From Mycobacterium dioxanotrophicus (GTDB taxonomy: Bacteria; Actinomycetota; Actinomycetes; Mycobacteriales; Mycobacteriaceae), in NCBI RefSeq assembly GCF_002157835.1, contig NZ_CP020809.1, positions 6,200,001 through 6,264,000 of the forward strand: a DNA stretch of 64,000 nt, in the 5' to 3' direction. Below the pieces are notes generated by a model. The model saw only the letters and a program-made list of their open reading frames with translations, did not search any database and was not told the origin of the DNA. Both the position numbers and the translations under genes were made by a program. Within the stretch, counting starts at the first letter, position 1; each line of letters opens with the position of its first letter. Positions 1 through 64,000 of this stretch are shown here, in pieces.

Positions 1-2
1 TG

Positions 3-212
3 GCGCGCGGTGGATGCCACCAGGTTGCCGCTGAAATACGCTCTGCTGACGGCCAATCCACGGCACACGTCTACCTTGCCAATGTCGGCAGCACCATCAC
101 CGAGCTGACAGTGTGGGCCAACGGCACCCCCAGCACACCATGGGCCGGCGCCGCTGACGAAGATGTGTTCGCCGCCATGAACCCGCAGCTGTGCACCGTG
201 TGGGAATGCTGA
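3..212 (+). CDS. C-terminal part of an unknown protein (cut by window edge)
   Basis: An open frame enters from the left edge and ends at a TGA at 210-212, giving 69 residues that end ...LCTVWEC. I do not recognise a family. The residues visible are a mixed, non-repetitive sequence with no membrane segment. The stop lies 13 bases before the next start, so the two genes are probably co-transcribed. Because the next gene looks like an ESX substrate, this could be an ESX-associated protein, but that is inference from position only. Confidence 0.5.
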   Translation, partial: ARGGCHQVAAEIRSADGQSTAHVYLANVGSTITELTVWANGTPSTPWAGAADEDVFAAMNPQLCTVWEC

Positions 213-225
213 CAGGGACCCACCG

Positions 226-1416
226 ATGACGGTCACGATTTCTACGGTCAGCGGTTCGCAACCCGAGCAGGTGCTGGCTGCCGCAGCCCATGCCGGGAAT
301 TCGGCGACCACCGTCAGTCAGCAGATCGACGCCGGGAAGCAGAACCTGGCCGCTTTGAAAAGTGGTTGGGAGGGAGGCGCTTCCGAGGCTGCGGTCGCCA
401 GTGCGGAACGTACACTCATCGAGCAGCAGAAGATTTCCGACGTGCTCCGTCAGCTGCAGTCCGCACTGTCCGACGGTGGATCGCAATTGTCAGCCATCCG
501 CTCCGGCATCGTCGACGGAGTCGAATCGTTGACCCAGCAGGGTTGGCACGTCGCCGATGACGGCACCGTGACGGTGCGTCCGGGAAGCCCACTGGACCAA
601 CTGGCGAAGCTGAGTCCGGTCACCGCCATGCAACTTCGGCAGATTGCCGCAGCCAGCTCGGTCAAGCTCAAGGCAATGCTGGCGCAGTTCGACGGTGCGG
701 ACCGGGCCTTGGCCGACGCGGTTCGCAAGGCGACCGCAGGGCTCGACGCGTCAGCTGCCCCGGCCGGACCCCCGAATCGCTCAGACAATCCGTCGCCCAG
801 CGAACCAAAACCCAAGGACGGCAACACCACTGCGCCCGAGCCCGGCCCGGGCGCCAAGCCGGGCGGCGTCGACGGTTCTGGCCAGACCACGCCTCCCACA
901 CAGAAGCCTGCGCCCGGCAGTCCACAAAGCGCCCCGCGCACGCCCGCCCAACCTCCGTCCGCGCCGACGCCGCGGCCCGCGTCCGGCACGACGCCGGCGC
1001 AGGCAGGCCCGTCGACCCCAGGCCGCAACCCCGGTGCAGCGCCGACTCGACCGGCATCGACGAACACCGGATCTGCGCCCGTCCAGGCCAACACCCCGGC
1101 ACAAGAACCGGCCACCCGCTCAGGCCCGACATCAGCTCCGTCCGGTGCGGGCGCCCCGCCGGTCGGCAGGGGCGGGCCAGCCAGCGCAACCGCCTCGATG
1201 CCTGCGACGTCGGCGCCAACCCGGTTCGACGGCGGCACCGCCACGGCGACCGGCACCGCATCCGCTGCCACCAGCGGTGGCGAGCGCGTGTTCACCGCAT
1301 TCGACGGTGGCGCGGGGAACTTGCCGACCGGATGGAAAGCCGAAGTCGACGACGATGGATTTACTCACCGCATCTGGGTCGATGAAGGCGAAGAGCTCGA
1401 ACACGACGACTGGTGA
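226..1416 (+). CDS. WXG100-like ESX-secretion-type protein with long Pro/Ala-rich linker
   Basis: 396 residues in three parts. The first ~175 residues are helical and carry a W48-E-G50 (WXG) turn between two predicted helices, as in ESX (type VII) substrates and Esp-like proteins. Residues ~176-355 are a low-complexity linker rich in Pro, Ala, Thr and Gly. The last ~40 residues form an acidic tail around FDGGAGNLPTGW and IWVDEGEE, ending in Trp. No signal peptide is seen, which suits type VII export. The WXG turn is seen directly; secretion by an ESX system is inferred, since no ESX core gene lies in the window. It follows the upstream partial gene by 13 bases. Confidence 0.6.
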   Translation: MTVTISTVSGSQPEQVLAAAAHAGNSATTVSQQIDAGKQNLAALKSGWEGGASEAAVASAERTLIEQQKISDVLRQLQSALSDGGSQLSAIRSGIVDGVESLTQQGWHVADDGTVTVRPGSPLDQLAKLSPVTAMQLRQIAAASSVKLKAMLAQFDGADRALADAVRKATAGLDASAAPAGPPNRSDNPSPSEPKPKDGNTTAPEPGPGAKPGGVDGSGQTTPPTQKPAPGSPQSAPRTPAQPPSAPTPRPASGTTPAQAGPSTPGRNPGAAPTRPASTNTGSAPVQANTPAQEPATRSGPTSAPSGAGAPPVGRGGPASATASMPATSAPTRFDGGTATATGTASAATSGGERVFTAFDGGAGNLPTGWKAEVDDDGFTHRIWVDEGEELEHDDW

Positions 1417-1464
1417 GCCTGACCCCGCCTTGGCAGGCATCGCTCGACGGGGCAGGGTGGGGGT

Positions 1465-2061
1465 ATGGCGTCCCGACAGCGGTTGTTCCGAGTGTTTTAC
1501 CGGCTCGGCTTCACGCCGTGGGACGGGCACCCCATCGCTGAGGGATTGTTGGAGCTCATCGAGGGTGCGGATCCGCTGACGCCGGGCAAGGCCCTCGACG
1601 TCGGGTGCGGCACCGGCGACAACTCGATCTATCTGGCGCAGCAGGGCTGGCAGGTGACCGGCGTCGATTTCGTCGGGACGGCGGTTGTCAAGGCGCGAGC
1701 GAAGGCAGCCAGACGAGGCGTCGACGTGCGGTTCCTGCAAGCCGACGCGACGCGGCTGAGCACCGAGCCGGTCGACCACGACTACAACCTGATCGTCGAC
1801 AGCGGGTGCCTGCACGGGATGAGCGCCGATGACCGCGACGCGTACGTCCGGGAGATCACCGCGGTCGCCGCACCGGACGCGGTGTTGTCCATCGTGGCGT
1901 TCGTCCCCGGCGCCTCGTTCGGTGTGCCCGGCATCGCCGAGGCCGAGGTCAAGCACCGGTTCTCCGAACACTGGTCGCTGTTGTCCAGCGGCAGCGAGCC
2001 CGCGATGGATCACAACGGCAAGGATCCGGCCCGGCACTACGTTTTCGCGCGCCGCAGCTGA
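1465..2061 (+). CDS. class I SAM-dependent methyltransferase
   Basis: 198 residues with a Rossmann-type SAM-binding start, LDVGCGTGDNS near residues 44-54, followed by an acidic strand-end VTGVDF and an AD-T region typical of motif II/III. The size matches small mycobacterial class I methyltransferases of unknown substrate, often annotated as thiopurine- or Tam-like. A G-rich ribosome-binding stretch (GGGTGGGGG) precedes the ATG. It lies 48 bases after the ESX-like gene on the same strand. The substrate cannot be told from sequence. Confidence 0.8.
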   Translation: MASRQRLFRVFYRLGFTPWDGHPIAEGLLELIEGADPLTPGKALDVGCGTGDNSIYLAQQGWQVTGVDFVGTAVVKARAKAARRGVDVRFLQADATRLSTEPVDHDYNLIVDSGCLHGMSADDRDAYVREITAVAAPDAVLSIVAFVPGASFGVPGIAEAEVKHRFSEHWSLLSSGSEPAMDHNGKDPARHYVFARRS

Positions 2062-2082
2062 GCGTGCCAAAGACCTTGCGCA

Positions 2083-2190
2083 GCTTGTGGCAGCGCCCTG
2101 CTCGACCGTCTTCATGTCGCGCTCCGGATCGATGACCGGTCGGCCGGCGGCATCGATGACTCCCGATGCGCGCAAGTGTGCGCTCCATTC
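2083..2190 (-). pseudogene. remnant of a short-chain dehydrogenase C-terminus
   Basis: On the minus strand one frame reads EWSAHLRASGVIDAAGRP followed by VIDPERDMKTVEQGAATS. This is the hallmark C-terminal stretch of protochlorophyllide-reductase/WWOX-like SDRs (xxDP-x-KTxEQGAATxVW). No Rossmann motif, catalytic Tyr-Lys or usable start accompanies it, and the frame continues into antisense of the methyltransferase gene. I read it as a decayed fragment of an SDR gene. The match is from memory of the family. Confidence 0.5.
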
Positions 2191-2448
2191 ATGAGCAAGG
2201 TTGATGCTAGCGATGCTGCCGAAGTGAAGTGAATAACATCGAAATACCGTCGCAAGCCCACTTCCAATACTCGATCGACGCACCGGGCAGCGCATCCACC
2301 GAGGACCAGCGCATCGCGCAGCATCCCTATCTGCTCATCGCTCCCGGACGATGTCCGACGAGTGCTCATGCTGTTCTGACCGCGTCACAAGACATTTCAG
2401 CGTGACGCGGTGTGACAGACCGCTCGAGCCGAGCCACGGCGAACCTGC
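2191..2448. other. non-coding stretch, probably gene debris
   Basis: About 260 bases between the SDR remnant and the 13E12-family gene. Short frames exist on both strands (for example 2112-2369 minus, 85 codons), but none has a convincing ribosome-binding site, family motif or length. It may hold more of the decayed SDR gene in shifted frames. Confidence 0.4.
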
Positions 2449-3731
2449 CTAGTTCGTCGACGGTGGTGGCTCGGGTTGGAAGGGGGTGTACCACCACCAA
2501 TCGGCGCGTTCGCCGGTCGGCCCGCGATAGGGCGGGACATCGGGTGGCGGTGTGGTCGGTGGACGCGCCAGGGAACCCGGGTGGAGTTCCCGACCGGTGG
2601 CGTCGGTGACCGTGAGTTGATGCGCGGGGCCGGTGATGGTGATGCCACCCTTGTGGTGCAGCCGATGGTGGTAAGGGCAGAGCAACACCATGTTGTCCAA
2701 CTCGGTGGGCCCGCCATCCTCCCAATGGACGATGTGATGCGCGTGCAAACCCCGGGTCGCTCCGCAGCCGGGTACCGCACAGCACCGGTCCCGACGCTCC
2801 AGGGCGCGGCGCAGCCGACGGTTGACGGTGCGGGCGGAACGCCCCGCCCCCATCGGTTGCCCGTGGCGTTCGAACCACACCTCGCAGGTCGTGTCACAAG
2901 TCAGGTAGCGCCGCGCCGCGTCGGTGAGCACCGGGCCCAGATGCAAGGCTGCGACGGGTTTCTCGCCATCTGTATCGAGATCAACGTGCACGACGACGGT
3001 GGTGTGCTGCCCGTGCGGGCGGGCCGCCACATCAGCATCCCACCCCGCCTCGACCAAACCCATGAACGCGTCCACAGCATTCGGGAAGGGTGGCGCCTGC
3101 TCCGAGACCTGGTCGGCATTTCGTGGTCGCGTTTCCATGCCGCGATCTGCGCCTCGTGGTGGGACTGCATACCGGCATCGAGTTTGGCTGCCTCCAGCCG
3201 GGGTAGCACGATCTGATAGGTCGTGTAGTCGTCGTGCACCTCTTTGCGGAACGACCGCTTCGGCTCCGGCTCGGCTTCCGCGTCGGCTTCGGGTTCGGGT
3301 TCGGGGCGCGGTTCCAACTTGACCGCGGTACGCAACTGGGCGACGGTGGCGACCGCAGCCAGCTCGGCGTAATGCGCATCGGAACCGTCGGCGGCGTGTT
3401 CGGCGATCACGCCGACCTGATCCAACGACAACCTGCCCTCCCGCAGGCCGTCGGCACACAATGGGAACTCGTCGAGGCGACGCGCGACCGTCACCATCGT
3501 GTCGGCATTATGCGGCGTGACACCGGTTTTCCACGCCACCAACGCCGTGATCGACCGAGCACCCGTGGCACCACACAACTCGTCGCGCTCCAACTCGGCG
3601 ACGATCTCGACCGTGCGTCCGTCGATCGCGTTGCGCTGCCCGGCCAACTCCGACAACTCCTCGAACAACACCTCCAAACGCTGCGCGGGGCTCACCCCGT
3701 CAGCGTCGAAAGGTGTTGACTGCGAGGACAT
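2449..3731 (-). pseudogene. DUF222 / HNH endonuclease (13E12 repeat family), frameshifted
   Basis: The N-terminal frame starts MSSQSTPFD at 3731 and has the DUF222 helical domain, then an acidic E/P-rich spacer. The C-terminal frame, ending at 2449, has the HNH core C-VPGC--TRGLHAHHIVHW---G-T-LDNMVLLC-YHH-LHH. The two halves lie in different frames and join cleanly near 3117-3121 inside a T-run (A-run on the coding strand). Adding one A would restore a continuous product of about 427 residues (DHE-N-ADQVSEQ). This family is multicopy in mycobacteria and carries 13E12 repeats. It is either a true pseudogene or a homopolymer sequencing error. Confidence 0.8.
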
Positions 3732-3947
3732 ACCACCATTCTGGCAGAGGGCACCGACAAAACCGGACTCGCAGCGCGTCAGCCTCAACCCTCCAGTCGC
3801 GCCCGCAAAGGCCAAGTAAGTGCTGCGAGAACTTCAGGGACTCAACGATACTGAAACGTTTCCGATACGCCACTTGAGACTGCACCCAGGGTCGTGAATC
3901 GTCGAATTCCACAGCCCTGAGTGCAGTTTCAACGCGGCGAAGCTGTC

Positions 3948-5771
3948 TCACTCCGCGCGGCCGCCGAGGTGCTTGGCGAGGAAGCGGTCGACGTGGTGGT
4001 AGAAGTCCAACCGGTTCTCCGGCTTGACGAAGCCGTGACCTTCGTTCTCGTACATCACGTATTCGTGCTCGATGCCGCGCTCGGTCATCGCCGCGACGAT
4101 CTGCTCCGACTCGGCCCGCTTGACCCTGGGGTCGTTCTCGCCCTGGCCGATCAGGATCGGAATCGTGATCGCGTCCACCCGCGACAGCGGCGAGCGCGAC
4201 CACAGGAAGTCCGGGTCGTCCCCAACGCGCTTGTGCCACAACTGGATCATCGGCTTCCAGTACTCCGGGAACGACGCGATCAGGGTGTTCAGGTTGGACG
4301 GACCGACCGCGGAGACAGCGCACGCGAACACGTCGGGCGTGAACGTCGCACCGACCAGCGCCGCGTAGCCCCCATAGGAGCCGCCGTAGATACCAACACG
4401 CTTGGCGTCGATGTAACCCTTGCCGACCAGATTGTCTACGGCGTCGAGCAGGTCGTCGTGCATCTTCGCGGCCCATTCGCGATTGCCCGCGTTGAGGAAC
4501 TCCTTGCCGTAGCCGCTGGAACCTCGGAAGTTGACCGACACGGCGACGTAGCCGCGGTTGGCCAGCCACTGCGCCTCGGGGTCGAAACCCCAGCCGACGC
4601 GGGCCCACGGCCCGCCGTGCACGTTGAGCACGGCGGGTAACCCGGAGCGCTCCACCCCGGGCGGGAACGACAGGTAGCCGTGGACGGTCAGGCCGTCGCG
4701 GGAGGTGAAGCTGAACGGCTCCATCGGCACCAGCGGGTAGTCGTTGAGCTCGGGACGATGGTCGAACAGGAACGTCGGGGTTTGCGAGGCCCGGTCCCAG
4801 AGATAGTACTTGACCGGGCCGGCGTCGTTGTCGAACGCGACCAGCCAGGTGCCGTCGTCGGCGCTGCGGTCGGTGATCATCAACTCACCCGGGCTCAACT
4901 GTTCCAGCGCGTCGATGTCACCGCGAATCCGGTCGTCGAAGATGCGGTACTGCACCCGATCTGCGTACACCGTTACGCCCTGGATCTCGCGGGTGTCCTG
5001 GTCGATGATGGTCCCGCTGACGTCATACACCGGGTCCTCGGCGATCACCTCGACTGCACCGCTGGCGATGTCCATCTTCACCAGCCGGGTGGTGTTCGAG
5101 TCCACCGAAGACAGCAGATACATCGCGGTGCCGTCCAGGCTGAAGCTGACCGGGCCCGTCGTCTCGGCGTCCTCCGGTCCGACGTCCAGCAGCACCCGCC
5201 AGTCCCCGTCCTCGTCGTCGCGCACCAGGATCGTCATGCCGCCCTGGGGTGTGGGAGCCAACGCGCCACGCACCCGCAGGTCGGTGTCGACCACCCAGCC
5301 CAAGTAGCCCGGGTTCTCCAGAATCTTGCGCAGCTCACCGGTCGTCAGATCCAGGTGGTAGACGTCGTGCAACTGCGGATTGGACTTGTTGATGCCGAGC
5401 AGCACCTCGTTCGGAAATCTCTTGCGGTGCGCGATGATTCGGCACTGGACATCGTCCAACGGGGTGAGGTCGCGCTCGACGCCGGTGCTGGGGTCCACGT
5501 CATAGAGTCGGAAGTTCTCGCTGCCGTCCTTGTCCATGACGTACATCAGGTGCCGGTTGTCCCAGGTCCAAAAGTAGTTCTGGATCCCCCGGTCGGTGTC
5601 GTGGGTGACCGGCTGGGCGGTACCGGCCCCGATGTCCCCGACGAACACGTTGAGCACGCCGTCGAGCGGTGCCAGGTAGGACAGCCGCGTCCCGTCGGGC
5701 GATATTTGCGCACCCACGCGCTCGGGATTGCCGAACAGCACTTCAAGCGGGATCAACGTCGCATCCGCCAT
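3948..5771 (-). CDS. S9 family (prolyl oligopeptidase type) serine peptidase
   Basis: 607 residues. The N-terminal ~340 residues form a WD40/beta-propeller-like region (SPDGTRLSYL, SFSLDGTAMYLL repeats). The C-terminal alpha/beta-hydrolase domain has the nucleophile elbow GGSYGG (Ser465), Asp547 in GENDPR and His579 in EGHGF, completing the catalytic triad. Its family cleaves short peptides, acylaminoacyl peptides or related esters. No signal peptide is seen, so it is probably cytoplasmic. It stands alone, with a hairpin and a repeat motif behind its start at about 5818-5860. Confidence 0.9.
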   Translation of the reverse strand: MADATLIPLEVLFGNPERVGAQISPDGTRLSYLAPLDGVLNVFVGDIGAGTAQPVTHDTDRGIQNYFWTWDNRHLMYVMDKDGSENFRLYDVDPSTGVERDLTPLDDVQCRIIAHRKRFPNEVLLGINKSNPQLHDVYHLDLTTGELRKILENPGYLGWVVDTDLRVRGALAPTPQGGMTILVRDDEDGDWRVLLDVGPEDAETTGPVSFSLDGTAMYLLSSVDSNTTRLVKMDIASGAVEVIAEDPVYDVSGTIIDQDTREIQGVTVYADRVQYRIFDDRIRGDIDALEQLSPGELMITDRSADDGTWLVAFDNDAGPVKYYLWDRASQTPTFLFDHRPELNDYPLVPMEPFSFTSRDGLTVHGYLSFPPGVERSGLPAVLNVHGGPWARVGWGFDPEAQWLANRGYVAVSVNFRGSSGYGKEFLNAGNREWAAKMHDDLLDAVDNLVGKGYIDAKRVGIYGGSYGGYAALVGATFTPDVFACAVSAVGPSNLNTLIASFPEYWKPMIQLWHKRVGDDPDFLWSRSPLSRVDAITIPILIGQGENDPRVKRAESEQIVAAMTERGIEHEYVMYENEGHGFVKPENRLDFYHHVDRFLAKHLGGRAE

Positions 5772-5817
5772 GACAGCCCCCTTGTCGTCGGTGTTGCGAC
5801 GTCAGTATTGCCGAGCC

Positions 5818-5833
5818 GACCTGCCGAGCAGAC
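5818..5833. repeat. copy 1 of 16-bp intergenic repeat
   Basis: GACCTGCCGAGCAGAC occurs here and again at 7809-7824, both in intergenic DNA and each followed by a purine-rich CAAA/CGAAA and a C-run. From memory, similar CGAGCAGACGCAAA strings are scattered through rapid-grower mycobacterial genomes. Here it is followed by a small CTCCC/GGGAG stem. Confidence 0.6.
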
Positions 5834-5885
5834 GCAAACTCCCCCAATTCCGGGAGGCGGTTTCACGAGTTGCCTGCACCGGCTC

Positions 5886-6749
5886 CTAGCGCTCCGCCCG
5901 AAACTCACCCCATTCCGAGGCCCCGGCGCCCAGCACCGACAGCAATTGCAGCTTCTGGTGGCTCTCGCTTCCCGGCACGGCGGTGTACACCAGCAGCGTG
6001 TGGGCGGCGTCGGGGTCCAGCAGGATCTGGCAGTTCAGTTCCAGGTAGCCGACCTCGGGATGCTGATAGCGCTTGACATCTCGCGGGCGGATCCCGATCT
6101 CGTGTTCCTTCCACAGCTCCCGGAATTCCGCGCTGGAGGAGGTCAGCAGATCGGCGTAGCGCGCGGCCTTGGACTCGGGCCCGCGCAGGGAGAGCACGCC
6201 ACGCAACCCTGCCACGTACATCCGCGAGTAGAACTCGTGGTCCTCGACCGGATACAGATCGCGGGCGGCTCGATCGGTGAACCATCGATAACCGATGCTG
6301 CGGGATGGGCCGGTGTAGCGGCACAGATCGCCGACGAGCGCAACGCCGAGCGCCGTCTGGCGCAGCGTCTCCCCCAGTTCGGTGACAATCTCGGCCGGGG
6401 TGTCGACGAGCCGGTCGAAGATGCGCAGCATGCCGGGGCTGATGTGGTCGGTGCTCTCCCCGCGGGTCGGTGCCTGATGTCCGGCCAACCGGAACAGGTG
6501 ATCACGTTCGTCACGAGATAGATGCAACCCCTGGGCAATCGAGGCGAGCATCGCCTGCGACGGCTGCGGTCCGCGTTCCTGCTCCAGCCGCGAGTAATAG
6601 TCCGCGGACATGTGGCACAGCGCGGCAACCTCTTCGCGCCGCAACCCACTGGTTCGGCGCCGCTTCCCCCTGGGCAATCCGACGTCCTCCGGCTGCAACG
6701 CATTTCGCCGTCCGACAAGGAACCCCGCCAGCCCCGCACGATCGATCAT
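5886..6749 (-). CDS. helix-turn-helix regulator with MmyB-like ligand-binding domain
   Basis: 287 residues from the ATG at 6749 (an in-frame ATG 36 bases upstream is possible). The N-terminal XRE-type HTH contains [19 protein letters not shown], and the C-terminal ~170 residues match the MmyB-like PAS-type ligand-binding domain ([20 protein letters not shown], [14 protein letters not shown]). In actinobacteria such regulators commonly sit divergent from an SDR gene that they control, exactly as here (SDR start at 6865). The shared 115-bp gap is the likely operator region. Confidence 0.85.
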
Positions 6750-6864
6750 GGATGCATTTTCCCGCAGCGCCCGGTCCGCAGCCACGGATCGTCAGACCGT
6801 GGATAGCGAGCCGCCCACGGGGCAGTGTGGCCAGTGCAGGCCACCGACACCGAGGAGCGAACTC

Positions 6865-7800
6865 ATGCCACGCGGACAATTCGACATCCAGCTGCCGGAC
6901 CTGTCCGGTAAGCGCGCAGTGGTGACCGGCGCCAGCGACGGCATCGGGCTGGGCATCGCCGCCCGCCTCGCCGGTGCCGGCGCCAACGTGATCATGCCGG
7001 TGCGGAACCGCGCCAAAGGTGAGGCCGCCGTGGCCTCCATCCGCGCGCGCCACCCGCGGGCGCAGCTGACCCTGGCGGCGCTGGACCTGTCCTCGCTGGC
7101 GTCGGTGGCAGCATTCGGCGACACGATGCGCACCCAGGGTGCGCCGATCCATGTGCTCGTCAACAATGCCGGGGTGATGACGCCGCCCGATCGGCAGAGC
7201 ACCAGCGACGGTTTCGAATTGCAGTTCGGCACAAACCATCTGGGCCACGTCGCGCTCACCGCCCACCTGTTGCCGCTACTGGTTGCCGGTCGGGCGCGGG
7301 TGACGTCGCAGACCAGCCTGGCCGCCCGCCGCGGCGCCATCAACTGGGACGATCTCAACTGGGAGCGCGGCTATGACGGGATGGCCGCTTACCGGCAATC
7401 CAAGATCGCCGTCGGTCTGTTCGGGCTGGAACTGGACCGTCGGAGCGCCGCCGCGGGCTGGGGCATCACCAGCACCATCTCCCATCCCGGGGTTGCCCCG
7501 ACCAGCCTCCTGGCAGCCCGGCCGGAGGTCGGTCGAGCCGAGGACACCCGGGGAGTTCGGATGATCCGGCGGCTCTCGCGATGGGGACTGCTGGTGGGAA
7601 CGGTGGACAGCGCACAACTCCCGGCACTGCTTGCTGCCACCTCGGGCGCTCACGGCGGGTTCTTCGGACCCCAGTGGCCGGGTAACGCGGGCGGGCCTCC
7701 CGGTGCCCAAGACCTTTGGAAACCGTTGCGCGACACCGCAACCGCGTCCCGCCTGTGGGAAGCTTCGGTGCAGCTGACAGCCGTGCCGTTCGCGCCGTAG
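6865..7800 (+). CDS. short-chain dehydrogenase/reductase (SDR), retinol-dehydrogenase-like
   Basis: 311 residues. NAD(P) motif TGASDGIG near residue 21, NNAG near 98, and YRQSK as the catalytic Tyr-x3-Lys, with Ser in VTSQTS. The overall layout ([19 protein letters not shown]) is that of the retinol-dehydrogenase/WWOX-like SDRs. The start at 6865 is chosen because GAGGAG lies 7 bases upstream. It is divergent from an MmyB-type regulator, which probably controls it. The substrate is unknown. Confidence 0.85.
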
Positions 7801-7808
7801 CCACCGCG

Positions 7809-7824
7809 GACCTGCCGAGCAGAC
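7809..7824. repeat. copy 2 of 16-bp intergenic repeat
   Basis: Same 16 bases as at 5818-5833 (GACCTGCCGAGCAGAC). In this copy the 3' half forms the outer left arm of a long hairpin. Confidence 0.6.
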
Positions 7825-7872
7825 ACGAAAGTCCCCGACACGCGGCGTGTCGGGGACTTCCATGTCTGCTCG
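7816..7872. terminator. long two-tier hairpin between convergent genes
   Basis: The inner stem AAGTCCCCGACACGC (7829-7843) pairs with GCGTGTCGGGGACTT (7845-7859). The outer stem CGAGCAGACA (7816-7825) pairs with TGTCTGCTCG (7863-7872). It sits between the SDR stop (+) and the fadB stop (-) and could stop transcription from both sides, although there is no long T-tract. Confidence 0.65.
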
Positions 7873-7896
7873 CGCTAGAAACTCGCGCCAGAGAAA

Positions 7897-10059
7897 CTAG
7901 CTCTCCAGCGAGGCCGGCGGCAGGAAGCGGTCGCCGTACTTGGCGGCCAGATCCTTGGCACGGGCGACGAACGCCTCCTTGCCGACGCCACCGGGGCCTT
8001 CGTAGCCGACGATGAACTGATGTGAACCACCGGTGTATGGCGGGTAGCCGATACCGAAGATCGAGCCGATGTTGGCGTCAGCCGTGGACGTCAAAACGCC
8101 TTCGTCGATGCACTTCTGGGTCTCCAGCGCCTCGGCGAACAGCATCCGGTCGATCATGTCCTGCAGCGGAGGCTGCGAGGATCCGGAGTTGAACGTCTCC
8201 CGCAGGCCCGGCCACAGCTGGGTGCGCTTGCCGTCCGCGTACTCGTAGAAGCCGGCACCCTTGAGGCGCGACGGGCGACCGAGCTCGATCATCTTCTCCA
8301 CGACGGCCTCGGCCGGGTGCGGCACGTAGGTGCCGCCCTCGTCCTCGACGCCCTTGCGGGACGCAACGGCGATCTTGTGCATGAGCTCGAGGTTGAGCTC
8401 ATCCGAAAGCTGCAGCGGCGCCGCCGGGTAACCGGCCTGCGATCCCGCCTGCTCGATCGACGCGGGCTCGACGCCCTCCCCGAGCATGGCCAGCGCCTCG
8501 TTGACGAAGGTGCCGATCACGCGGCTGGTGAAGAAGCCACGGCTGTCGTTGACGACGATCGGGGTCTTCTTGATGGCCAGCGTGTAGTCGAACACCCGGG
8601 CCAGCGCCTCGTCAGAAGTCTTCTCGCCCTTGATGATCTCCACCAGCGGCATCTTGTCGACGGGGCTGAAGAAGTGGATGCCGATGAAGTCCTCCTGGCG
8701 CTTCACCCCGGTCGCCAGGCCGGTGATGGGCAGCGTGGAGGTGTTCGACCCGAGCAGCGCGTTGAGCTCGACGATGTCCTCGATCTCCTGGAACACCTTG
8801 TGCTTGAGTTCCTGGTTCTCGAACACGGCCTCGATCACGAAGTCGACGCCCTTGAAATCGTTGGGGTCAGCAGTCGGGGTGATCTTGGCGAGCAGTGCGG
8901 CACTCTTCTCTTCGGTGGTCTTGCCCCGCTTGAGCGCCTTGGCCTCCAAGCCCTCCGAGTACGCCTTGCCCTTCTCGGCGGCCTCGATGGTGACGTCCTT
9001 GAGCACGACGTCGTAGCCGGCCTTGGCCGACACGTAGGCGATACCGGCGCCCATCATGCCCGCGCCCAGCACACCGATCTTCTTGATCTCCTGCTTGGCG
9101 ATGCCCTCGGGCCGCGACGCACCGCCGTTGATGGCCTGCAGGTCCAGGAAGAACGCCTGAATCATGTTCTTGGCGGTCTGGCCGGTGACCAGCTGGGTGA
9201 AGTAACGGCTCTCGATGCGGCTCGCGGTGTCGAAGTCGACCTGGGCACCCTCGACGGCGGCGTCGAGGATGGCGCGCGGTGCGGGCATCGGAGCGCCCTT
9301 GAGCTGCTTGCGCAGCAGCGCCGGGAACGACGGCAGGATCGCGGCGAGCGCAGGCGACGACGGGGTGCCGCCAGGCATCTTGTAGCCCTTGACGTCCCAC
9401 GGCTGCTGGAAGGTGCTGTCGGGGTTGGCCTTGAGCTCTTCCTTTATCCAAGCCTTGGCGCGCGGAACCAGCTCGTCCACCGAACCGACCAGCTCGTCGA
9501 CCAGACCGGTCTCCTTCGCCTTGGTCGGGTTGAAGCGGGTGCCCTGCGAAAGCACCTCCATGAACGCCTTCTGGATGCCGAACATGCGCACGGTGCGGGT
9601 GACACCGCCACCGCCGGGCAGCAGGCCCAGGGTGACCTCGGGCAGGCCGATCTGGCTGCCCTTGACGTCGGCGGCGATGCGGTGGTTACACGCCAGCGCG
9701 ATCTCCAGACCGCCACCGAGCGCGGCGCCGTTGACGGCGGCGACGACGGGCTTGGGCAGGGTCTCCAGCTTGCGCAGGTCGGCCTTGATGTCCTCGACCA
9801 TGGCGAACGCCTCGGCGGCGTCGTCGGGGCCGATGCTCATCATGCCCTTGAGGTCACCACCGGCGAAGAAGGTCTTCTTCGCACTGGTGATCACCACACC
9901 GGTAATCGAATCCTGCTCGGCCACAAGGCGTTCCACTGCAGCATGCATGGATTCCTTGTAGTGCTCGTTCATCACGTTGGCCGAACCGGTCGGGTCGTCC
10001 AGCGTCAGGGTGACGATGCCGTCGGCATCCTTGTCCCACTGAATGGTGTTCTCAGCCAT
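7897..10059 (-). CDS. fadB: FadB: enoyl-CoA hydratase / 3-hydroxyacyl-CoA dehydrogenase
   Basis: 720 residues, the length of the bifunctional beta-oxidation alpha subunit. The N-terminal crotonase domain has [10 protein letters not shown] (oxyanion hole) and [15 protein letters not shown]. The central NAD-binding domain begins with [16 protein letters not shown] near residue 333. The dehydrogenase C-terminal domain has [17 protein letters not shown] and [11 protein letters not shown]. It hydrates trans-2-enoyl-CoA and oxidises 3-hydroxyacyl-CoA, and works with the thiolase FadA encoded 15 bases upstream on the same strand. The pair matches Rv0860/Rv0859 in order, from memory. Confidence 0.95.
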
Positions 10060-10074
10060 TGTTGTTCAGCCCTC

Positions 10075-11286
10075 TCAGACGCGCTCGATGATGGTGGCCA
10101 CACCCATGCCGCCGCCGATGCACAGCGTGACCAGGGCACGCCGAGCGCCACGACGCTCGAGCTCGTCGACCATGGTTCCGGTGATCATGGCGCCCGTGGC
10201 GCCCAGCGGGTGACCCATCGCGATGGCGCCACCGTTGACGTTGAGCTTCTCGTCCGGGATCTTGAGGTCCTTCTGGAACTTCAGCACCACCGAGGCGAAC
10301 GCTTCGTTGAGCTCGAACAGGTCGATGTCGTCGACGGTCAGGCCGGCGCGGTCGAGGACCTTCTTGGTGGCGGGGGTCGGACCGGTCAGCATGATGACCG
10401 GGTCGGCGCCGCTGGTGGCGGTGGCCACGATGCGCGCCCGCGGGGTCAGGCCCTGGCTCTGGCCGGCCTTTTCCGAACCGATCAGCAGCAGGCCTGCGCC
10501 GTCGACGATGCCCGAGCTGTTGCCACCGGTGTGGACGTGGTTGATCTTCTCGACGTAGTGGTACTTCTGCAGCGCCACATCGTCGAAGCCTCCCATCGCG
10601 CCCAGGCCCTCGAAGGCCGACTTGAGCTTGCCCAGGCTCTCCACGGTGGTGCCGGGACGCATGTGCTCGTCGTGATCGAGCACGACCAGACCGTTCTGGT
10701 CCTTGACCGGGACGACGGACTTGGCGAAGTAGCCGCCGGACCAGGCCGCGGCGGCGCGCTCCTGCGAACGCGCGGCGTAGGCGTCGACGTCCTCGCGGGA
10801 GAAGCCTTCGATGGTGGCGATCAGGTCAGCGCCGATGCCCTGCGGCACGAAGCCGATGCGGTAGTTGGTCTCGGGGTCACCGGCCCAGGCGCCGCCGTCC
10901 GAACCCATCGGGACGCGGCTCATGGACTCGACGCCACCGGCCAGCACCAGGTCGTCCCAGCCGGATCGGACCTTCTGGGCGGCCAGGTTCACGGCCTCCA
11001 GGCCCGACGCGCAGAAGCGGTTGAGCTGAAAACCGCCGGTGGTCTCCGGCAGCTTGGCGACCAGGCCTGCGGTGCGCGCGATGTCGCCACCCTGATCACC
11101 GACCGGGGACACCACGCCGAGAATGACGTCGCTGATCAGCGTCTCGTCGAGGTCGGGGTAGCGGCTGCGGATCTCCTCGATCAGCCCAACCACAAGGTTG
11201 ACGGGCTTGATCTCGTTGAGAGCGCCATTGCGCTGTTTGCCACGCGGCGTACGGATCGCCTCGTAAATGAAGGCTTCTTCGGACAT
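10075..11286 (-). CDS. fadA: FadA: acetyl-CoA acyltransferase (3-ketoacyl-CoA thiolase)
   Basis: 403 residues of the thiolase family. Thiolase signatures are [16 protein letters not shown] with the nucleophilic Cys near residue 92, [18 protein letters not shown], and [14 protein letters not shown] holding the second Cys. It cleaves 3-ketoacyl-CoA in the last step of beta-oxidation. It is the promoter-proximal gene of the fadA-fadB operon, and a perfect palindrome lies about 95 bases upstream (11380-11395). Confidence 0.95.
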
Positions 11287-11379
11287 GTGTCTGCTCCCTG
11301 CCTCTTTGCAGTCCAGGTTCAGGTATTGGGTTGCGGAACCGCCGACAGCAGTTCTCTACCGGAGGGTAACAGGATTGCA

Positions 11380-11395
11380 AACCAACCTGTTGGTT
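11380..11395. promoter_or_regulatory. palindromic operator candidate upstream of fadAB
   Basis: AACCAAC-CT-GTTGGTT is a perfect 16-base inverted repeat with a 2-base centre. It lies between fadA (start 11286) and the ene-reductase stop (11451), the only space for the fadAB promoter. The form fits a TetR-family operator. Which regulator binds is unknown. Confidence 0.5.
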
Positions 11396-11450
11396 GGGAG
11401 ACTTACGCCACACCGAATCGCGCCTGCTGCATGTGCAGACAGGCGGCGAA

Positions 11451-12554
11451 TCAGGCAGATCGGGGCTCGGCGACCTCGTCGAGCGTCGGGTAGTCGATGT
11501 AGCCCACCGGGCCAGGCGCGTAGAACGTCGCGACGACGGGCTCATTGAGCTCGGCACCCAGCACGAGCCGGTCGATCAGATCGGGGTTGGCCAGATATGC
11601 CCGTCCGACCGCGGCCGCGCTGATCGCGCCCCACTCGGCGTACCCCTCGAGCTGGGAGAAGTCGGTGCCGGTGTCGCGGCCGGTGTTGAGCACGAAGGTC
11701 CCCGACCACAGCGCGCGCAGCACTCCGAAGATGTGCGCGCTGGGGTCGATGAGCACGTGCAGGTACGCGATGCCCAGCGGCGCGATGCGGTTGAGCAGGG
11801 CCTCGTAGGCGCTCATGTCGTTCTCATGCATGTCGCCGGCGTGGTTTCCGGGCGAGATGCGCAGGCCGACGCGGCCCGCACCGATTTCGGCGACGACAGC
11901 CTCGACGACCTCGGCGGTCAGCCGGGCCCGGTTCTCGGGCGATCCGCCGTAGGCGTCGGTGCGCTGGTTGACGACGTCGGAGGCGAATTCGTGCAGCAGG
12001 TAACCGTTGGCGCCGTGGATCTCCACGCCGTCCATCCCGGCGTCGATCGCGCGGCGCGCCGCGGCCCGGAAGTCGGCGACGATGCCGGGGATCTCCTCGA
12101 TGTCGAGCGCCCGCGGGATCTCCAGCGGCTTCTTGCCGGTCGGGGTGTGGGTGAGCATGTCTGCGGCGATGGCCGAGGGCGCGACGGGCTGGGACCCGCT
12201 GATCTCCGAATGCGCCATGCGGCCGACGTGCCACAGCTGCACGAACATCTTGCCGCCTGCGTCGTGCACGGCCTGCGCGATCTCGGCCCACTTCGCCTGG
12301 TGGGCATCGGTGTAGATGCCGGGGGTGTTCATGTAGGCGCCGTTGGCTCCCCGGGAGACGGCTGTGGCCTCGGAGACGATGAGCCCCGCGGCGGCGCGCT
12401 GTGAGTAGTACTCGGCCGCCAGGTCCGACGGTGTGCCGTCCGCGGCGGCCCTGGACCGCGTGAGCGGCGCCATGAACAGACGGTTGGTGGCGAGCGTGTC
12501 ACCGACCTGGATGGGCTGGAGCAGTGCGGAATCGGCGGCGAGTGTGTAAGTCAC
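11451..12554 (-). CDS. old yellow enzyme family alkene reductase
   Basis: 367 residues from a GTG at 12554 (the upstream part of the frame lacks family similarity). FMN barrel features include RLFMAPLTRSRA near the N-terminus, LIVSEAT, QLWHVGRMAH, and the substrate-binding GVEIHGANGYLLHEF, followed by DAYGGSPENRARL. The enzyme reduces electron-poor C=C bonds with NAD(P)H through FMN. It is encoded tail-to-head behind fadA on the same strand and divergent from the aminotransferase at 12610, sharing a 55-base gap. Confidence 0.9.
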   Translation of the reverse strand: MTYTLAADSALLQPIQVGDTLATNRLFMAPLTRSRAAADGTPSDLAAEYYSQRAAAGLIVSEATAVSRGANGAYMNTPGIYTDAHQAKWAEIAQAVHDAGGKMFVQLWHVGRMAHSEISGSQPVAPSAIAADMLTHTPTGKKPLEIPRALDIEEIPGIVADFRAAARRAIDAGMDGVEIHGANGYLLHEFASDVVNQRTDAYGGSPENRARLTAEVVEAVVAEIGAGRVGLRISPGNHAGDMHENDMSAYEALLNRIAPLGIAYLHVLIDPSAHIFGVLRALWSGTFVLNTGRDTGTDFSQLEGYAEWGAISAAAVGRAYLANPDLIDRLVLGAELNEPVVATFYAPGPVGYIDYPTLDEVAEPRSA

Positions 12555-12609
12555 GCCTGCAGTAAGCGCCCCGCGTGCCCGTTGAATTCCCGCACTAGCC
12601 TCTTGCAAC

Positions 12610-13779
12610 ATGACTGTCACACGGCTGCGGCCCTACGCCGTCACCATCTTCGCCGAGATGTCGGCGCTGGCCACCGAGCTCGGCGCGGTGAACTTGGGCC
12701 AGGGCTTTCCCGACGAGGACGGCCCGGCCGCGATGCTCAAGATCGCGCAGGACGCCATCGCCGAAGGCATCAACCAGTACCCGCCCGGCCTCGGTATTCC
12801 CGCGCTGCGGCAGGCGATCGCCGCGCAGCGGCACCGCCATTACGGCACGGTGTACGACCCCGACACCGAGGTGTTGGTGACGGTCGGCGCCACCGAGGCC
12901 ATCTCCGCCTCGCTCATCGGCCTGGTCGAACCCGGCTCCGAGGTGCTGGTGATCGAGCCGTTCTACGACTCGTACTCCCCTGTGATCGCCATGGCCGGTT
13001 GTGTGCGCCGCAATGTCCCGCTGGTCGCCGACGGGAACGGGTTCGCGATCGACCTGGCGGGCCTGCGCGCTGCGATCACGCCGAAGACCCGGGCGCTGAT
13101 CCTCAACTCGCCGCACAACCCGACGGGCGCCGTGGCCTCCGATGCCGAGCTGCACGCCATCGCGGCCCTGGCCGTCGAACACGACCTGTTGGTGATCAGT
13201 GACGAGGTGTACGAGCAGCTGGTCTTTGACGGGCACACGCACCGGCCGATCGCCGACTACCCCGGGATGGCGGGGCGGACCATAACGATCTCCAGCGCGG
13301 CCAAGATGTTCAACGTCACGGGATGGAAGATCGGCTGGGCCTGTGGCGCACCGGATCTCATCGCCGGCGTGCGGGCCGCCAAGCAGTACCTGACCTATGT
13401 GGGTGGCGCCCCGTTCCAACCCGCGGTCGCCCACGGTTTGAACCACGAGGACGCCTGGGTGGCCGATCTGCGAGAGTCGTTTCAGGGCAAGCGGAACCGC
13501 TTGAGTTCAGCCCTGACCGAGATCGGGTTCGAGGTGCACGCCAGCGCGGGCACGTACTTCCTGTGTGCCGATCCGCGGCCGCTGGGCTACGACGACAGCA
13601 CCGCGTTCTGCGCCGAGCTGCCACACCGGACCGGCGTGGCAGCCATCCCGATGGCGGCGTTCTGCGATGCGGAAGCACCGCACGCCGACTTGTGGAATCA
13701 CCTGGTGCGCTTCGCGTTCTGCAAGCGCTACGACACGCTCGACGAAGCGATCCGGCGGTTGCAGGTACTCAAACTCTGA
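12610..13779 (+). CDS. dapC: PLP-dependent class I/II aminotransferase (DapC-like)
   Basis: 389 residues of fold-type I aminotransferase: LGQGFPDEDGP, NQYPPGLGIPALRQAI, LNSPHNPTGAV, and the PLP lysine K232 in SSAAKMFNVTGWKIGW. The sequence and its place beside fadA/fadB match Rv0858c, annotated as N-succinyldiaminopimelate aminotransferase (lysine/meso-DAP synthesis). Family members include kynurenine and methionine aminotransferases, so the substrate is not certain. The stop is only 7 bases from the stop of the convergent LLM gene. Confidence 0.85.
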   Translation: MTVTRLRPYAVTIFAEMSALATELGAVNLGQGFPDEDGPAAMLKIAQDAIAEGINQYPPGLGIPALRQAIAAQRHRHYGTVYDPDTEVLVTVGATEAISASLIGLVEPGSEVLVIEPFYDSYSPVIAMAGCVRRNVPLVADGNGFAIDLAGLRAAITPKTRALILNSPHNPTGAVASDAELHAIAALAVEHDLLVISDEVYEQLVFDGHTHRPIADYPGMAGRTITISSAAKMFNVTGWKIGWACGAPDLIAGVRAAKQYLTYVGGAPFQPAVAHGLNHEDAWVADLRESFQGKRNRLSSALTEIGFEVHASAGTYFLCADPRPLGYDDSTAFCAELPHRTGVAAIPMAAFCDAEAPHADLWNHLVRFAFCKRYDTLDEAIRRLQVLKL

Positions 13780-13786
13780 GCGCGGG

Positions 13787-14701
13787 TCACAGCTCGGCGG
13801 TGACCGCCCACAGCGCTTCGAGGTCGGCGGGCTCGGCTCGCAGCGGGCTGAGTACGACGTCGGTCGCCCCGGCATCGCGGTAGGTCTGCACCTGCGCCCG
13901 CACCTGGGCGGCTGATCCGACCGCAGCGAGGTCGGCCACGTTGGCCACGCCCTCCCGGGCGATGACCTTCTGGTACGACGGGATGCTCTGGTAGAACTCC
14001 AGGCGCTCGGCAGCCAGCTCGCGCGCACTCGTCGCATCGTCGGACACCAGCGCGGGCACCATCGCGATGATCCGTGGCTGCGCGCGCCCGGCCGCCTCGG
14101 CCGCGGCGCTGATGGTCGGGACGATGAACTCCCCCACGGTCCGGGGCCCCGCGAGATACGGCATGGTGCCGTCGGCGAGTTCACCGGTCACCTGCAGGGC
14201 TGCGGGTCCCATCGCCGCGACGTACACCGGAATCGGCGTGCCCCCACCAACGTGGACCGGCCACTGCGGGGCGGCGCTGAACTGCTCGCCCCGGTAGTCG
14301 ACGACACCGTCGTCGAAGATGGCCCGCAGCACGGTGAGGTGTTCACGCAGCCGCTGCACGGGCTTGGGCCAGTCGGTGCCGAAAGCCTGGCGCTCGGGAT
14401 GGTGGGCACCCAGGCCGAGACCGAGGCTGAAGCGCCCGTGCGACGCGGCCTGCGCGGTCTGCGCCGCGGACGCCACGAGCAGCGGGTGGCGGGGGTTGAT
14501 CGGCACCACCGAGGTCCCCACCCCGAGCCCGGGTACCGCGGCCCCGATCAGCGCGGACAGCGTGATGGCGTCGATGTCGAACTGCTGGGCCAGCCACACG
14601 TGGCGGACGCCGGCCTCATGGGCGCGGCGGGCCTGGGCGATCGCGTCGTCGACGACGTTGGCAGCATCGGGATTGACCCGGAGAACGATTCCTGTCGGCA
14701 T
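13787..14701 (-). CDS. LLM-class F420-dependent oxidoreductase
   Basis: 304 residues of the luciferase-like monooxygenase fold: GVRHVWLAQQFDIDA at the N-terminus, TSVVPINPRHPLL, HGRFSLGLGLGAHHPE, and PVYVAAMGPAALQVTGELADG. In mycobacteria this subgroup mostly uses coenzyme F420 rather than FMN; the cofactor call is inference. The gene is alone on the minus strand between the convergent aminotransferase and an SRPBCC gene. The substrate is unknown. Confidence 0.85.
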   Translation of the reverse strand: MPTGIVLRVNPDAANVVDDAIAQARRAHEAGVRHVWLAQQFDIDAITLSALIGAAVPGLGVGTSVVPINPRHPLLVASAAQTAQAASHGRFSLGLGLGAHHPERQAFGTDWPKPVQRLREHLTVLRAIFDDGVVDYRGEQFSAAPQWPVHVGGGTPIPVYVAAMGPAALQVTGELADGTMPYLAGPRTVGEFIVPTISAAAEAAGRAQPRIIAMVPALVSDDATSARELAAERLEFYQSIPSYQKVIAREGVANVADLAAVGSAAQVRAQVQTYRDAGATDVVLSPLRAEPADLEALWAVTAEL

Positions 14702-14740
14702 GTCCGCACCAACCGGCCATGCCGAGCCAGCTATTCCGTT

Positions 14741-15184
14741 CTACGCAGGCTGAGCCAATCCCATGACGCGCTGGCGCAAGCGGTCTAATGCCACGTAGAG
14801 CACCAACTTCTTGGCCCGCCGCACGATGAACTCGGGAAGCGGCACGGACACGTCGACGGTGATGTCGAACCGCACCCGGGTCTGGTCGATCTCCGGAGTG
14901 AGGTTGTACTCGACGTGCTGACCGCGCTGCTGCAGGTTCTCCTCGGCGTCCCACACCATCCAGGTGTCGCCCCAGTGGTATTCGAGCATTTCCTTGTCGG
15001 TGATGCCCAGCAATCGCATGGTCGCGCGGACGTGATGGGGCTTGCCGTCGGGATAGCGGTCGACGATTTCGACGTGCCGGTGCACCGATGACCAGGTGGG
15101 AAGCGCATCGACATCGGCGAGGACGTTCATGATCGCCTCCGGCGGGGCGTCGAAGACGACCTCACGCGACGCGCGAACGGCCAT
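14741..15184 (-). CDS. SRPBCC family (START-like) protein, paralogue 1
   Basis: 147 residues starting MAVRASREVVFDAPP. Polyketide-cyclase/START-like fold: the N-terminal strand, then ADVDALPTWSSVHRHVEIVD and the strand VRFDITVDVSVPLPEFIVRRAKK. It is the same length as, and aligns end to end with, the protein at 20424-20867 (shared TRVxFDITxDxxVPLPxFIxxRA). Mycobacteria have such proteins (Rv0854/Rv0856 type) near the CoA-transferase and kdcA genes. It probably binds a lipid or hydrophobic ligand; no catalytic residue can be claimed. Confidence 0.85.
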   Translation of the reverse strand: MAVRASREVVFDAPPEAIMNVLADVDALPTWSSVHRHVEIVDRYPDGKPHHVRATMRLLGITDKEMLEYHWGDTWMVWDAEENLQQRGQHVEYNLTPEIDQTRVRFDITVDVSVPLPEFIVRRAKKLVLYVALDRLRQRVMGLAQPA

Positions 15185-15213
15185 ACCTACGAATGTAGTT
15201 ACTGCCGTCCCGG

Positions 15214-16107
15214 CTAACTGTCGGTTTCCGCCGATCCGCGCGCGACGATCACCGGGACCCGTACAGACTCCACCACCGTCGCGCTCACCGAGCCGAGCAT
15301 CATGCCGACGAAGCCGCCCCTGCCCCGGGAACCGACGATCACCAGTTGGGCACCCTGCGACTGCTCCACCAACTGGCGTGCGGGCCGGTCCCGCATCAGT
15401 TCCCGGCGCACCACCACATCGGGATAGCGCTCGCACCAGCCCGCCAACTGCTCGGAGACCACCCGGTCCTCGCGAGGCGTCAGATCGGTCCACTTGACGT
15501 CGGGAAACTCGTAATCCACGTCGTGCCAGGTGTGCACCACGATGAGTTCGACGCCGCGCCGCGACGCCTCGTCGAAGGCGATCTCGGTGGCCAGTTCCGA
15601 TGCGGGCGACCCGTCGACACCGACGACGATCGGGGCGTCGGCCGCGGGATGGGAATCATCGTGGATGACCGCGACCGGGCAGTGCGCATGCCGCACGAGA
15701 CTGGAACTCACCGAGCCGAGCACCCGGCGGCTCCACTTGCCGAGGCCTCGGCTCCCGACGACCAGCAGGTCGGCGTGGCGCGAGCGGTCGACCAGCGTGC
15801 CGACCGTGTTGCCCGATACGACATCGGCGTCGAGCTGCAGGCGTTCCTGCCCCGCGGTGGCCTTGTTGGCGATGTCACGGGCCAGCGCCACGACCTCCTG
15901 TCCACGCTTTTGCTGCCAACCCCAGTAATCGTCGGGCAGTCCCATGTCGAGCCAGGCGGGCGAGGCGGCCACCGGCATCACATGCAGGAAGGTCAGCGGC
16001 ACCCCACGCAATGCGGCATCCCGGGCGGCCCACGCCACGGCGACATCGGACGACGGCGATCCGTCGACACCGACCACGATGCCGTGCCGAACCGGCTCCT
16101 CAGACAT
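15214..16107 (-). CDS. tandem universal stress protein (UspA) A
   Basis: 297 residues, two UspA domains. The first opens GIVVGVDGSPSSDVAVAWA and ends with the ATP-binding run VVGSRGLGKWSRRVLGSVSSS. The second opens IVVGVDGSPAS and ends VGSRGRGGFVGMMLGSVSATV. G-2x-G-9x-G(S/T) motifs in both domains predict ATP binding. Paired with a second tandem USP 28 bases upstream in the same direction. In mycobacteria such genes are often in the dormancy (DosR) regulon; no DosR box was identified here. Confidence 0.92.
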   Translation of the reverse strand: MSEEPVRHGIVVGVDGSPSSDVAVAWAARDAALRGVPLTFLHVMPVAASPAWLDMGLPDDYWGWQQKRGQEVVALARDIANKATAGQERLQLDADVVSGNTVGTLVDRSRHADLLVVGSRGLGKWSRRVLGSVSSSLVRHAHCPVAVIHDDSHPAADAPIVVGVDGSPASELATEIAFDEASRRGVELIVVHTWHDVDYEFPDVKWTDLTPREDRVVSEQLAGWCERYPDVVVRRELMRDRPARQLVEQSQGAQLVIVGSRGRGGFVGMMLGSVSATVVESVRVPVIVARGSAETDS

Positions 16108-16135
16108 ACGAATCTCCTTTCCTGGCAGCGGTTCA

Positions 16136-17023
16136 CTACTCGGGACTGCGGCAGATGAGCACCGGCACGGGGCTGTGGTGCAGCATGTTCAGGCTGGTCG
16201 ACCCGAGCAGAGTGCCGACCACGGCGCCCCGGCCCCTGGTTCCCACCACGATCAGTTGAGCATCGGAAGCGTGCTGTAGGAGCGCTTTTCCCGGGGATCC
16301 CAGTTCGACGAAGCACTGCGCCTCGACCGACGGGTGCTTGGTGTTCTCGGCATCGACGGCCGCGGCCAGCGACACCAGCTCGGCGGCCTGCAGCCCTTCC
16401 CAGTCGATCAGGAACGGGATCGTCACGCCGGCTTCGGGTGACGGTGTCAGCGACAGTGACCGCACCGCGGTGATCGGTGCACCGAAACTGTCGGCGAGCT
16501 CGAATGCCGCAGCCAATGCCGCAGCGGCCGCCGGGCTGTCGTCGACTCCCACAACGACACGGCCATCCCCCGGTGTGACCGGGTCCCCGCGAAACGCGAC
16601 CACCGGGCACGCCGCCCGCGTTGCCACCGCCAGCGACACCGAACCCAGTAGCAACGCCGCCGCCGGCGTGACCGATTTGCCGCCGAGCACCACCAGCTGC
16701 GCCGTCCGACTGGCCGCGACGAGTGCCGCGTCGGCGGGTTCGTCCACCGAGGCCGTCGTGACCGTGAGTCCCGGCCGGTCCGACCGGACCGCGTCGGCAG
16801 CGGCCTTGAGGTACAGGTCGGCGGAATCCCGCTGGTAGGACATCATCGCCGCGGTCATGGCCGCCGCCGTCTGGGTCAGATGTGCGCCGACGGTCGGCAG
16901 CGCGTACACGATGTGCAGGGGTGCGCCGAATGCGTCGGCAACGCCACCGGCCCAGCGGGCGGCGTTGATCGCCGAGTCACTGCCGTCGATTCCGACCACT
17001 ACCGGTTTGTTCGAGGAAGTCAT
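16136..17023 (-). CDS. tandem universal stress protein (UspA) B
   Basis: 295 residues with two UspA domains. The N-domain opens VVVGIDGSDSAINAARWA; its nucleotide motif is degenerate (LGGKSVTPAAALLLGSVS). The C-domain opens VVVGVDDSPAA and ends VGTRGRGAVVGTLLGSTSLN, an intact ATP-binding loop. It probably forms an operon with the USP gene at 15214. A diverged N-domain and intact C-domain suggest different roles for the two halves. Confidence 0.9.
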   Translation of the reverse strand: MTSSNKPVVVGIDGSDSAINAARWAGGVADAFGAPLHIVYALPTVGAHLTQTAAAMTAAMMSYQRDSADLYLKAAADAVRSDRPGLTVTTASVDEPADAALVAASRTAQLVVLGGKSVTPAAALLLGSVSLAVATRAACPVVAFRGDPVTPGDGRVVVGVDDSPAAAAALAAAFELADSFGAPITAVRSLSLTPSPEAGVTIPFLIDWEGLQAAELVSLAAAVDAENTKHPSVEAQCFVELGSPGKALLQHASDAQLIVVGTRGRGAVVGTLLGSTSLNMLHHSPVPVLICRSPE

Positions 17024-17080
17024 ACCTCGATACTGGCCGGTGATCGGCGGGTTCTGCAGGGTCGAAAGTCCTCTGGCCGG

Positions 17081-18163
17081 TCAGGTCCAGCCGATGTCTT
17101 CGATGGCGGTGGTGCCCTTCGGCGGTGTGCCCGGGGTTCCGGTGGGCGTTCGGGAGAACCGGGGCGCCGGTGCGGCCTGGTCTACGCCGTCGACCGACAG
17201 CAGCGTCGAACGGGCCCGTAGGTGCTCGTTGTCCGCGGCCTCACCCCAGGTCAGCACCGGTGTCACGCAGGCGTCGGTGCCGGCGAAGATCTCGGTCCAT
17301 TCGTCCCGGGTCTTGGTGGCAAAGCGTTCGGCGAGCACCGCACGCATCTCGTCGTACCGGGCCAGTTCGAACTGTCCGGGAATCTCATCGGCGGACAGTC
17401 CCAATCCGGCCAGCAGCTGCGCGAAGAACTGCGGCTCGATCGAGCCCACCGCCATGTAGCCGCCGTCGGAGGTCTCGTAGGTGCGGTAGTACGGCGCACC
17501 GCCGTCGAGCAGGAACGACTCCCGCTCGTCGCGCAGCGAGCCGGTGGCCCGCATGGTCCACATCATCTGCGCCAGCATGCTGACACCGTCGACCATCGCC
17601 GCGTCGATCACCTGGCCCTTGCCGGACTTCTCCCGCTCGTAGAGCGCCGTGACGATGCCGATCACCACGAGCATCGATCCACCTCCGAAGTCGGCGACCA
17701 GATTCAGCGGCGCGACCGGTGGACGGTCGCGGTAGCCGATGGCGCTCAGTGCTCCGGTCTGCGACAGGTAGTTGATGTCGTGTCCCGCCGTCTGCGCCAG
17801 CGGGCCGTCCTGGCCCCAGCCGGTGATGCGGGCGAAGATCAGCCGCGGGTTGACGACCTCGCATTCGGCAGGCCCGATCCCGAGCCGCTCACAGGTGCCA
17901 GGACGGAAACAGTCCAGCAGCACATCGGCTTTCGCGGCCAGTTCGAGCAGCTGATCTGGTTGCGCCTTGACGTCGAGATCCACGATGCGCTTGCCCCGGT
18001 GCAGCAGGTCGACATCCTCGGCGGGCATGGTCAGCCCGCCCGGGCGGCGTACCCGCACCACGTCGGCCCCCAGGTCGGAGAGCATCATCGCCGCGTGCGG
18101 GCCGGGGCCGATACCCCCGAGTTCGACAACTCTCACGCCATCCAAGGGGCCGGTTGTGGTCAT
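17081..18163 (-). CDS. far: CaiB/BaiF CoA-transferase family (alpha-methylacyl-CoA racemase-like, Far)
   Basis: 360 residues from [38 protein letters not shown]. Family features: [43 protein letters not shown], and the catalytic aspartate region [15 protein letters not shown]. Length and neighbours match Rv0855 (far). It probably epimerises 2-methylacyl-CoA so that branched-chain or sterol side-chain acyl-CoAs can enter beta-oxidation. It is divergent from kdcA with an 18-base gap, so the two promoters must overlap the opposing 5' ends. Confidence 0.88.
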
Positions 18164-18181
18164 GCGAGGCACACTAGCGGC

Positions 18182-19858
18182 ATGCCCGAAAACGCCTACA
18201 CGGTCGGTGACTATCTGCTGGACCGCCTCGCCGAGCTCGGGGTGACCGAGATCTTCGGAGTGCCCGGCGATTACCAGCTGGAATTCCTCGACCACGTCCT
18301 GGCCCACCCGCATGTGCGGTGGGTGGGTGGCGCGAACGAACTCAACGCCGGGTATGCCGCCGACGGGTACGGCCGGTTGCGCGGCATGGCGGCCCTGGTG
18401 ACGACATTCGGGGTGGGCGAGCTGTCGGCCGCCAACGCCGTGGCGGGCAGCTACGCCGAACACGTGCCGGTCGTGCACATCGTCGGCGCCCCGTCCAAGG
18501 ACGCGCAGGGCGCCCGCCGCATCGTGCACCACACGCTCGGTGACGGCGACTTCGACCATTTCCTGCGGATCAGCCGCGAAATCACCTGCGCCCAAGCCAA
18601 TCTGGTGCCCGCCACCGCGACGCGGGAGATCGACCGCGTGCTCTCGGAGGTGCGCGAGCAGAAACGCCCTGGCTATCTGCTGATCGCGACCGACGTCGCC
18701 CGCTTCCCCACCGAACCTCCCGCCGCTCCGCTCCCGCGCTACACCGCTGGCACCAGCCCGCGTGCACTGACACTGTTCACGGCGGCCGCGGCCGAACTCA
18801 TCGACAAGCACCGGATCGCGGTGCTCGCCGACTTCCTGGTGCACCGGCTGGGTTGCGTCAAGGAACTCAACGCGCTGCTGGCCGCCGACACCGTGCCGCA
18901 CGCCACCCTCATGTGGGGCAAGAGCTTGGTGGACGAGAGTTCACCGAACTATGTCGGCATCTATGCCGGTGCGGCGAGCGAGGATTCGGTGCGCGAGGTG
19001 ATCGAGGACGCGCCGGTGCTGGTGACCGCGGGCGTGCTGTTCACCGACATGGTCAGCGGGTTTTTCAGCCAGCGCCTGGACCCGGCCCGCACCATCGACA
19101 TCGGCGCCAACCAGAGCGTCATCGCCGGTCAGGTGTACGCGCCACTGGACATGTCCGCCGCACTGGAGGCCGTCACCGCGATCCTGACCGAACGTGGGAT
19201 CACCTCGCCCGAGCTCCCACCCGCACCGACCCGGACCCAGGCCCAGGCACCGGTCAGGGACGCGACGTTGACCCAGGAAGCGTTGTGGGACAGGCTCTCT
19301 CAGGCGCTGACGCCGGGCAACGTGGTGCTGGCGGATCAGGGCACGTCGTTCTACGGCATGGCGGGGCATCGGCTTCCGTCGGGCGTGACGTTCATCGGCC
19401 AACCGCTGTGGGGGTCCATCGGCTACACCCTGCCGGCCGCACTTGGAGCCGGGCTGGCCGACCGCAGTCGGCGCACGGTGCTGCTGATCGGTGACGGCGC
19501 AGCGCAATTGACGATCCAAGAACTCGGCACCTTCGGCCGCGAAGGGTTGGCGCCGGTCGTCGTGGTGGTCAACAACGACGGCTACACGGTGGAGCGGGCG
19601 ATCCACGGTGTGACTGCGGCGTACAACGACATCACCGCTTGGCGCTGGTCGGACCTGCCCGCCGCGCTGGGGGTGGCCGACGCCCTGACGTTCCGGGTGT
19701 CCACCTGCGGGGAACTCGACGATGCACTCACCGCGGCGGCTGCCACCGCTGATCGCATGGTGTTCATCGAGGCGGTGCTGGCGCGGATGGACATCCCGCC
19801 GCTGCTGACCGAACTCGCGCAGTCGGCGTCAGAGGCCAATTCCCGTGGGACGTCGTAG
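18182..19858 (+). CDS. kdcA: alpha-keto-acid / indolepyruvate decarboxylase (TPP enzyme)
   Basis: 558 residues, the usual length for the pyruvate/indolepyruvate decarboxylase family. The N-terminal PYR domain has [12 protein letters not shown] and the catalytic Glu in [17 protein letters not shown]. The C-terminal PP domain has the TPP motif [14 protein letters not shown]...[11 protein letters not shown]. Matches Rv0853c (pdc/kdcA), which decarboxylates branched and aromatic 2-keto acids. It starts 18 bases from the divergent far gene. Confidence 0.9.
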
Positions 19859-19937
19859 CGACTGCCGCAAACGATGTCACATTCCGTCGAGTCGCGGTGT
19901 CTAGAGGACGTAAGCCCGATCGACGAAGGAGCGCACC

Positions 19938-20423
19938 ATGGATGCCCGACTGAACATCTTCGAAAACGCGACCGCCGCCAAGATGATCAAGCACGTCACC
20001 TCGGCAGGCAAAGTCGTCACGACCTCGACTTTGCCTGAGGCGACACAACAATTGGTGGCCTTGCGGATCAGCCAGATCAACGGCTGCGCGTTCTGCACCG
20101 ATATGCACACCAAGGACGCCACGCTCGCCGGGCAGACCCCGACCCGGCTTCACCTGGTGGCGGTCTGGCGGGAGGCCACGGTCTTCACCGAAGCCGAACG
20201 CGCCGCATTGGAGTTGGCCGAGCAGGGCACTCGCATCGCCGACGCAGCGGGCGGCGTGTCCGATGAGGTCTGGGCGAATGCCGTCAAACACTACGACGAG
20301 GACCAGCTCGTCGCGTTGGTGTGCCTCATCGCGTTCATGAACACCGTGAACCGGCTCAACGTCATCATCCAGCAGCCGGCAGGCGACTACCAGCCCGGAC
20401 AATTCGCCGCGCAGGCGTCCTAG
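19938..20423 (+). CDS. carboxymuconolactone decarboxylase family (AhpD-like) protein
   Basis: 161 residues with the AhpD-type redox motif NGCAFCTDMHT (Cys50-x2-Cys53, His57), on a CMD helical fold. Family members are thiol peroxidase partners or, less often, decarboxylases; the CxxC-x3-H motif favours alkylhydroperoxidase-like activity. It lies 79 bases after kdcA on the same strand, and its stop abuts the stop of the convergent SRPBCC gene. Confidence 0.88.
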   Translation: MDARLNIFENATAAKMIKHVTSAGKVVTTSTLPEATQQLVALRISQINGCAFCTDMHTKDATLAGQTPTRLHLVAVWREATVFTEAERAALELAEQGTRIADAAGGVSDEVWANAVKHYDEDQLVALVCLIAFMNTVNRLNVIIQQPAGDYQPGQFAAQAS

Positions 20424-20867
20424 CTAGCCGCCTTTCTTGACCTTCAACACCTGCTTGCGCAGGCCGTCGGTGGCGGTTTCGGTGCCGCCCTTCATGGCCC
20501 GCTTGAGGATGAAGCCCGGCAGCGGCACCGCCAGATCGATGGTGATGTCGAACTTGACCCTGGTCTTGTCGCCGTCGGGCGTCAGGGTGTAGCTGGCGTC
20601 CTGTTTCTTGAGCTGCGTGGCCCGGATCAGCGTCCAGCTCACCTTGTTCTCGGCCCAGGTGTATTCGATCACCTGGGTGTCGGTGATCCCGGCGGCCTTG
20701 ATCGTCATCTTCACCCGACGCGGCCTGCCGTCCTCGTAGGTGTCCATGACCTCAGCGCTCTGGTACTGCGGAGACCAGGAGGGGGTTGCGTCGATGTCGG
20801 CGACGACGTCGAGGATCTCCTGCGGGGTCGCTTCGATCACTACTTCGCGGGAATCGCTGGTTGCCAT
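20424..20867 (-). CDS. SRPBCC family protein, paralogue 2
   Basis: 147 residues, MATSDSREVVIEATPQEILDVVADIDATPSW, aligning along its whole length with the SRPBCC protein at 14741-15184. The shared core is TRVKFDITIDLAVPLPGFILKRAMKG. A hydrophobic-ligand-binding START-like fold is predicted. It flanks the far/kdcA block on one side while the other paralogue flanks it on the other side, resembling the Rv0854-Rv0857 arrangement. Confidence 0.85.
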   Translation of the reverse strand: MATSDSREVVIEATPQEILDVVADIDATPSWSPQYQSAEVMDTYEDGRPRRVKMTIKAAGITDTQVIEYTWAENKVSWTLIRATQLKKQDASYTLTPDGDKTRVKFDITIDLAVPLPGFILKRAMKGGTETATDGLRKQVLKVKKGG

Positions 20868-20899
20868 GCGGGGAGGGTACTCGGACTACGCTCGCCGAC

Positions 20900-21247
20900 A
20901 TGACCAGTGCCGTAGATCCGACCGTGCCGCCCAGTGGCGCCGGATGTGTGGAATGCGATGCAGCGGGCGGTTGGTGGGTGCACCTGCGTCGGTGTGCGGC
21001 GTGCGGACACATCGGATGCTGCGACGATTCGCTGTCGCGCCACGCGTCGGCGCACTGGCAGGAGACCGGTCATCCAATCATCCGCTCATTCGAGCCAGGC
21101 GAAGACTGGTTCTGGGACTACTCGTCCAATCAGTACTACGACGGCCCTGAACTCGCCCCGCCCGAAAACCACCCCACCGACCAGCCCGTGCCCGGACCCC
21201 AGGGCCGCGTGCCTGCCGATTGGGCGCAACAACTGCGCGCCCGTTAG
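20900..21247 (+). CDS. UBP-type zinc finger protein
   Basis: 115 residues from the ATG at 20900. Zinc ligands are arranged as C-VEC-...-RRCAACGHIGCCDDSLSRHASAHWQETGHPI, the ZnF-UBP pattern. Bacteria lack ubiquitin, and these stand-alone UBP-finger proteins are common, uncharacterised actinobacterial proteins. The C-terminal half is Pro-rich and probably unstructured. It is divergent from the SRPBCC gene (33-base gap). Confidence 0.8.
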   Translation: MTSAVDPTVPPSGAGCVECDAAGGWWVHLRRCAACGHIGCCDDSLSRHASAHWQETGHPIIRSFEPGEDWFWDYSSNQYYDGPELAPPENHPTDQPVPGPQGRVPADWAQQLRAR

Positions 21248-21513
21248 CCCAGGCTCACACTCAAATCGCTTGCCGCACAGGCATTTCACAGCCGGTGGTG
21301 GACGGCCGGCGCGTGCGGTGGGCAGATCGGCCAGCCTCGGACCGGTGCGCGTGAACCGAAAACCGGCGATTCGTAAATCGGCTCGCCGCAGGGCGTCAAC
21401 GGCTATGGTGCGGAGGGTTTGCCCGCGCTGCCGGGGATATGCTTAGGCGTAGATCCATCGCGATATTGCTGATGTTGCAGCTGGGCCGGCGTCTCGGATG
21501 AATCGAGGTAACG

Positions 21514-24500
21514 ATGGCCGATGTCGATCCGTTCGCGACGCAGCACGATATTTCGGGCTCCGTCACGGCAGATTTGGCAGCGGCCGGATTCGAAGACGCC
21601 GTCGAGATCGGCCGCGGTGGTTTCGGCGTCGTCTACCGCTGCACCCAGCCCTCGCTCGACCGCACCGTGGCGGTCAAGGTCCTCACGGCCGACCTGGATG
21701 AAGAGAACTGTGCGCGGTTCTATCGCGAGCAGCGCGCGGTCGGCCGGATGACGGGACATCCCAACATCGTCTACGTCCTCGAGGTGGGCACCACCGACAA
21801 CGGCCATCCCTACCTCGTCATGCCCTACCACCCCCAGGACTCGCTGCACTCGCGGATCCGCGGGCACGGTCCGCTGCCGCTCAAAGATGTGTTGCGGCTC
21901 GGGGTGAAACTGGCAGGCGCCCTGGAGACCGCGCATCGCCTGGGCATCGTGCATCGCGACGTCAAGCCGGGAAACGTCCTGCTCACCGATTACGGCGAGC
22001 CGGCCCTGACCGACTTCGGCATCGCGCACGTCGCGGGAGGTTTCGAGACCGCCAGCGGTGTCGTGACGGGTTCCCCGGCGTTCGCCGCACCGGAGACCAT
22101 CCTGGGCCATGCGCCGACCCCGGCCGCCGACGTCTACGGCCTGGGTGCGACCCTGTTCGCGGCGCTCACCGGTCACGCCGCCTACGAACGGCGCAGCGGT
22201 GAACAGGTGGTGGCCCAGTTCATGAGGATCACCAACGAGCCCGTTCCGAACCTTCGGGAACACGGCATTCCCGAGGACGTCAGCGTGATCATCGAACAAG
22301 CGATGTCCGCCGACCCGGAACACCGACCATCGGCTGCGGAACTGGGCCACAACCTGCGTGAGGCCCAACGCCACCATGGCTTCGCGGTCGACGAGATGCC
22401 CGTGCAGGCCGAACTGGGGGCGGCTGGGCAGGACACGACGTGGAAACCCGAGTCACCGTCGGGTGCGCGCCCCAAGGGCAACCTTCCGGCCGAACTCACG
22501 AATTTCATCGGACGACGACGTGCCATCGCCAAGATCAAGCGGCTGCTCTCGACCTCGCGGCTGGTCACCCTCACCGGCGTCGGCGGTGCGGGCAAGACCC
22601 GGCTGTCTCAGCGAGTCGCCGCGGATCTGCAACGCACCTTTCCCGACGGCGTGTGGTTCGTGGAGCTGGCGGAGCTCAAGGACGAGGCCCTGCTCGCCCA
22701 AACCATCGCGAGCACTCTCGGGCTACACAACCGCAGCGGACGATTGCCCACCCCTGCCCTGGTGGAGTATCTGTCGGACCGAAACCTGCTGCTCGTGCTG
22801 GACAACTGCGAGCACCTGCGCGACGCCTGCGCCGTGATCGCCGAGGCGGTGCTCTACGGCGCGGCCGGGGTACGCATCCTCGCCACCAGCAGGCAGGCCC
22901 TCGGGCTCACCGGGGAACACATCTTCCAGATTCCGACGATGTCGATGCCCGACGAGGCGCGGCTGCCACCGGACGAACTCGGCCAGTACGAGGCGGTCAC
23001 GCTGTTCGTCGACCGGGCGACCGCGGTGCAGCCGGAGTTCGCGCTCAACGAGGGCAACGCCGAGACGATCTCGCGCATCTGCCAGCGGCTGGACGGCATC
23101 CCGCTGGCCATCGAACTGACGGCGGTGCGGCTTCGCGCCCTGTCCCCCACCGAGATCCTGCATCGGCTCGAGGACCGCTTCCGGCTGCTCACCGGCGGCA
23201 GCCCGGGGGTGCTGCCCCGGCATCAAACGCTGCGGGCATCGCTCGAATGGAGCCATGCGCTGTGCTCGGAGCAGGAGAGGCTGCTGTGGGCGCGGCTGTC
23301 GGTGTTCGCCGGCGGATTCACCCTGTCCGCGGCGGAAGCGATCTGCTCGAGCGACGAACTCGACGAGTGGGACGTGCTCGGTGTGCTGGAGACGTTGGTG
23401 GACAAGTCGATCGTGATCGCCGAACAGGTCGACGATCACCTGCGGTACCGATTGCTGGAGACCATCCGCCAGTACGGACTGGAGCGGCTGCGTGCCGGCG
23501 GCGGAGAGCAGGCGCAGCGCAGACGCCACCGTGACTACTTCGCCGACCTGGTCGAACAGGCCCGCGCGAACTGGCTGGGCCCCGAGCAGGCGCGGCGGCT
23601 CAGTGCGCTGCAGCATGAACACGGCAACCTCCGTGCCGCGCTCGAGTTCTGCTTCACGGAACCGGACGAGGCCGCACCCGGCCTGCAGATGGCCAGCGCG
23701 TTGTGGTTTTTCTGGATCGCGACCGGGTTGACCAGCGAAGGTCGCCGCTGGCTGGAACGCGGGCTCGCACTGGACAAGGAGCCCAGCGAAATTCGCGCCC
23801 GGGCGCTGTGGGTCGCCGGATACCTGTGCACGCTCGAAGAGAACATCGCCGCAGCCGGGGCGCTGCTCCAGGAGTGCGTGCCGCTCGCCGGGCAGCTCGG
23901 CGACGCCGATGCGGCCGCGTGGGCCGTACAGCTGGACGGGATGACGAAGATGTCCCAGGGCGACCTGCCCGCAGCGCGGCGTCTGCTCGCCGAGGCGCTT
24001 GACCAGCACCACGCCACCGGCAGCAGGCTCGGCACCCTCGACACCAGCTTCTACCTCGTCGGTGTCACCGCGTTGCTCGGCGACACGGAGTCGGCCATGC
24101 AGGTCTGTACCGACGCCGTCACGTTGTGCGACAGCCTCGGCGAGCGCTGGCTGAAGTCGTACATGCTGTGGGACCGCGCGCTCGTCGCGTGGCTGCACGG
24201 CGACGTCGCAGGGGCCGCCGAATCGGCGCGGGACAGCATGCGACTGGCCCGTGAGTTCAGTGAGCAGTGGGTGATCGCCTTCTGCCTGGAGATCCTGGCC
24301 TGGGCAGCCGGCGGCGAGCCGGTGCCCGAGCGCGCGGCCCGGCTGCTCGGTGCGGCCGACCGGTTGTGGCGTCGGACCGGAGCACCGCTGTTCGGCATGC
24401 GCCATCTCGTCTCGGTGCACGATCAGCAGCAGGAGCGGGTCCAGAAAGCCCTGGGACGCAAGGTATATGACGCGGAGTTCGGGCGCGGCCACCAGATGCA

Positions 24501-24774
24501 CACCGACGCCGCGATCCGGTATGCACTCGACGAACGCGCGCCGGCGACAGCCGCACCGCGGCCGGACGGTGCGCTGACCCGACGGGAAAACGAGGTCGCC
24601 GCCCTGATCGCCGAAGGCAAGACCAACAAGGAAATCGCCGCGAAGCTGTTGATCGCGCGCCGCACCGTGGAGGCCCATATCGAGCACATTCTCGGCAAGC
24701 TGGGCTTCATCTCCCGCACCCAGATCGCGGTATGGGTTGTCGAGCAGCGCGAAAAGGGTTCCGGGACACCCTGA
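21514..24774 (+). CDS. Ser/Thr protein kinase fused to NTPase and LuxR-type DNA-binding domain (PknK-like)
   Basis: 1086 residues. Kinase domain ~25-285: glycine loop IGRGGFGVVY, Lys55 in VAVKVL, HRDVKPGN with Asp149, DFG in LTDFGIAH. ATPase domain from ~325: P-loop GVGGAGKTRL (Lys361), followed by LLLVLDNCEHLRDA and ATSRQAL, as in AfsR/NB-ARC-type regulators. TPR-like helices run from ~620 to 990. The LuxR HTH at ~1023-1080 has LTRRENEVAALIAEGKTNKEIAAKLLIARRTVEAHIEHIL. The kinase part is very like mycobacterial PknK, but the ATPase is of the LuxR-cyclase-like type (Rv0386/Rv0890c style) rather than the MalT type that I recall in PknK. It probably couples phosphorylation to transcription. Confidence 0.92.
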   Translation: MADVDPFATQHDISGSVTADLAAAGFEDAVEIGRGGFGVVYRCTQPSLDRTVAVKVLTADLDEENCARFYREQRAVGRMTGHPNIVYVLEVGTTDNGHPYLVMPYHPQDSLHSRIRGHGPLPLKDVLRLGVKLAGALETAHRLGIVHRDVKPGNVLLTDYGEPALTDFGIAHVAGGFETASGVVTGSPAFAAPETILGHAPTPAADVYGLGATLFAALTGHAAYERRSGEQVVAQFMRITNEPVPNLREHGIPEDVSVIIEQAMSADPEHRPSAAELGHNLREAQRHHGFAVDEMPVQAELGAAGQDTTWKPESPSGARPKGNLPAELTNFIGRRRAIAKIKRLLSTSRLVTLTGVGGAGKTRLSQRVAADLQRTFPDGVWFVELAELKDEALLAQTIASTLGLHNRSGRLPTPALVEYLSDRNLLLVLDNCEHLRDACAVIAEAVLYGAAGVRILATSRQALGLTGEHIFQIPTMSMPDEARLPPDELGQYEAVTLFVDRATAVQPEFALNEGNAETISRICQRLDGIPLAIELTAVRLRALSPTEILHRLEDRFRLLTGGSPGVLPRHQTLRASLEWSHALCSEQERLLWARLSVFAGGFTLSAAEAICSSDELDEWDVLGVLETLVDKSIVIAEQVDDHLRYRLLETIRQYGLERLRAGGGEQAQRRRHRDYFADLVEQARANWLGPEQARRLSALQHEHGNLRAALEFCFTEPDEAAPGLQMASALWFFWIATGLTSEGRRWLERGLALDKEPSEIRARALWVAGYLCTLEENIAAAGALLQECVPLAGQLGDADAAAWAVQLDGMTKMSQGDLPAARRLLAEALDQHHATGSRLGTLDTSFYLVGVTALLGDTESAMQVCTDAVTLCDSLGERWLKSYMLWDRALVAWLHGDVAGAAESARDSMRLAREFSEQWVIAFCLEILAWAAGGEPVPERAARLLGAADRLWRRTGAPLFGMRHLVSVHDQQQERVQKALGRKVYDAEFGRGHQMHTDAAIRYALDERAPATAAPRPDGALTRRENEVAALIAEGKTNKEIAAKLLIARRTVEAHIEHILGKLGFISRTQIAVWVVEQREKGSGTP

Positions 24775-24777
24775 GCG

Positions 24778-25755
24778 TCAGTGGCGCCGGAACCGTTGGG
24801 CCAGTTGCTCGTCGGCTTCCCACCACAGCGCGGGCCGGGCCGGTTCCTCGGCGGCCTCGGTTTCCCTGGGTTCGTCGACCGTGTCGGTTTCCTTGGTTTT
24901 CTCGGCCTCGGCAGCTTCGGCGCGGTCCAGCTCGGCGTCGACCTCGGCGGCATGTGCCTTCTCATCAGCCGACAGCGCCCGCATCAACACGATGAGGAAC
25001 GGCACCCCCAGCACGTCGCCGAGAATCCACAGCACGCCCGCGCCGATCACCTGGTCCATCCGCGCGCTCGGACCCCAATCCCGGTGCAGTGCCGCGTAGT
25101 ACGCGGGAGCGATCAACGGGCCGAGCCACAGCACGATGCCGAGGACGCCGTCGCCGATCGACTCCACCACACTGATCAGCAACGAGATCAGCTGGGAGTA
25201 CCGCCGGGGCACCGGATCGGCCTGCAGGCGGGCATAGAAGTAGCCGAAACCGATGAGCACCAACAGTATTCGCGTGGCCGCCGCCACTGCGAGCTGCTGC
25301 AACGCGGCGGTGTACCACGGCGTCAGGTACAGCAGCCAGGGCGTACCCAGCATGGCGATCGACGTGGTGGCCGGGTGCAGCAGCACCCGCGCGACCCGAC
25401 CCGCCAGCAGCCGATCCAGCCTGTCTCGTCCTGCGGCGGGCAGGCTGGCGCGCAAGGCGGTGACCGGCGTCGCCGAGGCCAGGAAAAACGGGACCACCAG
25501 CAGCAGCAGCACCACCTGCAGGGCCCGCACCCAGAACAGCACGTACGCGTAGACCCCGACCATGCTGACCGTGGCCAGCAGCCAGAGCACCATGGAGACG
25601 CCGAAACACCACACGGGCCTGCCGCGCAGACCGCTGCGCCGGACACACCACCCGTAACCGACCGCCAGCGCCAGCACCACGACCACCGACACCGCGTCGA
25701 ACTGCCACGACGTCAGGACGGCCTGCAATGTCAGGGGTCCGACCTCGGTTCGCAT
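24778..25755 (-). CDS. CtaG-like cytochrome c oxidase assembly membrane protein
   Basis: 325 residues with about seven to nine membrane helices (LTSWQFDAVSVVVVLALAVGYGW, LWLLATVSMVGVYAYVLFWVRALQ, LLLLVVPFFLASATPV and others) and a charged C-terminal tail of about 60 residues rich in Glu and Ala. It matches the actinobacterial CtaG/cytochrome c oxidase assembly family, which aids copper delivery to the oxidase. No copper operon lies nearby. Its stop is four bases from the stop of the kinase gene. Confidence 0.8.
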   Translation of the reverse strand: MRTEVGPLTLQAVLTSWQFDAVSVVVVLALAVGYGWCVRRSGLRGRPVWCFGVSMVLWLLATVSMVGVYAYVLFWVRALQVVLLLLVVPFFLASATPVTALRASLPAAGRDRLDRLLAGRVARVLLHPATTSIAMLGTPWLLYLTPWYTAALQQLAVAAATRILLVLIGFGYFYARLQADPVPRRYSQLISLLISVVESIGDGVLGIVLWLGPLIAPAYYAALHRDWGPSARMDQVIGAGVLWILGDVLGVPFLIVLMRALSADEKAHAAEVDAELDRAEAAEAEKTKETDTVDEPRETEAAEEPARPALWWEADEQLAQRFRRH

Positions 25756-25803
25756 GGGCGACAGTATGCGACCGGTACCTGTCAGTGAGCCGTGTGTCGA
25801 CTG

Positions 25804-27366
25804 TCAGGCGGTGTCGGCGAGAACAGCTTTGGCGGCATTGTAGCCGGGGATGAAGGTGATGCCGGGCCCGCCGTGGCAACCGGCGCTCCCGAGATAGAGG
25901 CCGGCCACGGGAATCGGCTGGTCGACGTGGCCGCGCGGGCCGGGGCGGTTACGGCCCATCTGTTCGGGGTGGATCAGGCCGTGGCAGTAGTCCCCGCCGG
26001 GTGCGCCGAACATGGTGCCCATATGGCGGGGCGTGAAGGTCGTGTGCAGCACGATCCGGCTTTCGAAATCCGGCGCCAGCCGGGTGATCTTGTCGATGAC
26101 CCGTCGGCCCATCTCGGCTTTCAGCTCGCCGTAGCTCGACGCGGATTCCTCGACGGGGAACCACAGCGCGAACGCGGAGGCCGCATGCTTGCCCGCGGGC
26201 GCCAGGGTCGGGTCGTGCGCCGACGGGATCTGGAAGGCGACGGCCGGATCGTCGGGGACGATGCCCTTCCTGGCGTTCAACCACTGCTGCTGAAGCTCCT
26301 CAGGTGTGCTGAAAATCCCGATGGCCGCTTGCATTTCGGGATCATTGAGCAACTCGTACGGCGCGGCGAAGGTGGGTGCCCCGTCGAGTGCGAAGTGCAT
26401 CTGCAGGTAGCTGCCTCGATGGTCGACGCGGGCGAACCGGTCCCGCATCTCGCTGGGCACGGCGTCGGAGGCGAGCAGCCGGTTGACGGTGAGGTCCGGG
26501 GCAACGGCGGAGACCACCACGGGCGCGCTGACGGTCGACCCGTCCGCCAGCCGTACGCCGGTGACGCGACCGGTGTCGACGAGAATCTCCGCGACCGCGG
26601 CGTTGAGCCGCACTTCCCCGCCGGCGTCGGTCAGCAGTGCGTACAGATGTTCGGTGAGCGCACCGATACCGCCCGCGAGTTTCTTCATCAGCATGGCGTT
26701 CTCGTCGGGTACCGCCAGCCCGTAGGCCAATGCCGCAGCGCTGCCGGGGGTTTCGGGGCCGCGGTAGGTGGTGTTGACAGCCAGGAAGGCCAGCATGCCG
26801 CGCAGCGCGCCGTGTTTCTCGCGGTCCGGCAGGTAGCGGTCCAGCACGTCGCTGACCGACCCGAACAGCAGATCGTCGATCGCAGAACGTTCGAGTTCGG
26901 TTGTGGCGCAGGCATACATCTCGTCGATGCTGCGCGGCGGGCGGGCGGCGTCGAAGCGACCCAACGCGCGCGTGGGCGCCTGGCTCCAGGCCATCAGCCC
27001 GGCCATGCCCATCACGGCGTCCGCGCCGTGCACCTCGCCCAGGTGGGTGAGCATCTTCATGGGATCGGCGTAGTAGATCACCGGCGCATCCCCGGTGCCG
27101 CGCAACGACACCGACATCACCTCGAGGTCGACGGTCGGCAGCGTCTCGAGGCCGAGTTCGCGGCTCACCACCGCCGAGGTGGGGAATTGCAGCGATCCGG
27201 CGATCTCGAACCGGTAGCCGTCGAACAGCTCGACCGTGGACGCCATGCCGCCGGCGTAGCGCTTGGCCTCCAAACACACGGTGTGCAGGCCGGCGCGCTG
27301 CAGCAGCGCCGCGGCCGTCAGCCCGTTGTGGCCGGAGCCGATGACGATCGCGTCGAAGTCCGCCAT
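25804..27366 (-). CDS. FAD-dependent oxidoreductase, phytoene desaturase / carotenoid ketolase-like
   Basis: 520 residues. The N-terminal dinucleotide fold AIVIGSGHNGLTAAALLQRAG and the C-terminal FAD segment PIPVAGLYLGSAGCHGGPGI...GYNAAKAV are those of CrtI/CrtO-type amine-oxidase-superfamily enzymes. No phytoene synthase or other carotenoid gene is nearby, so the substrate may be another lipid. A perfect inverted repeat lies directly upstream, between it and the co-directional TetR gene, and a related site lies in front of TetR. Confidence 0.85.
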   Translation of the reverse strand: MADFDAIVIGSGHNGLTAAALLQRAGLHTVCLEAKRYAGGMASTVELFDGYRFEIAGSLQFPTSAVVSRELGLETLPTVDLEVMSVSLRGTGDAPVIYYADPMKMLTHLGEVHGADAVMGMAGLMAWSQAPTRALGRFDAARPPRSIDEMYACATTELERSAIDDLLFGSVSDVLDRYLPDREKHGALRGMLAFLAVNTTYRGPETPGSAAALAYGLAVPDENAMLMKKLAGGIGALTEHLYALLTDAGGEVRLNAAVAEILVDTGRVTGVRLADGSTVSAPVVVSAVAPDLTVNRLLASDAVPSEMRDRFARVDHRGSYLQMHFALDGAPTFAAPYELLNDPEMQAAIGIFSTPEELQQQWLNARKGIVPDDPAVAFQIPSAHDPTLAPAGKHAASAFALWFPVEESASSYGELKAEMGRRVIDKITRLAPDFESRIVLHTTFTPRHMGTMFGAPGGDYCHGLIHPEQMGRNRPGPRGHVDQPIPVAGLYLGSAGCHGGPGITFIPGYNAAKAVLADTA

Positions 27367-27390
27367 CGGCTGAGGCTGGCACGGTCACCA

Positions 27391-27414
27391 TGTTTTGTCA
27401 ATAATGACAAAACA
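27391..27414. promoter_or_regulatory. TetR operator candidate upstream of FAD oxidoreductase
   Basis: TGTTTTGTCA and TGACAAAACA form a perfect 10+10 inverted repeat around a 4-base centre (ATAA). It lies 25 bases before the oxidoreductase start and abuts the TetR stop. The core TGTCAAT/ATTGACA-type half-sites recur in front of TetR at 28059-28072. Confidence 0.8.
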
Positions 27415-28032
27415 TCAGGCGTCGGTCGGGATGACACCGTCCCGCAACGACTCCAGCGCAGCCCGGCACAACCGCGCCAGCTCCGGTAGCGACCGCTCAC
27501 CCGCCTCGTCACCGAGCATCCAGAACTCCATCGCGCCGAACACCGCCGCGGCGATGCAGCGCGCGGCCACCGTGAGCCGCAACTGATCGTCCACACCCGG
27601 CCCCGGCGGGTCGTCGTGCGCGAGCCGCTCTCGGACCGCCTCGGCGAAATCCACCTCGACCTGCCGGATGTGCCGGACGATCCGGCCGGGGTCGAGCTCG
27701 GCCGCCCGCATCGCGGCGATCTTGGTCACCGCGTCAACGTCGTACGGGAAAGCCAGGATTGCCGATTGCACGGAGTCGATCACCGATTCGCCGGGCGGTC
27801 GGTCGGCCAGCGCGGCGCGAAACCAGTGCAGCCCGGCGTCGTAGTCGGCGAACAGCAGATCGTGCTTGGAAGTGAAGTGCCGGTAGAAGGTCCTCAGCGA
27901 CACCCCGGCGTCCGCGGCGATCTGCTCGGCCGAGGTTTCCTCGACGCCCTGGGCCAGGAACCGCACCAGCGCAGCCTGCCGCAGCGCCTCGCGGGTGCGT
28001 TCGCTGCGCGCCGTCTGTGCCGGCCGGACCAT
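27415..28032 (-). CDS. TetR family regulator
   Basis: 205 residues from the ATG at 28032 (another in-frame ATG is at 28050). The N-terminal HTH reads ALVRFLAQGVEETSAEQIAADAGVSLRTFYRHFTSKHDLLF; the helical C-terminal domain resembles the mycobacterial TetR_C group. It is co-directional with the FAD oxidoreductase (48 bases on) and divergent from the DUF2834 gene. Two matching palindromes, one at each promoter, point to autoregulation and joint control of both neighbours. Confidence 0.9.
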   Translation of the reverse strand: MVRPAQTARSERTREALRQAALVRFLAQGVEETSAEQIAADAGVSLRTFYRHFTSKHDLLFADYDAGLHWFRAALADRPPGESVIDSVQSAILAFPYDVDAVTKIAAMRAAELDPGRIVRHIRQVEVDFAEAVRERLAHDDPPGPGVDDQLRLTVAARCIAAAVFGAMEFWMLGDEAGERSLPELARLCRAALESLRDGVIPTDA

Positions 28033-28058
28033 GCGGGTAACGTACCGCATCCCAGTAA

Positions 28059-28072
28059 TGTCAATATTGACA
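28059..28072. promoter_or_regulatory. TetR operator candidate in the TetR/DUF2834 divergent gap
   Basis: TGTCAATATTGACA is a perfect 14-base palindrome, with AAAA on one flank, matching the core of the 27391-27414 site. It sits between the TetR start (28032) and the DUF2834 start (28102), so one bound dimer could control both. Confidence 0.8.
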
Positions 28073-28101
28073 AAACTTTCCTCGCGTGGTGACACTCGGC
28101 T

Positions 28102-28572
28102 ATGGTCTCGCTGATCGTCCACGCGGCTTTGGGCATCATCACCATCGTGCTGATCGTCCGGTTGAACCCGGCGGTCTTCACCCGCGTCCCAGCAGGCCCG
28201 AAGGTGTCGACGCTGGAGGCCGTGTTCTACGTCGTCGGCATCGCGTCACTCCCGCTGACCTGGTATTTCAACATTCGCTACGTCTACGAATACGCCGCCA
28301 ACCCCTTCTGGGGACAGGGCTCCTGGGGTGAGTTCCTGCGGCTCGGATACACCAACCCCGCCGCGGGGTCCGCGAGCTCCGACTACACCGTAGGCAACGT
28401 CATCCTGCTCCCGCTGTTCACCATCATCGACGGCCGCAGACGCGGAATCCGGTATCCCTGGCTGTATTTCGTGTCCAGCCTGTTCACCAACTTCGCCTTC
28501 GCCTGGGCGTTCTACCTCGCCACCGCCGAACGGCAACGCCGCCACCAGGAATCGGGGGTCGCCGTCGGCTGA
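28102..28572 (+). CDS. DUF2834 membrane protein
   Basis: 156 residues with four hydrophobic segments: LIVHAALGIITIVLIVRL, TLEAVFYVVGIASLPLTWYF, VGNVILLPLFTII and LYFVSSLFTNFAFAWAFYLA. The pattern and FNIRYVYE match the DUF2834 family of small inner-membrane proteins of unknown function. Divergent from TetR and sharing its operator, so it probably belongs to the same response as the FAD oxidoreductase. Confidence 0.75.
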   Translation: MVSLIVHAALGIITIVLIVRLNPAVFTRVPAGPKVSTLEAVFYVVGIASLPLTWYFNIRYVYEYAANPFWGQGSWGEFLRLGYTNPAAGSASSDYTVGNVILLPLFTIIDGRRRGIRYPWLYFVSSLFTNFAFAWAFYLATAERQRRHQESGVAVG

Positions 28573-28700
28573 GCCCGGCCCTCGACGCGCAATCTGTGGA
28601 TCGTGCAAGGAAACGTCGGGATCCGGGCCTGGCCCCTTCTCCCGCAGGTGACCGGCCTCACATCATGGGCAACACCTACAACCGGCGGGGAGGCACGACA

Positions 28701-30071
28701 ATGACGTCAACACAGCGCAGCAGCGACCCGGAGCCGCGGGCGAGATCCGTGGCGGGCAACGTGATTCGCGGATCGCTGGGCAATCTGATCGAGTGGTACG
28801 ACTGGTACGCCTACGCGGCGTTCAGCATCTACTTCGCCAGCGTGTTCTTCCCGTCCGGGAATCCGACCGCGCAGCTGCTGAACACCGCGGGCATCTTCGC
28901 GGTCGGTTTCCTGGTCCGCCCGCTCGGCGGCTGGATGTTCGGCCGCTACGCCGACCGGTTCGGCCGTCGCGCGGCGCTGACCCTGTCGGTGACCCTGATG
29001 GGCGCCGGCTCGCTGGGCATCGCATTTCTGCCCGGATACGCGCAGATCGGGGCCCTTGCGCCGGTGCTGCTGGTGATCGCGCGGCTGCTGCAGGGACTGT
29101 CGCTCGGCGGCGAATACGGGACGTCGGCGACTTATCTCAGTGAGGTCGCCACGCCGCACCGGCGCGGCTTCTATTCGTCGTTCCAGTACGTGACGCTGAC
29201 CAGCGGGCAGCTGCTGGCGCTCGGGGTGCAGATCATCCTTCAGCAGATGCTCACGCCCGAGCAGCTGCACTCGTGGGGCTGGCGCATCGCATTCGTGATC
29301 GGGGCCGCGGCAGCCGTCACCGTCATGTGGTTGCGCCGCACCATGGACGAATCGCCGAATTACGAACTGGCCGTGCGCGAGAACGCCGCAGGCGGTGAAC
29401 GTGGCAGCCTGCGCGTGCTGCTGCAGTATCCGCGGGAATGCCTGACCGTAGTAGGCCTGACGCTGGGCGGCACCATCGCGTTCTACACCTTCACCACCTA
29501 TATGCAGAAGTTCATGATCAACACCGCGGGCCTGCCGAAAGAGGAAGTCACCTGGATCAACTTCGTCGCCCTGTTGATCTTCGTGGCGCTGCAGCCACTG
29601 GTGGGCGCGCTGTCGGACCGCATCGGCCGCCGCCCGTTGCTCATCGCATTCGGGGTGGGCGCCACGCTGTGCACGGTTCCGCTGCTCACCGCGGTGGCCC
29701 ATGTCGAATCGGCGTTGGCGGCATTCGGCCTGATGATGATCGGTCTGGTCATCGTGTCGGGATACACGTCGATCAATGCCGTGGTCAAAGCCGAACTGTT
29801 CCCCGCCCGCATCCGCGCGCTGGGCGTCGGCCTGCCCTACGCGCTCACGGTCGCGATCTTCGGCGGCACCACCGAATACGTGGCATTGGGGCTCAAGAAC
29901 ATTGGCCACGAGAACTGGTTCTTCGGCTATGTCGCCGCAGCCGCCTTGGTATCGCTGCTGGTGTACGTCTTCATGGGCGAGTCTTCGCGCCGGTCGCAGC
30001 TGGAACGGGAAACCCGCGAATTGAACGCCGGCATCGGCGAATCCGTCACGGTTTCGCCCACGGCTTCCTAG
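28701..30071 (+). CDS. MFS transporter, metabolite:H+ symporter (MHS) type
   Basis: 456 residues, twelve predicted membrane helices. The MHS signature appears as GNLIEWYDWYAYAAFSIYFASVFFP and GGWMFGRYADRFGRRAAL, then GGEYGTSATYLSEVA. Relatives carry citrate, 2-oxoglutarate, shikimate or proline-betaine. The start at 28701 follows GGGGAGG. The next gene, a response regulator, begins 10 bases on, so the transporter is in the same run as a two-component system and a TAXI binding protein; a shared (carboxylate) ligand is plausible. Confidence 0.88.
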   Translation: MTSTQRSSDPEPRARSVAGNVIRGSLGNLIEWYDWYAYAAFSIYFASVFFPSGNPTAQLLNTAGIFAVGFLVRPLGGWMFGRYADRFGRRAALTLSVTLMGAGSLGIAFLPGYAQIGALAPVLLVIARLLQGLSLGGEYGTSATYLSEVATPHRRGFYSSFQYVTLTSGQLLALGVQIILQQMLTPEQLHSWGWRIAFVIGAAAAVTVMWLRRTMDESPNYELAVRENAAGGERGSLRVLLQYPRECLTVVGLTLGGTIAFYTFTTYMQKFMINTAGLPKEEVTWINFVALLIFVALQPLVGALSDRIGRRPLLIAFGVGATLCTVPLLTAVAHVESALAAFGLMMIGLVIVSGYTSINAVVKAELFPARIRALGVGLPYALTVAIFGGTTEYVALGLKNIGHENWFFGYVAAAALVSLLVYVFMGESSRRSQLERETRELNAGIGESVTVSPTAS

Positions 30072-30081
30072 CATCAGCGTC

Positions 30082-30747
30082 ATGCAAGTCCTGCTCGTCG
30101 AGGACGACGACGGTGTCGCGTCGGCGCTGGCCGAATTGCTCGGCCAGACCGGCGCGACCGTGGTGCGCGCCGGGCGCGGGGGCGATGCGCTCAACCGGGT
30201 CAAGGGTTGCGATCTGGTGCTGCTCGACCTTGGGCTCCCGGACATGGACGGCCTCGACGTGCTGCGCACGCTGCGGCGAGCATCGACGGTTCCCGTGATC
30301 ATCATGACCGCCCGCGACGGCGACGGCGCGGTGGTGCTCGGGTTGCGTGCCGGCGCCGACGACTATCTGGTGAAACCCGTTCGAAAGGCTGTGCTGCTGG
30401 CCCGCATTCAGGCCGTCATGCGCCGGGTGCAACGGGTCGGCGGCCCCGCGCCATCACATGCCGAACCGGTCGTCGCCGGGCCGGTACGAATCGACCGCGA
30501 CCGCAGGGAAGTCAGCGTGGCAGGCACGCCACAGTCCTTGACCAAGACCGAGTTCCAGATTCTGGCGACCCTGGCCGCGCAGCAGGGCGAGGCCGTCAGC
30601 CGTGAGGAACTCATGCTCGAGGTGTGGGGCACCGCGGTGGTCGGGCGGTCCAGGTCGCTAGACTTCTTCATCGGGCAGATCCGGGCCAAGCTCACCGGGC
30701 TGCCGCTACACACCGTGCGCGGCTTCGGTTTCCGGCTGGACAGCTAG
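30082..30747 (+). CDS. OmpR/TctD-type response regulator
   Basis: 221 residues. Receiver domain with the acidic pocket EDDD (8-10), phosphoacceptor Asp49 in LLDLGLPDMDG, Thr in MTARD and Lys in DDYLVKPV. A winged-helix C-terminal domain has LTKTEFQILATLAAQQGEAVSREELMLEVWG and TVRGFGFRL. It abuts the histidine kinase gene, whose ATG follows its TAG directly. Likely target promoters are its own operon and the MHS transporter. Confidence 0.93.
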   Translation: MQVLLVEDDDGVASALAELLGQTGATVVRAGRGGDALNRVKGCDLVLLDLGLPDMDGLDVLRTLRRASTVPVIIMTARDGDGAVVLGLRAGADDYLVKPVRKAVLLARIQAVMRRVQRVGGPAPSHAEPVVAGPVRIDRDRREVSVAGTPQSLTKTEFQILATLAAQQGEAVSREELMLEVWGTAVVGRSRSLDFFIGQIRAKLTGLPLHTVRGFGFRLDS

Positions 30748-32127
30748 ATGGGCGTCCGGGTACGAGTCATTCTCGTTGTCCTGTCGCTGCTGGCGATCGC
30801 CGCACTGGCCGTGCCCCTGGCCCTGAGCCTGGCCGACCGGCGTTCGGCTGCGCTGGCCGCCGAACGGGGACGACAACTGGCCGCGCTGGCCGACGCGGCG
30901 GCGATGCCGAACGTTCCGCTGGACCGGCTCGTCGACCGCTACCACGACCTCTATGGGGAAGGTGTACTCGTCGTCGACGCGAACGGTCAGCCTCTCGCTG
31001 CGCGCGGACTCACCACTGCCGATCCGGAGGCCGCAACGGCGGTCGACCATGCCCTGGTCGACGCGCCTGCGTCGCACTGGGCCCCGATCATGCCGTGGAA
31101 CCGACAGCATCGGCTGGACACCGCGGGCATCCGGCGCGACGGCGAACTCGTCGGCGCCGTGCTGATCGCCGTCGACACCTCCACTGCTGCACGCGATATC
31201 GGCATCGGCTGGTTGTGGGTCACGGCGGGGTGCCTGGCCCTGCTCGTGCTTGCGGCCCTGGTGGGTCGCGGCCTGACCCGCTGGGTGCTGCGTCCACTGA
31301 ACGGCCTGGAACGCGCCGTCGCCGAGATGACCGAAGGCGTGTCCGGCCCACCTGCCGATGTCGCGGGTCCGCCTGAGCTGCGCCACTTCACCTCGGCGTT
31401 CAACACGATGGCCCAGGTGGTGCGGGCGTCATTGGACCGGCAGCGCCGCCTCATCGCCGACGCATCGCACCAGCTGCGCAATCCCCTTGCCGCCGTGCGG
31501 CTTCGCGCGGACAACCTGGAAGACTATGTGTCCGAGGAAGGGCGGCCGACCTACGGTTCGATGTCCGCGGAACTGGACCGCCTCGAAAACCTGCTGCAGC
31601 AGTTGGTGCGGCTGGCCCGGGCAGAGGAGGTCAGCGGCAGTCGTCGGGTGGGCCTGTCCACCACGGCCGAGGAGTCGACCGAACTTGCCGATGTGATCGA
31701 TGAACGCCTGGCGTTCTGGCAACCCGTCGCCGACCGTCAGGATCAGCGTCTGACGCACTGCGATCCCCGCCCCGGGCTCGCCGTTCAGCTGGCCAGACAC
31801 GATGTGGAGCAGCTGCTCGACGTCGCGATCGACAACGCGTTGCGCTACGCCGGGCCCGCCACCACGGTGACGGTGTCGGCGACACCGGCCGATCAGGCGG
31901 TCGACCTCACTGTCAGTGACGACGGTGTCGGATTGTCCGAGGACGACTTGGCAAGGGCCACTACCCGATTCTGGCGCGGGAGCGACGACCGGTCCGGCAC
32001 CGGACTCGGCCTGGCGATCGCCGCCGAGATCGCGGCGGGCCACGGCGGGACGCTCACAGTGGACAAGGCCGGCGAAGGCGGTTTGCGCGTGTGCTTCGGG
32101 CTCCCGGTGGCAGGTTCGCGGGCATGA
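30748..32127 (+). CDS. sensor histidine kinase
   Basis: 459 residues. A membrane helix at ~5-27, a periplasmic sensor of ~120 residues, a second helix at ~150-172 (GIGWLWVTAGCLALLVLAALVG), HAMP-like linker, HisKA with His241 in DASHQLRNPLAAVRL, and HATPase with DVAIDNALRYAG, DDGVGL and GTGLGLAIAAEIA. It phosphorylates the adjacent regulator. The stop overlaps the start of the TAXI lipoprotein gene (ATGA), so the three proteins are translated together. Confidence 0.93.
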   Translation: MGVRVRVILVVLSLLAIAALAVPLALSLADRRSAALAAERGRQLAALADAAAMPNVPLDRLVDRYHDLYGEGVLVVDANGQPLAARGLTTADPEAATAVDHALVDAPASHWAPIMPWNRQHRLDTAGIRRDGELVGAVLIAVDTSTAARDIGIGWLWVTAGCLALLVLAALVGRGLTRWVLRPLNGLERAVAEMTEGVSGPPADVAGPPELRHFTSAFNTMAQVVRASLDRQRRLIADASHQLRNPLAAVRLRADNLEDYVSEEGRPTYGSMSAELDRLENLLQQLVRLARAEEVSGSRRVGLSTTAEESTELADVIDERLAFWQPVADRQDQRLTHCDPRPGLAVQLARHDVEQLLDVAIDNALRYAGPATTVTVSATPADQAVDLTVSDDGVGLSEDDLARATTRFWRGSDDRSGTGLGLAIAAEIAAGHGGTLTVDKAGEGGLRVCFGLPVAGSRA

Positions 32128-33059
32128 CGGCGGCAATGACCAGGCGCGCCTTCGCGATCGGCGCCGCGAGCCTGCTGGCCGCGGGCTGCATGCGCAACGG
32201 ACCGACTGCGCGCGTGCGGCTGGCCGCAGGCGAATCCGGCGGCCTCTACTTGGCGTTCGCCGAACTGCTGGCCGAACGTATGCACGCCCGCTACCCGCAT
32301 CTGCAGGTCGACGTCATCGCCACCGAAGGCAGCGTCGACAACCTTGCCCGGCTACGCTCCGGCGAGGCCGATATGGGGCTCGCCCTGGCCGATGTCGCCG
32401 AACACGACCTGGCCGGCGGACCGCGTGACACCGCACCGCAGGCGCTGGCCCGGGTGTACGAGAACTACCTGCAGGTCGTGGTGCGGGATGCCGCTGCGGC
32501 GCAGCGACTTTCCGATCTCAAGGGCGGACGTGTCTCGATAGGACCCGGCGGCTCGGGCGCAGCGGCGACCAGCGTGGTGATGCTCGACGCGGCCGGTCTG
32601 CGAAACCGGGTGGCACTGGTGAACTATCGCCTACGCGACGGCCTGACCGGACTCGCGAACGGCGACCTGCAGGCCGTGGTGTGGTCCGGCGGCGTCCCGA
32701 CACCCGCGATCACCGACCTCGATGCCCGGCAGCCACTGCGCATGCTCGACATCGGCAACCTCGCCACACCGATGACCGGGCTCTCGGGCTACCCGTACCT
32801 GCTGCGCAGCGTGCCCACCGGCACCTACGCCCCGCCGGGTCTCAAGACGATCGGTGTCCCGAACCTCCTGCTGATCGGTGACGCCGTCGCCGACGCCGTG
32901 GCGGCCGCAGCGGTGGACGTACTCGCCTCGGACGCAGCGCAATTGGTACCCGCGCATGTGCGTGGCCTGCAGTACCTGGCCCCGGCGACGATGATCCAGA
33001 CCGGGCTGGTGCCGTTGCATCCCGGCGCGGCGCAGGCCTACCGCCGGCTGCACGGCTGA
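32124..33059 (+). CDS. TAXI-family TRAP-type solute-binding lipoprotein
   Basis: 311 residues starting at the ATG that overlaps the kinase stop. N-terminal Arg-rich signal with lipobox LLAAGC (Cys22), so membrane-anchored outside. The mature part has AAGESGGLYLAFAELLAERM and RLRSGEADMGLALADVAEH, typical of the TAXI subgroup. No TRAP permease (DctM/DctQ) gene is adjacent; instead it is translationally coupled to a histidine kinase. It probably presents a ligand to the sensor, or hands it to the MHS transporter. Confidence 0.85.
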   Translation: MTAAMTRRAFAIGAASLLAAGCMRNGPTARVRLAAGESGGLYLAFAELLAERMHARYPHLQVDVIATEGSVDNLARLRSGEADMGLALADVAEHDLAGGPRDTAPQALARVYENYLQVVVRDAAAAQRLSDLKGGRVSIGPGGSGAAATSVVMLDAAGLRNRVALVNYRLRDGLTGLANGDLQAVVWSGGVPTPAITDLDARQPLRMLDIGNLATPMTGLSGYPYLLRSVPTGTYAPPGLKTIGVPNLLLIGDAVADAVAAAAVDVLASDAAQLVPAHVRGLQYLAPATMIQTGLVPLHPGAAQAYRRLHG

Positions 33060-33062
33060 CTG

Positions 33063-33917
33063 CTACCGTGCCGCCCGAGCCCGCGCCCGGCCACGCAACC
33101 GCGTCTGCGCGAATCCGATGACGTCGTAGTAGTGCGTGGGAGCGATGCGGGCCAGCGCGTCGAACACATAGGCGTCCGGCCCCACCAGGATTCGCGCCTT
33201 GCCCGCCTCGACACCCCGGTGGATGATCTCGGCAGCCTTGGCCGGCTGCGTCAAGGTGATCGCGGCGAACTCGTCGGCCATCTGAGTCTGGTTGCGGCCC
33301 CGGCCTTCCGGGTCCTTGCGGAACCGCGCGTTGCGCACAATGTTGGTGTTGATGCCGCCCGGATGCACGTTGACGGCCGACACTCCGGTGCCGCGCAGCT
33401 CCTGGCGCAACGCGTCGGTGAACCCGCGGACCGCGAATTTCGCCGAGCAGTATGCGCTCTGGCTCGGCATCCCGACCAGTCCGAACACGCTGGAGGTGTT
33501 GACGATCACGCCCTCGTCCTGCTTGGCCAGGATCGGCAGGAACGCCCGTGTCCCATTGACCACGCCGTGGAAGTTGATGTCCCACAGCCACTGGTCGTCC
33601 TCGGGCACGGCGTCGAGCACATTGGATGCGACCGCGACGCCGGCGTTGTTGAACACCGCGCCCAGCGGTTGCGGCGCCCAGTCGGCCACCTCGTCGGCGA
33701 ACGCGCGCTGATCGGCGGCGTCGCGCACGTCGAGCACCCGGGTCAGCACCGGGCCGGGCAGGCTCGTCTCGGTCTCCTTGAGGCCCACCTCGTCGACGTC
33801 GGCGATCACGACCGGGCAGGAATGCGCCGAAAGCCGTTGGGCCAGGGCCCGACCGATTCCGGAGGCGGCTCCGGTGATGACGACCGTGCGGCCGCTGATG
33901 GTTCGACGCTTGCTCAC
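33063..33917 (-). CDS. short-chain dehydrogenase/reductase
   Basis: 284 residues. TGAASGIGRAL near residue 15, NNAGVAVAS, and YCSAKFAVRGFTDALRQEL with the catalytic Tyr-x3-Lys; the serine lies in VNTSSVFGLVG. It resembles the mycobacterial SadH/lipid-type SDRs (INTNIVRNARF). Last gene of a P450-hydrolase-SDR operon, with overlapping ATGA junctions. It probably oxidises or reduces the product made by the P450. Confidence 0.88.
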   Translation of the reverse strand: MSKRRTISGRTVVITGAASGIGRALAQRLSAHSCPVVIADVDEVGLKETETSLPGPVLTRVLDVRDAADQRAFADEVADWAPQPLGAVFNNAGVAVASNVLDAVPEDDQWLWDINFHGVVNGTRAFLPILAKQDEGVIVNTSSVFGLVGMPSQSAYCSAKFAVRGFTDALRQELRGTGVSAVNVHPGGINTNIVRNARFRKDPEGRGRNQTQMADEFAAITLTQPAKAAEIIHRGVEAGKARILVGPDAYVFDALARIAPTHYYDVIGFAQTRLRGRARARAAR

Positions 33918-34798
33918 AGATGCTCCTTGGTGTGTTTGGTGATGAGGTCCGCCAACTGGTTCCAGGCCCCACGTGGCAAGTCGTGGCCCATGCCGACGAT
34001 GGTCTCCAGCCGTGCGCCCGGGATCGCCCTGGCGGTGGCCGCGCCCCCGGTGGGATGCACCATGCGGTCGCGGTCACCGTGGATCACCAGTGTCGGAACA
34101 TCGATCTGCGCCAGTTCGGCGGTGCGGTCACCGGAGGCGAAGATGCCTGCGAGTTGGCGCGGCGTCCCCGCGGCCGACCGATCGCGATCCCAGTCGGCGC
34201 CTGCCTTCTCGCGCACCCACTCCTCGTCGAAAGGGAACCCGTGCGATCCGATGTGCCGGAAAATCTTGACCGCGGCGTCGACCGCCTCGGCGCGGGTGCG
34301 GGCGGGGCGCCGGGTGGCCATCCGAAACCAGGTCGACGGCGCAGGCCTGCCGATGCGGGCAGCGCCGGTGTTCGACATGATCGAGGTCAGGGTCCGCACC
34401 CGGCCCGGGTAGTGTGCGGTGACGGTCTGGGCGATCATGCCGCCCATTGACACGCCGACCAGGTGCACGTCCGAAAAGCCAAGGGCATCAAGCAGACCCA
34501 CGGTGTCACGCGCCATGTCGCCGAGGTGGTACTGCTTCGGATCGTTGCCGCCCCTGATGATGGCCACGGGGCCCGGCGGCCGGAATGACATGTGGGTGGA
34601 CCGCCCGACGTCGCGATTGTCGAAGCGTGTCACGTGGTAACCCCGCGCGACCAGCTCGGCGACCAAACCGTCCGGCCAGGAGTGCAACTGCTGCCCCAAC
34701 CCGGCGATCAACACGATCGGCGGGTCGGCAGGGTCGCCGAACTGCTCGTAGCACAAGGAGATTCCTCGACCGACGTCGACGATGTGCTGCTCGGTCAT
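33914..34798 (-). CDS. alpha/beta-fold hydrolase
   Basis: 294 residues. Nucleophile elbow GVSMGG with Ser117, oxyanion region LIAGLGQQLHSW, acid near GDRDRMVHP and His in VGMGHDLP. It resembles mycobacterial LipG/epoxide-hydrolase-like esterases. Its ATG overlaps the stop of the P450 gene, and its stop overlaps the start of the SDR gene, so all three are translationally coupled. Substrate unknown. Confidence 0.88.
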   Translation of the reverse strand: MTEQHIVDVGRGISLCYEQFGDPADPPIVLIAGLGQQLHSWPDGLVAELVARGYHVTRFDNRDVGRSTHMSFRPPGPVAIIRGGNDPKQYHLGDMARDTVGLLDALGFSDVHLVGVSMGGMIAQTVTAHYPGRVRTLTSIMSNTGAARIGRPAPSTWFRMATRRPARTRAEAVDAAVKIFRHIGSHGFPFDEEWVREKAGADWDRDRSAAGTPRQLAGIFASGDRTAELAQIDVPTLVIHGDRDRMVHPTGGAATARAIPGARLETIVGMGHDLPRGAWNQLADLITKHTKEHL

Positions 34799-36147
34799 GC
34801 CGACACCTGCTCGGCCACCGCAGGCGCATGCACCACCGGCGTTCGGGGATACACCACAGCCCGCCCGCCGTCACCGGGCGCGATCGCCACGCCGCGGGAA
34901 TGCCGCCGCTCCCCCGCGGAATAGGTTGTGCCGAACTCGAATTCCCGCAGCAGCGTGGCCAGCGTCACGTTCATCTCCATGTTGGCGAAGGCGGCGCCGA
35001 TGCACCGCCGGATCCCGCCGCCATACGGGATCCAGGTGTAGGTGTCCGGCGTGGCGCCCAGGAACCGGTCAGGGTCGAACGTTGCCGGGTCGGAGAAGTT
35101 GCGCTCCGATTCGTGCGATGCCGCGATACCCACGATGACCGTCGTCCCTTCGGGAATCACCCACTCCCCCAGCTTGATCCGATCCTGCGTCGTACGCACG
35201 GTGGCCTCGATGACGGGCCGGGTGCGCTGCACCTCCCAGATGGTGGCCTGCCGCAGCTCCGAACCGCCTGCGTCGGCTTCCGCGGTCAGCCGTGACAGCA
35301 ACCGGGGGTGCCGGCGGAGCCGTTCGAGGGTCCAGGCCAGCGTGGTGGCTGTGGTCTCATGGCCCGCCGTCAGCAGGGTCAGCAGTTCGTCGGCGACGTG
35401 ACTGTCGGTGATCGCCGAACCGTCCTCGTAGCGAGCGTGCAGCATCAGCGCCAGGACGTCGTTGCGGTCGGCGAAATTCGGGTCCGACCGGGCTTCGGCG
35501 ATCAGATCGGCGATGATCTCGTTGTAGCGGCGCCGGGACCGCTCCACCCGCCCCCACGGACTCCACGGGCCGAGGTCGCGGCGCAGCCGTGGCGGCATCA
35601 CCACCATGCGCGACGCCAGCGGCACCATCGGCGGAAGCAATTCACGCAGCTCGTCGAGCGCCGCGCCGCGGGCCCCGAACACGGCACGCAGGATCGCGTT
35701 GAGCGTGATCCGCATCATCGGCTCCAACGTCTCGAACTCGATGCCGGTGGGCCAGCCGGCGATCTCGCGGCGCACCTCCTCCTCGACGATGGCCTCGTAG
35801 CCGCCCATTCGCTTGCCGTGGAAGGCCGGTACCAGCAGCTTGCGGCGTTGCAGATGGGCCGGGCCGTCAAGGCTGAACGTCGAGCCGGGGCCCAGCACCG
35901 CCCCGAGATTCGATGCGCGGTGCACCAAGTCCCCGCTGGTGGTGAACAGGTCCTTGACCAGGGCCCGGTCGCTGAGCACCACGGTTCTGCCGAAAATGGG
36001 CAGGTCGATGGTGTAGGCGCCGTCATATCGGCGGCCCAGGACGGTGATCACCCGGTGCCTCAAGGCCAGGAAGGCCATACCGAGAGCGATCTTCGGGATC
36101 CGTGGACCCGGCGGCAAGCGCACCGGGTCGGTCGTTGCTTCCGCCAT
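34795..36147 (-). CDS. cytochrome P450 (CYP135/138-like)
   Basis: 450 residues starting 10 bases after a strong AAGGAGG. I-helix AGHETTATTLAW, K-helix-type arginine in the VIEATVRTTQ region, PERF-like DPDRFLG and haem loop YGGGIRRCIG with Cys382. The proline-rich LPPGPRIP start is that of soluble bacterial P450s close to mycobacterial CYP135/CYP138. The K-helix Glu-x2-Arg is read as EATVR. No ferredoxin gene is adjacent. The promoter region carries a striking array of GGTAC/GTACC sites. Confidence 0.9.
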   Translation of the reverse strand: MAEATTDPVRLPPGPRIPKIALGMAFLALRHRVITVLGRRYDGAYTIDLPIFGRTVVLSDRALVKDLFTTSGDLVHRASNLGAVLGPGSTFSLDGPAHLQRRKLLVPAFHGKRMGGYEAIVEEEVRREIAGWPTGIEFETLEPMMRITLNAILRAVFGARGAALDELRELLPPMVPLASRMVVMPPRLRRDLGPWSPWGRVERSRRRYNEIIADLIAEARSDPNFADRNDVLALMLHARYEDGSAITDSHVADELLTLLTAGHETTATTLAWTLERLRRHPRLLSRLTAEADAGGSELRQATIWEVQRTRPVIEATVRTTQDRIKLGEWVIPEGTTVIVGIAASHESERNFSDPATFDPDRFLGATPDTYTWIPYGGGIRRCIGAAFANMEMNVTLATLLREFEFGTTYSAGERRHSRGVAIAPGDGGRAVVYPRTPVVHAPAVAEQVSA

Positions 36148-36160
36148 GCCGAACCTCCTT

Positions 36161-36199
36161 GGTACTGCGAAGTACCGATTACGGTACGCGTCGGTACCG
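36161..36199. promoter_or_regulatory. array of four GGTAC/GTACC half-sites upstream of the P450 operon
   Basis: Half-sites begin at 36161 (GGTAC), 36172 (GTACC), 36183 (GGTAC) and 36194 (GTACC), each 11 bases apart. Neighbouring pairs form perfect inverted repeats: GGTACT-4-AGTACC, GTACCG-4-CGGTAC and CGGTAC-6-GTACCG. One helical turn spacing puts all sites on one face of the DNA. It begins just 13 bases upstream of the P450 start and overlaps the AAGGAGG-side leader, suiting a TetR-type repressor encoded elsewhere. Confidence 0.75.
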
Positions 36200-36247
36200 G
36201 GTCCGGCAAGGGACTGGGACCCATCCACCGCGCGGAGACGCGGGGAG

Positions 36248-37033
36248 CTAGCGGGCCGGCAACTTCAGGGCCAGCTCGCGGGCGGCCGCGGTCAGCTCGG
36301 GAACCATCGCGACGAGGTCGTCGCGCAACAGCCGAAATGACGGGCCGGCCACCGAGATCGAGGCGATCGCCGTGCCGTCGGCGCCGAGCACCGGAACCCC
36401 CACCGCTCCGATGCCCTGTTCGTGCTCTTCGTCGGCGACGGCGTAACCGCCGGCGTGCACGCGGGCGATCTCCGCGGCGAACGCGTCCCGATCGGTGATG
36501 GTGTTGGGCCCGAGCTTGGGCAGCTCCAACGTCGCCACCAACTCTGCAGATTGCGCGCGCGGCGCATACGCGACCAGCACCTTGCCCATGGCCGTGCAAT
36601 GCAGGGGTCCCCGGGTGCCCGGCTCACCGATCACATTGATCTGACGCGGTCCGTGGATGTGGTGCAGATACAACTGGTTGGTGCCGTCGAGCACCGACAT
36701 CAGCGTCGACTCCCGGGTCTGCGCAGCAAGCCGCCGCAGCACCGGAAGCGCCACCCCGTCGTAACCGCGTGCCTCTGATACACGTTGAGCCAGGGCAAAA
36801 ACGGTCAGGCCGACGCGGTACCGCTTGGACTGCTCGTCGCATTCGACATAGCCTTCGCGGGCCAGCGTGGCGACCAGGCGGTGCACCGTGGAGAGCGGAA
36901 AGCCCGTCTCGCGGGCCAGTTCGGTCAACGTCCGGCCGTCGAGCGGACCGGCCCCGATCGCCCGCATCACGCACAGCGCTTTGCCCACCATGTCGGTGCG
37001 GCTGACGGGTTGATCGTTCGCGGCACTGGTCAC
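36248..37033 (-). CDS. IclR family regulator of the adjacent catabolic operon
   Basis: 261 residues. N-terminal winged HTH LTELARETGFPLSTVHRLVATLAREGYVE; the C-terminal effector domain has MGKVLVAYAP and GYAVADEEHEQGIGAVGVPVL, the usual IclR layout. It is divergent from the MFS transporter gene at 37185. Palindromic GGAAG/CTTCC sites lie in the shared 151-bp gap. By family habit it senses a sugar acid or aromatic acid intermediate of the pathway it controls. Confidence 0.92.
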   Translation of the reverse strand: MTSAANDQPVSRTDMVGKALCVMRAIGAGPLDGRTLTELARETGFPLSTVHRLVATLAREGYVECDEQSKRYRVGLTVFALAQRVSEARGYDGVALPVLRRLAAQTRESTLMSVLDGTNQLYLHHIHGPRQINVIGEPGTRGPLHCTAMGKVLVAYAPRAQSAELVATLELPKLGPNTITDRDAFAAEIARVHAGGYAVADEEHEQGIGAVGVPVLGADGTAIASISVAGPSFRLLRDDLVAMVPELTAAARELALKLPAR

Positions 37034-37053
37034 GCCGCAACTCTAGCTCAGAG

Positions 37054-37070
37054 CTTCCGCAATATGGAAG
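37054..37070. promoter_or_regulatory. IclR operator candidate near iclR start
   Basis: CTTCC-GCAATAT-GGAAG is an inverted repeat 20 bases upstream of the iclR start, sharing half-sites with the stronger palindrome at 37136-37154. Probably used for autoregulation. Confidence 0.5.
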
Positions 37071-37135
37071 TGCCATCCGTATTTTGGAAGACATACTTGA
37101 CGTGGGTCGCAGCAATCTGCCACTGTGTTCTATGT

Positions 37136-37154
37136 TATGGAAGCTACTTCCATA
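37136..37154. promoter_or_regulatory. IclR operator candidate in front of the transporter gene
   Basis: TATGGAAG-CTA-CTTCCATA is a perfect 8+8 palindrome with a 3-base centre, 31 bases before the MFS start. GGAAG recurs several times in the gap (37066, 37086, 37159, 37171). This is the best candidate site for the divergent IclR protein. Confidence 0.75.
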
Positions 37155-37184
37155 TAGCGGAAGACATTACGGAAGGAGCCCGCG

Positions 37185-38492
37185 GTGGCCGAAACCTCCA
37201 GCACGCCCGCCTCCAGCGGAGCGGTCATCGGCACACAGCGCTGGTCGCGGCTGCTGCCGATCGTGTTCATCACCTACTCCCTGGCGTACCTCGATCGCTC
37301 GAACTTCTCCGTCGGCATCGCCGGCGGCATGAAGGAAGACCTGGCAATCTCCAGCGGCATCTCGGCGCTCATCGGAGCCGCGTTCTTCTTGGGCTACTTC
37401 CTGTTCCAGATCCCCGGCGCGATCTACGCCGAGCGCCGCAGCGTCAAGAACCTGATCTTCTGGTCGCTGATCCTGTGGGGTGTGCTCGCCACCGTGCAGG
37501 GCCTGTTGCACAGCGCGGCGCTGCTGATCATGGTGCGCTTCCTGATCGGTGTCGTCGAGGCCGCGGTCCTGCCCGCAATGGTGATCTTCCTGTCGCACTG
37601 GTTCACCAAAGCCGAACGCGGACGGGCCAATACGTATCTGATCCTCGGCAATCCGGTGACCGTCCTGTGGCTCACGGCGGTCTCGGGCTATCTGATCGAG
37701 GCGACGTCGTGGCGCGGCATGTTCATCCTGGAAGGTCTGCCCGCGATCCTGTGGGCCTTCGTCTTCCGCAAGCTCGTACAAGACCGCCCCGGACAGGCCA
37801 CCTGGCTCGGCGCCACCGAGAAGCGCACCCTGCTGGAAACCCTCGACGCCGAACAGCGCGGGTTCCAGACGTCGACGGGCAGCTATCTGCATGCCCTCCG
37901 TTCGCGCAACGTGGTGCTGCTGAGCATCCAATACTTCCTGTGGAGCCTCGGCATCTACGGTTTCGTGTTCTGGCTGCCCTCGATCGTCAAGCACGGCACC
38001 GGGCAGGGCATCGGTTCGACGGGCCTGATCGCCGCGGTCCCGTACGCCTTCGCCGTGGTGGCCATGCTGCTCAATGGCCGGATCTCGGACAAGACCGGAC
38101 GCCGGGCCCGCTGCGTGTGGCCGTGGCTGCTGATCGGCGGGCTCGCGTTCTACGGCTCCTACGTTGCCGGGGACCACTTCTGGGTGGCCTTCGCGCTCCT
38201 GGTGGTCGCGGGTGCGTGCATGTATGCCCCGTACGGCCCGTACTTCGCGCACATCCCGGAACTGCTCCCCCGTGATCAGGCCGCGCCCTCGATCGCGCTG
38301 GTCAACTCGCTGGGCGCGGTCGGCGGATTCGCGGGCAGCTATCTGGTCGGCTGGCTCAACGGGCTCACCAACTCCACCGACGCCTCGTTCCTGCTGATGG
38401 CGACCTGCCTGCTGGTTGCTGCGGGCATCATCTTCCTGGTCAAGGCGCCGAAGCCGACGGCGGCCGCGACCAACCATCGGATTGCCGCATGA
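37185..38492 (+). CDS. MFS transporter, anion:cation symporter (ACS) type
   Basis: 435 residues from a GTG preceded by GGAAGGAG. About twelve membrane helices. The N-terminal LPIVFITYSLAYLDRSNFSVG and YAERRSVKNLIFW match the ACS family (galactonate, glucarate, tartrate, phthalate carriers). First gene of a five-gene operon in which each junction overlaps or is very close. An acidic sugar or dicarboxylate is the likely cargo. Confidence 0.9.
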   Translation: MAETSSTPASSGAVIGTQRWSRLLPIVFITYSLAYLDRSNFSVGIAGGMKEDLAISSGISALIGAAFFLGYFLFQIPGAIYAERRSVKNLIFWSLILWGVLATVQGLLHSAALLIMVRFLIGVVEAAVLPAMVIFLSHWFTKAERGRANTYLILGNPVTVLWLTAVSGYLIEATSWRGMFILEGLPAILWAFVFRKLVQDRPGQATWLGATEKRTLLETLDAEQRGFQTSTGSYLHALRSRNVVLLSIQYFLWSLGIYGFVFWLPSIVKHGTGQGIGSTGLIAAVPYAFAVVAMLLNGRISDKTGRRARCVWPWLLIGGLAFYGSYVAGDHFWVAFALLVVAGACMYAPYGPYFAHIPELLPRDQAAPSIALVNSLGAVGGFAGSYLVGWLNGLTNSTDASFLLMATCLLVAAGIIFLVKAPKPTAAATNHRIAA

Positions 38493-39259
38493 CGGCCCGC
38501 AGAATCGCCCGCATCGCCCATCCCGGCGGTATCCACCACGCCACGGTCGAGCCCGACGGCTACGCGCTGATCGATGATCCGTTCACAAAGCGCTTGCGCC
38601 ACAACGGAACCGTGGTGCCGACGCGTGATGCTCGGCTTCTCGCCCCGGTCACGCCGCGCACCGTGGTCGGCATGGCACACAACACCGGGCCAGCCGACCG
38701 GCAGCTGCCCCCGCAGGCATTCCTCAAGCCGGCCACCACCGTCGCCGGACCCGGTGCGCCGATCCCGCTGCCGACCGGGATCGGCCGGGTCGATGCCGAG
38801 GCCGAGCTGGCGGTCGTGATCGGCTGCCGCGCAACGCGACTGACCTTGTCCAACGCTGCAGAGCACATCCTCGGCCTCACGGTCGCCAACGACGTCACCG
38901 CTCGCGATCTGCAGAAGAGCGACCCACTGTGGTTCGCCGCCAAGGGTTTTGACGGCTGGACACCGCTCGGTCCGTGGATCGCCACCGGCCTCGCCCCGGA
39001 CGATCTGTCGATCAGCCTGCAGGTGGACGGCGTCGACCTGCAGGCCGCAGGCACCGCCGAGCTGGCCCGCTCGGTGCTCGAATGCCTGGTCTACGTCACC
39101 AGCGTGCTGACGCTGCACCCCGGCGACGTCGTGCTGACAGGAGCACCCGGCGGCACCGGACCCATCACCGCGGGATCGACGGTCACCGCCACCGTCGCCG
39201 GGGTGGGCGAACTTCACAACCCGGTCTGCGCGGCCGAGGACCAGCGGGAGGTGGCCTGA
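38489..39259 (+). CDS. fumarylacetoacetate hydrolase (FAH) family protein
   Basis: 256 residues; ATG overlaps the transporter stop. The FAH metal site motif appears as DAEAELAVVIG with HILGLTVANDVTARDLQ, and the C-terminal GDVVLTGAPGGTGPI is characteristic. Members hydrolyse C-C bonds or hydrate/dehydrate 2-keto acids (including 2-keto-3-deoxy sugar acid and ulosonate steps). In this operon a dehydratase or hydrolase step on a sugar acid is the best guess. Confidence 0.88.
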   Translation: MTARRIARIAHPGGIHHATVEPDGYALIDDPFTKRLRHNGTVVPTRDARLLAPVTPRTVVGMAHNTGPADRQLPPQAFLKPATTVAGPGAPIPLPTGIGRVDAEAELAVVIGCRATRLTLSNAAEHILGLTVANDVTARDLQKSDPLWFAAKGFDGWTPLGPWIATGLAPDDLSISLQVDGVDLQAAGTAELARSVLECLVYVTSVLTLHPGDVVLTGAPGGTGPITAGSTVTATVAGVGELHNPVCAAEDQREVA

Positions 39260-40242
39260 TGAACCTCGACGCGGTGACCTTCGGCGAGATGATGGGCATG
39301 TTCATGGCCACCTCACCCGGCCCGTTGCACCGGGTGCGCGGCTACGAGCTGGCACTGGCCGGCGCGGAAGCCAACGTCGCAACCGGACTGGCCAGACTCG
39401 GACACCGGGTCGGCTGGGTCGGTCGGGTCGGCGCCGACCCCATCGGCCAGTTCGCCGTCGAACAACTCGCCGCCGAAGGCGTCGACGTGTCGCTGGTCGG
39501 CGTCGACGCCACCGCACCCACGGGATCCCAGCTCAAAAGCCTGGCCCAGGGCGGTGATCCGGAGGTGGTGTACTTCCGGAAGAATTCGGCGGGCAGCCGG
39601 TTGGCGCCGAGCGCGGCCGCCGACGTCTACCTGTCCGGCGCCCGGCACCTGCACCTCACCGGCATTCCGCTGGCCCTCTCGGAAACCACCCGCGCGTTCG
39701 CGTTCCACGCCGTCGACGTGGCCCGCAAGGCCGGGGCCACCATCTCGTTCGACCCCAATCTGCGTCCGGCACTGTGGGATTCGCCTTCCGAGATGACAGC
39801 GGTGATCAACGACATGGCCCGCCGGTGCGACTGGGTCATGCCGGGGCTGGCCGAAGGGGCGCTGCTCACCGGTGCCGCGACCGCCGGCGGAGTGGCCGAC
39901 CATTATCTGCGGCAGGGTGTTTCGCGCGTGGTGATCAAGGACGGAAGCCGCGGATCGGCCATCCACACCCACGACGGCGTGTGGCGTCGCCCCGTATTCC
40001 CGGTCACCGTGGTCGACACCGTCGGCGCCGGTGACGGTTTCGCGGCCGGGTTGATCAGCGCCCACCTCGACGGTCTGGGGCCCGAAGCAGCACTGGCGCG
40101 AGCCAGCGCCGTCGGCGCGTTGGCCACCACCTCCCCCGGCGACAAGGACGGCTTGCCGACCCGCACCGCGCTCGAGGCGTTTCTCGCCGCCGCCCGCCCA
40201 CACTGCGAACCCGACCGACGAAAAGGAACCGTTTGCGCATGA
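39259..40242 (+). CDS. PfkB-family sugar kinase (2-keto-3-deoxygluconate-kinase-like)
   Basis: 327 residues, starting in a TGATG overlap with the FAH gene. N-terminal FGEMMGMFMATSPG; PfkB signature VVDTVGAGDGFAAGLI with the catalytic Asp in GAGDG. Closest in appearance to KDG kinases, which phosphorylate 2-keto-3-deoxyhexonates, but the family also phosphorylates ketohexoses and ketohexonates. In context it should make the phosphorylated substrate for the next enzyme. Confidence 0.88.
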   Translation: MNLDAVTFGEMMGMFMATSPGPLHRVRGYELALAGAEANVATGLARLGHRVGWVGRVGADPIGQFAVEQLAAEGVDVSLVGVDATAPTGSQLKSLAQGGDPEVVYFRKNSAGSRLAPSAAADVYLSGARHLHLTGIPLALSETTRAFAFHAVDVARKAGATISFDPNLRPALWDSPSEMTAVINDMARRCDWVMPGLAEGALLTGAATAGGVADHYLRQGVSRVVIKDGSRGSAIHTHDGVWRRPVFPVTVVDTVGAGDGFAAGLISAHLDGLGPEAALARASAVGALATTSPGDKDGLPTRTALEAFLAAARPHCEPDRRKGTVCA

Positions 40243-40868
40243 AACTGCAGATAGCCCTGGACCGCATGCCCGCCGCGACAGCGCTCGACGTCGCCGCCGC
40301 GGTGGCACCGCACGTCGACTGGATCGAAGTCGGCACCTCAATGATCAAGCGTGAGGGCGCGGCGTATCTGACCGCCGTGGCCGATGCCGCCGGTGACACC
40401 CCCGTGCTGGCCGATCTCAAGACCGCCGATGACGCGCGTTGGGAACTGACGATGGCCTACGACGCCGGCGCCCGGTCGGCGACCGTGCTGGGCCTGGCGC
40501 CCGCCACCACCATCGACACCGCTGTGCAGGTCGCCCGCGAGCGTGGCCGTGAACTCGTCGTCGACCTGATGGGTCTCGACGCCGCCGCACGTGCTGCATT
40601 GGCCGACCGGTTGCCCTCCGACGTCGTGCTGGCCGCGCACGTCAGCAAGGACGCACAAGGCGACGGCGGAAGTCCGCTCGCGCAGTTGGGTCCATGGGCC
40701 GACGGCCGCAGGATCGCCGTGGCGGGTGGTCTCGGGGTCGCCGACATGCCTGTGTTGGCGGGCACCGACATCCGCGTGATCGTGGGTTCGGCGGTCACCT
40801 CCAGCCCCGATCCGCTGGCCGCCGTGCAGGCACTGCGCGCGGCAGCCGGGGCGGAGGTGCTGCGATGA
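40239..40868 (+). CDS. HPS/KGPDC-family lyase (3-hexulose-6-phosphate synthase-like)
   Basis: 209 residues of the OMP-decarboxylase-superfamily barrel, starting MKLQIALDRM at the ATG at 40239 (a TTG two codons upstream is possible). The metal/substrate motif D59-x-K61-x2-D64 (ADLKTADD) and VVDLMG (Asp109) are as in 3-hexulose-6-phosphate synthase. However, H134-VSK137-D138-AQ resembles the HxSRDAQ segment of 3-keto-L-gulonate-6-phosphate decarboxylase (UlaD), with Lys in place of that Arg. So it may condense formaldehyde with ribulose-5-phosphate, run the reverse, or decarboxylate a phosphorylated keto acid. Confidence 0.82.
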   Translation: MKLQIALDRMPAATALDVAAAVAPHVDWIEVGTSMIKREGAAYLTAVADAAGDTPVLADLKTADDARWELTMAYDAGARSATVLGLAPATTIDTAVQVARERGRELVVDLMGLDAAARAALADRLPSDVVLAAHVSKDAQGDGGSPLAQLGPWADGRRIAVAGGLGVADMPVLAGTDIRVIVGSAVTSSPDPLAAVQALRAAAGAEVLR

Positions 40869-41422
40869 GCAGCGCGGAACTCGTCTCGACGATCCTCGGC
40901 GAAATCCGGGGCGTGCTGGACGCTTTCGACTACGCCCCGCTCGACGCCATCGCCGACGAACTCAACTCCGCCGGCCATGTCGTGGTGGCCGGCGAGGGCC
41001 GCTCGGGCTTCATGGCCAAGGCGTTTGCCATGCGGCTCATGCATCTGGGCCTGCCGGTCCACGTCGTCGGCGAGACCACCACACCTGCCCTGGGCAGCGC
41101 AGACCTGCTCGTCGCGGTATCCGGATCAGGCACCACTGCGAGCACCGTGCGCACGGCAGAGCAGGCCAACAAAGTCGGCGGCCGGGTGATCGCGGTGACC
41201 ACCGACCCCGACTCGCCGTTGGCGGCCGCCGCCGCGACGGTCGTGCACGTCCCCGCCGCCACGAAATACCGCAAACCCGGTGAGGCGGCGACCATCCAGC
41301 CGCTGTCGAGCCTCTTCGACCAGGTCTGCCACATCGTGTTCGACGCGGTGTGTCTGCGGCTGGCGATGTTGCGTGAGGTGGACAACGCGGCGGCCCGGGC
41401 CGCTCACGCCAACACCGAGTAG
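40865..41422 (+). CDS. hxlB: 6-phospho-3-hexuloisomerase (SIS domain)
   Basis: 185 residues, ATG overlapping the lyase stop. SIS domain with AGEGRSGFMAKAFAMRLMHLG and LVAVSGSGTTASTV, the phosphosugar-binding serines of 6-phospho-3-hexuloisomerase. It interconverts 3-hexulose-6-phosphate (arabino-hex-3-ulose-6-P) and fructose-6-phosphate. Last gene of the operon, delivering carbon to central metabolism. Confidence 0.9.
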   Translation: MSSAELVSTILGEIRGVLDAFDYAPLDAIADELNSAGHVVVAGEGRSGFMAKAFAMRLMHLGLPVHVVGETTTPALGSADLLVAVSGSGTTASTVRTAEQANKVGGRVIAVTTDPDSPLAAAAATVVHVPAATKYRKPGEAATIQPLSSLFDQVCHIVFDAVCLRLAMLREVDNAAARAAHANTE

Positions 41423-41434
41423 CTGGGGGTCTGC

Positions 41435-42022
41435 TCAGCGGGGCGCCGGCGGCGTCAGCAGCGCGATCGAGGCATTGACTGCCTCCTCGGCGATGTCGCT
41501 CATCGCTCCGCCGGCCTCGACGGTGTTCGCCGTCAGCTCACGCAGGCCACCGAGCAACATGATGGCCCGCGGCCGCGAAACCTCGACACCCGCGCTGTGG
41601 AACTCGTCGGTGTCGGTCATCGTCTGCACCATGACCACGAAGTTCTCCAGCACGTCGCGTTGCAGCTCGCGTGCGGTCGCGCCCAGCGCCGGTACGTCGC
41701 GGATCCAGCTCAGCATGAGCTCCGGCCGGGACTCACCCGAGGCGATCCAGGCCTCGACGGCCTGGCGGACCTGATCCCGCCACGGCGCATGCGGGTCGAC
41801 CGCGGCGGCGATCATCCGCACCTGTTCGGCGTTGGCGGCGGTCAGCAGCGCCACGAAGCATTCCTCGCGGCTGGCGAAATGTTCGTAGAAGGTCCGTCGC
41901 GAGGTACGCGCCCGCCGCACGATGTCGGCGACCGTCGTCTTCTGGTACCCGTCGGCGGCTATCGACTCTTCGAGCGCATCGAGCAGGCGCGCACGGAAGT
42001 CGGTCTTGTCAGCGTCATTCAT
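41435..42022 (-). CDS. TetR family regulator
   Basis: 195 residues. HTH: LEESIAADGYQKTTVADIVRRARTSRRTFYEHFASREECFVALL. The helical C-terminal domain is of the mycobacterial TetR_C type. Convergent with the hexuloisomerase gene (12 bases between stops) and followed on the minus strand by small secreted protein genes upstream. Its target is not evident. Confidence 0.88.
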   Translation of the reverse strand: MNDADKTDFRARLLDALEESIAADGYQKTTVADIVRRARTSRRTFYEHFASREECFVALLTAANAEQVRMIAAAVDPHAPWRDQVRQAVEAWIASGESRPELMLSWIRDVPALGATARELQRDVLENFVVMVQTMTDTDEFHSAGVEVSRPRAIMLLGGLRELTANTVEAGGAMSDIAEEAVNASIALLTPPAPR

Positions 42023-42055
42023 CCCGGGCAGCCATGGTACTGATCCCCGCCCGGC

Positions 42056-42319
42056 TCAGCGGCGCACCGTCGGGCTGTGCCCCACCTCGGACCGGGGCAC
42101 CACCGGATTGGTTCCCGGCGGGTTGTTCTGCAGGAACCCCAGGCACGTCCCGAGATGCCCGGCCACGCACGGAACGCCGTTGACCGTGGGCACCGGGCCG
42201 CCCGAACGCACCTCGGTGCTGTCGGTGTCCGACGGATCCGCGACGGCAGTCGCAGCGACGGCGAGCGCGAGTGCCCAACACCCCAGCAACACCCGGAGCA
42301 GCCCGCCGCGGTCGGCCAT
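42056..42319 (-). CDS. small secreted protein
   Basis: 87 residues. Signal peptide LLRVLLGCWALALAVAATAVA ending AVA-D near residue 27, then a short Cys-containing mature part (two Cys, VPCVAGHLGTCLGF) that could form one disulphide. It resembles many short, uncharacterised mycobacterial exported proteins. It lies 33 bases upstream of the TetR gene on the same strand. Confidence 0.65.
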   Translation of the reverse strand: MADRGGLLRVLLGCWALALAVAATAVADPSDTDSTEVRSGGPVPTVNGVPCVAGHLGTCLGFLQNNPPGTNPVVPRSEVGHSPTVRR

Positions 42320-42365
42320 CTCGTCACGCTTTCATCGGCTCGTAGCCGCAGCGTATCGCCTCGGG

Positions 42366-42944
42366 TCAGCCTATGGCCGTCATCGGGCTCAGCACATCCC
42401 TGACGAACTGGGCGATGTTCACAGACGGATTGCCGTCCGGGAAGCTCACGGTGGCGAGCATGTTGCCGCCGGCGTCGGCAAAGTTCTGGTCGGCACGGCC
42501 CTGATGGGTGGACGACGTGACGAGGATGATGCCCGACGTGCCTGCCGCCTTGGCCAGGGGAACCGAGAACTGCGCGTTCTGCACGGTGCTGTTGGCCTTG
42601 TCCTCGACGATGATCCGGTTGGCCGGAAAGCCAAGCGTGAGAAGAAGATTGCGCATCGCAGATGCCTCGGTCCGGCCGTTTTGCGGGTTACCGCCGGTGA
42701 CGATGACGGGCGACTGCGGAAACGCCTGTGCGATCGCCAGGCCGGTGAGTACCCGGTGGTAGAGGATGGTGCGCATCGAACCGTCGGGCTTGAGGCCGTA
42801 GCCGAGGATGACGATGGCCGGTTTCGAGAAGTCCTTCCCGGCGACCGGTGGACCCGCCGCTGCGACGCCCGGGGCGAATCCTCCACAGGCGACGGCGACC
42901 GCGAGAACCACCGCTGCGACTCCGAATTTCAGGCGACGTGTCAT
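42366..42944 (-). CDS. YdcF/DUF218 family exported protein
   Basis: 192 residues from the ATG at 42944. The signal peptide FGVAAVVLAVAVACGGFAPGVAAA precedes a DUF218 domain: AIVILGYGLKPDG, VIVTGGNPQNGRTEASAMRNLLLTLG, RIIVEDKANSTVQN and ILVTSSTHQGRA. Members are envelope proteins of unclear biochemical role, often linked to cell-wall intermediates. The signal also contains Cys in VACGG, so lipid anchoring is possible but not clear. Confidence 0.82.
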   Translation of the reverse strand: MTRRLKFGVAAVVLAVAVACGGFAPGVAAAGPPVAGKDFSKPAIVILGYGLKPDGSMRTILYHRVLTGLAIAQAFPQSPVIVTGGNPQNGRTEASAMRNLLLTLGFPANRIIVEDKANSTVQNAQFSVPLAKAAGTSGIILVTSSTHQGRADQNFADAGGNMLATVSFPDGNPSVNIAQFVRDVLSPMTAIG

Positions 42945-43288
42945 CTGATCCCCCAAACAGCTGCGACACCTGTGTTTGTCGTTACCCGTGAGCCCGATGT
43001 TACCGATCTGACAGATGGGGCGGCGATCCGGTCTCGAGGCCCACCTGGGACCTGCTCGGCCAGCTGCACACACCGCCAAGCGTCGACAGCTCGTCTCGGG
43101 AAGTCCGACGGCGACGACCTCGCCGGAATCCGTGTTCCCCCAGCACTGTTCGGCATCTGCGCCCGGAACGAACGGCCTGTCCCGCCAACCGGATTCCCGC
43201 CAACATTGAACGCCCCACGCCGTGATGCCGTGTCACCTAGGTACGGGCGCGCGAAAGGGCGCGTCCCCGACACAGGCAGGTGATAACG
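42945..43288. other. intergenic region between divergent secreted-protein genes
   Basis: 344 bases with frames open on both strands because of high GC, but none with a ribosome-binding site and recognisable content. It must hold the promoters of the YdcF gene (minus) and the small secreted protein gene (plus). No clear operator palindrome was seen. Confidence 0.4.
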
Positions 43289-43681
43289 ATGCGCACGCTA
43301 TTGGCAGCAGGTTGCATGGCGGGCATCGCCCTGATCGGCACCGCAGCGCCGGTTTACGCGGACAACACGACCCACAACAACAATTGTCAGAGCATCGAAG
43401 CCAATGGCGGTGGCACGCCTGGCAACTCGGCCACGTCGCCGGGTTCGGTGTTCAACGAGGGTGGTATCAACAGCCCGCTCGGCGGGACAGGTGGGCAGGC
43501 CTACAACAGCGCCCGCCAGGGCGCGGGCGCGCCGTCGCAGTACGACACGGCATGCGCCAAGACCACCGTGAACGGCACGGCAACACCGATGCAGACCAGC
43601 ATGTCTCCGACGCAGATCAAGAACAATTCGCTCGCCACCCGCGATGCCACCGGGGTGGTGTCCCACAAAGGCAAAGGCTGA
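43289..43681 (+). CDS. small secreted Asn/Gly/Ser-rich protein
   Basis: 130 residues from the ATG at 43289 (a GTG three codons upstream is possible). Signal peptide LLAAGCMAGIALIGTAAPVYA-D, then a mature part rich in Asn, Gly, Thr and Ser (NTTHNNN, GGGTPGN, GGTGGQAYN) with two Cys. No known domain. Low hydrophobicity and repeats suggest an extracellular or envelope protein. Confidence 0.65.
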   Translation: MRTLLAAGCMAGIALIGTAAPVYADNTTHNNNCQSIEANGGGTPGNSATSPGSVFNEGGINSPLGGTGGQAYNSARQGAGAPSQYDTACAKTTVNGTATPMQTSMSPTQIKNNSLATRDATGVVSHKGKG

Positions 43682-43794
43682 TCACAGTGTTGCTGCCGAT
43701 CGGTCCAACCGGGTTGGCATGACTTCCCACTGATCACGATGGCAGTTGCCGTCCGCCTGACACACGGCACTCCCCAAGGGAACTGACAGGCTAT

Positions 43795-43830
43795 CGACAG
43801 GTGACAATTCACCTGTCGTGCAGTCGTTTT
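43795..43830 (+). terminator. hairpin downstream of the small secreted protein gene
   Basis: CGACAGGTGA and TCACCTGTCG form a perfect 10-bp stem with a 4-base loop, and a TTTT run follows 8 bases later. It lies 114 bases after the stop at 43681 and before the lipoprotein gene. An operator role for the palindrome cannot be excluded. Confidence 0.5.
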
Positions 43831-43953
43831 GGAAGTGATACAGCGACTGCGGCGATCTGAGCTGCGACCAACCTCCCCGCAAGCTGGAGGTGTTCCCACA
43901 GCCGTGCTACGTTGCCGTGGGGGCCGATTACAACTGTTTGCCAGGGGTGGGTT

Positions 43954-44538
43954 ATGAGTGTTGCAGTGCGGCTGATCGCCGTCTTGTTGATTCCGTTGGC
44001 TGTGCTCATGAGTGGGTGCGGAGCCAAACACAACGCCGCGTCGGGCGGCAGTTCCCAGTCGATCCCCGCGGATCCGTCCGGTGATGCCGGGGACGCGGCC
44101 GGCATCACCGAGTCCTGCCCGGCGCAGCCGACCACATCGTTCGCCAAAACGAAATTCGTCCTGCACAGCGGTCTGGCCTTCGGCGTCTTCCACCGCTGGC
44201 TGTGGAAGCCTTATCAGGCAGGCACATTCAAGTCCGGCGCCGGCGGCCGGATCACCGCCTTCATCAAGGGCGGTCTGGCGGCGCTTTTCATCAAGCGTGA
44301 AATCCGCCTGGCCAGCAACGACGTTCAGGCTGACCCCAAGTTGTGCAGCGCGCTCATCAAGCCGCTGGCGAAGGTCGGCGACACCGTCAAGGCCGCGTTC
44401 GACAAGCTCAAGGGCGGCGATGCCAGCGGTGTCACGGATCTGAACGCCACCATCGGCTCGATCGAATCGACCTCACAGAGCGACGGCGTGCCGATTCAGG
44501 AGGACGAGAACGCCGATATCAGTAAGCGTCCGGCGTAG
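43954..44538 (+). CDS. putative lipoprotein
   Basis: 194 residues. Signal with lipobox LMSGC (Cys22) and Ser/Ala-rich linker, then a helical domain: FHRWLWKPYQAGTFKSG, IKGGLAALFIKREIRLAS and LIKPLAKVGDTVKAAFDKLKGG. Two amphipathic or semi-hydrophobic helices hint at membrane association. No family is recognised. The ATG is preceded by AGGGGTGGG. Its end overlaps the end of the convergent oxidoreductase gene by about 20 bases. Confidence 0.75.
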   Translation: MSVAVRLIAVLLIPLAVLMSGCGAKHNAASGGSSQSIPADPSGDAGDAAGITESCPAQPTTSFAKTKFVLHSGLAFGVFHRWLWKPYQAGTFKSGAGGRITAFIKGGLAALFIKREIRLASNDVQADPKLCSALIKPLAKVGDTVKAAFDKLKGGDASGVTDLNATIGSIESTSQSDGVPIQEDENADISKRPA

Positions 44539-45454
44539 CCGCCACAGCGATGATGGTCTTGCCCGGACGCCGATAAGCCGGATCGAACGCCTTCGGCGCG
44601 TCGGAGAGTGGCAGGACCGTCCCGACGTTCAGGGCCAGCCGACCGTCACGGACCCGGCGCTCCAGCGCAGCCAACTGCGCACGGTCCGGTTCGACGACGA
44701 AGAACACTGCCCGCGCCTTGTCGGGGTACACCCGCGGTGGTTCGGCGATGGTGACGAGCGTGCCCCCGGCGCGCACCAATTCGGCTGAGCGATCGAGAAT
44801 CTCTCCACCGATGACGTCGAAGACCACGTCGACTTCACCGACCTCCTTGAGGCGGTCTGCCTCCAGTTCCACGAAGGCGTCGGCGCCCAACCCCAACACG
44901 GCATCCCGCTGTCCGGCGCGCCCGGTGCCGATCACCTGCACTCCGGCATCGTGCGCGAGTTGCACGGCGATGGAACCAACGGCGCCCGCGGCTCCGTGGA
45001 TCAGCACCGTCTGCCCCGCCTCGACGCGGGCGTGCTCGAACAACCCCTGCCACGCCGTCAATCCGGAAATCGGCAGCGCCGCAGCGACCGTGTGGTCGAT
45101 ACCGGCCGACAGCGGTGCGAGGTTGCGCGCCTCTACGGCAACATATTCGGCCAGCGTGCCGTTACGGGCCCAGTCGGTGATACCGAAAACACGTTGCCCG
45201 ACCGTCAACCCGGTTGTGCCATAGCCCAATTCGGCGACGACACCGGAGAGCTCATGTCCCGGGACAGTGGGCGTGCGGTCTCGGCCGGCCCGGTCGGTCC
45301 ACGTTCCCGGCCAGTCCAACTCGCCGGGGGTGAATGAGGCCGCATGGACGCGGACGACGACGTCGTTCTCGGCGGCATGTGGATACGGCAGGTCGGCCAG
45401 AGAAAGACCCGAAATCCCGGCCTCGCGGTCTTGCGTGACGATCGCTTGCATCAT
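44519..45454 (-). CDS. NADP-dependent quinone oxidoreductase / zinc-less alcohol dehydrogenase
   Basis: 311 residues, MDR superfamily. GELDWPGTWT and VPGHELSGVVAELG in the catalytic domain; the cofactor loop is TVLIHGAAGAVGSIAVQLAHDAGVQVIGTG. No structural zinc cysteine cluster, so it is the zeta-crystallin-like quinone reductase type. Two adjacent ATGs (45454, 45451) follow GAGGA. It lies 14 bases after the cupin gene on the same strand, in a cluster divergent from LysR. Confidence 0.87.
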   Translation of the reverse strand: MMQAIVTQDREAGISGLSLADLPYPHAAENDVVVRVHAASFTPGELDWPGTWTDRAGRDRTPTVPGHELSGVVAELGYGTTGLTVGQRVFGITDWARNGTLAEYVAVEARNLAPLSAGIDHTVAAALPISGLTAWQGLFEHARVEAGQTVLIHGAAGAVGSIAVQLAHDAGVQVIGTGRAGQRDAVLGLGADAFVELEADRLKEVGEVDVVFDVIGGEILDRSAELVRAGGTLVTIAEPPRVYPDKARAVFFVVEPDRAQLAALERRVRDGRLALNVGTVLPLSDAPKAFDPAYRRPGKTIIAVAATPDAY

Positions 45455-45468
45455 TCCTCGTTTCGATG

Positions 45469-45906
45469 TCAGTTGGCGTGTTGACGGGCGCTGGGGTGCC
45501 GCAGGTGATCTCGGGCCACGATCTCCTCCGGCGTGAGCATCGTGATCATGTCGACGCCGGGAGCGCACAGGCAGACCGCGAGAAACCGGCACCACCGGTC
45601 CGGCTCGAGGTTGACCATCTGATAGTGCACGACCTCACCGCCGGGCTCCCAAAATGCCTCGCCCTCGACGATTTCCCGAGGTTCCTCGCCCTCGAGCTCG
45701 AACAGCATGCGGCCCTCGAGCAGGTAGCCGAACACCGGCCCAGAATGGCGGTGCGGCGCCACCCCGGCATCGGCGGGCGGCAGTTCCACCAGTTGCGTCA
45801 TCGCATGGGATCCCTCGGGAATGCGCGGTGGGGTGGCCATCAGCAGGTCGGTGATCTTGGTGTTTCCGGCAGCGAGCACAGTCGGTCCTTTCTCTCGTGG
45901 TTCCAT
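45469..45906 (-). CDS. cupin-domain protein
   Basis: 145 residues from the ATG at 45906 (a GTG one codon upstream is possible). Cupin motif 1 appears as PHRHSGPVFGYLLEGRMLFELEGE and motif 2 as PGGEVVHYQMVN. Two His in HRHS and one in VVHY could hold a metal. Probably a small enzyme or sensor. First gene of the pair with the quinone oxidoreductase; divergent from a LysR regulator, which is its likely controller. Confidence 0.82.
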   Translation of the reverse strand: MEPREKGPTVLAAGNTKITDLLMATPPRIPEGSHAMTQLVELPPADAGVAPHRHSGPVFGYLLEGRMLFELEGEEPREIVEGEAFWEPGGEVVHYQMVNLEPDRWCRFLAVCLCAPGVDMITMLTPEEIVARDHLRHPSARQHAN

Positions 45907-45980
45907 CACACCGCCCGCAAGTCATCAAGTCCAACGAATGCTTTTGATACTTCTCATCTGCAATATTGATAGAAAGAGGT

Positions 45981-46868
45981 ATGGAACTGCGCCAGCTCGA
46001 ACACTTCGTCGCCGTTGCGGGTGAGCTGAGCTTCTCGCGGGCCGCCCACCGCGTCCACGTCGTGCAGTCCGCACTGTCCACGTCAGTCGGCAAGTTGGAG
46101 AAGGAACTCGGCGTCGAACTGTTCGACCGGTCCCGCCAGCAGATCAAGCTGACCCCGGCCGGGGAACTGTTCCGGGAGCATGCCGGACGCGTGCTGCAAA
46201 CCGCTCGCATCGCCAAGGACTCCGTCGGCGACTTCCGGGGCCAACTGACCGGGACGGTGGATCTCGGGGCCCTCATCACGTCCGGCGCGCTGGACGTCCC
46301 GAAGGTGCTCGGACAGTTCCACCGGGACTACCCGTTCGTCCAGATCCGGTTGCGACAGAGCCAGACCGGCTCCAGTGCGTACCTGTCGGCGATCGTCGAC
46401 GGGTCACTGGATCTGGCGCTGGTATCCGCGCCCGACAGGTTTCCCGGACGTATCCAGATGCACCTGTTGCGCCAGGAGCCCATGGTGTTCGTGTGCCGCA
46501 CCGACCACCCGCTCGCCGCCTACAACGAGGTCGCGATTACCGAACTCACCGGCGAGGATCTGATCGGATTCCCGCCGCCGTTCGGGCTCCGGCGCCTCGT
46601 CGACGACGCATTCGCCGCCGCGGGCGTCACCGCACACACGCCGCATGAAGTCGCGCTTGAGTACTCGATCGCGGCCGAGCTGGTGCGGCACGGCATCGGC
46701 ACCATCTTCATGCCGGCCAGTGAGGCGGCCCGCTTTTCCGACCTGCGTGCGGTGCACGTGCTGCCCGCGGTGATGTGGAAGATCTATCTGGCCTCAGCCG
46801 AGCAGTCCAAGCTCGGGCCTGCGACGGCCAAGCTGGCCGAGATGTTGCTCGCCCTCGCCGACGACTGA
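45981..46868 (+). CDS. LysR family regulator
   Basis: 295 residues starting MELRQLEHFVAVAGELSFSRAAHRVHVVQSALSTSVGKLEKELG, a classic LysR HTH, followed by the periplasmic-binding-like effector domain (VDLGALITSGALDVPKVLGQF, SLDLALVSAP). Start at 45981 is preceded by GAAAGAGG. The 74-bp gap with the cupin gene is A/T-rich and holds TGATA/TATTGATAG elements with LysR-like spacing. It probably activates the cupin-oxidoreductase pair. Confidence 0.9.
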   Translation: MELRQLEHFVAVAGELSFSRAAHRVHVVQSALSTSVGKLEKELGVELFDRSRQQIKLTPAGELFREHAGRVLQTARIAKDSVGDFRGQLTGTVDLGALITSGALDVPKVLGQFHRDYPFVQIRLRQSQTGSSAYLSAIVDGSLDLALVSAPDRFPGRIQMHLLRQEPMVFVCRTDHPLAAYNEVAITELTGEDLIGFPPPFGLRRLVDDAFAAAGVTAHTPHEVALEYSIAAELVRHGIGTIFMPASEAARFSDLRAVHVLPAVMWKIYLASAEQSKLGPATAKLAEMLLALADD

Positions 46869-46883
46869 CCCGCCCCGCGCCGG

Positions 46884-47105
46884 CTATGCCAGCGGATCCA
46901 GCCCGGGCCTGCCGTGGCTCGGCTCGTCATTGGGGCTGAGGATGAGGGTCGGCTGCGGACCGCCGAAGCCTTCACGCGGCCCGATCTCCACCGAGCCGTC
47001 AGCGGGGCGATCGAGCACCACGTAGTCCAGCACGTCACACCAGAACCGCATCAACACCTCGGGCTCGCGGCATTCGAGCACGAGCTCACTGATCCGACAT
47101 GCCAT
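46884..47105 (-). pseudogene. truncated VOC/glyoxalase-like protein
   Basis: 73 residues: ISELVLECREPEVLMRFWCDVLDYVV then SVEIGPREGFGGPQPTLIL, the first beta-alpha-beta half of a VOC domain (bleomycin-resistance fold), then a TAG after GRPGLDPLA. Usual members are about 120-130 residues. The second half is missing from the downstream sequence in all frames I checked, so the gene is probably broken by deletion. Confidence 0.6.
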
Positions 47106-47184
47106 CGACGCACCTGCTCTCGACCGGGGATTGCGACCGTATCGAATGCCGCATGGACCGGCGAACGATTTTCCGCGCAGTCGA

Positions 47185-47559
47185 TCACGGGCACCAGGGC
47201 GGGATCGGGCAGAAGTTGAGGGCCGGCGGTGGCGGAGGTGGCGCAGGCGGGTTGTCGCCCTCGAAGATGTTCTGCGCGACGTTGCCCAGCCCCGGCGTGA
47301 CGTACCAGTAGGTGTGGCAGACCGTGTTGTCCCAGACCACCGGGTTCACGCGAAGATTGCCGGTCTGCACCGGAGGATCACCCGGACACCAGTGACACGG
47401 CCCTGCCGGGTTGCTGTCCGGGCAACCAGGCCACGCATGGTTGTCGAGCGGCACCGGCCCCGGCTGGGCCTCGGCGATACCCGAGGTCATGCCGACCACG
47501 CCTGCGACGCTGCCCCAAACCAGCACAGCCGCTGAGAGTCCGACCATCAGTCGCTTCAC
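47185..47559 (-). CDS. small secreted Pro/Cys-rich protein
   Basis: 124 residues. Signal peptide LMVGLSAAVLVWGSVAGVVG...AEAQ, then a mature part with six Cys (WPGCPDSN, PCHWCPGD, NTVCHTYWY, FCPIPPWC) and a PPAPPPPPP run. Several disulphides are likely. Similar short Cys/Pro proteins of unknown role are common in mycobacteria. Last chromosomal gene before the integrated element. Confidence 0.75.
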   Translation of the reverse strand: MKRLMVGLSAAVLVWGSVAGVVGMTSGIAEAQPGPVPLDNHAWPGCPDSNPAGPCHWCPGDPPVQTGNLRVNPVVWDNTVCHTYWYVTPGLGNVAQNIFEGDNPPAPPPPPPALNFCPIPPWCP

Positions 47560-47703
47560 TACGCACCTCCCGGTAGGGAGCAGGGGCCGTACCCGGTTCC
47601 CATGCTTGCTGTCGGCCGTCTTCGACCGTGCTGCAAGTGGACGCCGTCAGGGCTACTACCGATCCCAACATCATGCGGGATCGAACGTCCCCAGAAACAG
47701 AAA

Positions 47704-47725
47704 AACCACCTGTTGCCAGGTGGTT
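47704..47725 (-). terminator. intrinsic terminator, probably the original one of the tRNA-Phe operon
   Basis: AACCACCTG and CAGGTGGTT form a 9-bp stem with a TTGC loop; read on the minus strand it is followed by TTTTTCTGTTTC. It lies six bases beyond the left att core. If the element were excised, this hairpin would stand just after the 3' end of the minus-strand tRNA-Phe gene. Confidence 0.75.
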
Positions 47726-47730
47726 CTCTC

Positions 47731-47771
47731 AGTGGCCAGGGCCGGGATCGAACCGGCGACCTTCCGCTTTT
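47731..47771. repeat. left att core (41-bp direct repeat, tRNA-Phe 3' half)
   Basis: Identical to 58315-58355. It reproduces the T-arm, variable loop and 3' anticodon stem of tRNA-Phe but lacks the 5' half, so it is not a functional tRNA. It marks the left end of the element. Identity ends at 47730 and 47772. Confidence 0.92.
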
Positions 47772-48020
47772 AGGTCGAGGATTCTCGACACGCCGCAACG
47801 GTTGCCAATTGCCTTGCAATACAGCACCGTTCGGCATCCCATACTTTCCGACGGTTACCGTTGTTTCTCGGCGTGTCTCGGGTATATGCGACGAATAAGC
47901 GTCGGATTTTGGGTGGTGGGTGGTCCCGGCGCAGGTCGCGACTCTCGGCGATTGGAGAACCCGGTCATGGTCGCGCCTTGCCCGTAGAAAGGACCAGGTT
48001 TGACGCCGGGACCACCTGGT
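47772..48020. other. left-end non-coding region of the element (att arm)
   Basis: 249 bases without a credible gene. It contains a 27-base near-repeat of the integrase 3' end (47881-47907) and a GACCAGGT/ACCTGGTC inverted repeat at about 47990-48022. That repeat, read on the minus strand and followed by CCTTTCT, may end the head-gene transcript. Confidence 0.5.
47881..47907. repeat. 27-bp imperfect repeat, left copy (candidate integrase arm site)
   Basis: Starts GGTATATGCGACGAATAAG; 23 of 27 bases equal the stretch at 58254-58280, in the same orientation. The copies flank the att core in the circular form. They may be integrase arm-binding sites. The left copy also reads ...GICDE-stop, like the integrase end ...GISDE-stop, so it may instead be a vestige of an integrase gene. 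Confidence 0.6.
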
Positions 48021-48320
48021 CTACTGCGCCCGCACCCGGTACCGGTTGAGGACGATCTGCTCGGCGAGGGTCCAGCCGAACGACGACGCCAGGGAGTACT
48101 GGTACTCGACGTCATCGACCTTCTTGGACTGCAGGCCGGTGCCGTTGGCGGCCAGACGTGCTGATGCGGTTGCGATGACCGCGGCGATCTCGTCGTTCGG
48201 TTCGTTGCCGGTGAAGCCTCTGCCGCGGGTGTAGGCCTTGGCCATCGTGGTGACAATCGGGACGACCGTGGTCACCTCCCCGGATTGCAGAGAGGTGACC
48301 GTGGTCGGATTAACCGGCAC
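48021..48320 (-). CDS. putative head-tail connector protein
   Basis: 99 residues from a GTG at 48320, five bases after the capsid stop. VNPTTVTSLQSGEVTTVVPIVTTMAKAYTRG then a helical DEIAAVIATASARLAANG and YSLASSFGWTLAEQIVLNRYRVRAQ. Short helical proteins right after the capsid gene in siphoviruses are often gp6-like head-completion/connector proteins. The call rests on position, size and helical pattern. Confidence 0.55.
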   Translation of the reverse strand: MPVNPTTVTSLQSGEVTTVVPIVTTMAKAYTRGRGFTGNEPNDEIAAVIATASARLAANGTGLQSKKVDDVEYQYSLASSFGWTLAEQIVLNRYRVRAQ

Positions 48321-48324
48321 TGTT

Positions 48325-49179
48325 CTACGCCTCGGTGAGCAGAGTGACGGCCTTGGCCTGCAGCAGCGCGGTATCCCAGCGGGACACGACCCGGATGCCG
48401 ATGGAGTCGTAGTCACCCCAGGTCTGGTCGAGGATCTTCACCTCGGCGTTGACGTCGCGGGCTACGACCACCTTGGACATATCCACCAGGGCCACACGGT
48501 TCTTAGTGGATACGGCCGGGATGTTGTCGGTGATGATGACAGGCAGGCCCAACAGGCGCAGATCGGTGCCGTTCTGGATGGTGCTGGGATCCATCACATA
48601 CCGGGCGTCACCGGTGCCGACCTTGACCTTGCGGACCTTTGCGAACGACGCCGCGGTCATCACCCAGTGCGTGGGGTTGACCTTGTTGCCCTGGGCGACG
48701 GCCAGGCCATCGATCAGGGAATCGGGGTTGGTGAGGTCGAGGGTGCCGGTGGCGATCCCGGTCTGACGGAGAATGCCCTTGATGGTGTTGGAGGTGCCGG
48801 CGCCGTCCCATAGGGCCGCGTCGAGCGCGTTGGCGACGTCGGTCACGAGGCGGGTCCGCAGTACCGCTTCGAGGCCCACTACCGAGGTGCGGATCAGCTC
48901 GTTGGAGAGCTTCACCAGAACCTTGAGGCCCTTCATGGTCGAAGGCAGCAGGGTGACTTCGTCGAACGCGACGTCGCCGTCGGTGATCTGGGCGCCCTCG
49001 GCGACGAACCCGGCGGTGACGCCGTTGACGATGCGCGGCACCCGGACCGGGCTGGAGCTGTCGAGGACGACGGGCCCGGCGGCGAGGAACGTGGAGGCCT
49101 GTTCGAGGGGCTGGACGAGCAGGTTGGATACCTGCGACTGGATGAGAGTTGAATTGCCAGAGGTGACTTCGATTGCCAC
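48325..49179 (-). CDS. HK97-fold major capsid protein
   Basis: 284 residues. Features of HK97-like capsids: VRVPRIVNGVTAGFVAEGAQITDGDVAFDEVTL (E-loop/strand region), KLSNELIRTS, the A-domain WVMTAASFAKVRKVK, LLGLPVIITDNIPA and the C-terminal ALLQAKAVTLLTEA. No N-terminal delta domain or adjacent protease; a separate scaffold protein is encoded just upstream. It should form the shell of a small head. Confidence 0.88.
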   Translation of the reverse strand: MAIEVTSGNSTLIQSQVSNLLVQPLEQASTFLAAGPVVLDSSSPVRVPRIVNGVTAGFVAEGAQITDGDVAFDEVTLLPSTMKGLKVLVKLSNELIRTSVVGLEAVLRTRLVTDVANALDAALWDGAGTSNTIKGILRQTGIATGTLDLTNPDSLIDGLAVAQGNKVNPTHWVMTAASFAKVRKVKVGTGDARYVMDPSTIQNGTDLRLLGLPVIITDNIPAVSTKNRVALVDMSKVVVARDVNAEVKILDQTWGDYDSIGIRVVSRWDTALLQAKAVTLLTEA

Positions 49180-49278
49180 GGTTGACTCCTAGAGACGTGT
49201 CGGATGGTTGGTTCGACACGTCGCCAGGACGTCAATCGGGCTCGGGCGCCAGGCCCTGCAGAGTTGAGTGTACCGCGC

Positions 49279-49737
49279 TCAGGTTAGACCCTTGAGCGTG
49301 TCCAGCAGGGAGAACCCCGACGATGCTGGACCGCGGTTGCCCTGCCCGATGTCCCCGGCAGGCCGGCGGGTCGCCAGATGCGGCTTGGCTTCAAGCAACT
49401 CGTCGATAGCGCGTGACATCTTGTCACTCTCAGCAAGATGCTCTTCGTTGAACGGCAGGTCGGTCGGGTCGGCCAAACGTCCTGTCGCCCGGACCAGTTC
49501 GGTGTGCAACCGTTTTGCGAGGGAGTCCGCCTCACCCGCACGCTGACGGTACTTGCCGTTCTCGGTCCGCAGTTTCTCGACATACTCGCGGGGGAACGAA
49601 TCAGGTTCGGACTCGGGTTCTTCCGGAACCTCGGTGGCCAAACCCTCCACCTCTGGTGCGGCATTTGCCGCAGGTGCCTCGGGAGTGGCTGACGGGGTGT
49701 CATCGGGTTCGGTTGTGTCGGTGCTGTTCTCGGTCAT
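49279..49737 (-). CDS. phage scaffolding protein
   Basis: 152 residues from the ATG at 49737, which overlaps the stop of the preceding small gene. Acidic, disordered N-terminus (TTEPDDTPSATPEAP), a central coiled coil (YVEKLRTENGKYRQRAGEADSLAKRLHTELVRATG), and a basic/Gly tail. This is the usual build of phage scaffolds, and its place between portal and capsid fits. Confidence 0.75.
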   Translation of the reverse strand: MTENSTDTTEPDDTPSATPEAPAANAAPEVEGLATEVPEEPESEPDSFPREYVEKLRTENGKYRQRAGEADSLAKRLHTELVRATGRLADPTDLPFNEEHLAESDKMSRAIDELLEAKPHLATRRPAGDIGQGNRGPASSGFSLLDTLKGLT

Positions 49738-49907
49738 TGCTGTGTCTCCTGTCTGATTGTCGTGACCGCATCGGCCAGTTGTGTTGCCAGCTCTACCGCT
49801 TCGTCGGTGTCCATGCCGAACGTCAGGCCACCGAGGTGTAGCCGTATCGGCCGCACCGCGTCCGGTCTTGTGCCCACACGGGCGGCGAGGTTCGCAGCGA
49901 TCCGCAT
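49734..49907 (-). CDS. small element protein between portal and scaffold
   Basis: 57 residues, MRIAANLAARVGTRPDAVRP...TDEAVELATQLADAVTTI. The start overlaps the portal stop (TGATG) and the stop overlaps the scaffold start (ATGA), so it is translationally coupled to both. No family recognised; head assembly is suggested only by position. Confidence 0.6.
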   Translation of the reverse strand: MRIAANLAARVGTRPDAVRPIRLHLGGLTFGMDTDEAVELATQLADAVTTIRQETQQ

Positions 49908-51238
49908 CACGCCACCACCGGTGTCCTGGTGGCGCTGATCTTGGCGATTTCGTCGTCGGAGTAGCCGAGTTTGCCCAGCGCATACGAGGCGGGGAGAAGG
50001 CCGGCCTGGAAGAGCTTCACCACGGCGTCGGCTTCCTGCGCCACACTGCGGGTCGCGGCGTCGCACCACTGCACCCGAATGTCGTCGATCATGTTGGGGT
50101 CGCTGCCATCCCGGACCGCGATCATCAGGCGGGCGACCTGTTCCCAGGCGCGTCCGAACGTCTGCTGTCGTGCCTCGGCCCTGGCCGTCAACGATGCCTC
50201 CGCAGCCCGCAGAGCGTCCGCCGATGTGACCTGATTGGACAGCACCCCAACGTAATGCGCCGGCAAAGTGCTGACTGCCATGATCTGGCCCAGGATGACC
50301 CGCACCGAAGCCTCGTAACCACCGAGATCCGCAGCGGCGAGTTGCCCGAACTTGGCCGCCTCGTTCTCCGAGATCATCGCCCGGTGACCCTCGGGGATCG
50401 GGTTCACCTCGGCCATCACCGGCTGGTTGTCGCCGTCGAGGACGGGATCACCATTCTCATCGAGCACCGGTTCCTCGGTGAGTTCGATGCCGGTGGCCCA
50501 GCGCCGCGGCCGTCCCACATACTCCGACGTGACCATCATGTCGGCCAGGGACTTGTTCAACGCGTCGACCAGAGGCTTGAGATCGTCGATCTCCGAAGAT
50601 CCCCACTCGCCTAGCATCGAGGTGCCGTAGCTGTTGCCGATGATGCGGTCGGTGTTGCGCAGGTTCACCACCGGCACAACGCCGAGCGGGTTCGGGATCT
50701 CCTCGACGGTCTTGAACCCGTTGGCAACCGCGCCCTGCTGGTCGGCCTGCAACCGGATGATCCTGTCGCGCAGGTACATCACGGCGTGGGTCTGCTTGAG
50801 GTTGGTGTCCTCCCACCGCTTGATCGCAGCGTACGTTTGGCGGCTGCCCGGATCATTGAGTACGGCAACCTGTTTCGCGCTCTCCACCGTTACCTGCGGT
50901 CGGCCCAGTTGGTCGGCCCACACGATCACATAGCTATCGCCGAGCATCAGCGCTTCCCTGTGCGCGACACCAGAGGTTTGATCGAGGTCGTTGCGGATCC
51001 AGTCGGCCCACAGCACGGTGTCCCCGGCGAACCCGGTGATGCGCAGGCGCTCGGCCAGCGCGGTGACGGCCAGCCTCGGGATATTGCTGGCCATGATGCC
51101 GAACCTGTTACCCAGCGCCACCTTTGCCTCGGGGCTCAGGTACGCCAGCGGTTGCTTGGCCTGGTAATACCGGTCCAGGTCGGCGTACCGGGCGGCCGGC
51201 GCGTCCAATCGTTGAAGCAGATCTCCTAGCAGTGTCAT
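49907..51238 (-). CDS. phage portal protein (SPP1 gp6-like)
   Basis: 443 residues. LDRYYQAKQPLAYLSP, FGIMASNIPRLAVTALAERLRI and WIRNDLDQTSGVAHREALMLGDSYVIVW are the N-terminal wing signature of gp6-like portals; the crown/stem region includes LKPLVDALNKSLADMMVTSEYVG and QIMAVSTLPAHYVG. Forms the DNA channel at one head vertex and docks the terminase. ATG overlaps the terminase stop. Confidence 0.88.
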   Translation of the reverse strand: MTLLGDLLQRLDAPAARYADLDRYYQAKQPLAYLSPEAKVALGNRFGIMASNIPRLAVTALAERLRITGFAGDTVLWADWIRNDLDQTSGVAHREALMLGDSYVIVWADQLGRPQVTVESAKQVAVLNDPGSRQTYAAIKRWEDTNLKQTHAVMYLRDRIIRLQADQQGAVANGFKTVEEIPNPLGVVPVVNLRNTDRIIGNSYGTSMLGEWGSSEIDDLKPLVDALNKSLADMMVTSEYVGRPRRWATGIELTEEPVLDENGDPVLDGDNQPVMAEVNPIPEGHRAMISENEAAKFGQLAAADLGGYEASVRVILGQIMAVSTLPAHYVGVLSNQVTSADALRAAEASLTARAEARQQTFGRAWEQVARLMIAVRDGSDPNMIDDIRVQWCDAATRSVAQEADAVVKLFQAGLLPASYALGKLGYSDDEIAKISATRTPVVA

Positions 51239-52689
51239 GATGCAAAACTCCTTACTCTCTTACGATTTCGTTGCTGATGGAACGCGGCCCGGTCATAGGC
51301 CACGATGGCGGCCACGGCCGCGTCGATCTTGCGGGGCGAACCCCGCTTGTCCTTACTGACGAGATCACCTTGTGGGGTCGACTTGGCCACGCAGTGAGCG
51401 ATGTGCGCGGCCATCCGCGGATCCCCGTCGTGCGTGACCTGATTGGTGACGACGGCCTGGTACAGCCGGTCGGTGGCCGGCGCCATCCGGGCGGCGTGCG
51501 CGGTGTTCCACTCCAGCACCCGCTTCTCGCCGTGCCGTTTGGCCCAGTCCTCGATCTCGCTGCGCCACCCCCACGGATCGCACGCCAGCTCCACGACGTC
51601 GTACTTGGTGAACGCCACATCGACCGCGCGGGTCACGTCCTCCCGGGGTACACGCCAGCGTGGATCGCCGGGGTTCTCCCACAGACCCTCTACCCAGAGG
51701 TGCCCGTCGAGGGTGCAGCCGACCAGCGCCGTGGAGTCACCCGACGCGGACCCGTCGAACGCCAGGACGACACGCTCCCGGGGCTGTACCTTGCGCTCGG
51801 TCCGGCAGGTATCCCAGGCACCCCACGGCAACCACGCCTCGACACCGGTCACCCACTGGCCCAGACGAAGCTGCCGGAACACCGGCTCGCGCAACGTCCG
51901 TCGGGCAGCCTCGAGGCCATCCTCGGCGAGGAACGGTTCCTCGCACGCCAATGCCGGATTGGCCTGCCGCCAACCATCGCGGTCATCGGTAGGGCATCCC
52001 TCCGGGGCAGAGAACTCGCGGAGGTAGAACGCCGGATCGTCCCCGGCGCGGCCGTGCTCCACCAGGCGCCACATCACACAATCCGGCGACGACGACGGCG
52101 TGGAGATTGCCAGCGTCAGTGACTCCGGGCGCTTACCCGACACGCTGGTGACGGCCTCCCACACCGCTCCACTGACCACGTGCAGCTCGTCCACGATCAG
52201 TAGCGACGGATCGTGACCATGCAGCGCACCCGGCTCGGCAGGCAACGGCAACAGGATCGAATCGTTGTGCGGCACCACGATCCGGTCCGCGAAGATCTGC
52301 GCCCGCTTCTCCAACTCCGGATTCAACTCGATCATCCGGCGCGCCATCCGCAGCGTGATGTTGGCCTGCCGCTGATCACTGGCCACCACGAGCACCTCGG
52401 CGCTCGCGTCCCCCGCGAACAACTCAGTGACAGCGAGCATGGCGGCCAGGCCGGTCTTGCCGTTCGCACGAGCCACCGACACCAACCCCGTACGGATACC
52501 GGGCCCGTACGCGCCCCGGATGATCTCGGCCTGGAAGTCCCGCAGCCGCACCGGCTTACCCGCCCCCACACCCTTCGGGACCACCAGATACTCCGCGATG
52601 AACGCCAACCGGCGCTCGGCACGATCGGAGGGCAGCCCGGACAGATCCAGCGGCGCGGCCTTGATCGCACCCTTCGGCCCGGCCTTCAT
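51235..52689 (-). CDS. terminase large subunit
   Basis: 484 residues. ATPase: variant Walker A VARANGKTGL (Lys78) and Walker B LLIVDELH (Asp167, Glu168). Nuclease (RNase H fold): LAFDGSASGDSTALVG with Asp312, and the C-terminal KIDAAVAAIVAYDRA acidic motif. It cuts and pumps DNA into the head. Good ribosome-binding site GGGAG before the ATG. No small terminase gene was found; the HNH protein upstream may assist, as in HK97-type phages. Confidence 0.92.
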   Translation of the reverse strand: MKAGPKGAIKAAPLDLSGLPSDRAERRLAFIAEYLVVPKGVGAGKPVRLRDFQAEIIRGAYGPGIRTGLVSVARANGKTGLAAMLAVTELFAGDASAEVLVVASDQRQANITLRMARRMIELNPELEKRAQIFADRIVVPHNDSILLPLPAEPGALHGHDPSLLIVDELHVVSGAVWEAVTSVSGKRPESLTLAISTPSSSPDCVMWRLVEHGRAGDDPAFYLREFSAPEGCPTDDRDGWRQANPALACEEPFLAEDGLEAARRTLREPVFRQLRLGQWVTGVEAWLPWGAWDTCRTERKVQPRERVVLAFDGSASGDSTALVGCTLDGHLWVEGLWENPGDPRWRVPREDVTRAVDVAFTKYDVVELACDPWGWRSEIEDWAKRHGEKRVLEWNTAHAARMAPATDRLYQAVVTNQVTHDGDPRMAAHIAHCVAKSTPQGDLVSKDKRGSPRKIDAAVAAIVAYDRAAFHQQRNRKRVRSFAS

Positions 52690-52703
52690 GGCAGACTCCC
52701 AGC

Positions 52704-52922
52704 GTGGCTATTGAAGTGAGACTGACCGGTGCCGAATCCTCCGAATCGTTGACCCACGAGGGAGACTGGTTCGACATCCTGCCTAGCGGTGTGCTCGTGC
52801 TCCACTACGGCGACGGGATCAAGTCGTCCGACTACTTCGCACCACACGCGTGGGAATACGTCTCCTCCCCAATGGCGCCAGGTGAGCGCGGTGACTACGA
52901 CGTCAGGGATTCGATTCTCTAG
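52704..52922 (+). CDS. small plus-strand protein in the head module
   Basis: 72 residues from a GTG at 52704, reading EVRLTGAESSESLTHEGDWFDILPSGVLVLHYGDGI and ending VRDSIL. It lies in the gap between the minus-strand HNH and terminase genes, and its stop overlaps the HNH stop. The amino-acid make-up looks like a real folded protein, but the ribosome-binding site is weak and no family is known. Confidence 0.45.
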   Translation: MAIEVRLTGAESSESLTHEGDWFDILPSGVLVLHYGDGIKSSDYFAPHAWEYVSSPMAPGERGDYDVRDSIL

Positions 52923-53317
52923 CACCGCATACCCCCCGGGGGTGTGTGACTAAAACTTTGCCTTGGGGAGGGGTCAGTAGCGATGCCCCTTGGGGGTATC
53001 CCCCTGGTGGCTGACGGGCCGCGTGCGGCGCCGCGGGCGCGGTTGCAGGGTCCGCAGACCACGTCCACATCGCGGAGCCTGACGGGCTTGCCGGCGGCCT
53101 TGCGTGCCCATGCCTCGGGGCTGTGGTCGGCGGTCAAGTCCTCGGTGCTGCCGCAGTCGGAGCAGAAGGGTTGGAGTCGTCTGGCGCGCTTGGACAGTCG
53201 GGTCCATGCGGCGTCGTAGCCGCGATCGGTCGCCGATGGCTTGGTGTCCACCGTGTGCTCGGGGCAGCGTGGCCCGTCGCTGGGCTCGCCGCAGTCGATG
53301 CAGGCGGTCATGGTCAT
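52919..53317 (-). CDS. HNH endonuclease
   Basis: 132 residues from MTMTACIDCGEPSDGPRC. Two zinc-knuckle pairs (CIDC, FCSDC and VCGPC) and the HNH core LTADHSPEAW...DVDVVCGPCNRARGAARG. In many siphoviruses an HNH protein encoded next to the terminase is needed for cleavage at packaging. Its ATG overlaps the stop of the upstream gene. Confidence 0.85.
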   Translation of the reverse strand: MTMTACIDCGEPSDGPRCPEHTVDTKPSATDRGYDAAWTRLSKRARRLQPFCSDCGSTEDLTADHSPEAWARKAAGKPVRLRDVDVVCGPCNRARGAARGPSATRGIPPRGIATDPSPRQSFSHTPPGGMRC

Positions 53318-53640
53318 TGGTTGCCGTTCTCTTGGCGGAAGAACTGGACGTATCCGCGGAGTTCGTCGTCGCTGATCTGCTCGTCGGTGTGCGCCCAGTA
53401 GGCGAGCCACTCCCGGGTGACGTGAAGGATGACGTGGCCGTTGCCGGTGCTGACGTAGGCGTTGACGCTGTCGCCGTGTCGGTGCATGCCGATCTTCTCG
53501 TTGGTGGCTTCGAGCCAGTCGACGGCTTGCTGATCGGTCCATCCGGTTTGTTCGGTGACGACCCATCGTGTGAGTTCGTCGAGTAGTGCGCGCTCGCGGT
53601 CGGTGAGTGGCCGGCGGATGGCCGCGGGTTGGTCGGGCAT
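53314..53640 (-). CDS. hypothetical element protein
   Basis: 108 residues from the ATG at 53640, chosen for its AAGGAG six bases upstream. An in-frame ATG at 53700, overlapping the ATPase stop, would add 20 residues (MTRRRVIFPDPD...). Content: LTDRERALLDELTRWVVTEQTGWTDQQAVDWLEATNEKIG and HVILHVTREWLAYWAHTDEQISDDELRGYVQFF. Soluble, helical, acidic; no family recognised. Confidence 0.7.
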   Translation of the reverse strand: MPDQPAAIRRPLTDRERALLDELTRWVVTEQTGWTDQQAVDWLEATNEKIGMHRHGDSVNAYVSTGNGHVILHVTREWLAYWAHTDEQISDDELRGYVQFFRQENGNQ

Positions 53641-53696
53641 GTGGTGCTCCTTGCGGGTCCATATGTCGGGGTCGGGGAAGATCACTCGGCGGCGGG

Positions 53697-55061
53697 TCAT
53701 GACGCTGCCTCGTCTTTGCCGCAGGAGAGGTGTCGGTCGCCTTGCCCAGCCACTACCGGCTTGCTGCACACGATGCATGTGGGGTAGCTGGAGATGGGTT
53801 TGCCGCTGATGGTGCGGTGCCGGTTGCGGGCAGGCTTGGAGAACTGTCTGGCAGGCATGGTGGCTGGCGATGGGCCAGTTGGATCACCAGTCGGCTCAGA
53901 CATGTTGGCGTGAGCCGACTGGGGTTCTGGCTCAGTTGGCTCATCCTGTTTTGGCTGGTCGGGTCCAGTTGGCTCAGTTGGCTCACGGTCCTGCGTGACA
54001 GGGGTGGCCTGACTGGCGGTGAGCCGACTGGGGAGCTGCCAGGTCGAGGTCCGCGGGAACCCTGACGACTCGTCGATGACGCCCAGCTTCTTCTTTGCTC
54101 GCTTGAGCGTTGCCTCGCTGATCTTCTCCTTAGCGGCCTCGGTCTTGACCACCTTCGATGGCGTCGGCCCGTTTGCCGTGAGGTAGTCCTCCAGCCAGTG
54201 TTCGGCGGCGGTGCGCTCCCCGGCATCGTCGTCGTGGGCGTCACCGGCGAGGAGGTCTCGGGCGTCGACGGTGGTGTCGCCGAGCCATTCGACCGAGCCG
54301 ATCTCGGTGGGGCCGTCGTCGGTGTCCACGGTGGTGCTGACGATGCGGAACTCCACTGAGCGGTCGGTGCCGGCGTAGTTCGCTTTGGTGTTGGTGAGCA
54401 CGCGGGTGCCGGTGTCGGGGTCTTCGGCGATGGACAGGACGCAGCGGGCGACCTGGGACCAGGCGACGCTTCCGAGCATGAGTTGACCGGAGTCGGCCCC
54501 GTCGCGCTTGCCGAAGTGGGCCAGGCCGATGATGGTGACCTTGCAGCGGTCGGCCAGGGCGGCGATCGGCTCCAGGTATTGGCGGACGGCGATGTCGTCG
54601 TTGCCGGAGAATCCGGGTGGCACGACGGCCTTGGCGGGGTCGAGGAACACCATGGTGACGTTGTGCTCGCGGATGACGTCCTCGATGGCGTTGAGGTCCA
54701 GTGGGAACACCAGAGCGCCGGTGCCGAGGTCGGTCTGGACGTCGACGAAGATCACCTTGTCCATGTCGGCTCCGGCGGCGATGAGGCGTGTCACGATGGC
54801 GCTTTCGCGGGATTCCTCGGTCCCGATCCAGAGGACGGTGCCGCCGTTGCGGGTTTCGCGGGCGGCCCAGGACGACGCGACGGTGCTTTTGCCTTTGCCT
54901 TCTCGGGCGGCGAGCAGGTTGATGGCGTACTGCAGGATCAGGCCCAGTTCCCACCAGACCAACTTCTTGGCTTTGATGCGTGAGCCGCGGGTAACGATGA
55001 GCCGGCGGGTCGGCATGTCGGGGTCTACCGGGCCGGGATCGTCGGGGTGTGGTTCTGTCAC
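53697..55061 (-). CDS. RecA-like (RepA/AAA_25) ATPase with zinc-knuckle tail
   Basis: 454 residues from a GTG overlapping the stop of the DUF2742 gene (GTGA). Walker A AREGKGKST (Lys58), TVLWIGTEESRES, Walker B-like VTMVFLDPAKA and IIGLAHFGKRDGADS, as in RepA/DnaB-like hexameric helicases. A helical DNA-binding-like segment (TAAEHWLEDYLTANG...SEATLKRAKKKLGV) follows, then a Pro/Glu/Thr repeat linker and a Cys motif CIVC-x10-LSC. It probably drives element replication. Confidence 0.82.
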   Translation of the reverse strand: MTEPHPDDPGPVDPDMPTRRLIVTRGSRIKAKKLVWWELGLILQYAINLLAAREGKGKSTVASSWAARETRNGGTVLWIGTEESRESAIVTRLIAAGADMDKVIFVDVQTDLGTGALVFPLDLNAIEDVIREHNVTMVFLDPAKAVVPPGFSGNDDIAVRQYLEPIAALADRCKVTIIGLAHFGKRDGADSGQLMLGSVAWSQVARCVLSIAEDPDTGTRVLTNTKANYAGTDRSVEFRIVSTTVDTDDGPTEIGSVEWLGDTTVDARDLLAGDAHDDDAGERTAAEHWLEDYLTANGPTPSKVVKTEAAKEKISEATLKRAKKKLGVIDESSGFPRTSTWQLPSRLTASQATPVTQDREPTEPTGPDQPKQDEPTEPEPQSAHANMSEPTGDPTGPSPATMPARQFSKPARNRHRTISGKPISSYPTCIVCSKPVVAGQGDRHLSCGKDEAAS

Positions 55062-55432
55062 GCGGATCTCTTTCTCGGGATGTAGGTGTTGTCGCTGCGG
55101 TTGCGGATCCGCTGGGCCATTGCGGTCCATCCACCGGCAGCAGCGATTTCGTGGGATGCCTCGGCTCGCTTCTCCTGAGCTACCTCGGTGCGCAGCACCC
55201 AGTGCTCGCCGCTCATGGCGACGGCCAACAACTTCCTGGGGTCGCCGTCGGCGAGCTGCTGCCACGCTGGTGTACCAGCGATCGGTAGTGGTCCGTAATT
55301 CGCTTGAGCGACGACGCTTTCGAGGAACTGATGAACTGGCCACCACGAAACTTGCTGGGATGCGGGAGAACCCGCACCGTGGCTATCGGTGCGGGTCTCC
55401 AGCTTGTCGCGAGTTGTGGCCTGATCGGTCAT
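55058..55432 (-). CDS. DUF2742 protein
   Basis: 124 residues. QQVSWWPVHQFLESVVAQANYGPLPIAGTPAWQQLADGDPRKLLAVAMSGEHWVLRTE matches, from memory, DUF2742, a family found in phiRv1/phiRv2-type elements and mycobacteriophages. Function unknown. Its start overlaps the stop of the next gene upstream and its stop overlaps the ATPase start, so it is in one translational unit with them. Confidence 0.72.
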   Translation of the reverse strand: MTDQATTRDKLETRTDSHGAGSPASQQVSWWPVHQFLESVVAQANYGPLPIAGTPAWQQLADGDPRKLLAVAMSGEHWVLRTEVAQEKRAEASHEIAAAGGWTAMAQRIRNRSDNTYIPRKRSA

Positions 55433-55788
55433 CGGATCGCTTCGGTGGCGTCGATGAGGCTGTCCAGTGCGGCCCGCAAGTAGTCTCCTGCGTTGCCTGG
55501 AGTGGTGCGCAGCAGCGCGTACGCGGCCCGCACCGCTCGATGGGCGGCGATCATTGCAGTGTCCGCAGCGTCAGAACGGCCAGCCCACGTGTCGGCGAGG
55601 TCGGCGGCCTCAAGGAGCGCCCGTGCGACTGTCCGGGCATCTTCCGTCGTGTAGTCGAAGCAGCCGTGGTATACGAGCGGCTCGTCATCTCCTTTGACGT
55701 TGATGATCGTGCCGTCCGCTCGTTGTACGACAACCACTCGGATGTCGTTGGTGGCGAGGTGTTCTGGAAGCTGCATCGGCCGTGACCA
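55429..55788 (-). CDS. hypothetical element protein, 5' end uncertain
   Basis: The protein-like frame reads MQLPEHLATNDIRVVVVQRADGTIINVKGDDEPLVYHGCFDYTTEDARTVARALLEAADL and ends EAIR at 55429. The first in-frame ATG is at 55788 (119 residues), with a poor ribosome-binding site. Protein-like sequence continues upstream in this frame (TESDDWYADEGVTQRLVW) to a GGAG-preceded ATG at 55877, but that ATG is in another frame. A one-base shift between 55800 and 55877 would give one gene of about 149 residues. Confidence 0.55.
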   Translation of the reverse strand, partial: WSRPMQLPEHLATNDIRVVVVQRADGTIINVKGDDEPLVYHGCFDYTTEDARTVARALLEAADLADTWAGRSDAADTAMIAAHRAVRAAYALLRTTPGNAGDYLRAALDSLIDATEAIR

Positions 55789-55889
55789 GACGAGCCGTTG
55801 TGTGACTCCCTCGTCGGCGTACCAGTCGTCTGATTCGGTGTCAGCACCGGCGGCAGGGCGATCTCCGTTTGTGTCATGATGGTGTTCTC

Positions 55890-56033
55890 CTAGATCTCTG
55901 CTGAGTGATGGGTTACTGACGGCCTCGGGGTGGCAGCCCTGGGGTCGTCGTCTTTTCCGGGCCGCAAATCTTCGGTCCGGTCGGCCTCCGGATCGAGGCC
56001 GAGGTCTTCGAACTGCGGGTATGTCCGCATCAT
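55890..56033 (-). CDS. small element protein
   Basis: 47 residues, MMRTYPQFEDLGLDPEADRTEDLRP...HHSAEI, starting in an ATGA overlap with the excisionase-like gene. Acidic and probably disordered. No family known. The tight coupling argues that it is real. Confidence 0.5.
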   Translation of the reverse strand: MMRTYPQFEDLGLDPEADRTEDLRPGKDDDPRAATPRPSVTHHSAEI

Positions 56034-56218
56034 GCGGCGCCATCGCCGAATTGCTGTTCCTCCCAAGCGATTACGTCGGACAGCCTGTAGCGGCAATGCC
56101 GACCAAAGCGGGCGTAGCGCGGCCCTTTTCCCTGGCTCGCCCACTGCGCGAGCGTGGCGACGGGCAGCTTCTCCCGCTCGGCCAGCTCGGTCCGGGTGAG
56201 CCAGACAACGTTCTCCAT
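56030..56218 (-). CDS. excisionase-like HTH protein (MerR/AlpA type)
   Basis: 62 residues, with GGGAG ahead of the ATG. Winged-helix motif VVWLTRTELAEREKLPVATLAQWASQGKGPRYARFGRHCRYRLSDVIAWEEQQ is the standard excisionase/AlpA fold (HTH_17). First gene of the leftward operon and divergent from the repressor; it probably directs excision and may also regulate. Confidence 0.85.
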   Translation of the reverse strand: MENVVWLTRTELAEREKLPVATLAQWASQGKGPRYARFGRHCRYRLSDVIAWEEQQFGDGAA

Positions 56219-56277
56219 AATCAACTCCCGTCGCCGTGGGACGCAAATAGGCGATAATTGTGGTTGATGCGCGTCCA

Positions 56278-56304
56278 ATGGCGACGTTAACACCTGGTCG
56301 CCAT
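56278..56304. promoter_or_regulatory. inverted repeat between xis-like and repressor genes
   Basis: ATGGCGAC and GTCGCCAT form an 8-bp inverted repeat with an 11-base spacer in the 141-bp divergent gap. A candidate operator for the repressor-like protein. Confidence 0.5.
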
Positions 56305-56323
56305 CAGCCGCAAGCGACGGCAT

Positions 56324-56353
56324 ATGACGCGCGTCGTGCGTCTGACGTACGCT
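56324..56353 (+). promoter_or_regulatory. candidate leaderless promoter of the repressor gene
   Basis: ATGACG (56324-56329), an 18-base spacer and TACGCT (56348-56353) precede the ATG at 56360 by six bases. There is no Shine-Dalgarno sequence, so transcription probably begins at the start codon. The palindrome GACGCGCGTC (56326-56335) overlaps the -35 element. Confidence 0.45.
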
Positions 56354-56359
56354 GACGGC

Positions 56360-57094
56360 ATGGATGGACCGCAGAAGCCGAAGCAGAAGCCGAATTGGAC
56401 AGAAGTTCCGCCACGCGATTGGGCCGAGGAGCAGGCGCACCGCGTGGCGCTTGAGGTCAGTCGCCTCCGCGGCAAGCGCACCGGCCAGTGGCTGGCAGAC
56501 CGCACCAGGGAACTCGGCTACCCGCTTACGCGCGCCGTGATCTCCGACATCGAGGTAGGCCGGCGGCGCTACGTTACGACTGCCGAGCTGATCGTCCTAG
56601 CGAGGGCGCTGGACACGGCCCCGATCGCGCTCCTCTACCCCGCGCCGTACCGGGACACGATTCAGATCCTCCCCACGCCCGAGGGTGGGCAGCCCAGGGA
56701 TTTTCAGAAAATAGTTGCAGTGCAATGGTTTTCAGGCGATCCCAAGCCGACCCTTGATCTTCCAGACAATTCGGCCCAGCCCGAGCTGACCCTTGACGCT
56801 CTCGGCCTGTCGATGGTTGACCAGATGAACTACGACTCGCACCTTCTCGCGTTGACGCGCGCCAGGAAAGCGAGTGATCTGGCTGCGCGCAAATGGGACT
56901 TGATCGCCAAACTCCGCGTCCGTCGTAACGCGAAACGTCAAGGGCTTGACAAGGTTTCCGACGAAGAGCTCGACGACCTCACTGCAGAGATCGGCGAGCT
57001 GCAGGAGCGGATCGACGAACTTTGGAAGCTCGGCGGCAGGGATCTGCACGCGGAGGCTGTCGACGAGATGTTCGGAGACCGAGATGGCGGGTAG
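56360..57094 (+). CDS. HTH repressor-like regulator of the element
   Basis: 244 residues from the ATG at 56360. XRE-like HTH with AHRVALEVSRLRGKRTGQWLADRTRELGYPLTRAVISDIEVGRRRYVTTAELIVLARALD. The C-terminal half is a long charged coil (LAARKWDLIAKLRVRRNAKR, DEELDDLTAEIGELQERIDELWKLGG) probably used to oligomerise. No peptidase (LexA-type) domain is seen. Its end overlaps the integrase start, so both are on one transcript. Confidence 0.82.
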   Translation: MDGPQKPKQKPNWTEVPPRDWAEEQAHRVALEVSRLRGKRTGQWLADRTRELGYPLTRAVISDIEVGRRRYVTTAELIVLARALDTAPIALLYPAPYRDTIQILPTPEGGQPRDFQKIVAVQWFSGDPKPTLDLPDNSAQPELTLDALGLSMVDQMNYDSHLLALTRARKASDLAARKWDLIAKLRVRRNAKRQGLDKVSDEELDDLTAEIGELQERIDELWKLGGRDLHAEAVDEMFGDRDGG

Positions 57095-58271
57095 GCCTCC
57101 GCTGCGGATCGGGCAGCACGGGAAGATCACCAGAACCGAGATCTCCGAAGGTGTTTGGGTGGCGCGGTGCCGGTACCGCGACCGTGATGGAGTGACACGT
57201 CGGATGGAGCGAATGAGCCCAGACGGCGCTGCTGATGAGTACGGCAGAGGTGCCGAGAATGTCTTGCTCGACGCGATTGGAGCGCGCCGGCCGCCGGGCT
57301 CGGGGAGCATCACCGGCACCACCCTGCTCGGCGATCTGCTGACCGGTTACATCGCGCGTTGTCGGGACGACGGGGAGTTAGCGCCCAAGAGTGTCGACAC
57401 CTACGAGGCGACGATCAGCACGGTCAAGCCGCGGTTCGTCGGGGTGCGTGTCAGTGAGGCGACACCGGGTCTGCTCGACGAGATTCTTCGAGGCATCCGC
57501 CGGGACCACGGCGCGACGCGCGAGCGGCACACGAAGGTGGCGCTAAACGCGGTACTGACGGACGCGGTGCTGGCCGGTGCCATCGGGTCGAATCCGGTGC
57601 GCGAGCTCGGCACCCGACGTAAGCGGAAGACCGACAAACGGACGAAGGGCGCGCCGGCCCTCGGTGTCGACCAGGTGCGTGCACTTCTGACCGCGCTGGA
57701 GGGGTCTGAGGTATGCAAACAGAAGGACCTCCGCGACCCGGTCATCGTGTTCGCGGCGACCGGGTTACGGAGGTCTGAGGTGTTGGCGTTGCGGTGGGAG
57801 GACGTCGATCTTGATGGGCGTGTGCTGACGGCAGCGTTCTCTGTGGTGCGGTTGAAGGGCAAGGGCCTGGTGAGGCAGGACCGCACGAAGGGCGGCGGGG
57901 AGGCGCGGACACTCCCTCTCCCCCGGTTCGCTGTGGATGCACTGCGCAGACGTAAGGATGAATGGTCGGGACCGAACACGGCCGGGGTGATCTTCCCGTC
58001 GTCCACGGGCACGCTGCGGGACCCGGACAACATGGGAAAGCAGTGGCGCGAGGTTCGTACGTCGCTCGGACTGCCTGATGTGACGTCGCACAGCTTCCGC
58101 AAGACGGTGGCCACGATGATCGACGATGCTGGACTGTCGGCGCGGATCGGGGCCGACCAGCTCGGGCACGCGCGGCCATCGATGACGCAGGACGTCTACA
58201 TGAGCCGCGGGCAGGTGCACACCGAGGTGGCCGATGTGCTGGACAAAGCGGTCGGTATAAGCGACGAATAA
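57084..58271 (+). CDS. int: tyrosine recombinase / integrase
   Basis: 395 residues from the ATG at 57084, inside the repressor gene and preceded by CGGAGA. N-terminal arm-binding and SAM-like core-binding domains (TLLGDLLTGYIARCRDDGELAPKSVDTYEATI). Catalytic residues: Arg229 in ATGLRRSEVLALRW, His336 and Arg339 in HSFRK, His362 in LGHARPS and Tyr372 in QDVYMSRG. Ends 43 bases before the tRNA-Phe att core, which it presumably recognises. Confidence 0.95.
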   Translation: MAGRPPLRIGQHGKITRTEISEGVWVARCRYRDRDGVTRRMERMSPDGAADEYGRGAENVLLDAIGARRPPGSGSITGTTLLGDLLTGYIARCRDDGELAPKSVDTYEATISTVKPRFVGVRVSEATPGLLDEILRGIRRDHGATRERHTKVALNAVLTDAVLAGAIGSNPVRELGTRRKRKTDKRTKGAPALGVDQVRALLTALEGSEVCKQKDLRDPVIVFAATGLRRSEVLALRWEDVDLDGRVLTAAFSVVRLKGKGLVRQDRTKGGGEARTLPLPRFAVDALRRRKDEWSGPNTAGVIFPSSTGTLRDPDNMGKQWREVRTSLGLPDVTSHSFRKTVATMIDDAGLSARIGADQLGHARPSMTQDVYMSRGQVHTEVADVLDKAVGISDE

Positions 58272-58280
58272 ACGTCAGTT
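58254..58280. repeat. 27-bp imperfect repeat, right copy (candidate integrase arm site)
   Basis: GGTATAAGCGACGAATAAA and eight further bases, covering the last integrase codons and stop. Matches 47881-47907 at 23 of 27 positions, same orientation; 34 bases from the att core on this side and 109 on the other. Confidence 0.6.
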
Positions 58281-58314
58281 CGAGATGTGGAGTACAGCTA
58301 GCTATACCCTCTGA

Positions 58315-58355
58315 AGTGGCCAGGGCCGGGATCGAACCGGCGACCTTCCGCTTTT
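58315..58355. repeat. right att core (41-bp direct repeat)
   Basis: Second copy of the 41-bp core at 47731-47771, here inside the complete tRNA-Phe gene. The element end restores the tRNA 3' half. Confidence 0.92.
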
Positions 58356-58390
58356 CAGGCGGACGCTCGTACCAACTGAGCTACCTGGCC
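58317..58390 (-). tRNA. tRNA-Phe (GAA)
   Basis: 74 bases; acceptor GGCCAGG/CCTGGCC with discriminator A, D-arm AGCTCAGTTGGTACGAGC, anticodon loop CTGAAAA (GAA) and T-loop GGTTCGATCC. CCA is not encoded. It is the integration site of the element; its 3' half is the att core. Confidence 0.95.
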
Positions 58391-58433
58391 GGAAGGCGTC
58401 GGTCATTCCAACCGAAATGCCTCGCCGTGATGG

Positions 58434-58507
58434 CGACCCTGACGGGACTTGAACCCGCGACCTCCGCCGTGACAGGGCGGCGCGCTAACCAACTGCGCCA
58501 CAGGGCC
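58434..58507 (-). tRNA. tRNA-Asp (GTC)
   Basis: 74 bases; acceptor GGCCCTG/CAGGGTC with discriminator G, anticodon loop CTGTCAC (GTC), T-loop GGTTCAAGTCC. Lies 43 bases upstream of tRNA-Phe in the same transcript. Confidence 0.95.
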
Positions 58508-58543
58508 TTGCTTTCCTGCGTTGCTCCGCATTACTGCGTAGCG

Positions 58544-58616
58544 TACCCCCAACGGGATTCGAACCCGTGCTACCGCCGTGAAAGGGCGGCGTCCTAGGCC
58601 ACTAGACGATGGGGGC
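58544..58616 (-). tRNA. tRNA-Glu (TTC)
   Basis: 73 bases; acceptor GCCCCCA/TGGGGGT, anticodon loop CTTTCAC (TTC), T-loop GGTTCGAATCC. First gene of the Glu-Asp-Phe operon on the minus strand, an order conserved in mycobacteria. Confidence 0.93.
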
Positions 58617-58670
58617 CTAAATCCGAATCTCTCCGGGGTACTCACTACGTTGTCCGTTGGGAGCTTCGAT

Positions 58671-58700
58671 AGCTTAGGGTACGGATGCCCAAATCCTCAA
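58671..58700 (-). promoter_or_regulatory. candidate promoter of the tRNA-Glu/Asp/Phe operon
   Basis: On the minus strand TTGAGG (58700-58695), an 18-base spacer, then TAAGCT (58676-58671), 54 bases before tRNA-Glu. Good match to the SigA-type consensus TTGACA/TAnnnT. Confidence 0.55.
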
Positions 58701-58733
58701 ACCCAATGGTAGAAGGCCTAAAGTGGGCGGCCG

Positions 58734-58762
58734 CAGACATCGTCGCGCCCACCAAGTATCCT
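58734..58762 (+). promoter_or_regulatory. candidate promoter of tRNA-Lys
   Basis: CAGACA (58734-58739), 17-base spacer, TATCCT (58757-58762); transcription would begin close to the tRNA 5' end at 58773. Confidence 0.6.
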
Positions 58763-58772
58763 TTCACTCCGC

Positions 58773-58845
58773 GCCCCTATAGCTCAGTTGGTAGAGCTAC
58801 GGACTTTTAATCCGCAGGTCGTAGGTTCGAGCCCTACTGGGGGCA
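58773..58845 (+). tRNA. tRNA-Lys (TTT)
   Basis: 73 bases; acceptor GCCCCTA/TGGGGGC with discriminator A, D-arm AGCTCAGTTGGTAGAGC, anticodon loop CTTTTAA (TTT), T-loop GGTTCGAGCCC. Divergent from the tRNA-Glu operon. Confidence 0.95.
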
Positions 58846-58851
58846 CTGGCA

Positions 58852-58890
58852 AGGCCGGTACCTGGAGTTTCCGTACCGGCCTCATTTTTT
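58852..58890 (+). terminator. intrinsic terminator after tRNA-Lys
   Basis: AGGCCGGTAC (58852-58861) pairs with GTACCGGCCT (58873-58882), followed by CATTTTTT. A textbook hairpin plus T-run six bases after the tRNA. Confidence 0.9.
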
Positions 58891-59040
58891 GCCCAACCGG
58901 CCGACGGGCCGTTAACGCCGCCTGAACAGGCGGCAAAGCCCAGCTTTCCGCCTCTCGCTCGTGCGGTCGGCCCGGCGTCGGCGTGGTCGAATGGGGCGGA
59001 TCAGGCCGACCATGGGTCATACAGACCAGAGGGAGCGCCG

Positions 59041-60639
59041 TTGACGGCACCAGAGCACCACGCAGCCACCGATGCGCTGCGCGCGGACTACGACGCGACG
59101 CCCTACAAGTCGTATGCGATCCCACAGTCCGCACCTGGCTTGCTGGCGGCGATCGCGCACCTGTTCGGGCTGGAAACCGCCGACGTGGCGACGGCCCGGG
59201 TCCTGGAGATCGGCTGCGCCGCGGCCGGCAACATCATCCCGTTCGCCGCCAGGCATCCCGAGGCACGCGTGGTGGGCATCGATCTGTCGCCGGTCCAGAT
59301 CGAGCAGGGTCGCGCGCACGTGGCCGCCCTGGGATTGAACAACGTGGAACTGGCGGTCGGTGACATCGCCACGGCGGACCTCGCCGTTCTGGGCCAATTC
59401 GACTTCATCGTCTGCCACGGCGTCTACAGCTGGGTACCGGACAACGTGCAGGACGCGATCCTCACGGCGTTCCGCAAGCTCCTGGCACCAGAGGGGGTGG
59501 CGTACCTCAGCTACAACACGTATCCCGGCTGGAAGTCCAAGGAAGTGATGCGCGACGCGATGCTGCTCGCCGGTGGCGCCAGCGGCACTCCCGAACAACG
59601 GGTCACCGACGCCCGCGACATGGTCGGCTTTCTGGAGGAGGTCGCCCCGGCCGACGGTGTACTGGCCCGGGTGCTCGCCGAATTCCGTTCGCGCGACGAA
59701 GCTTTCGGAGATTTCTTCCTTCTGCACGACGAACTCGAATCGGTCAACTCACCGTGCTACTTCTACGAGATGGTGGGTCGTGCCGCCGAGAAGGGACTGG
59801 TCTACCTCGGGGAGGCGCGCCCCGAGACCATGGTGCCCGCGAACCACGGCCCCAAGGTCGCTGAGTTTCTCGCCGAGAAGTGCGCGGGTGTTCAGGTACT
59901 CGTCGAGCAGTACATCGATTTCGCCATCAACCGCTCGTTCCGGGAGTCCCTGTTCGTGCACGCCGAGCGCGCCCGTCAGATCGCCTACCAACCTGACCCG
60001 CGCCGCTACCAGCGGCTGCATTTCGCGGCGTGGACTCCCCCGGCCGACGGCCAGACCAGGATGGATCAGTCGCGGCAGGAGTACGTCGAGGCGGACGGAG
60101 CGACCCTGTTCACCAACGACCCGGGCATCAAGGCGGCGCTCGAAGCGCTCAACGCCCGCTGGCCGTGGACCCTGTCCCGGCAGGAGTTGATCGACACCGT
60201 CACAGCTCGGCTGATCGCCGCGGGTTTCACACCCAGCGTCACCATCGCCGACACCGTCGACAACCTGATGGGGGTGCTGATCGGGCAGGGACAGGCCCGG
60301 TTCCGGCTCGACCCGGTGCTGCCGGAACCGACGCAGACCCCGTTGCGAGTGGACGACGCTGCCGGGCGGATGGCCGGACTGGCAGCGGGCGGCGAAGCGT
60401 CGACATTCAACGCGTGGCACGAGCCGCTGATCCTCTCCCCTGTCGATCGACACCTTGTTCCGTTGCTGGACGGCACGCGGGACCGTGACACGCTCGTCGA
60501 CGCGCTCGTGGCCATCGACGCCGAGAACCCGATCGAGGTCGAGGACGCCGCCGGACGGTCGCGGCGCGAGGTATTCGCCGAGCAGGTCGACACGCTCGCG
60601 CAACGGCTCGCCGAGATGAAACTGATTCGGATCGACTGA
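59041..60639 (+). CDS. class I SAM methyltransferase with regulatory (PF10119-type) domain
   Basis: 532 residues from a TTG preceded by AGAGGGAG. The N-terminal methyltransferase domain has VLEIGCAAAGNIIPFAARHP, VVGIDLSPVQIEQGR and the strand FDFIVCHGVYSWVP. From ~215 a methyltransferase-regulatory domain (DFFLLHDELESVNSPCYFYEMVGRA...EKGLVYLGEA) and a helical C-terminal third. Such proteins have been noted near protein or lipid modification genes in Gram-negatives; the substrate is unknown here. It is a single gene after the tRNA-Lys terminator. Confidence 0.85.
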   Translation: MTAPEHHAATDALRADYDATPYKSYAIPQSAPGLLAAIAHLFGLETADVATARVLEIGCAAAGNIIPFAARHPEARVVGIDLSPVQIEQGRAHVAALGLNNVELAVGDIATADLAVLGQFDFIVCHGVYSWVPDNVQDAILTAFRKLLAPEGVAYLSYNTYPGWKSKEVMRDAMLLAGGASGTPEQRVTDARDMVGFLEEVAPADGVLARVLAEFRSRDEAFGDFFLLHDELESVNSPCYFYEMVGRAAEKGLVYLGEARPETMVPANHGPKVAEFLAEKCAGVQVLVEQYIDFAINRSFRESLFVHAERARQIAYQPDPRRYQRLHFAAWTPPADGQTRMDQSRQEYVEADGATLFTNDPGIKAALEALNARWPWTLSRQELIDTVTARLIAAGFTPSVTIADTVDNLMGVLIGQGQARFRLDPVLPEPTQTPLRVDDAAGRMAGLAAGGEASTFNAWHEPLILSPVDRHLVPLLDGTRDRDTLVDALVAIDAENPIEVEDAAGRSRREVFAEQVDTLAQRLAEMKLIRID

Positions 60640-60657
60640 CCGCGGGAGGCTTTCGCG

Positions 60658-62265
60658 TCACCCCTGCATGTCCGACGGTTGCCGACGTCGCGGGTACTGC
60701 ACCACTGCGGCCGCTCCGTCGGCACGGGGGTCGGACGCCGCGGTGAACTGCCGGCGGCGGTCGATCTCGACGACGTTGGCCTGACCGAGTTCCTCGCTGT
60801 GCGGGGGCACCTCGACGACGGTCAGCCCCGACATGGCCACGCTGGTGGCGGCGACAGCGTCGATGTCCGCCTCGACGAGGACGGAATCGGCTGTGCTGCC
60901 GTATCCCTGGGAGCCGACGATGGCGCGCGGTGCGGCGACAGCAGCGACAGGCGTGGCTCCGGCAAGCATCCGGAGCAGCACCTGGGTGAGGATCTGGGGT
61001 TGCCCCTGGCCGCCCATCGTCGCCAATATGTGCCGGACCGAACCATTTTCAGTAGTCAGCACCGGCATCAACGTGTGCACCGGACGTTTCCTGGGCGCCA
61101 ACACATTGGGAGATCCAGCATCCAGAGAGAAGCTCGTGCCACGGTCGTGGAACAGAATGCCGGTCCGCGGGTCGACGACACCGGATCCGAACGCGTGGAA
61201 TACGCTCTGGATCAACGACACTGCGACACCGTCGCTGTCAGCCGCAGCGATCCCGACGGTATCCCCGCGCGGCACCGAGTGTGCGGCGCCGGCGGTGTCG
61301 ACCTCCGGAGCGTCGGCACTCAAATCGTCATTGAGCAGAGCGGCGAAATCCACCGGCACCAGGCGCGGGTCGGCCAAACGCGATGACCGCAATCGGTTTC
61401 CGTGATGGAACACTCGCATCAGGCAGCCGATGTTCGTCGTGACCGGCGCATCCAGGTCCAGCTCGTCGATCGCCCGCAAGGCGCGCAGCATCAGGAAGCC
61501 GTGGGAGTTCGGCGGGCTGGACAGCACGGTCAGCCCCCGAAAGGTCACCGACAAGGGTTCGGTCACCTCGGGCTGGAACTCGGCGAAGTCGTCGGCATCC
61601 AGTGCAGATCCGCGCTGCCGCAGGAAATGCACCATCTGCGCGGCCAATCCACCGGTGTACAGCTCGGCCGCTCCGCCGTCGCGCAAGGCTGCGAAGGTGT
61701 CCGCCAGCGCGGGTTGCCGGAAATCCTCGCCTACAGCCGGCACTCGCCCGCCGGGGCGAAACACCCGCTCGAAGTCCTCCATACCGATCAGGTCCCCGTT
61801 CTCGGGGTCCGCCAGGTTCGCGGCCAACGACCCGGCGACCGGAACCCCAGCCCGGGCCGCCTCTTCCGCGGGTGCCAGCAGCCGGTCCCAGGGCAGTCGA
61901 CTTCCGAAGCTGCGCAACGTCTCCCATCCCCGGACACCACCGGGGACGGTGATCGTGTCGGCACCGCGAACGGGCAGCCGCGCACCGTGTTTGATGCGCA
62001 TCGCCGCCGGGTCGGCAGCCGCGCCGGCCCACCCCGAGGCGTTGACACAAGTGGCCGAACCATCCGGGGTGCGCACCAACGCAATCAGGTCACCGCCCAG
62101 CGCGACGTTGTGCGGATAGACCACCGTCAGTACGGCGGCCGCTGCGATCGCGGCGTCGACGGCGCCACCACCGTCGCGGTACACCTCCGTCGCCGCCTCG
62201 GTCGCCAGGACGTGCGGTGTGGCGATGGCGCCGGTGAATGACTGAGGCGTGGATGTTACGGGCAC
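60658..62265 (-). CDS. gamma-glutamyltransferase family protein
   Basis: 535 residues. AIATPHVLATEAATEVYRDGGGAVDAAIAAAAVLTVVYP is the N-terminal GGT signature; the autoprocessing nucleophile is Thr336 in PRGDTVGIAAADSDGVAVSLIQS, followed by FGSGVVDPRTGILFHDRG and MGGQGQPQ. No signal peptide, so it is probably cytosolic, like many actinobacterial GGT-like acylases. It follows the amino-acid ABC transporter genes on the same strand with a 39-base gap, suggesting it processes the imported compound (a gamma-glutamyl or other N-acyl amino acid). Confidence 0.88.
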   Translation of the reverse strand: MPVTSTPQSFTGAIATPHVLATEAATEVYRDGGGAVDAAIAAAAVLTVVYPHNVALGGDLIALVRTPDGSATCVNASGWAGAAADPAAMRIKHGARLPVRGADTITVPGGVRGWETLRSFGSRLPWDRLLAPAEEAARAGVPVAGSLAANLADPENGDLIGMEDFERVFRPGGRVPAVGEDFRQPALADTFAALRDGGAAELYTGGLAAQMVHFLRQRGSALDADDFAEFQPEVTEPLSVTFRGLTVLSSPPNSHGFLMLRALRAIDELDLDAPVTTNIGCLMRVFHHGNRLRSSRLADPRLVPVDFAALLNDDLSADAPEVDTAGAAHSVPRGDTVGIAAADSDGVAVSLIQSVFHAFGSGVVDPRTGILFHDRGTSFSLDAGSPNVLAPRKRPVHTLMPVLTTENGSVRHILATMGGQGQPQILTQVLLRMLAGATPVAAVAAPRAIVGSQGYGSTADSVLVEADIDAVAATSVAMSGLTVVEVPPHSEELGQANVVEIDRRRQFTAASDPRADGAAAVVQYPRRRQPSDMQG

Positions 62266-62304
62266 GGTTCAGCTACCCCTTGTATCGGTGGTTGATGGGA
62301 CGTG

Positions 62305-63090
62305 TCAGTGAATCGTCGACAGAAAAGCCTTGGTGCGCTCGTTCTTCGGACTTGCGAACAGTTCCGCGGGCGGCGCGTCCTCGATGATGCGTCCCGCGTC
62401 CATGACGATGATCCGGTCCGCGACGTCGCGGGCGAACCGCATCTCGTGGGTCACCACGACCATGGTCATCTGTTCGCGCGCGAGTTCGCGCATCACTTCG
62501 AGCACCTCGCCGACCATCTCGACGTCGAGCGCGCTCGTCGGTTCGTCGAACAGCATCACCTTGGGCCGCATGGCCAACGCCCGCGCGATCGCGACCCGCT
62601 GCTGTTGCCCGCCCGAGAGTTGACTCGGGCGTGATTCGGCCTTGTCCCGCAACCCGACTCGCGCAAGGAGCGCCTTCGCATCCTCACGTGCCTCCTCCTT
62701 GGGCTGCCCGAGTACCCGGACCGGGGCGTTCCACACGTTCTCCAACACGGTCATGTGCGGGAAGAGGTTGAAATGCTGGAACACAAAACCGATCTCGCGA
62801 CGGCGGCGGGCCAGCTCCGTCTTGCCGATCTTGCGGCCACCCGAGCTGTGCGCGATCGACTGGCCGGCGATGAACACCTCACCGCTCTGGAGCTCCTCGA
62901 GGTGATTGAGCGATCGAAGCAGCGTGGTCTTGCCCGCGCCGGACGGACCGATCAGGACGACGACCTGACCGCGGTCGACGTCGAGGTTGACATCGTCGAG
63001 CACGCGGCGGCCGCCGAGCACACAGCACGCGTTACGCACCGAGACGATCGGTGCGCCTGCCGGCTGCGCGATTTCGCGTTGGGAAGTCAT
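62305..63090 (-). CDS. polar amino-acid ABC transporter ATP-binding protein
   Basis: 261 residues. Walker [11 protein letters not shown]-loop [18 protein letters not shown], signature [16 protein letters not shown], Walker [13 protein letters not shown] and H-loop VVVTHE. GlnQ/HisP type. Nine bases after the permease gene in an operon binding protein-permease-ATPase-GGT. Confidence 0.95.
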
Positions 63091-63099
63091 GCAACTCCT

Positions 63100-63882
63100 T
63101 CACTCACCCGCGGGCTGCAGCGTCGCCGCGCGGCGGGCACCCAGCAGCCGCTGGGTGATCGGGACGCGCTGGTCGATACCGAGCTGGCGGGACAGCCGGT
63201 TCTCGATCCAGGCCTGGACGAACGTCCAGATCGTGGTCAGCGCAAGGTAATACACGGCCGCCACGATGAAGATCTCGAACGTATGGAACGTGTACGAGCT
63301 GATCGACTGGGTGACCAGGAACATCTCGCTGACACCGATCACCGACAGCACCGACGTGGTCTTCATCATGCCGTTGAACGAGTTGCCCAGCGGCGGCACC
63401 ATGACGCGCAGCGACTGCGGCACGATGATCCAGCGCATCAGCTTGGCCGGTGTCATGCCAAGGGAGGCGGCCGCCTCGAACTGCCCCTTGGCCACGGAAT
63501 CCAGTCCAGCCCTGATGATTTCGGCGATGTAGGCGCTCTCGTTGATCATCAGACCGATGATGGCGGCCTGCACGGCAGCCTTCACCGAGAACCCGACGAG
63601 CGATACATCGTGGAACCGATAGATGCCCACTGCGGCCAGACCCGTGTAGATGATGACCAACTGCACCAACAGCGGGGTACCGCGGATCACCCAGATGTAG
63701 ACGCTCGCACACCACCGCACCGCGGCATACGGAGAGCGCCGCATGAGGGCAAGGACCAAACCCAACAGGGTCGCAAGGACCATCGCGACGACCGAGATGA
63801 CGATCGTGAGCACCAGGCCCTGCAGGAACGGTTCGCTCGGAGTGAAGAGCGACTTCCAGAAGAACGGCCAATCGAAGTTCAT
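63100..63882 (-). CDS. polar amino-acid ABC transporter permease
   Basis: 260 residues with about five membrane helices (LVLTIVISVVAMVLATLLGLVLALM and others). Permease signature ESAYIAEIIRAGLDSVAKGQFEAAASLGMTPAKLMRWIIVPQ, the EAA loop. The start at 63882 follows the binding-protein stop by 14 bases. Forms the channel with the ATP-binding protein downstream. Confidence 0.93.
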   Translation of the reverse strand: MNFDWPFFWKSLFTPSEPFLQGLVLTIVISVVAMVLATLLGLVLALMRRSPYAAVRWCASVYIWVIRGTPLLVQLVIIYTGLAAVGIYRFHDVSLVGFSVKAAVQAAIIGLMINESAYIAEIIRAGLDSVAKGQFEAAASLGMTPAKLMRWIIVPQSLRVMVPPLGNSFNGMMKTTSVLSVIGVSEMFLVTQSISSYTFHTFEIFIVAAVYYLALTTIWTFVQAWIENRLSRQLGIDQRVPITQRLLGARRAATLQPAGE

Positions 63883-63896
63883 GGGTGCTTCCCGAA

Positions 63897-64000
63897 CTAC
63901 TTCTCGATGCTGAGATCGGTCATGCCCCACTCATCGAGGATCTTGTTGTACGAGCCATTGCTCTCCAGCGCGGCCAGGGCCGCAGCCAGCGCGTCATGAA
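63897..64000 (-). CDS. extracellular amino-acid-binding protein, C-terminal part (cut by window edge)
   Basis: The last 34 residues are visible: HDALAAALAALESNGSYNKILDEWG then MTDLSIEK and TAG. The pattern (ALxxLxxNGxYxxIxxKWG) is the C-terminal end of family-3 solute-binding proteins. Promoter-proximal gene of the ABC transporter operon. Confidence 0.8.
   Translation of the reverse strand, partial: HDALAAALAALESNGSYNKILDEWGMTDLSIEK

What the first reader, a model, noticed from the sequence alone, without database searches (positions are those of the whole stretch)
47731..58355. 10.6-kb head-module element in tRNA-Phe: phiRv-like or capsid-forming satellite
The element has integrase, excisionase-like protein, repressor-like protein, a replication-type ATPase and a full DNA-packaging/head set (HNH, terminase, portal, scaffold, capsid, connector) but no tail, lysis or protease gene. 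It has clean att repeats, so it is not simply a decayed prophage. That gene set is what capsid-forming phage satellites carry: they build their own heads and borrow tails from a helper. It also parallels phiRv1/phiRv2 of M. tuberculosis, whose biology is unclear. A mycobacterial satellite with its own small head would be of real interest.
Basis: partly seen in the sequence, partly recalled or inferred. Interest (0 to 1): 0.82.

Follow-up and report, generated by a model that had tools for sequence, protein, structure and literature searches.

The report
Capsid-making phage satellite in a mycobacterium
This 10.6-kb piece of mycobacterial DNA looks like an intact parasite of bacterial viruses that carries its own head and DNA-packing genes but no tail genes; a few related pieces turn up in environmental DNA cut as if packed into particles, and most relatives carry a conserved RNA fold in front of the capsid gene.

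Summary
Confirmed: a 10,584-bp element between perfect 41-bp repeats in tRNA-Phe, with integrase, Xis-like, repressor-like, AAA ATPase, HNH, TerL, portal, scaffold, HK97 capsid and one neck adaptor; no tail, lysis, protease or TerS gene detected. It is not a decayed prophage: 39 tRNA-bounded elements (window included) at 13 tRNA isotypes have median 10,665 bp (38 of 39 within 9.6-11.3 kb), gene order is fixed, and head genes are under purifying selection. (2) A conserved RNA element before the capsid gene: hairpins with a CUGGY-type loop and covarying stems (130 of 152 sites paired versus 141 of 2390 elsewhere), whose arm is predicted to mask the capsid Shine-Dalgarno; no Rfam 15 match. It works like a capsid-forming PICI but lacks two listed features; similar elements are already candidate Mycobacterium PICIs. 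Helper, tail and phiRv kinship are unproved.

The parts
47731..47771 (.). attL-side 41-bp repeat (copy of the tRNA-Phe 3' half)
   Evidence: identical to 58315-58355
48021..48320 (-). neck adaptor (head-tail connector), 99 aa
   Evidence: phrog_442; profile A2 hits PDB 8zdj gp9 E 5e-7; fold match to mycobacteriophage Douge connector chain 8zdj_a, prob 1.00, TMq 0.62, Foldseek E 0.057
48325..49179 (-). major capsid protein, HK97 fold, 284 aa, lacking the N-terminal (delta) part of the family model
   Evidence: PF05065; TIGR01554 matched from position 109 of 385
49180..49278 (-). 99-nt capsid-gene leader with the RNA element
49183..49193 (-). Shine-Dalgarno region of the capsid gene (contains AGGAG), paired in the predicted fold
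49218..49232 (-). CUGGY-loop hairpin H2; its 5' arm and loop can pair with the Shine-Dalgarno instead
49244..49256 (-). CUGGY-loop hairpin H1
49279..49737 (-). head scaffolding protein, 152 aa
   Evidence: phrog_233 E 1e-5, phrog_4708
49740..49907 (-). small ORF of unknown function
   Evidence: no PHROG match; similar ORFs in some relatives
49907..51238 (-). portal protein, 443 aa
   Evidence: PF05133, phrog_104 E 7e-99; PDB 9d94 1e-21, titled Bxb1 portal and connector assembly
51235..52689 (-). terminase large subunit, 484 aa
   Evidence: PF03354, PF20441, phrog_9 E 2e-90
52704..52922 (+). 72-aa ORF on the other strand; doubtful gene
   Evidence: similar ORF in a few relatives; only PHROG match E 0.078
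52956..52977 (-). predicted cos site, GAC / 10-nt presumed 3' overhang 52963-52972 / GGCAAAG, inside the 3' end of the HNH ORF; conserved right half continues to 52941
   Evidence: by analogy with relatives; coordinates:
52919..53317 (-). HNH endonuclease
   Evidence: phrog_144 1e-10
53314..53700 (-). conserved protein of unknown function, 128 aa
   Evidence: no PHROG match; 11 matching ORFs in loci, repeats included; alignment A3
53697..55061 (-). AAA_25 ATPase, replication-type
   Evidence: PF13481 2e-16; phrog_10729 6e-35
55058..55432 (-). protein of unknown function, found in several relatives
55429..55875 (-). ORF of unknown function
55890..56033 (-). small ORF (47 aa), found in several relatives
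56030..56218 (-). excisionase-like small DNA-binding protein
   Evidence: phrog_66 2e-8
56324..57094 (+). repressor-like ORF, 256 aa, divergent from the rest
   Evidence: position and orientation only; no family match
57084..58271 (+). tyrosine integrase
   Evidence: PF00589 4e-18, phrog_1 9e-54
58315..58355 (.). attR-side repeat in tRNA-Phe (tRNA 58316-58390, - strand)

Best explanation
An intact capsid-forming phage satellite. SHOWN by sequence: it sits in tRNA-Phe between perfect repeats with its own tyrosine integrase; it encodes a head and packaging set ending at the first neck ring, the adaptor; it carries the motif at which relatives are cut to linear DNA; and its capsid gene has a conserved leader predicted to fold in two ways. 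INFERRED: after a helper siphophage infects or is induced, the element excises, replicates with its AAA ATPase, builds a small head from its own scaffold and capsid protein (no protease is needed because the capsid protein lacks the delta region), cuts and packs its 10.6-kb circle at cos with HNH and TerL (TerS unrecognised or from the helper), closes the neck with its own adaptor, and takes the stopper, tail and lysis from the helper. Capsid translation is held back while the Shine-Dalgarno is paired with the hairpin arm, and is released when the CUGGY hairpins form, probably when a protein binds their loops.
For: Perfect att and unbroken genes. Conserved size: 39 non-duplicate tRNA-bounded elements, window included, median 10,665 bp. 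One order, HNH-TerL-portal-scaffold-MCP-adaptor, wherever all six were detected, three contigs being turned round at cos. Median dN/dS 0.16-0.33 for seven genes, 8 to 68 comparisons each, duplicate loci not dropped. MCP relatives in 55 of 297 genomes of the genus, own included. IMG/VR contigs of at most 18.6 kb hold 54 of 54 TerL relatives, 50 of 51 MCP relatives and 43 of 43 portal relatives at 60% or more. No phage-record match reaches 60% identity: TerL 0 of 3048, portal 0 of 1679, MCP 0 of 70 matching records; adaptor no match at E 0.01. Cos: 3 of 186 contigs run terL...HNH with an integrase inside; 10 nt missing in L230 versus L243; motif in 34 of 68 elements, 37 sites versus 7 expected. 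L083 with a 278-bp terminal overlap. Two elements in genome G698 share a head module 99.3-99.6% identical over 6.0 kb. RNA: covariation 0.576 versus 0.175 shuffled; further set 65 of 78; capsid SD core unpaired 0.03 versus 0.32-0.47 for four other genes. The same genome holds a tailed prophage with a 1292-aa tape measure protein.
Against: No helper, particle, excision or transfer has been observed for this element. TerS and protease, listed for cfPICIs, were not detected. Only one of the three free contigs shows a clean 10-nt gap (L198 shows 7 nt among other gaps, L227 none that is clean). Half of the 68 elements lack the cos motif as I wrote it, and some of the 37 matches look unlike the rest by eye. 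The free contigs carry relatives with TerL 36-64% identical, not the window's close kin. In G698 the integrase sides of the two elements do not match, so this shows module exchange, not transposition of one element. The closed RNA state is favoured by 18 kcal/mol, so the open state needs a ligand or kinetic folding that is not shown; same-element SD pairing beats swapped leaders only modestly (mean z -0.83, better in 71% of 149).
Confidence: 0.8

Rival explanations
1. A decayed prophage: a remnant that lost its tail and lysis genes.
For: Has only the head part of a phage genome.
Against: Perfect att sites, unbroken ORFs, purifying selection; similar size at 13 tRNA isotypes; no match at 60% identity or more among 50,697 phage records; relatives exist as free DNA cut at one site.
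Confidence: 0.04
2. A domesticated device of the host, such as a gene-transfer-agent-like particle maker, kept for the cell's benefit.
For: The only solved capsid relatives found for the MCP are Rcc01687 and a second HK97-family chain, E 2.8e-5; that Rcc01687 is the Rhodobacter gene transfer agent capsid is recalled. Only head genes are present.
Against: Sporadic presence (55 of 297 genomes), integrase and att, changing integration sites, and cutting of its own DNA at one site in relatives point to a selfish mobile element.
Confidence: 0.04
3. A self-sufficient minimal virus that makes tail-less particles or uses an unrecognised short tail gene, needing no helper.
For: Some ORFs of unknown function remain (53314-53700, 55058-55875); MiniFlayer in PMC10690885 is a satellite with short tail fibres (passages read).
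Against: The head operon ends with the adaptor about 250 bp before att; no lysis gene was found; the unknown ORFs lie in the early region and are found in only part of the relatives.
Confidence: 0.08
4. The leader hairpins are not a switch but an mRNA-processing or stabilising site (for example RNase III cutting of the long stem), or an anti-termination site of boxB type.
For: A long stem encloses the Shine-Dalgarno; a pentaloop hairpin in tandem resembles boxB in outline (recalled).
Against: Pairing with the region -75..-35 exceeds 0.5 for 70% of 149 capsid Shine-Dalgarno cores versus 5-9% for portal, TerL, scaffold and adaptor genes, which processing alone would not need.
Confidence: 0.35

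Closest known systems
Candidate PICIs of Mycobacterium genomes (PMC10654092, passages read)
   Same: Integrase plus major capsid protein, tRNA integration with tyrosine integrase, helicase, terminase and scaffold genes in some.
   Different: That paper defines them only by integration machinery and capsid gene. In the passages read there is no cos site, no free form, no size rule and no RNA element; its supplement was not readable.
Capsid-forming PICI (cfPICI)
   Same: Own capsid, portal, HNH, large terminase and connector; no tail; works as own-head, borrowed-tail.
   Different: No TerS and no protease detected; separate scaffold; one connector only; about 10.6 kb. Feature list taken from PMC10690885 (passages read); the original cfPICI paper was not seen.
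MulchRoom / MiniFlayer satellites of Streptomyces phages (PMC10690885, passages read)
   Same: Actinobacterial satellites with TerL, portal, scaffold, MCP, head-to-tail adapter and HNH; small heads of 42-44 nm.
   Different: Helpers are virulent phages; those genomes carry TerS and lack an obvious replicase. [quoted passage not shown]
phiRv1 / phiRv2 prophage-like elements
   Same: Small integrated elements grouped with candidate PICIs in PMC10654092.
   Different: Not compared here by sequence; recalled to carry a protease-capsid pair and, for phiRv1, a serine integrase.
Neck of mycobacteriophage Douge (PDB 8zdj) and portal of Bxb1 (PDB 9d94)
   Same: Adaptor fold and portal family.
   Different: Those belong to complete tailed phages.

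Membership tests
capsid-forming PICI | own major capsid protein | tested here: met
   PF05065 4e-37
capsid-forming PICI | portal protein | tested here: met
   PF05133, phrog_104
capsid-forming PICI | head maturation protease | tested here: not met
   no protease family in the 16 ORFs scanned with PHROGs; the MCP lacks the region a protease would remove (inference)
capsid-forming PICI | head-tail connector(s) | tested here: met
   one adaptor; relative L212 has a second connector gene
capsid-forming PICI | large terminase and HNH | tested here: met
capsid-forming PICI | small terminase | tested here: not met
   none detected; only a weak match of the Xis-like protein to a TerS family, E 0.02. 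An unrecognised TerS is possible; no fold test was made
capsid-forming PICI | no tail or lysis genes | tested here: met
capsid-forming PICI | mobilised by a helper phage whose tail it uses | not testable with these tools
   a tailed prophage is present in the same genome, no functional link shown
candidate Mycobacterium PICI (PMC10654092) | integrase and major capsid gene in one phage-like region | tested here: met
phiRv1/phiRv2-like | sequence kinship to the phiRv elements | not tested
   no named record of these elements was reached
cos-packaged DNA | linear form with ends at one site near the terminase genes | tested here: inconclusive
   met in relatives L227, L230, L198; for the window itself only the motif is seen
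known Rfam RNA family | covariance-model match of the capsid leader | tested here: not met
   no match at 49180-49278 up to E 5; five relatives gave only tRNAs at gathering cut-offs

The most novel reading that the evidence does not exclude
A whole group of actinobacterial capsid-forming satellites controls head production with a previously undescribed protein-responsive RNA switch: a protein, perhaps encoded by the helper phage and made late, binds the tandem CUGGY hairpins in the capsid leader, frees the Shine-Dalgarno and so permits satellite heads only when helper tails are being made.
Probability: 0.2. Interest if true: 0.88.

Novelty: new variant of a known kind. Interest (0 to 1): 0.68.

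Why it matters
Candidate PICIs, the phiRv elements among them, were described in mycobacteria from gene content. Free DNA of relatives, cut at one site, is sequence evidence that this group is really packaged, and names the ends to look for. The conserved capsid leader is an RNA element with strong covariation, without a match in Rfam 15, and offers a concrete, testable point where a satellite could sense its helper. It is also a handle for finding such satellites: two exact DNA patterns from it, which favour near kin, hit 37 IMG/VR contigs, 36 of which carry the satellite genes.

Tried and rejected
Decayed prophage: rejected (see rivals). Cos as a fixed spacer between HNH and TerL: the gap varies from none to 2.4 kb, so it was located from contig ends. 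Hairpins as a property of capsid leaders in general: 0 of 9 phages had one with a stem of 4 or more on the sense strand within 200 nt upstream of the MCP; TM4 has one at 215 nt, and Giles and Dubu have one antisense. SD pairing: 1 of 10 (9 phages and one own prophage; Kromp, 0.51) had the SD paired to -75..-35, but Che8 (0.01) and Dubu (0.13) have a masked SD by other pairing. Own-genome prophage regions: five stems of 6 or more in 120 kb, none within 2 kb upstream of a capsid gene. Contig C5 as a helper: the longest ORF listed is 818 aa; ORFs across the 20-kb borders and the last 9.9 kb were not examined. Human-gut record MT836167 (12.3 kb): 31-33% identical in TerL part and portal, not of this group. 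PADLOC: no defence match for six ORFs. A fold test for TerS among the unknown ORFs was not run.

Limits of counts: the att search covered 116 loci and could see elements of roughly 6-19 kb only; 74 loci gave no tRNA-linked repeat, many because IMG/VR trims contigs; three duplicates were dropped. The first hairpin counts dropped 16 loci that I took as duplicates and loci with too little upstream sequence; at least two same-sequence pairs stayed in (L044/L086, L064/L124); one search used distinct sites only. The further set left out loci brought in by the hairpin patterns and contigs of the first set; it is not phylogenetically independent. In one search the closing C-G pair is invariant by choice of sites; the other five pairs are not. 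Start codons were chosen by a script that favours a Shine-Dalgarno, in the same way for all genes. One search kept 80 of 103 loci, the largest contig 21.3 kb; the seven portal matches of 25-37% lie on contigs of 4-83 kb. The contig-length tally uses 93 rows that I took as metagenome-only among the 120 of 1058 proteins listed.

Changed on checking: the two G698 elements share only the head module, not the integrase side; confidence was lowered from 0.82 to 0.80 for that.


Full report
OBSERVATION. The element is real. It lies between identical 41-bp repeats at 47731-47771 and 58315-58355, the right copy being the 3' half of tRNA-Phe, 10,584 bp start to start. Going leftwards from the tRNA: integrase and a divergent repressor-like ORF (+), then on the - strand a Xis-like protein, unknown ORFs, an AAA_25 ATPase, a conserved 128-aa protein, HNH, TerL, portal, a tiny ORF, scaffold, HK97 capsid and a 99-aa connector. 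No tail, lysis or protease family was found among 16 ORFs scanned, and no small terminase beyond a weak match (E 0.02) of the Xis-like protein. The 256-aa 'repressor' has no family match and is so called only from its place. The host belongs to the genus that also holds G057, whose contig C221 is the same as NZ_UPHT01000173.1 of Mycobacterium attenuatum, so it is a Mycobacterium in the sense of that taxonomy.

RELATIVES. The capsid protein has relatives in 55 of 297 genomes of the genus at E 1e-20. The portal is found at E 1e-40 in 19 of 298 genomes of the order and 4 of 296 of the phylum, own genome counted. Further TerL relatives come from Nocardia, Gordonia, Tsukamurella, Cryobacterium, Nocardioides and Smaragdicoccus. 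The order HNH-TerL-portal-(variable)-scaffold-capsid-connector holds wherever all six were detected, apart from the turned contigs below; a few loci miss one or more of the six. In part of the group TerL is only 33-42% identical while portal and capsid often stay at 55-94%, so TerL is exchanged between elements. Of 116 loci, 39 non-duplicates (window included) show a direct repeat linked to a tRNA; they use 13 tRNA isotypes (Val, Ser, Arg, Lys, Leu, Pro, Gly, Ala, Phe, Asn, His, Tyr, Met) and measure 9,637-11,320 bp apart from one of 13,246. The closest integrase found in the first set (80%, L039) also sits in tRNA-Phe. NG86 dN/dS medians are 0.16-0.33 for MCP, portal, TerL, scaffold, HNH, connector and ATPase, 8 to 68 comparisons each, duplicates not dropped. 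One genome, G698, holds two elements whose head modules are 99.3-99.6% identical over two stretches totalling 6.0 kb, while their integrase sides do not match: recent exchange of the head module.

NOT A PROPHAGE REMNANT. Among 50,697 phage records no match to TerL (3048 records), portal (1679) or capsid (70) reaches 60% identity, the best listed being about 34%; the connector finds nothing at E 0.01. In IMG/VR 54 of 54 TerL relatives, 50 of 51 capsid relatives and 43 of 43 portal relatives at 60% or more lie on contigs of at most 18.6 kb; the collection trims proviruses, which helps this. The exception, L209 on a 43.9-kb contig of which 20.9 kb are held, has an integrase, a transposase, a head-maturation protease and two unknown ORFs among the five scanned, no tail family. 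Of 20 relatives searched for the tRNA-Phe site, one (G012) has two att-like copies 43 kb apart; in that island only an integrase (28%) and a 44-residue TerL stretch (E 0.009) match the window's proteins.

COS AND FREE DNA. Of 186 different IMG/VR contigs, three of 9.8-10.3 kb have a turned order: terL starts at contig position 34-81 and the contig ends 18-36 bases after the HNH match (L227, L230, L198). Each carries an integrase between connector and HNH (L240 is L230 reversed), so the att region should be inside: they read as excised molecules. L227 and L230 begin at the same base of a motif, GGC(A/T)(A/G)AG, and two shorter contigs (L100, L101) begin there too. Aligned with L243, which is uncut there, L230 lacks exactly ten bases between GAC and GGC; L198 against L258 lacks seven at that place, among other gaps; L227 has no clean comparison. 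A missing ten-base stretch is what trimming of a 3' cohesive end would leave (inference from library chemistry). In elements with TerL at 59% or more, 34 of 68 carry the motif between the end of HNH and terL, 37 sites against 7 expected; half do not, and some matches look poor by eye. The window has GAC-CCCTCCCCAA-GGCAAAG on the - strand at 52956-52977, inside the end of the HNH gene. In addition L083 has a 278-base overlap of its ends and no tRNA gene, as a 9.7-kb circle would, and contigs of metagenome-only capsid relatives pile up at 10-12.5 kb: 17 of 93, against 6 and 5 in the neighbouring 2.5-kb bins.

THE CAPSID LEADER. A k-mer survey outside the main genes pointed to one non-coding stretch, between scaffold and capsid. 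It holds one to three short hairpins whose loop is CUGGY or a close variant closed by C-G, the last one mostly about 50 nt before the start codon. With a stem of at least four, 73 of 93 elements have one on the sense strand and 4 of 93 on the other. Choosing sites only by the seven loop bases, 130 of 152 upstream sites have three or more further pairs, against 141 of 2390 elsewhere in the same elements and 1 of 17 antisense. On 121 distinct sites the pairs covary: score 0.576, shuffled 0.175, slid versions at most 0.246. A further set gave 65 of 78 elements and 107 of 126 sites, against 95 of 1659 elsewhere and 3 of 18 antisense. Two exact DNA patterns taken from it hit 37 IMG/VR contigs, none over 18.9 kb; 36 of the 37 carry the satellite genes, L232 does not in the half that is held. 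Nine phages lack it within 200 nt of the capsid gene. Rfam 15 has no match there.

HOW THE LEADER MAY WORK. In the predicted fold of the window's leader the 5' arm and loop of the last hairpin (UCCU) pair with the capsid Shine-Dalgarno (AGGA), closing it; two relatives fold alike. Over 149 leaders the core of the capsid Shine-Dalgarno is unpaired with median probability 0.03, against 0.47, 0.43, 0.41 and 0.32 for portal (151), TerL (129), scaffold (57) and connector (89); pairing with -75..-35 exceeds 0.5 in 70% against 5-9%. The hairpin and the closed form exclude each other. In the window the closed form is favoured by 18 kcal/mol. Leader and Shine-Dalgarno of the same element fit better than swapped ones in 71%, mean z -0.83, a modest effect. 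Among ten control leaders one pairs in that way, and two others have a masked Shine-Dalgarno by other pairing. I read this as a translational switch that a loop-binding protein opens; the first hairpin, which in the window's predicted fold does not pair with the Shine-Dalgarno, still keeps the loop, which suggests that the loop is bound. The binder is unknown: capsid, scaffold or a helper protein. mRNA processing and anti-termination remain possible.

MECHANISM OF SPREAD. The connector is the neck adaptor: its family profile hits gp9 of the mycobacteriophage Douge connector (PDB 8zdj, 5e-7; fold match prob 1.00, TMq 0.62, though Foldseek E is only 0.057), and the portal matches that of Bxb1. 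The element's own particle would thus end at the ring to which a siphophage stopper and tail attach (recalled anatomy). The same genome has a tailed prophage with TerL, portal, capsid, major tail, a 1292-aa tape measure protein, minor tail proteins and endolysin at about C1 2.366-2.394 Mb, and an integrase 51% identical to the element's at C1:2396467-2397630: a candidate helper, no more. A 10.6-kb genome would fit a T=3-size head if HK97's 39.7 kb in T=7 is scaled by volume (recalled figures, inference).

KNOWN OR NEW. PMC10654092 (passages read) already lists Mycobacterium regions with integrase and capsid gene as candidate PICIs, equates those of slow growers with phiRv1/phiRv2 and says that induction by phages has not been demonstrated. 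PMC10690885 (passages read) gives the cfPICI feature list and describes Streptomyces satellites with their own heads. PMC10023795 and PMC11389934 (passages read) take small actinobacterial elements as possible satellites and review satellite families. The supplement of PMC10654092, which could list this very element, was not readable. Searches for the leader element in print (listings only) and for satellites in mycobacteria and actinobacteria (listings) showed nothing on the leader or on a cos site of such elements; most subscription papers and all preprints are outside that library. So the kind is known; a version without detected protease and TerS, of near-constant size, with a cos inside the HNH gene and a capsid-leader RNA element is, by these searches, a new variant.

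Noticed in passing
L200, L208, L209, L212 and others: TerL is exchanged as a unit: many elements have TerL only 33-42% identical to the window's while portal and capsid are often 55-94% identical.
   Followed up: partly
L313 and L314 (G698): Two elements in one genome share a nearly identical head module; the stretch around the capsid leader and the integrase side fall outside the matching parts.
   Followed up: partly
G000:C1:2396467-2397630: Next to the tailed prophage of the same genome lies an integrase 51% identical to the element's.
   Followed up: no
G000:C5 (69,875 bp), 282-358: A separate contig of the genome carries its own tRNA-Phe gene, a partial match to the att core; possibly a plasmid.
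   Followed up: partly
G012:C1:712849-755987: A 43-kb island with a different integrase sits in the same tRNA-Phe site in a relative.
   Followed up: partly
window 52704-52922 (+): A 72-aa ORF on the opposite strand next to cos is similar to ORFs in a few relatives; a gene or conserved DNA of the packaging site.
   Followed up: no
L139 (G276): The only tRNA-bounded element outside the usual size, 13.2 kb, with 2.4 kb between HNH and TerL.
   Followed up: no
G000:C1:3394700-3395479 and 2031053-2031700: Two further capsid-like genes in the own genome, the first matched as a major head protein; surroundings not worked out.
   Followed up: partly
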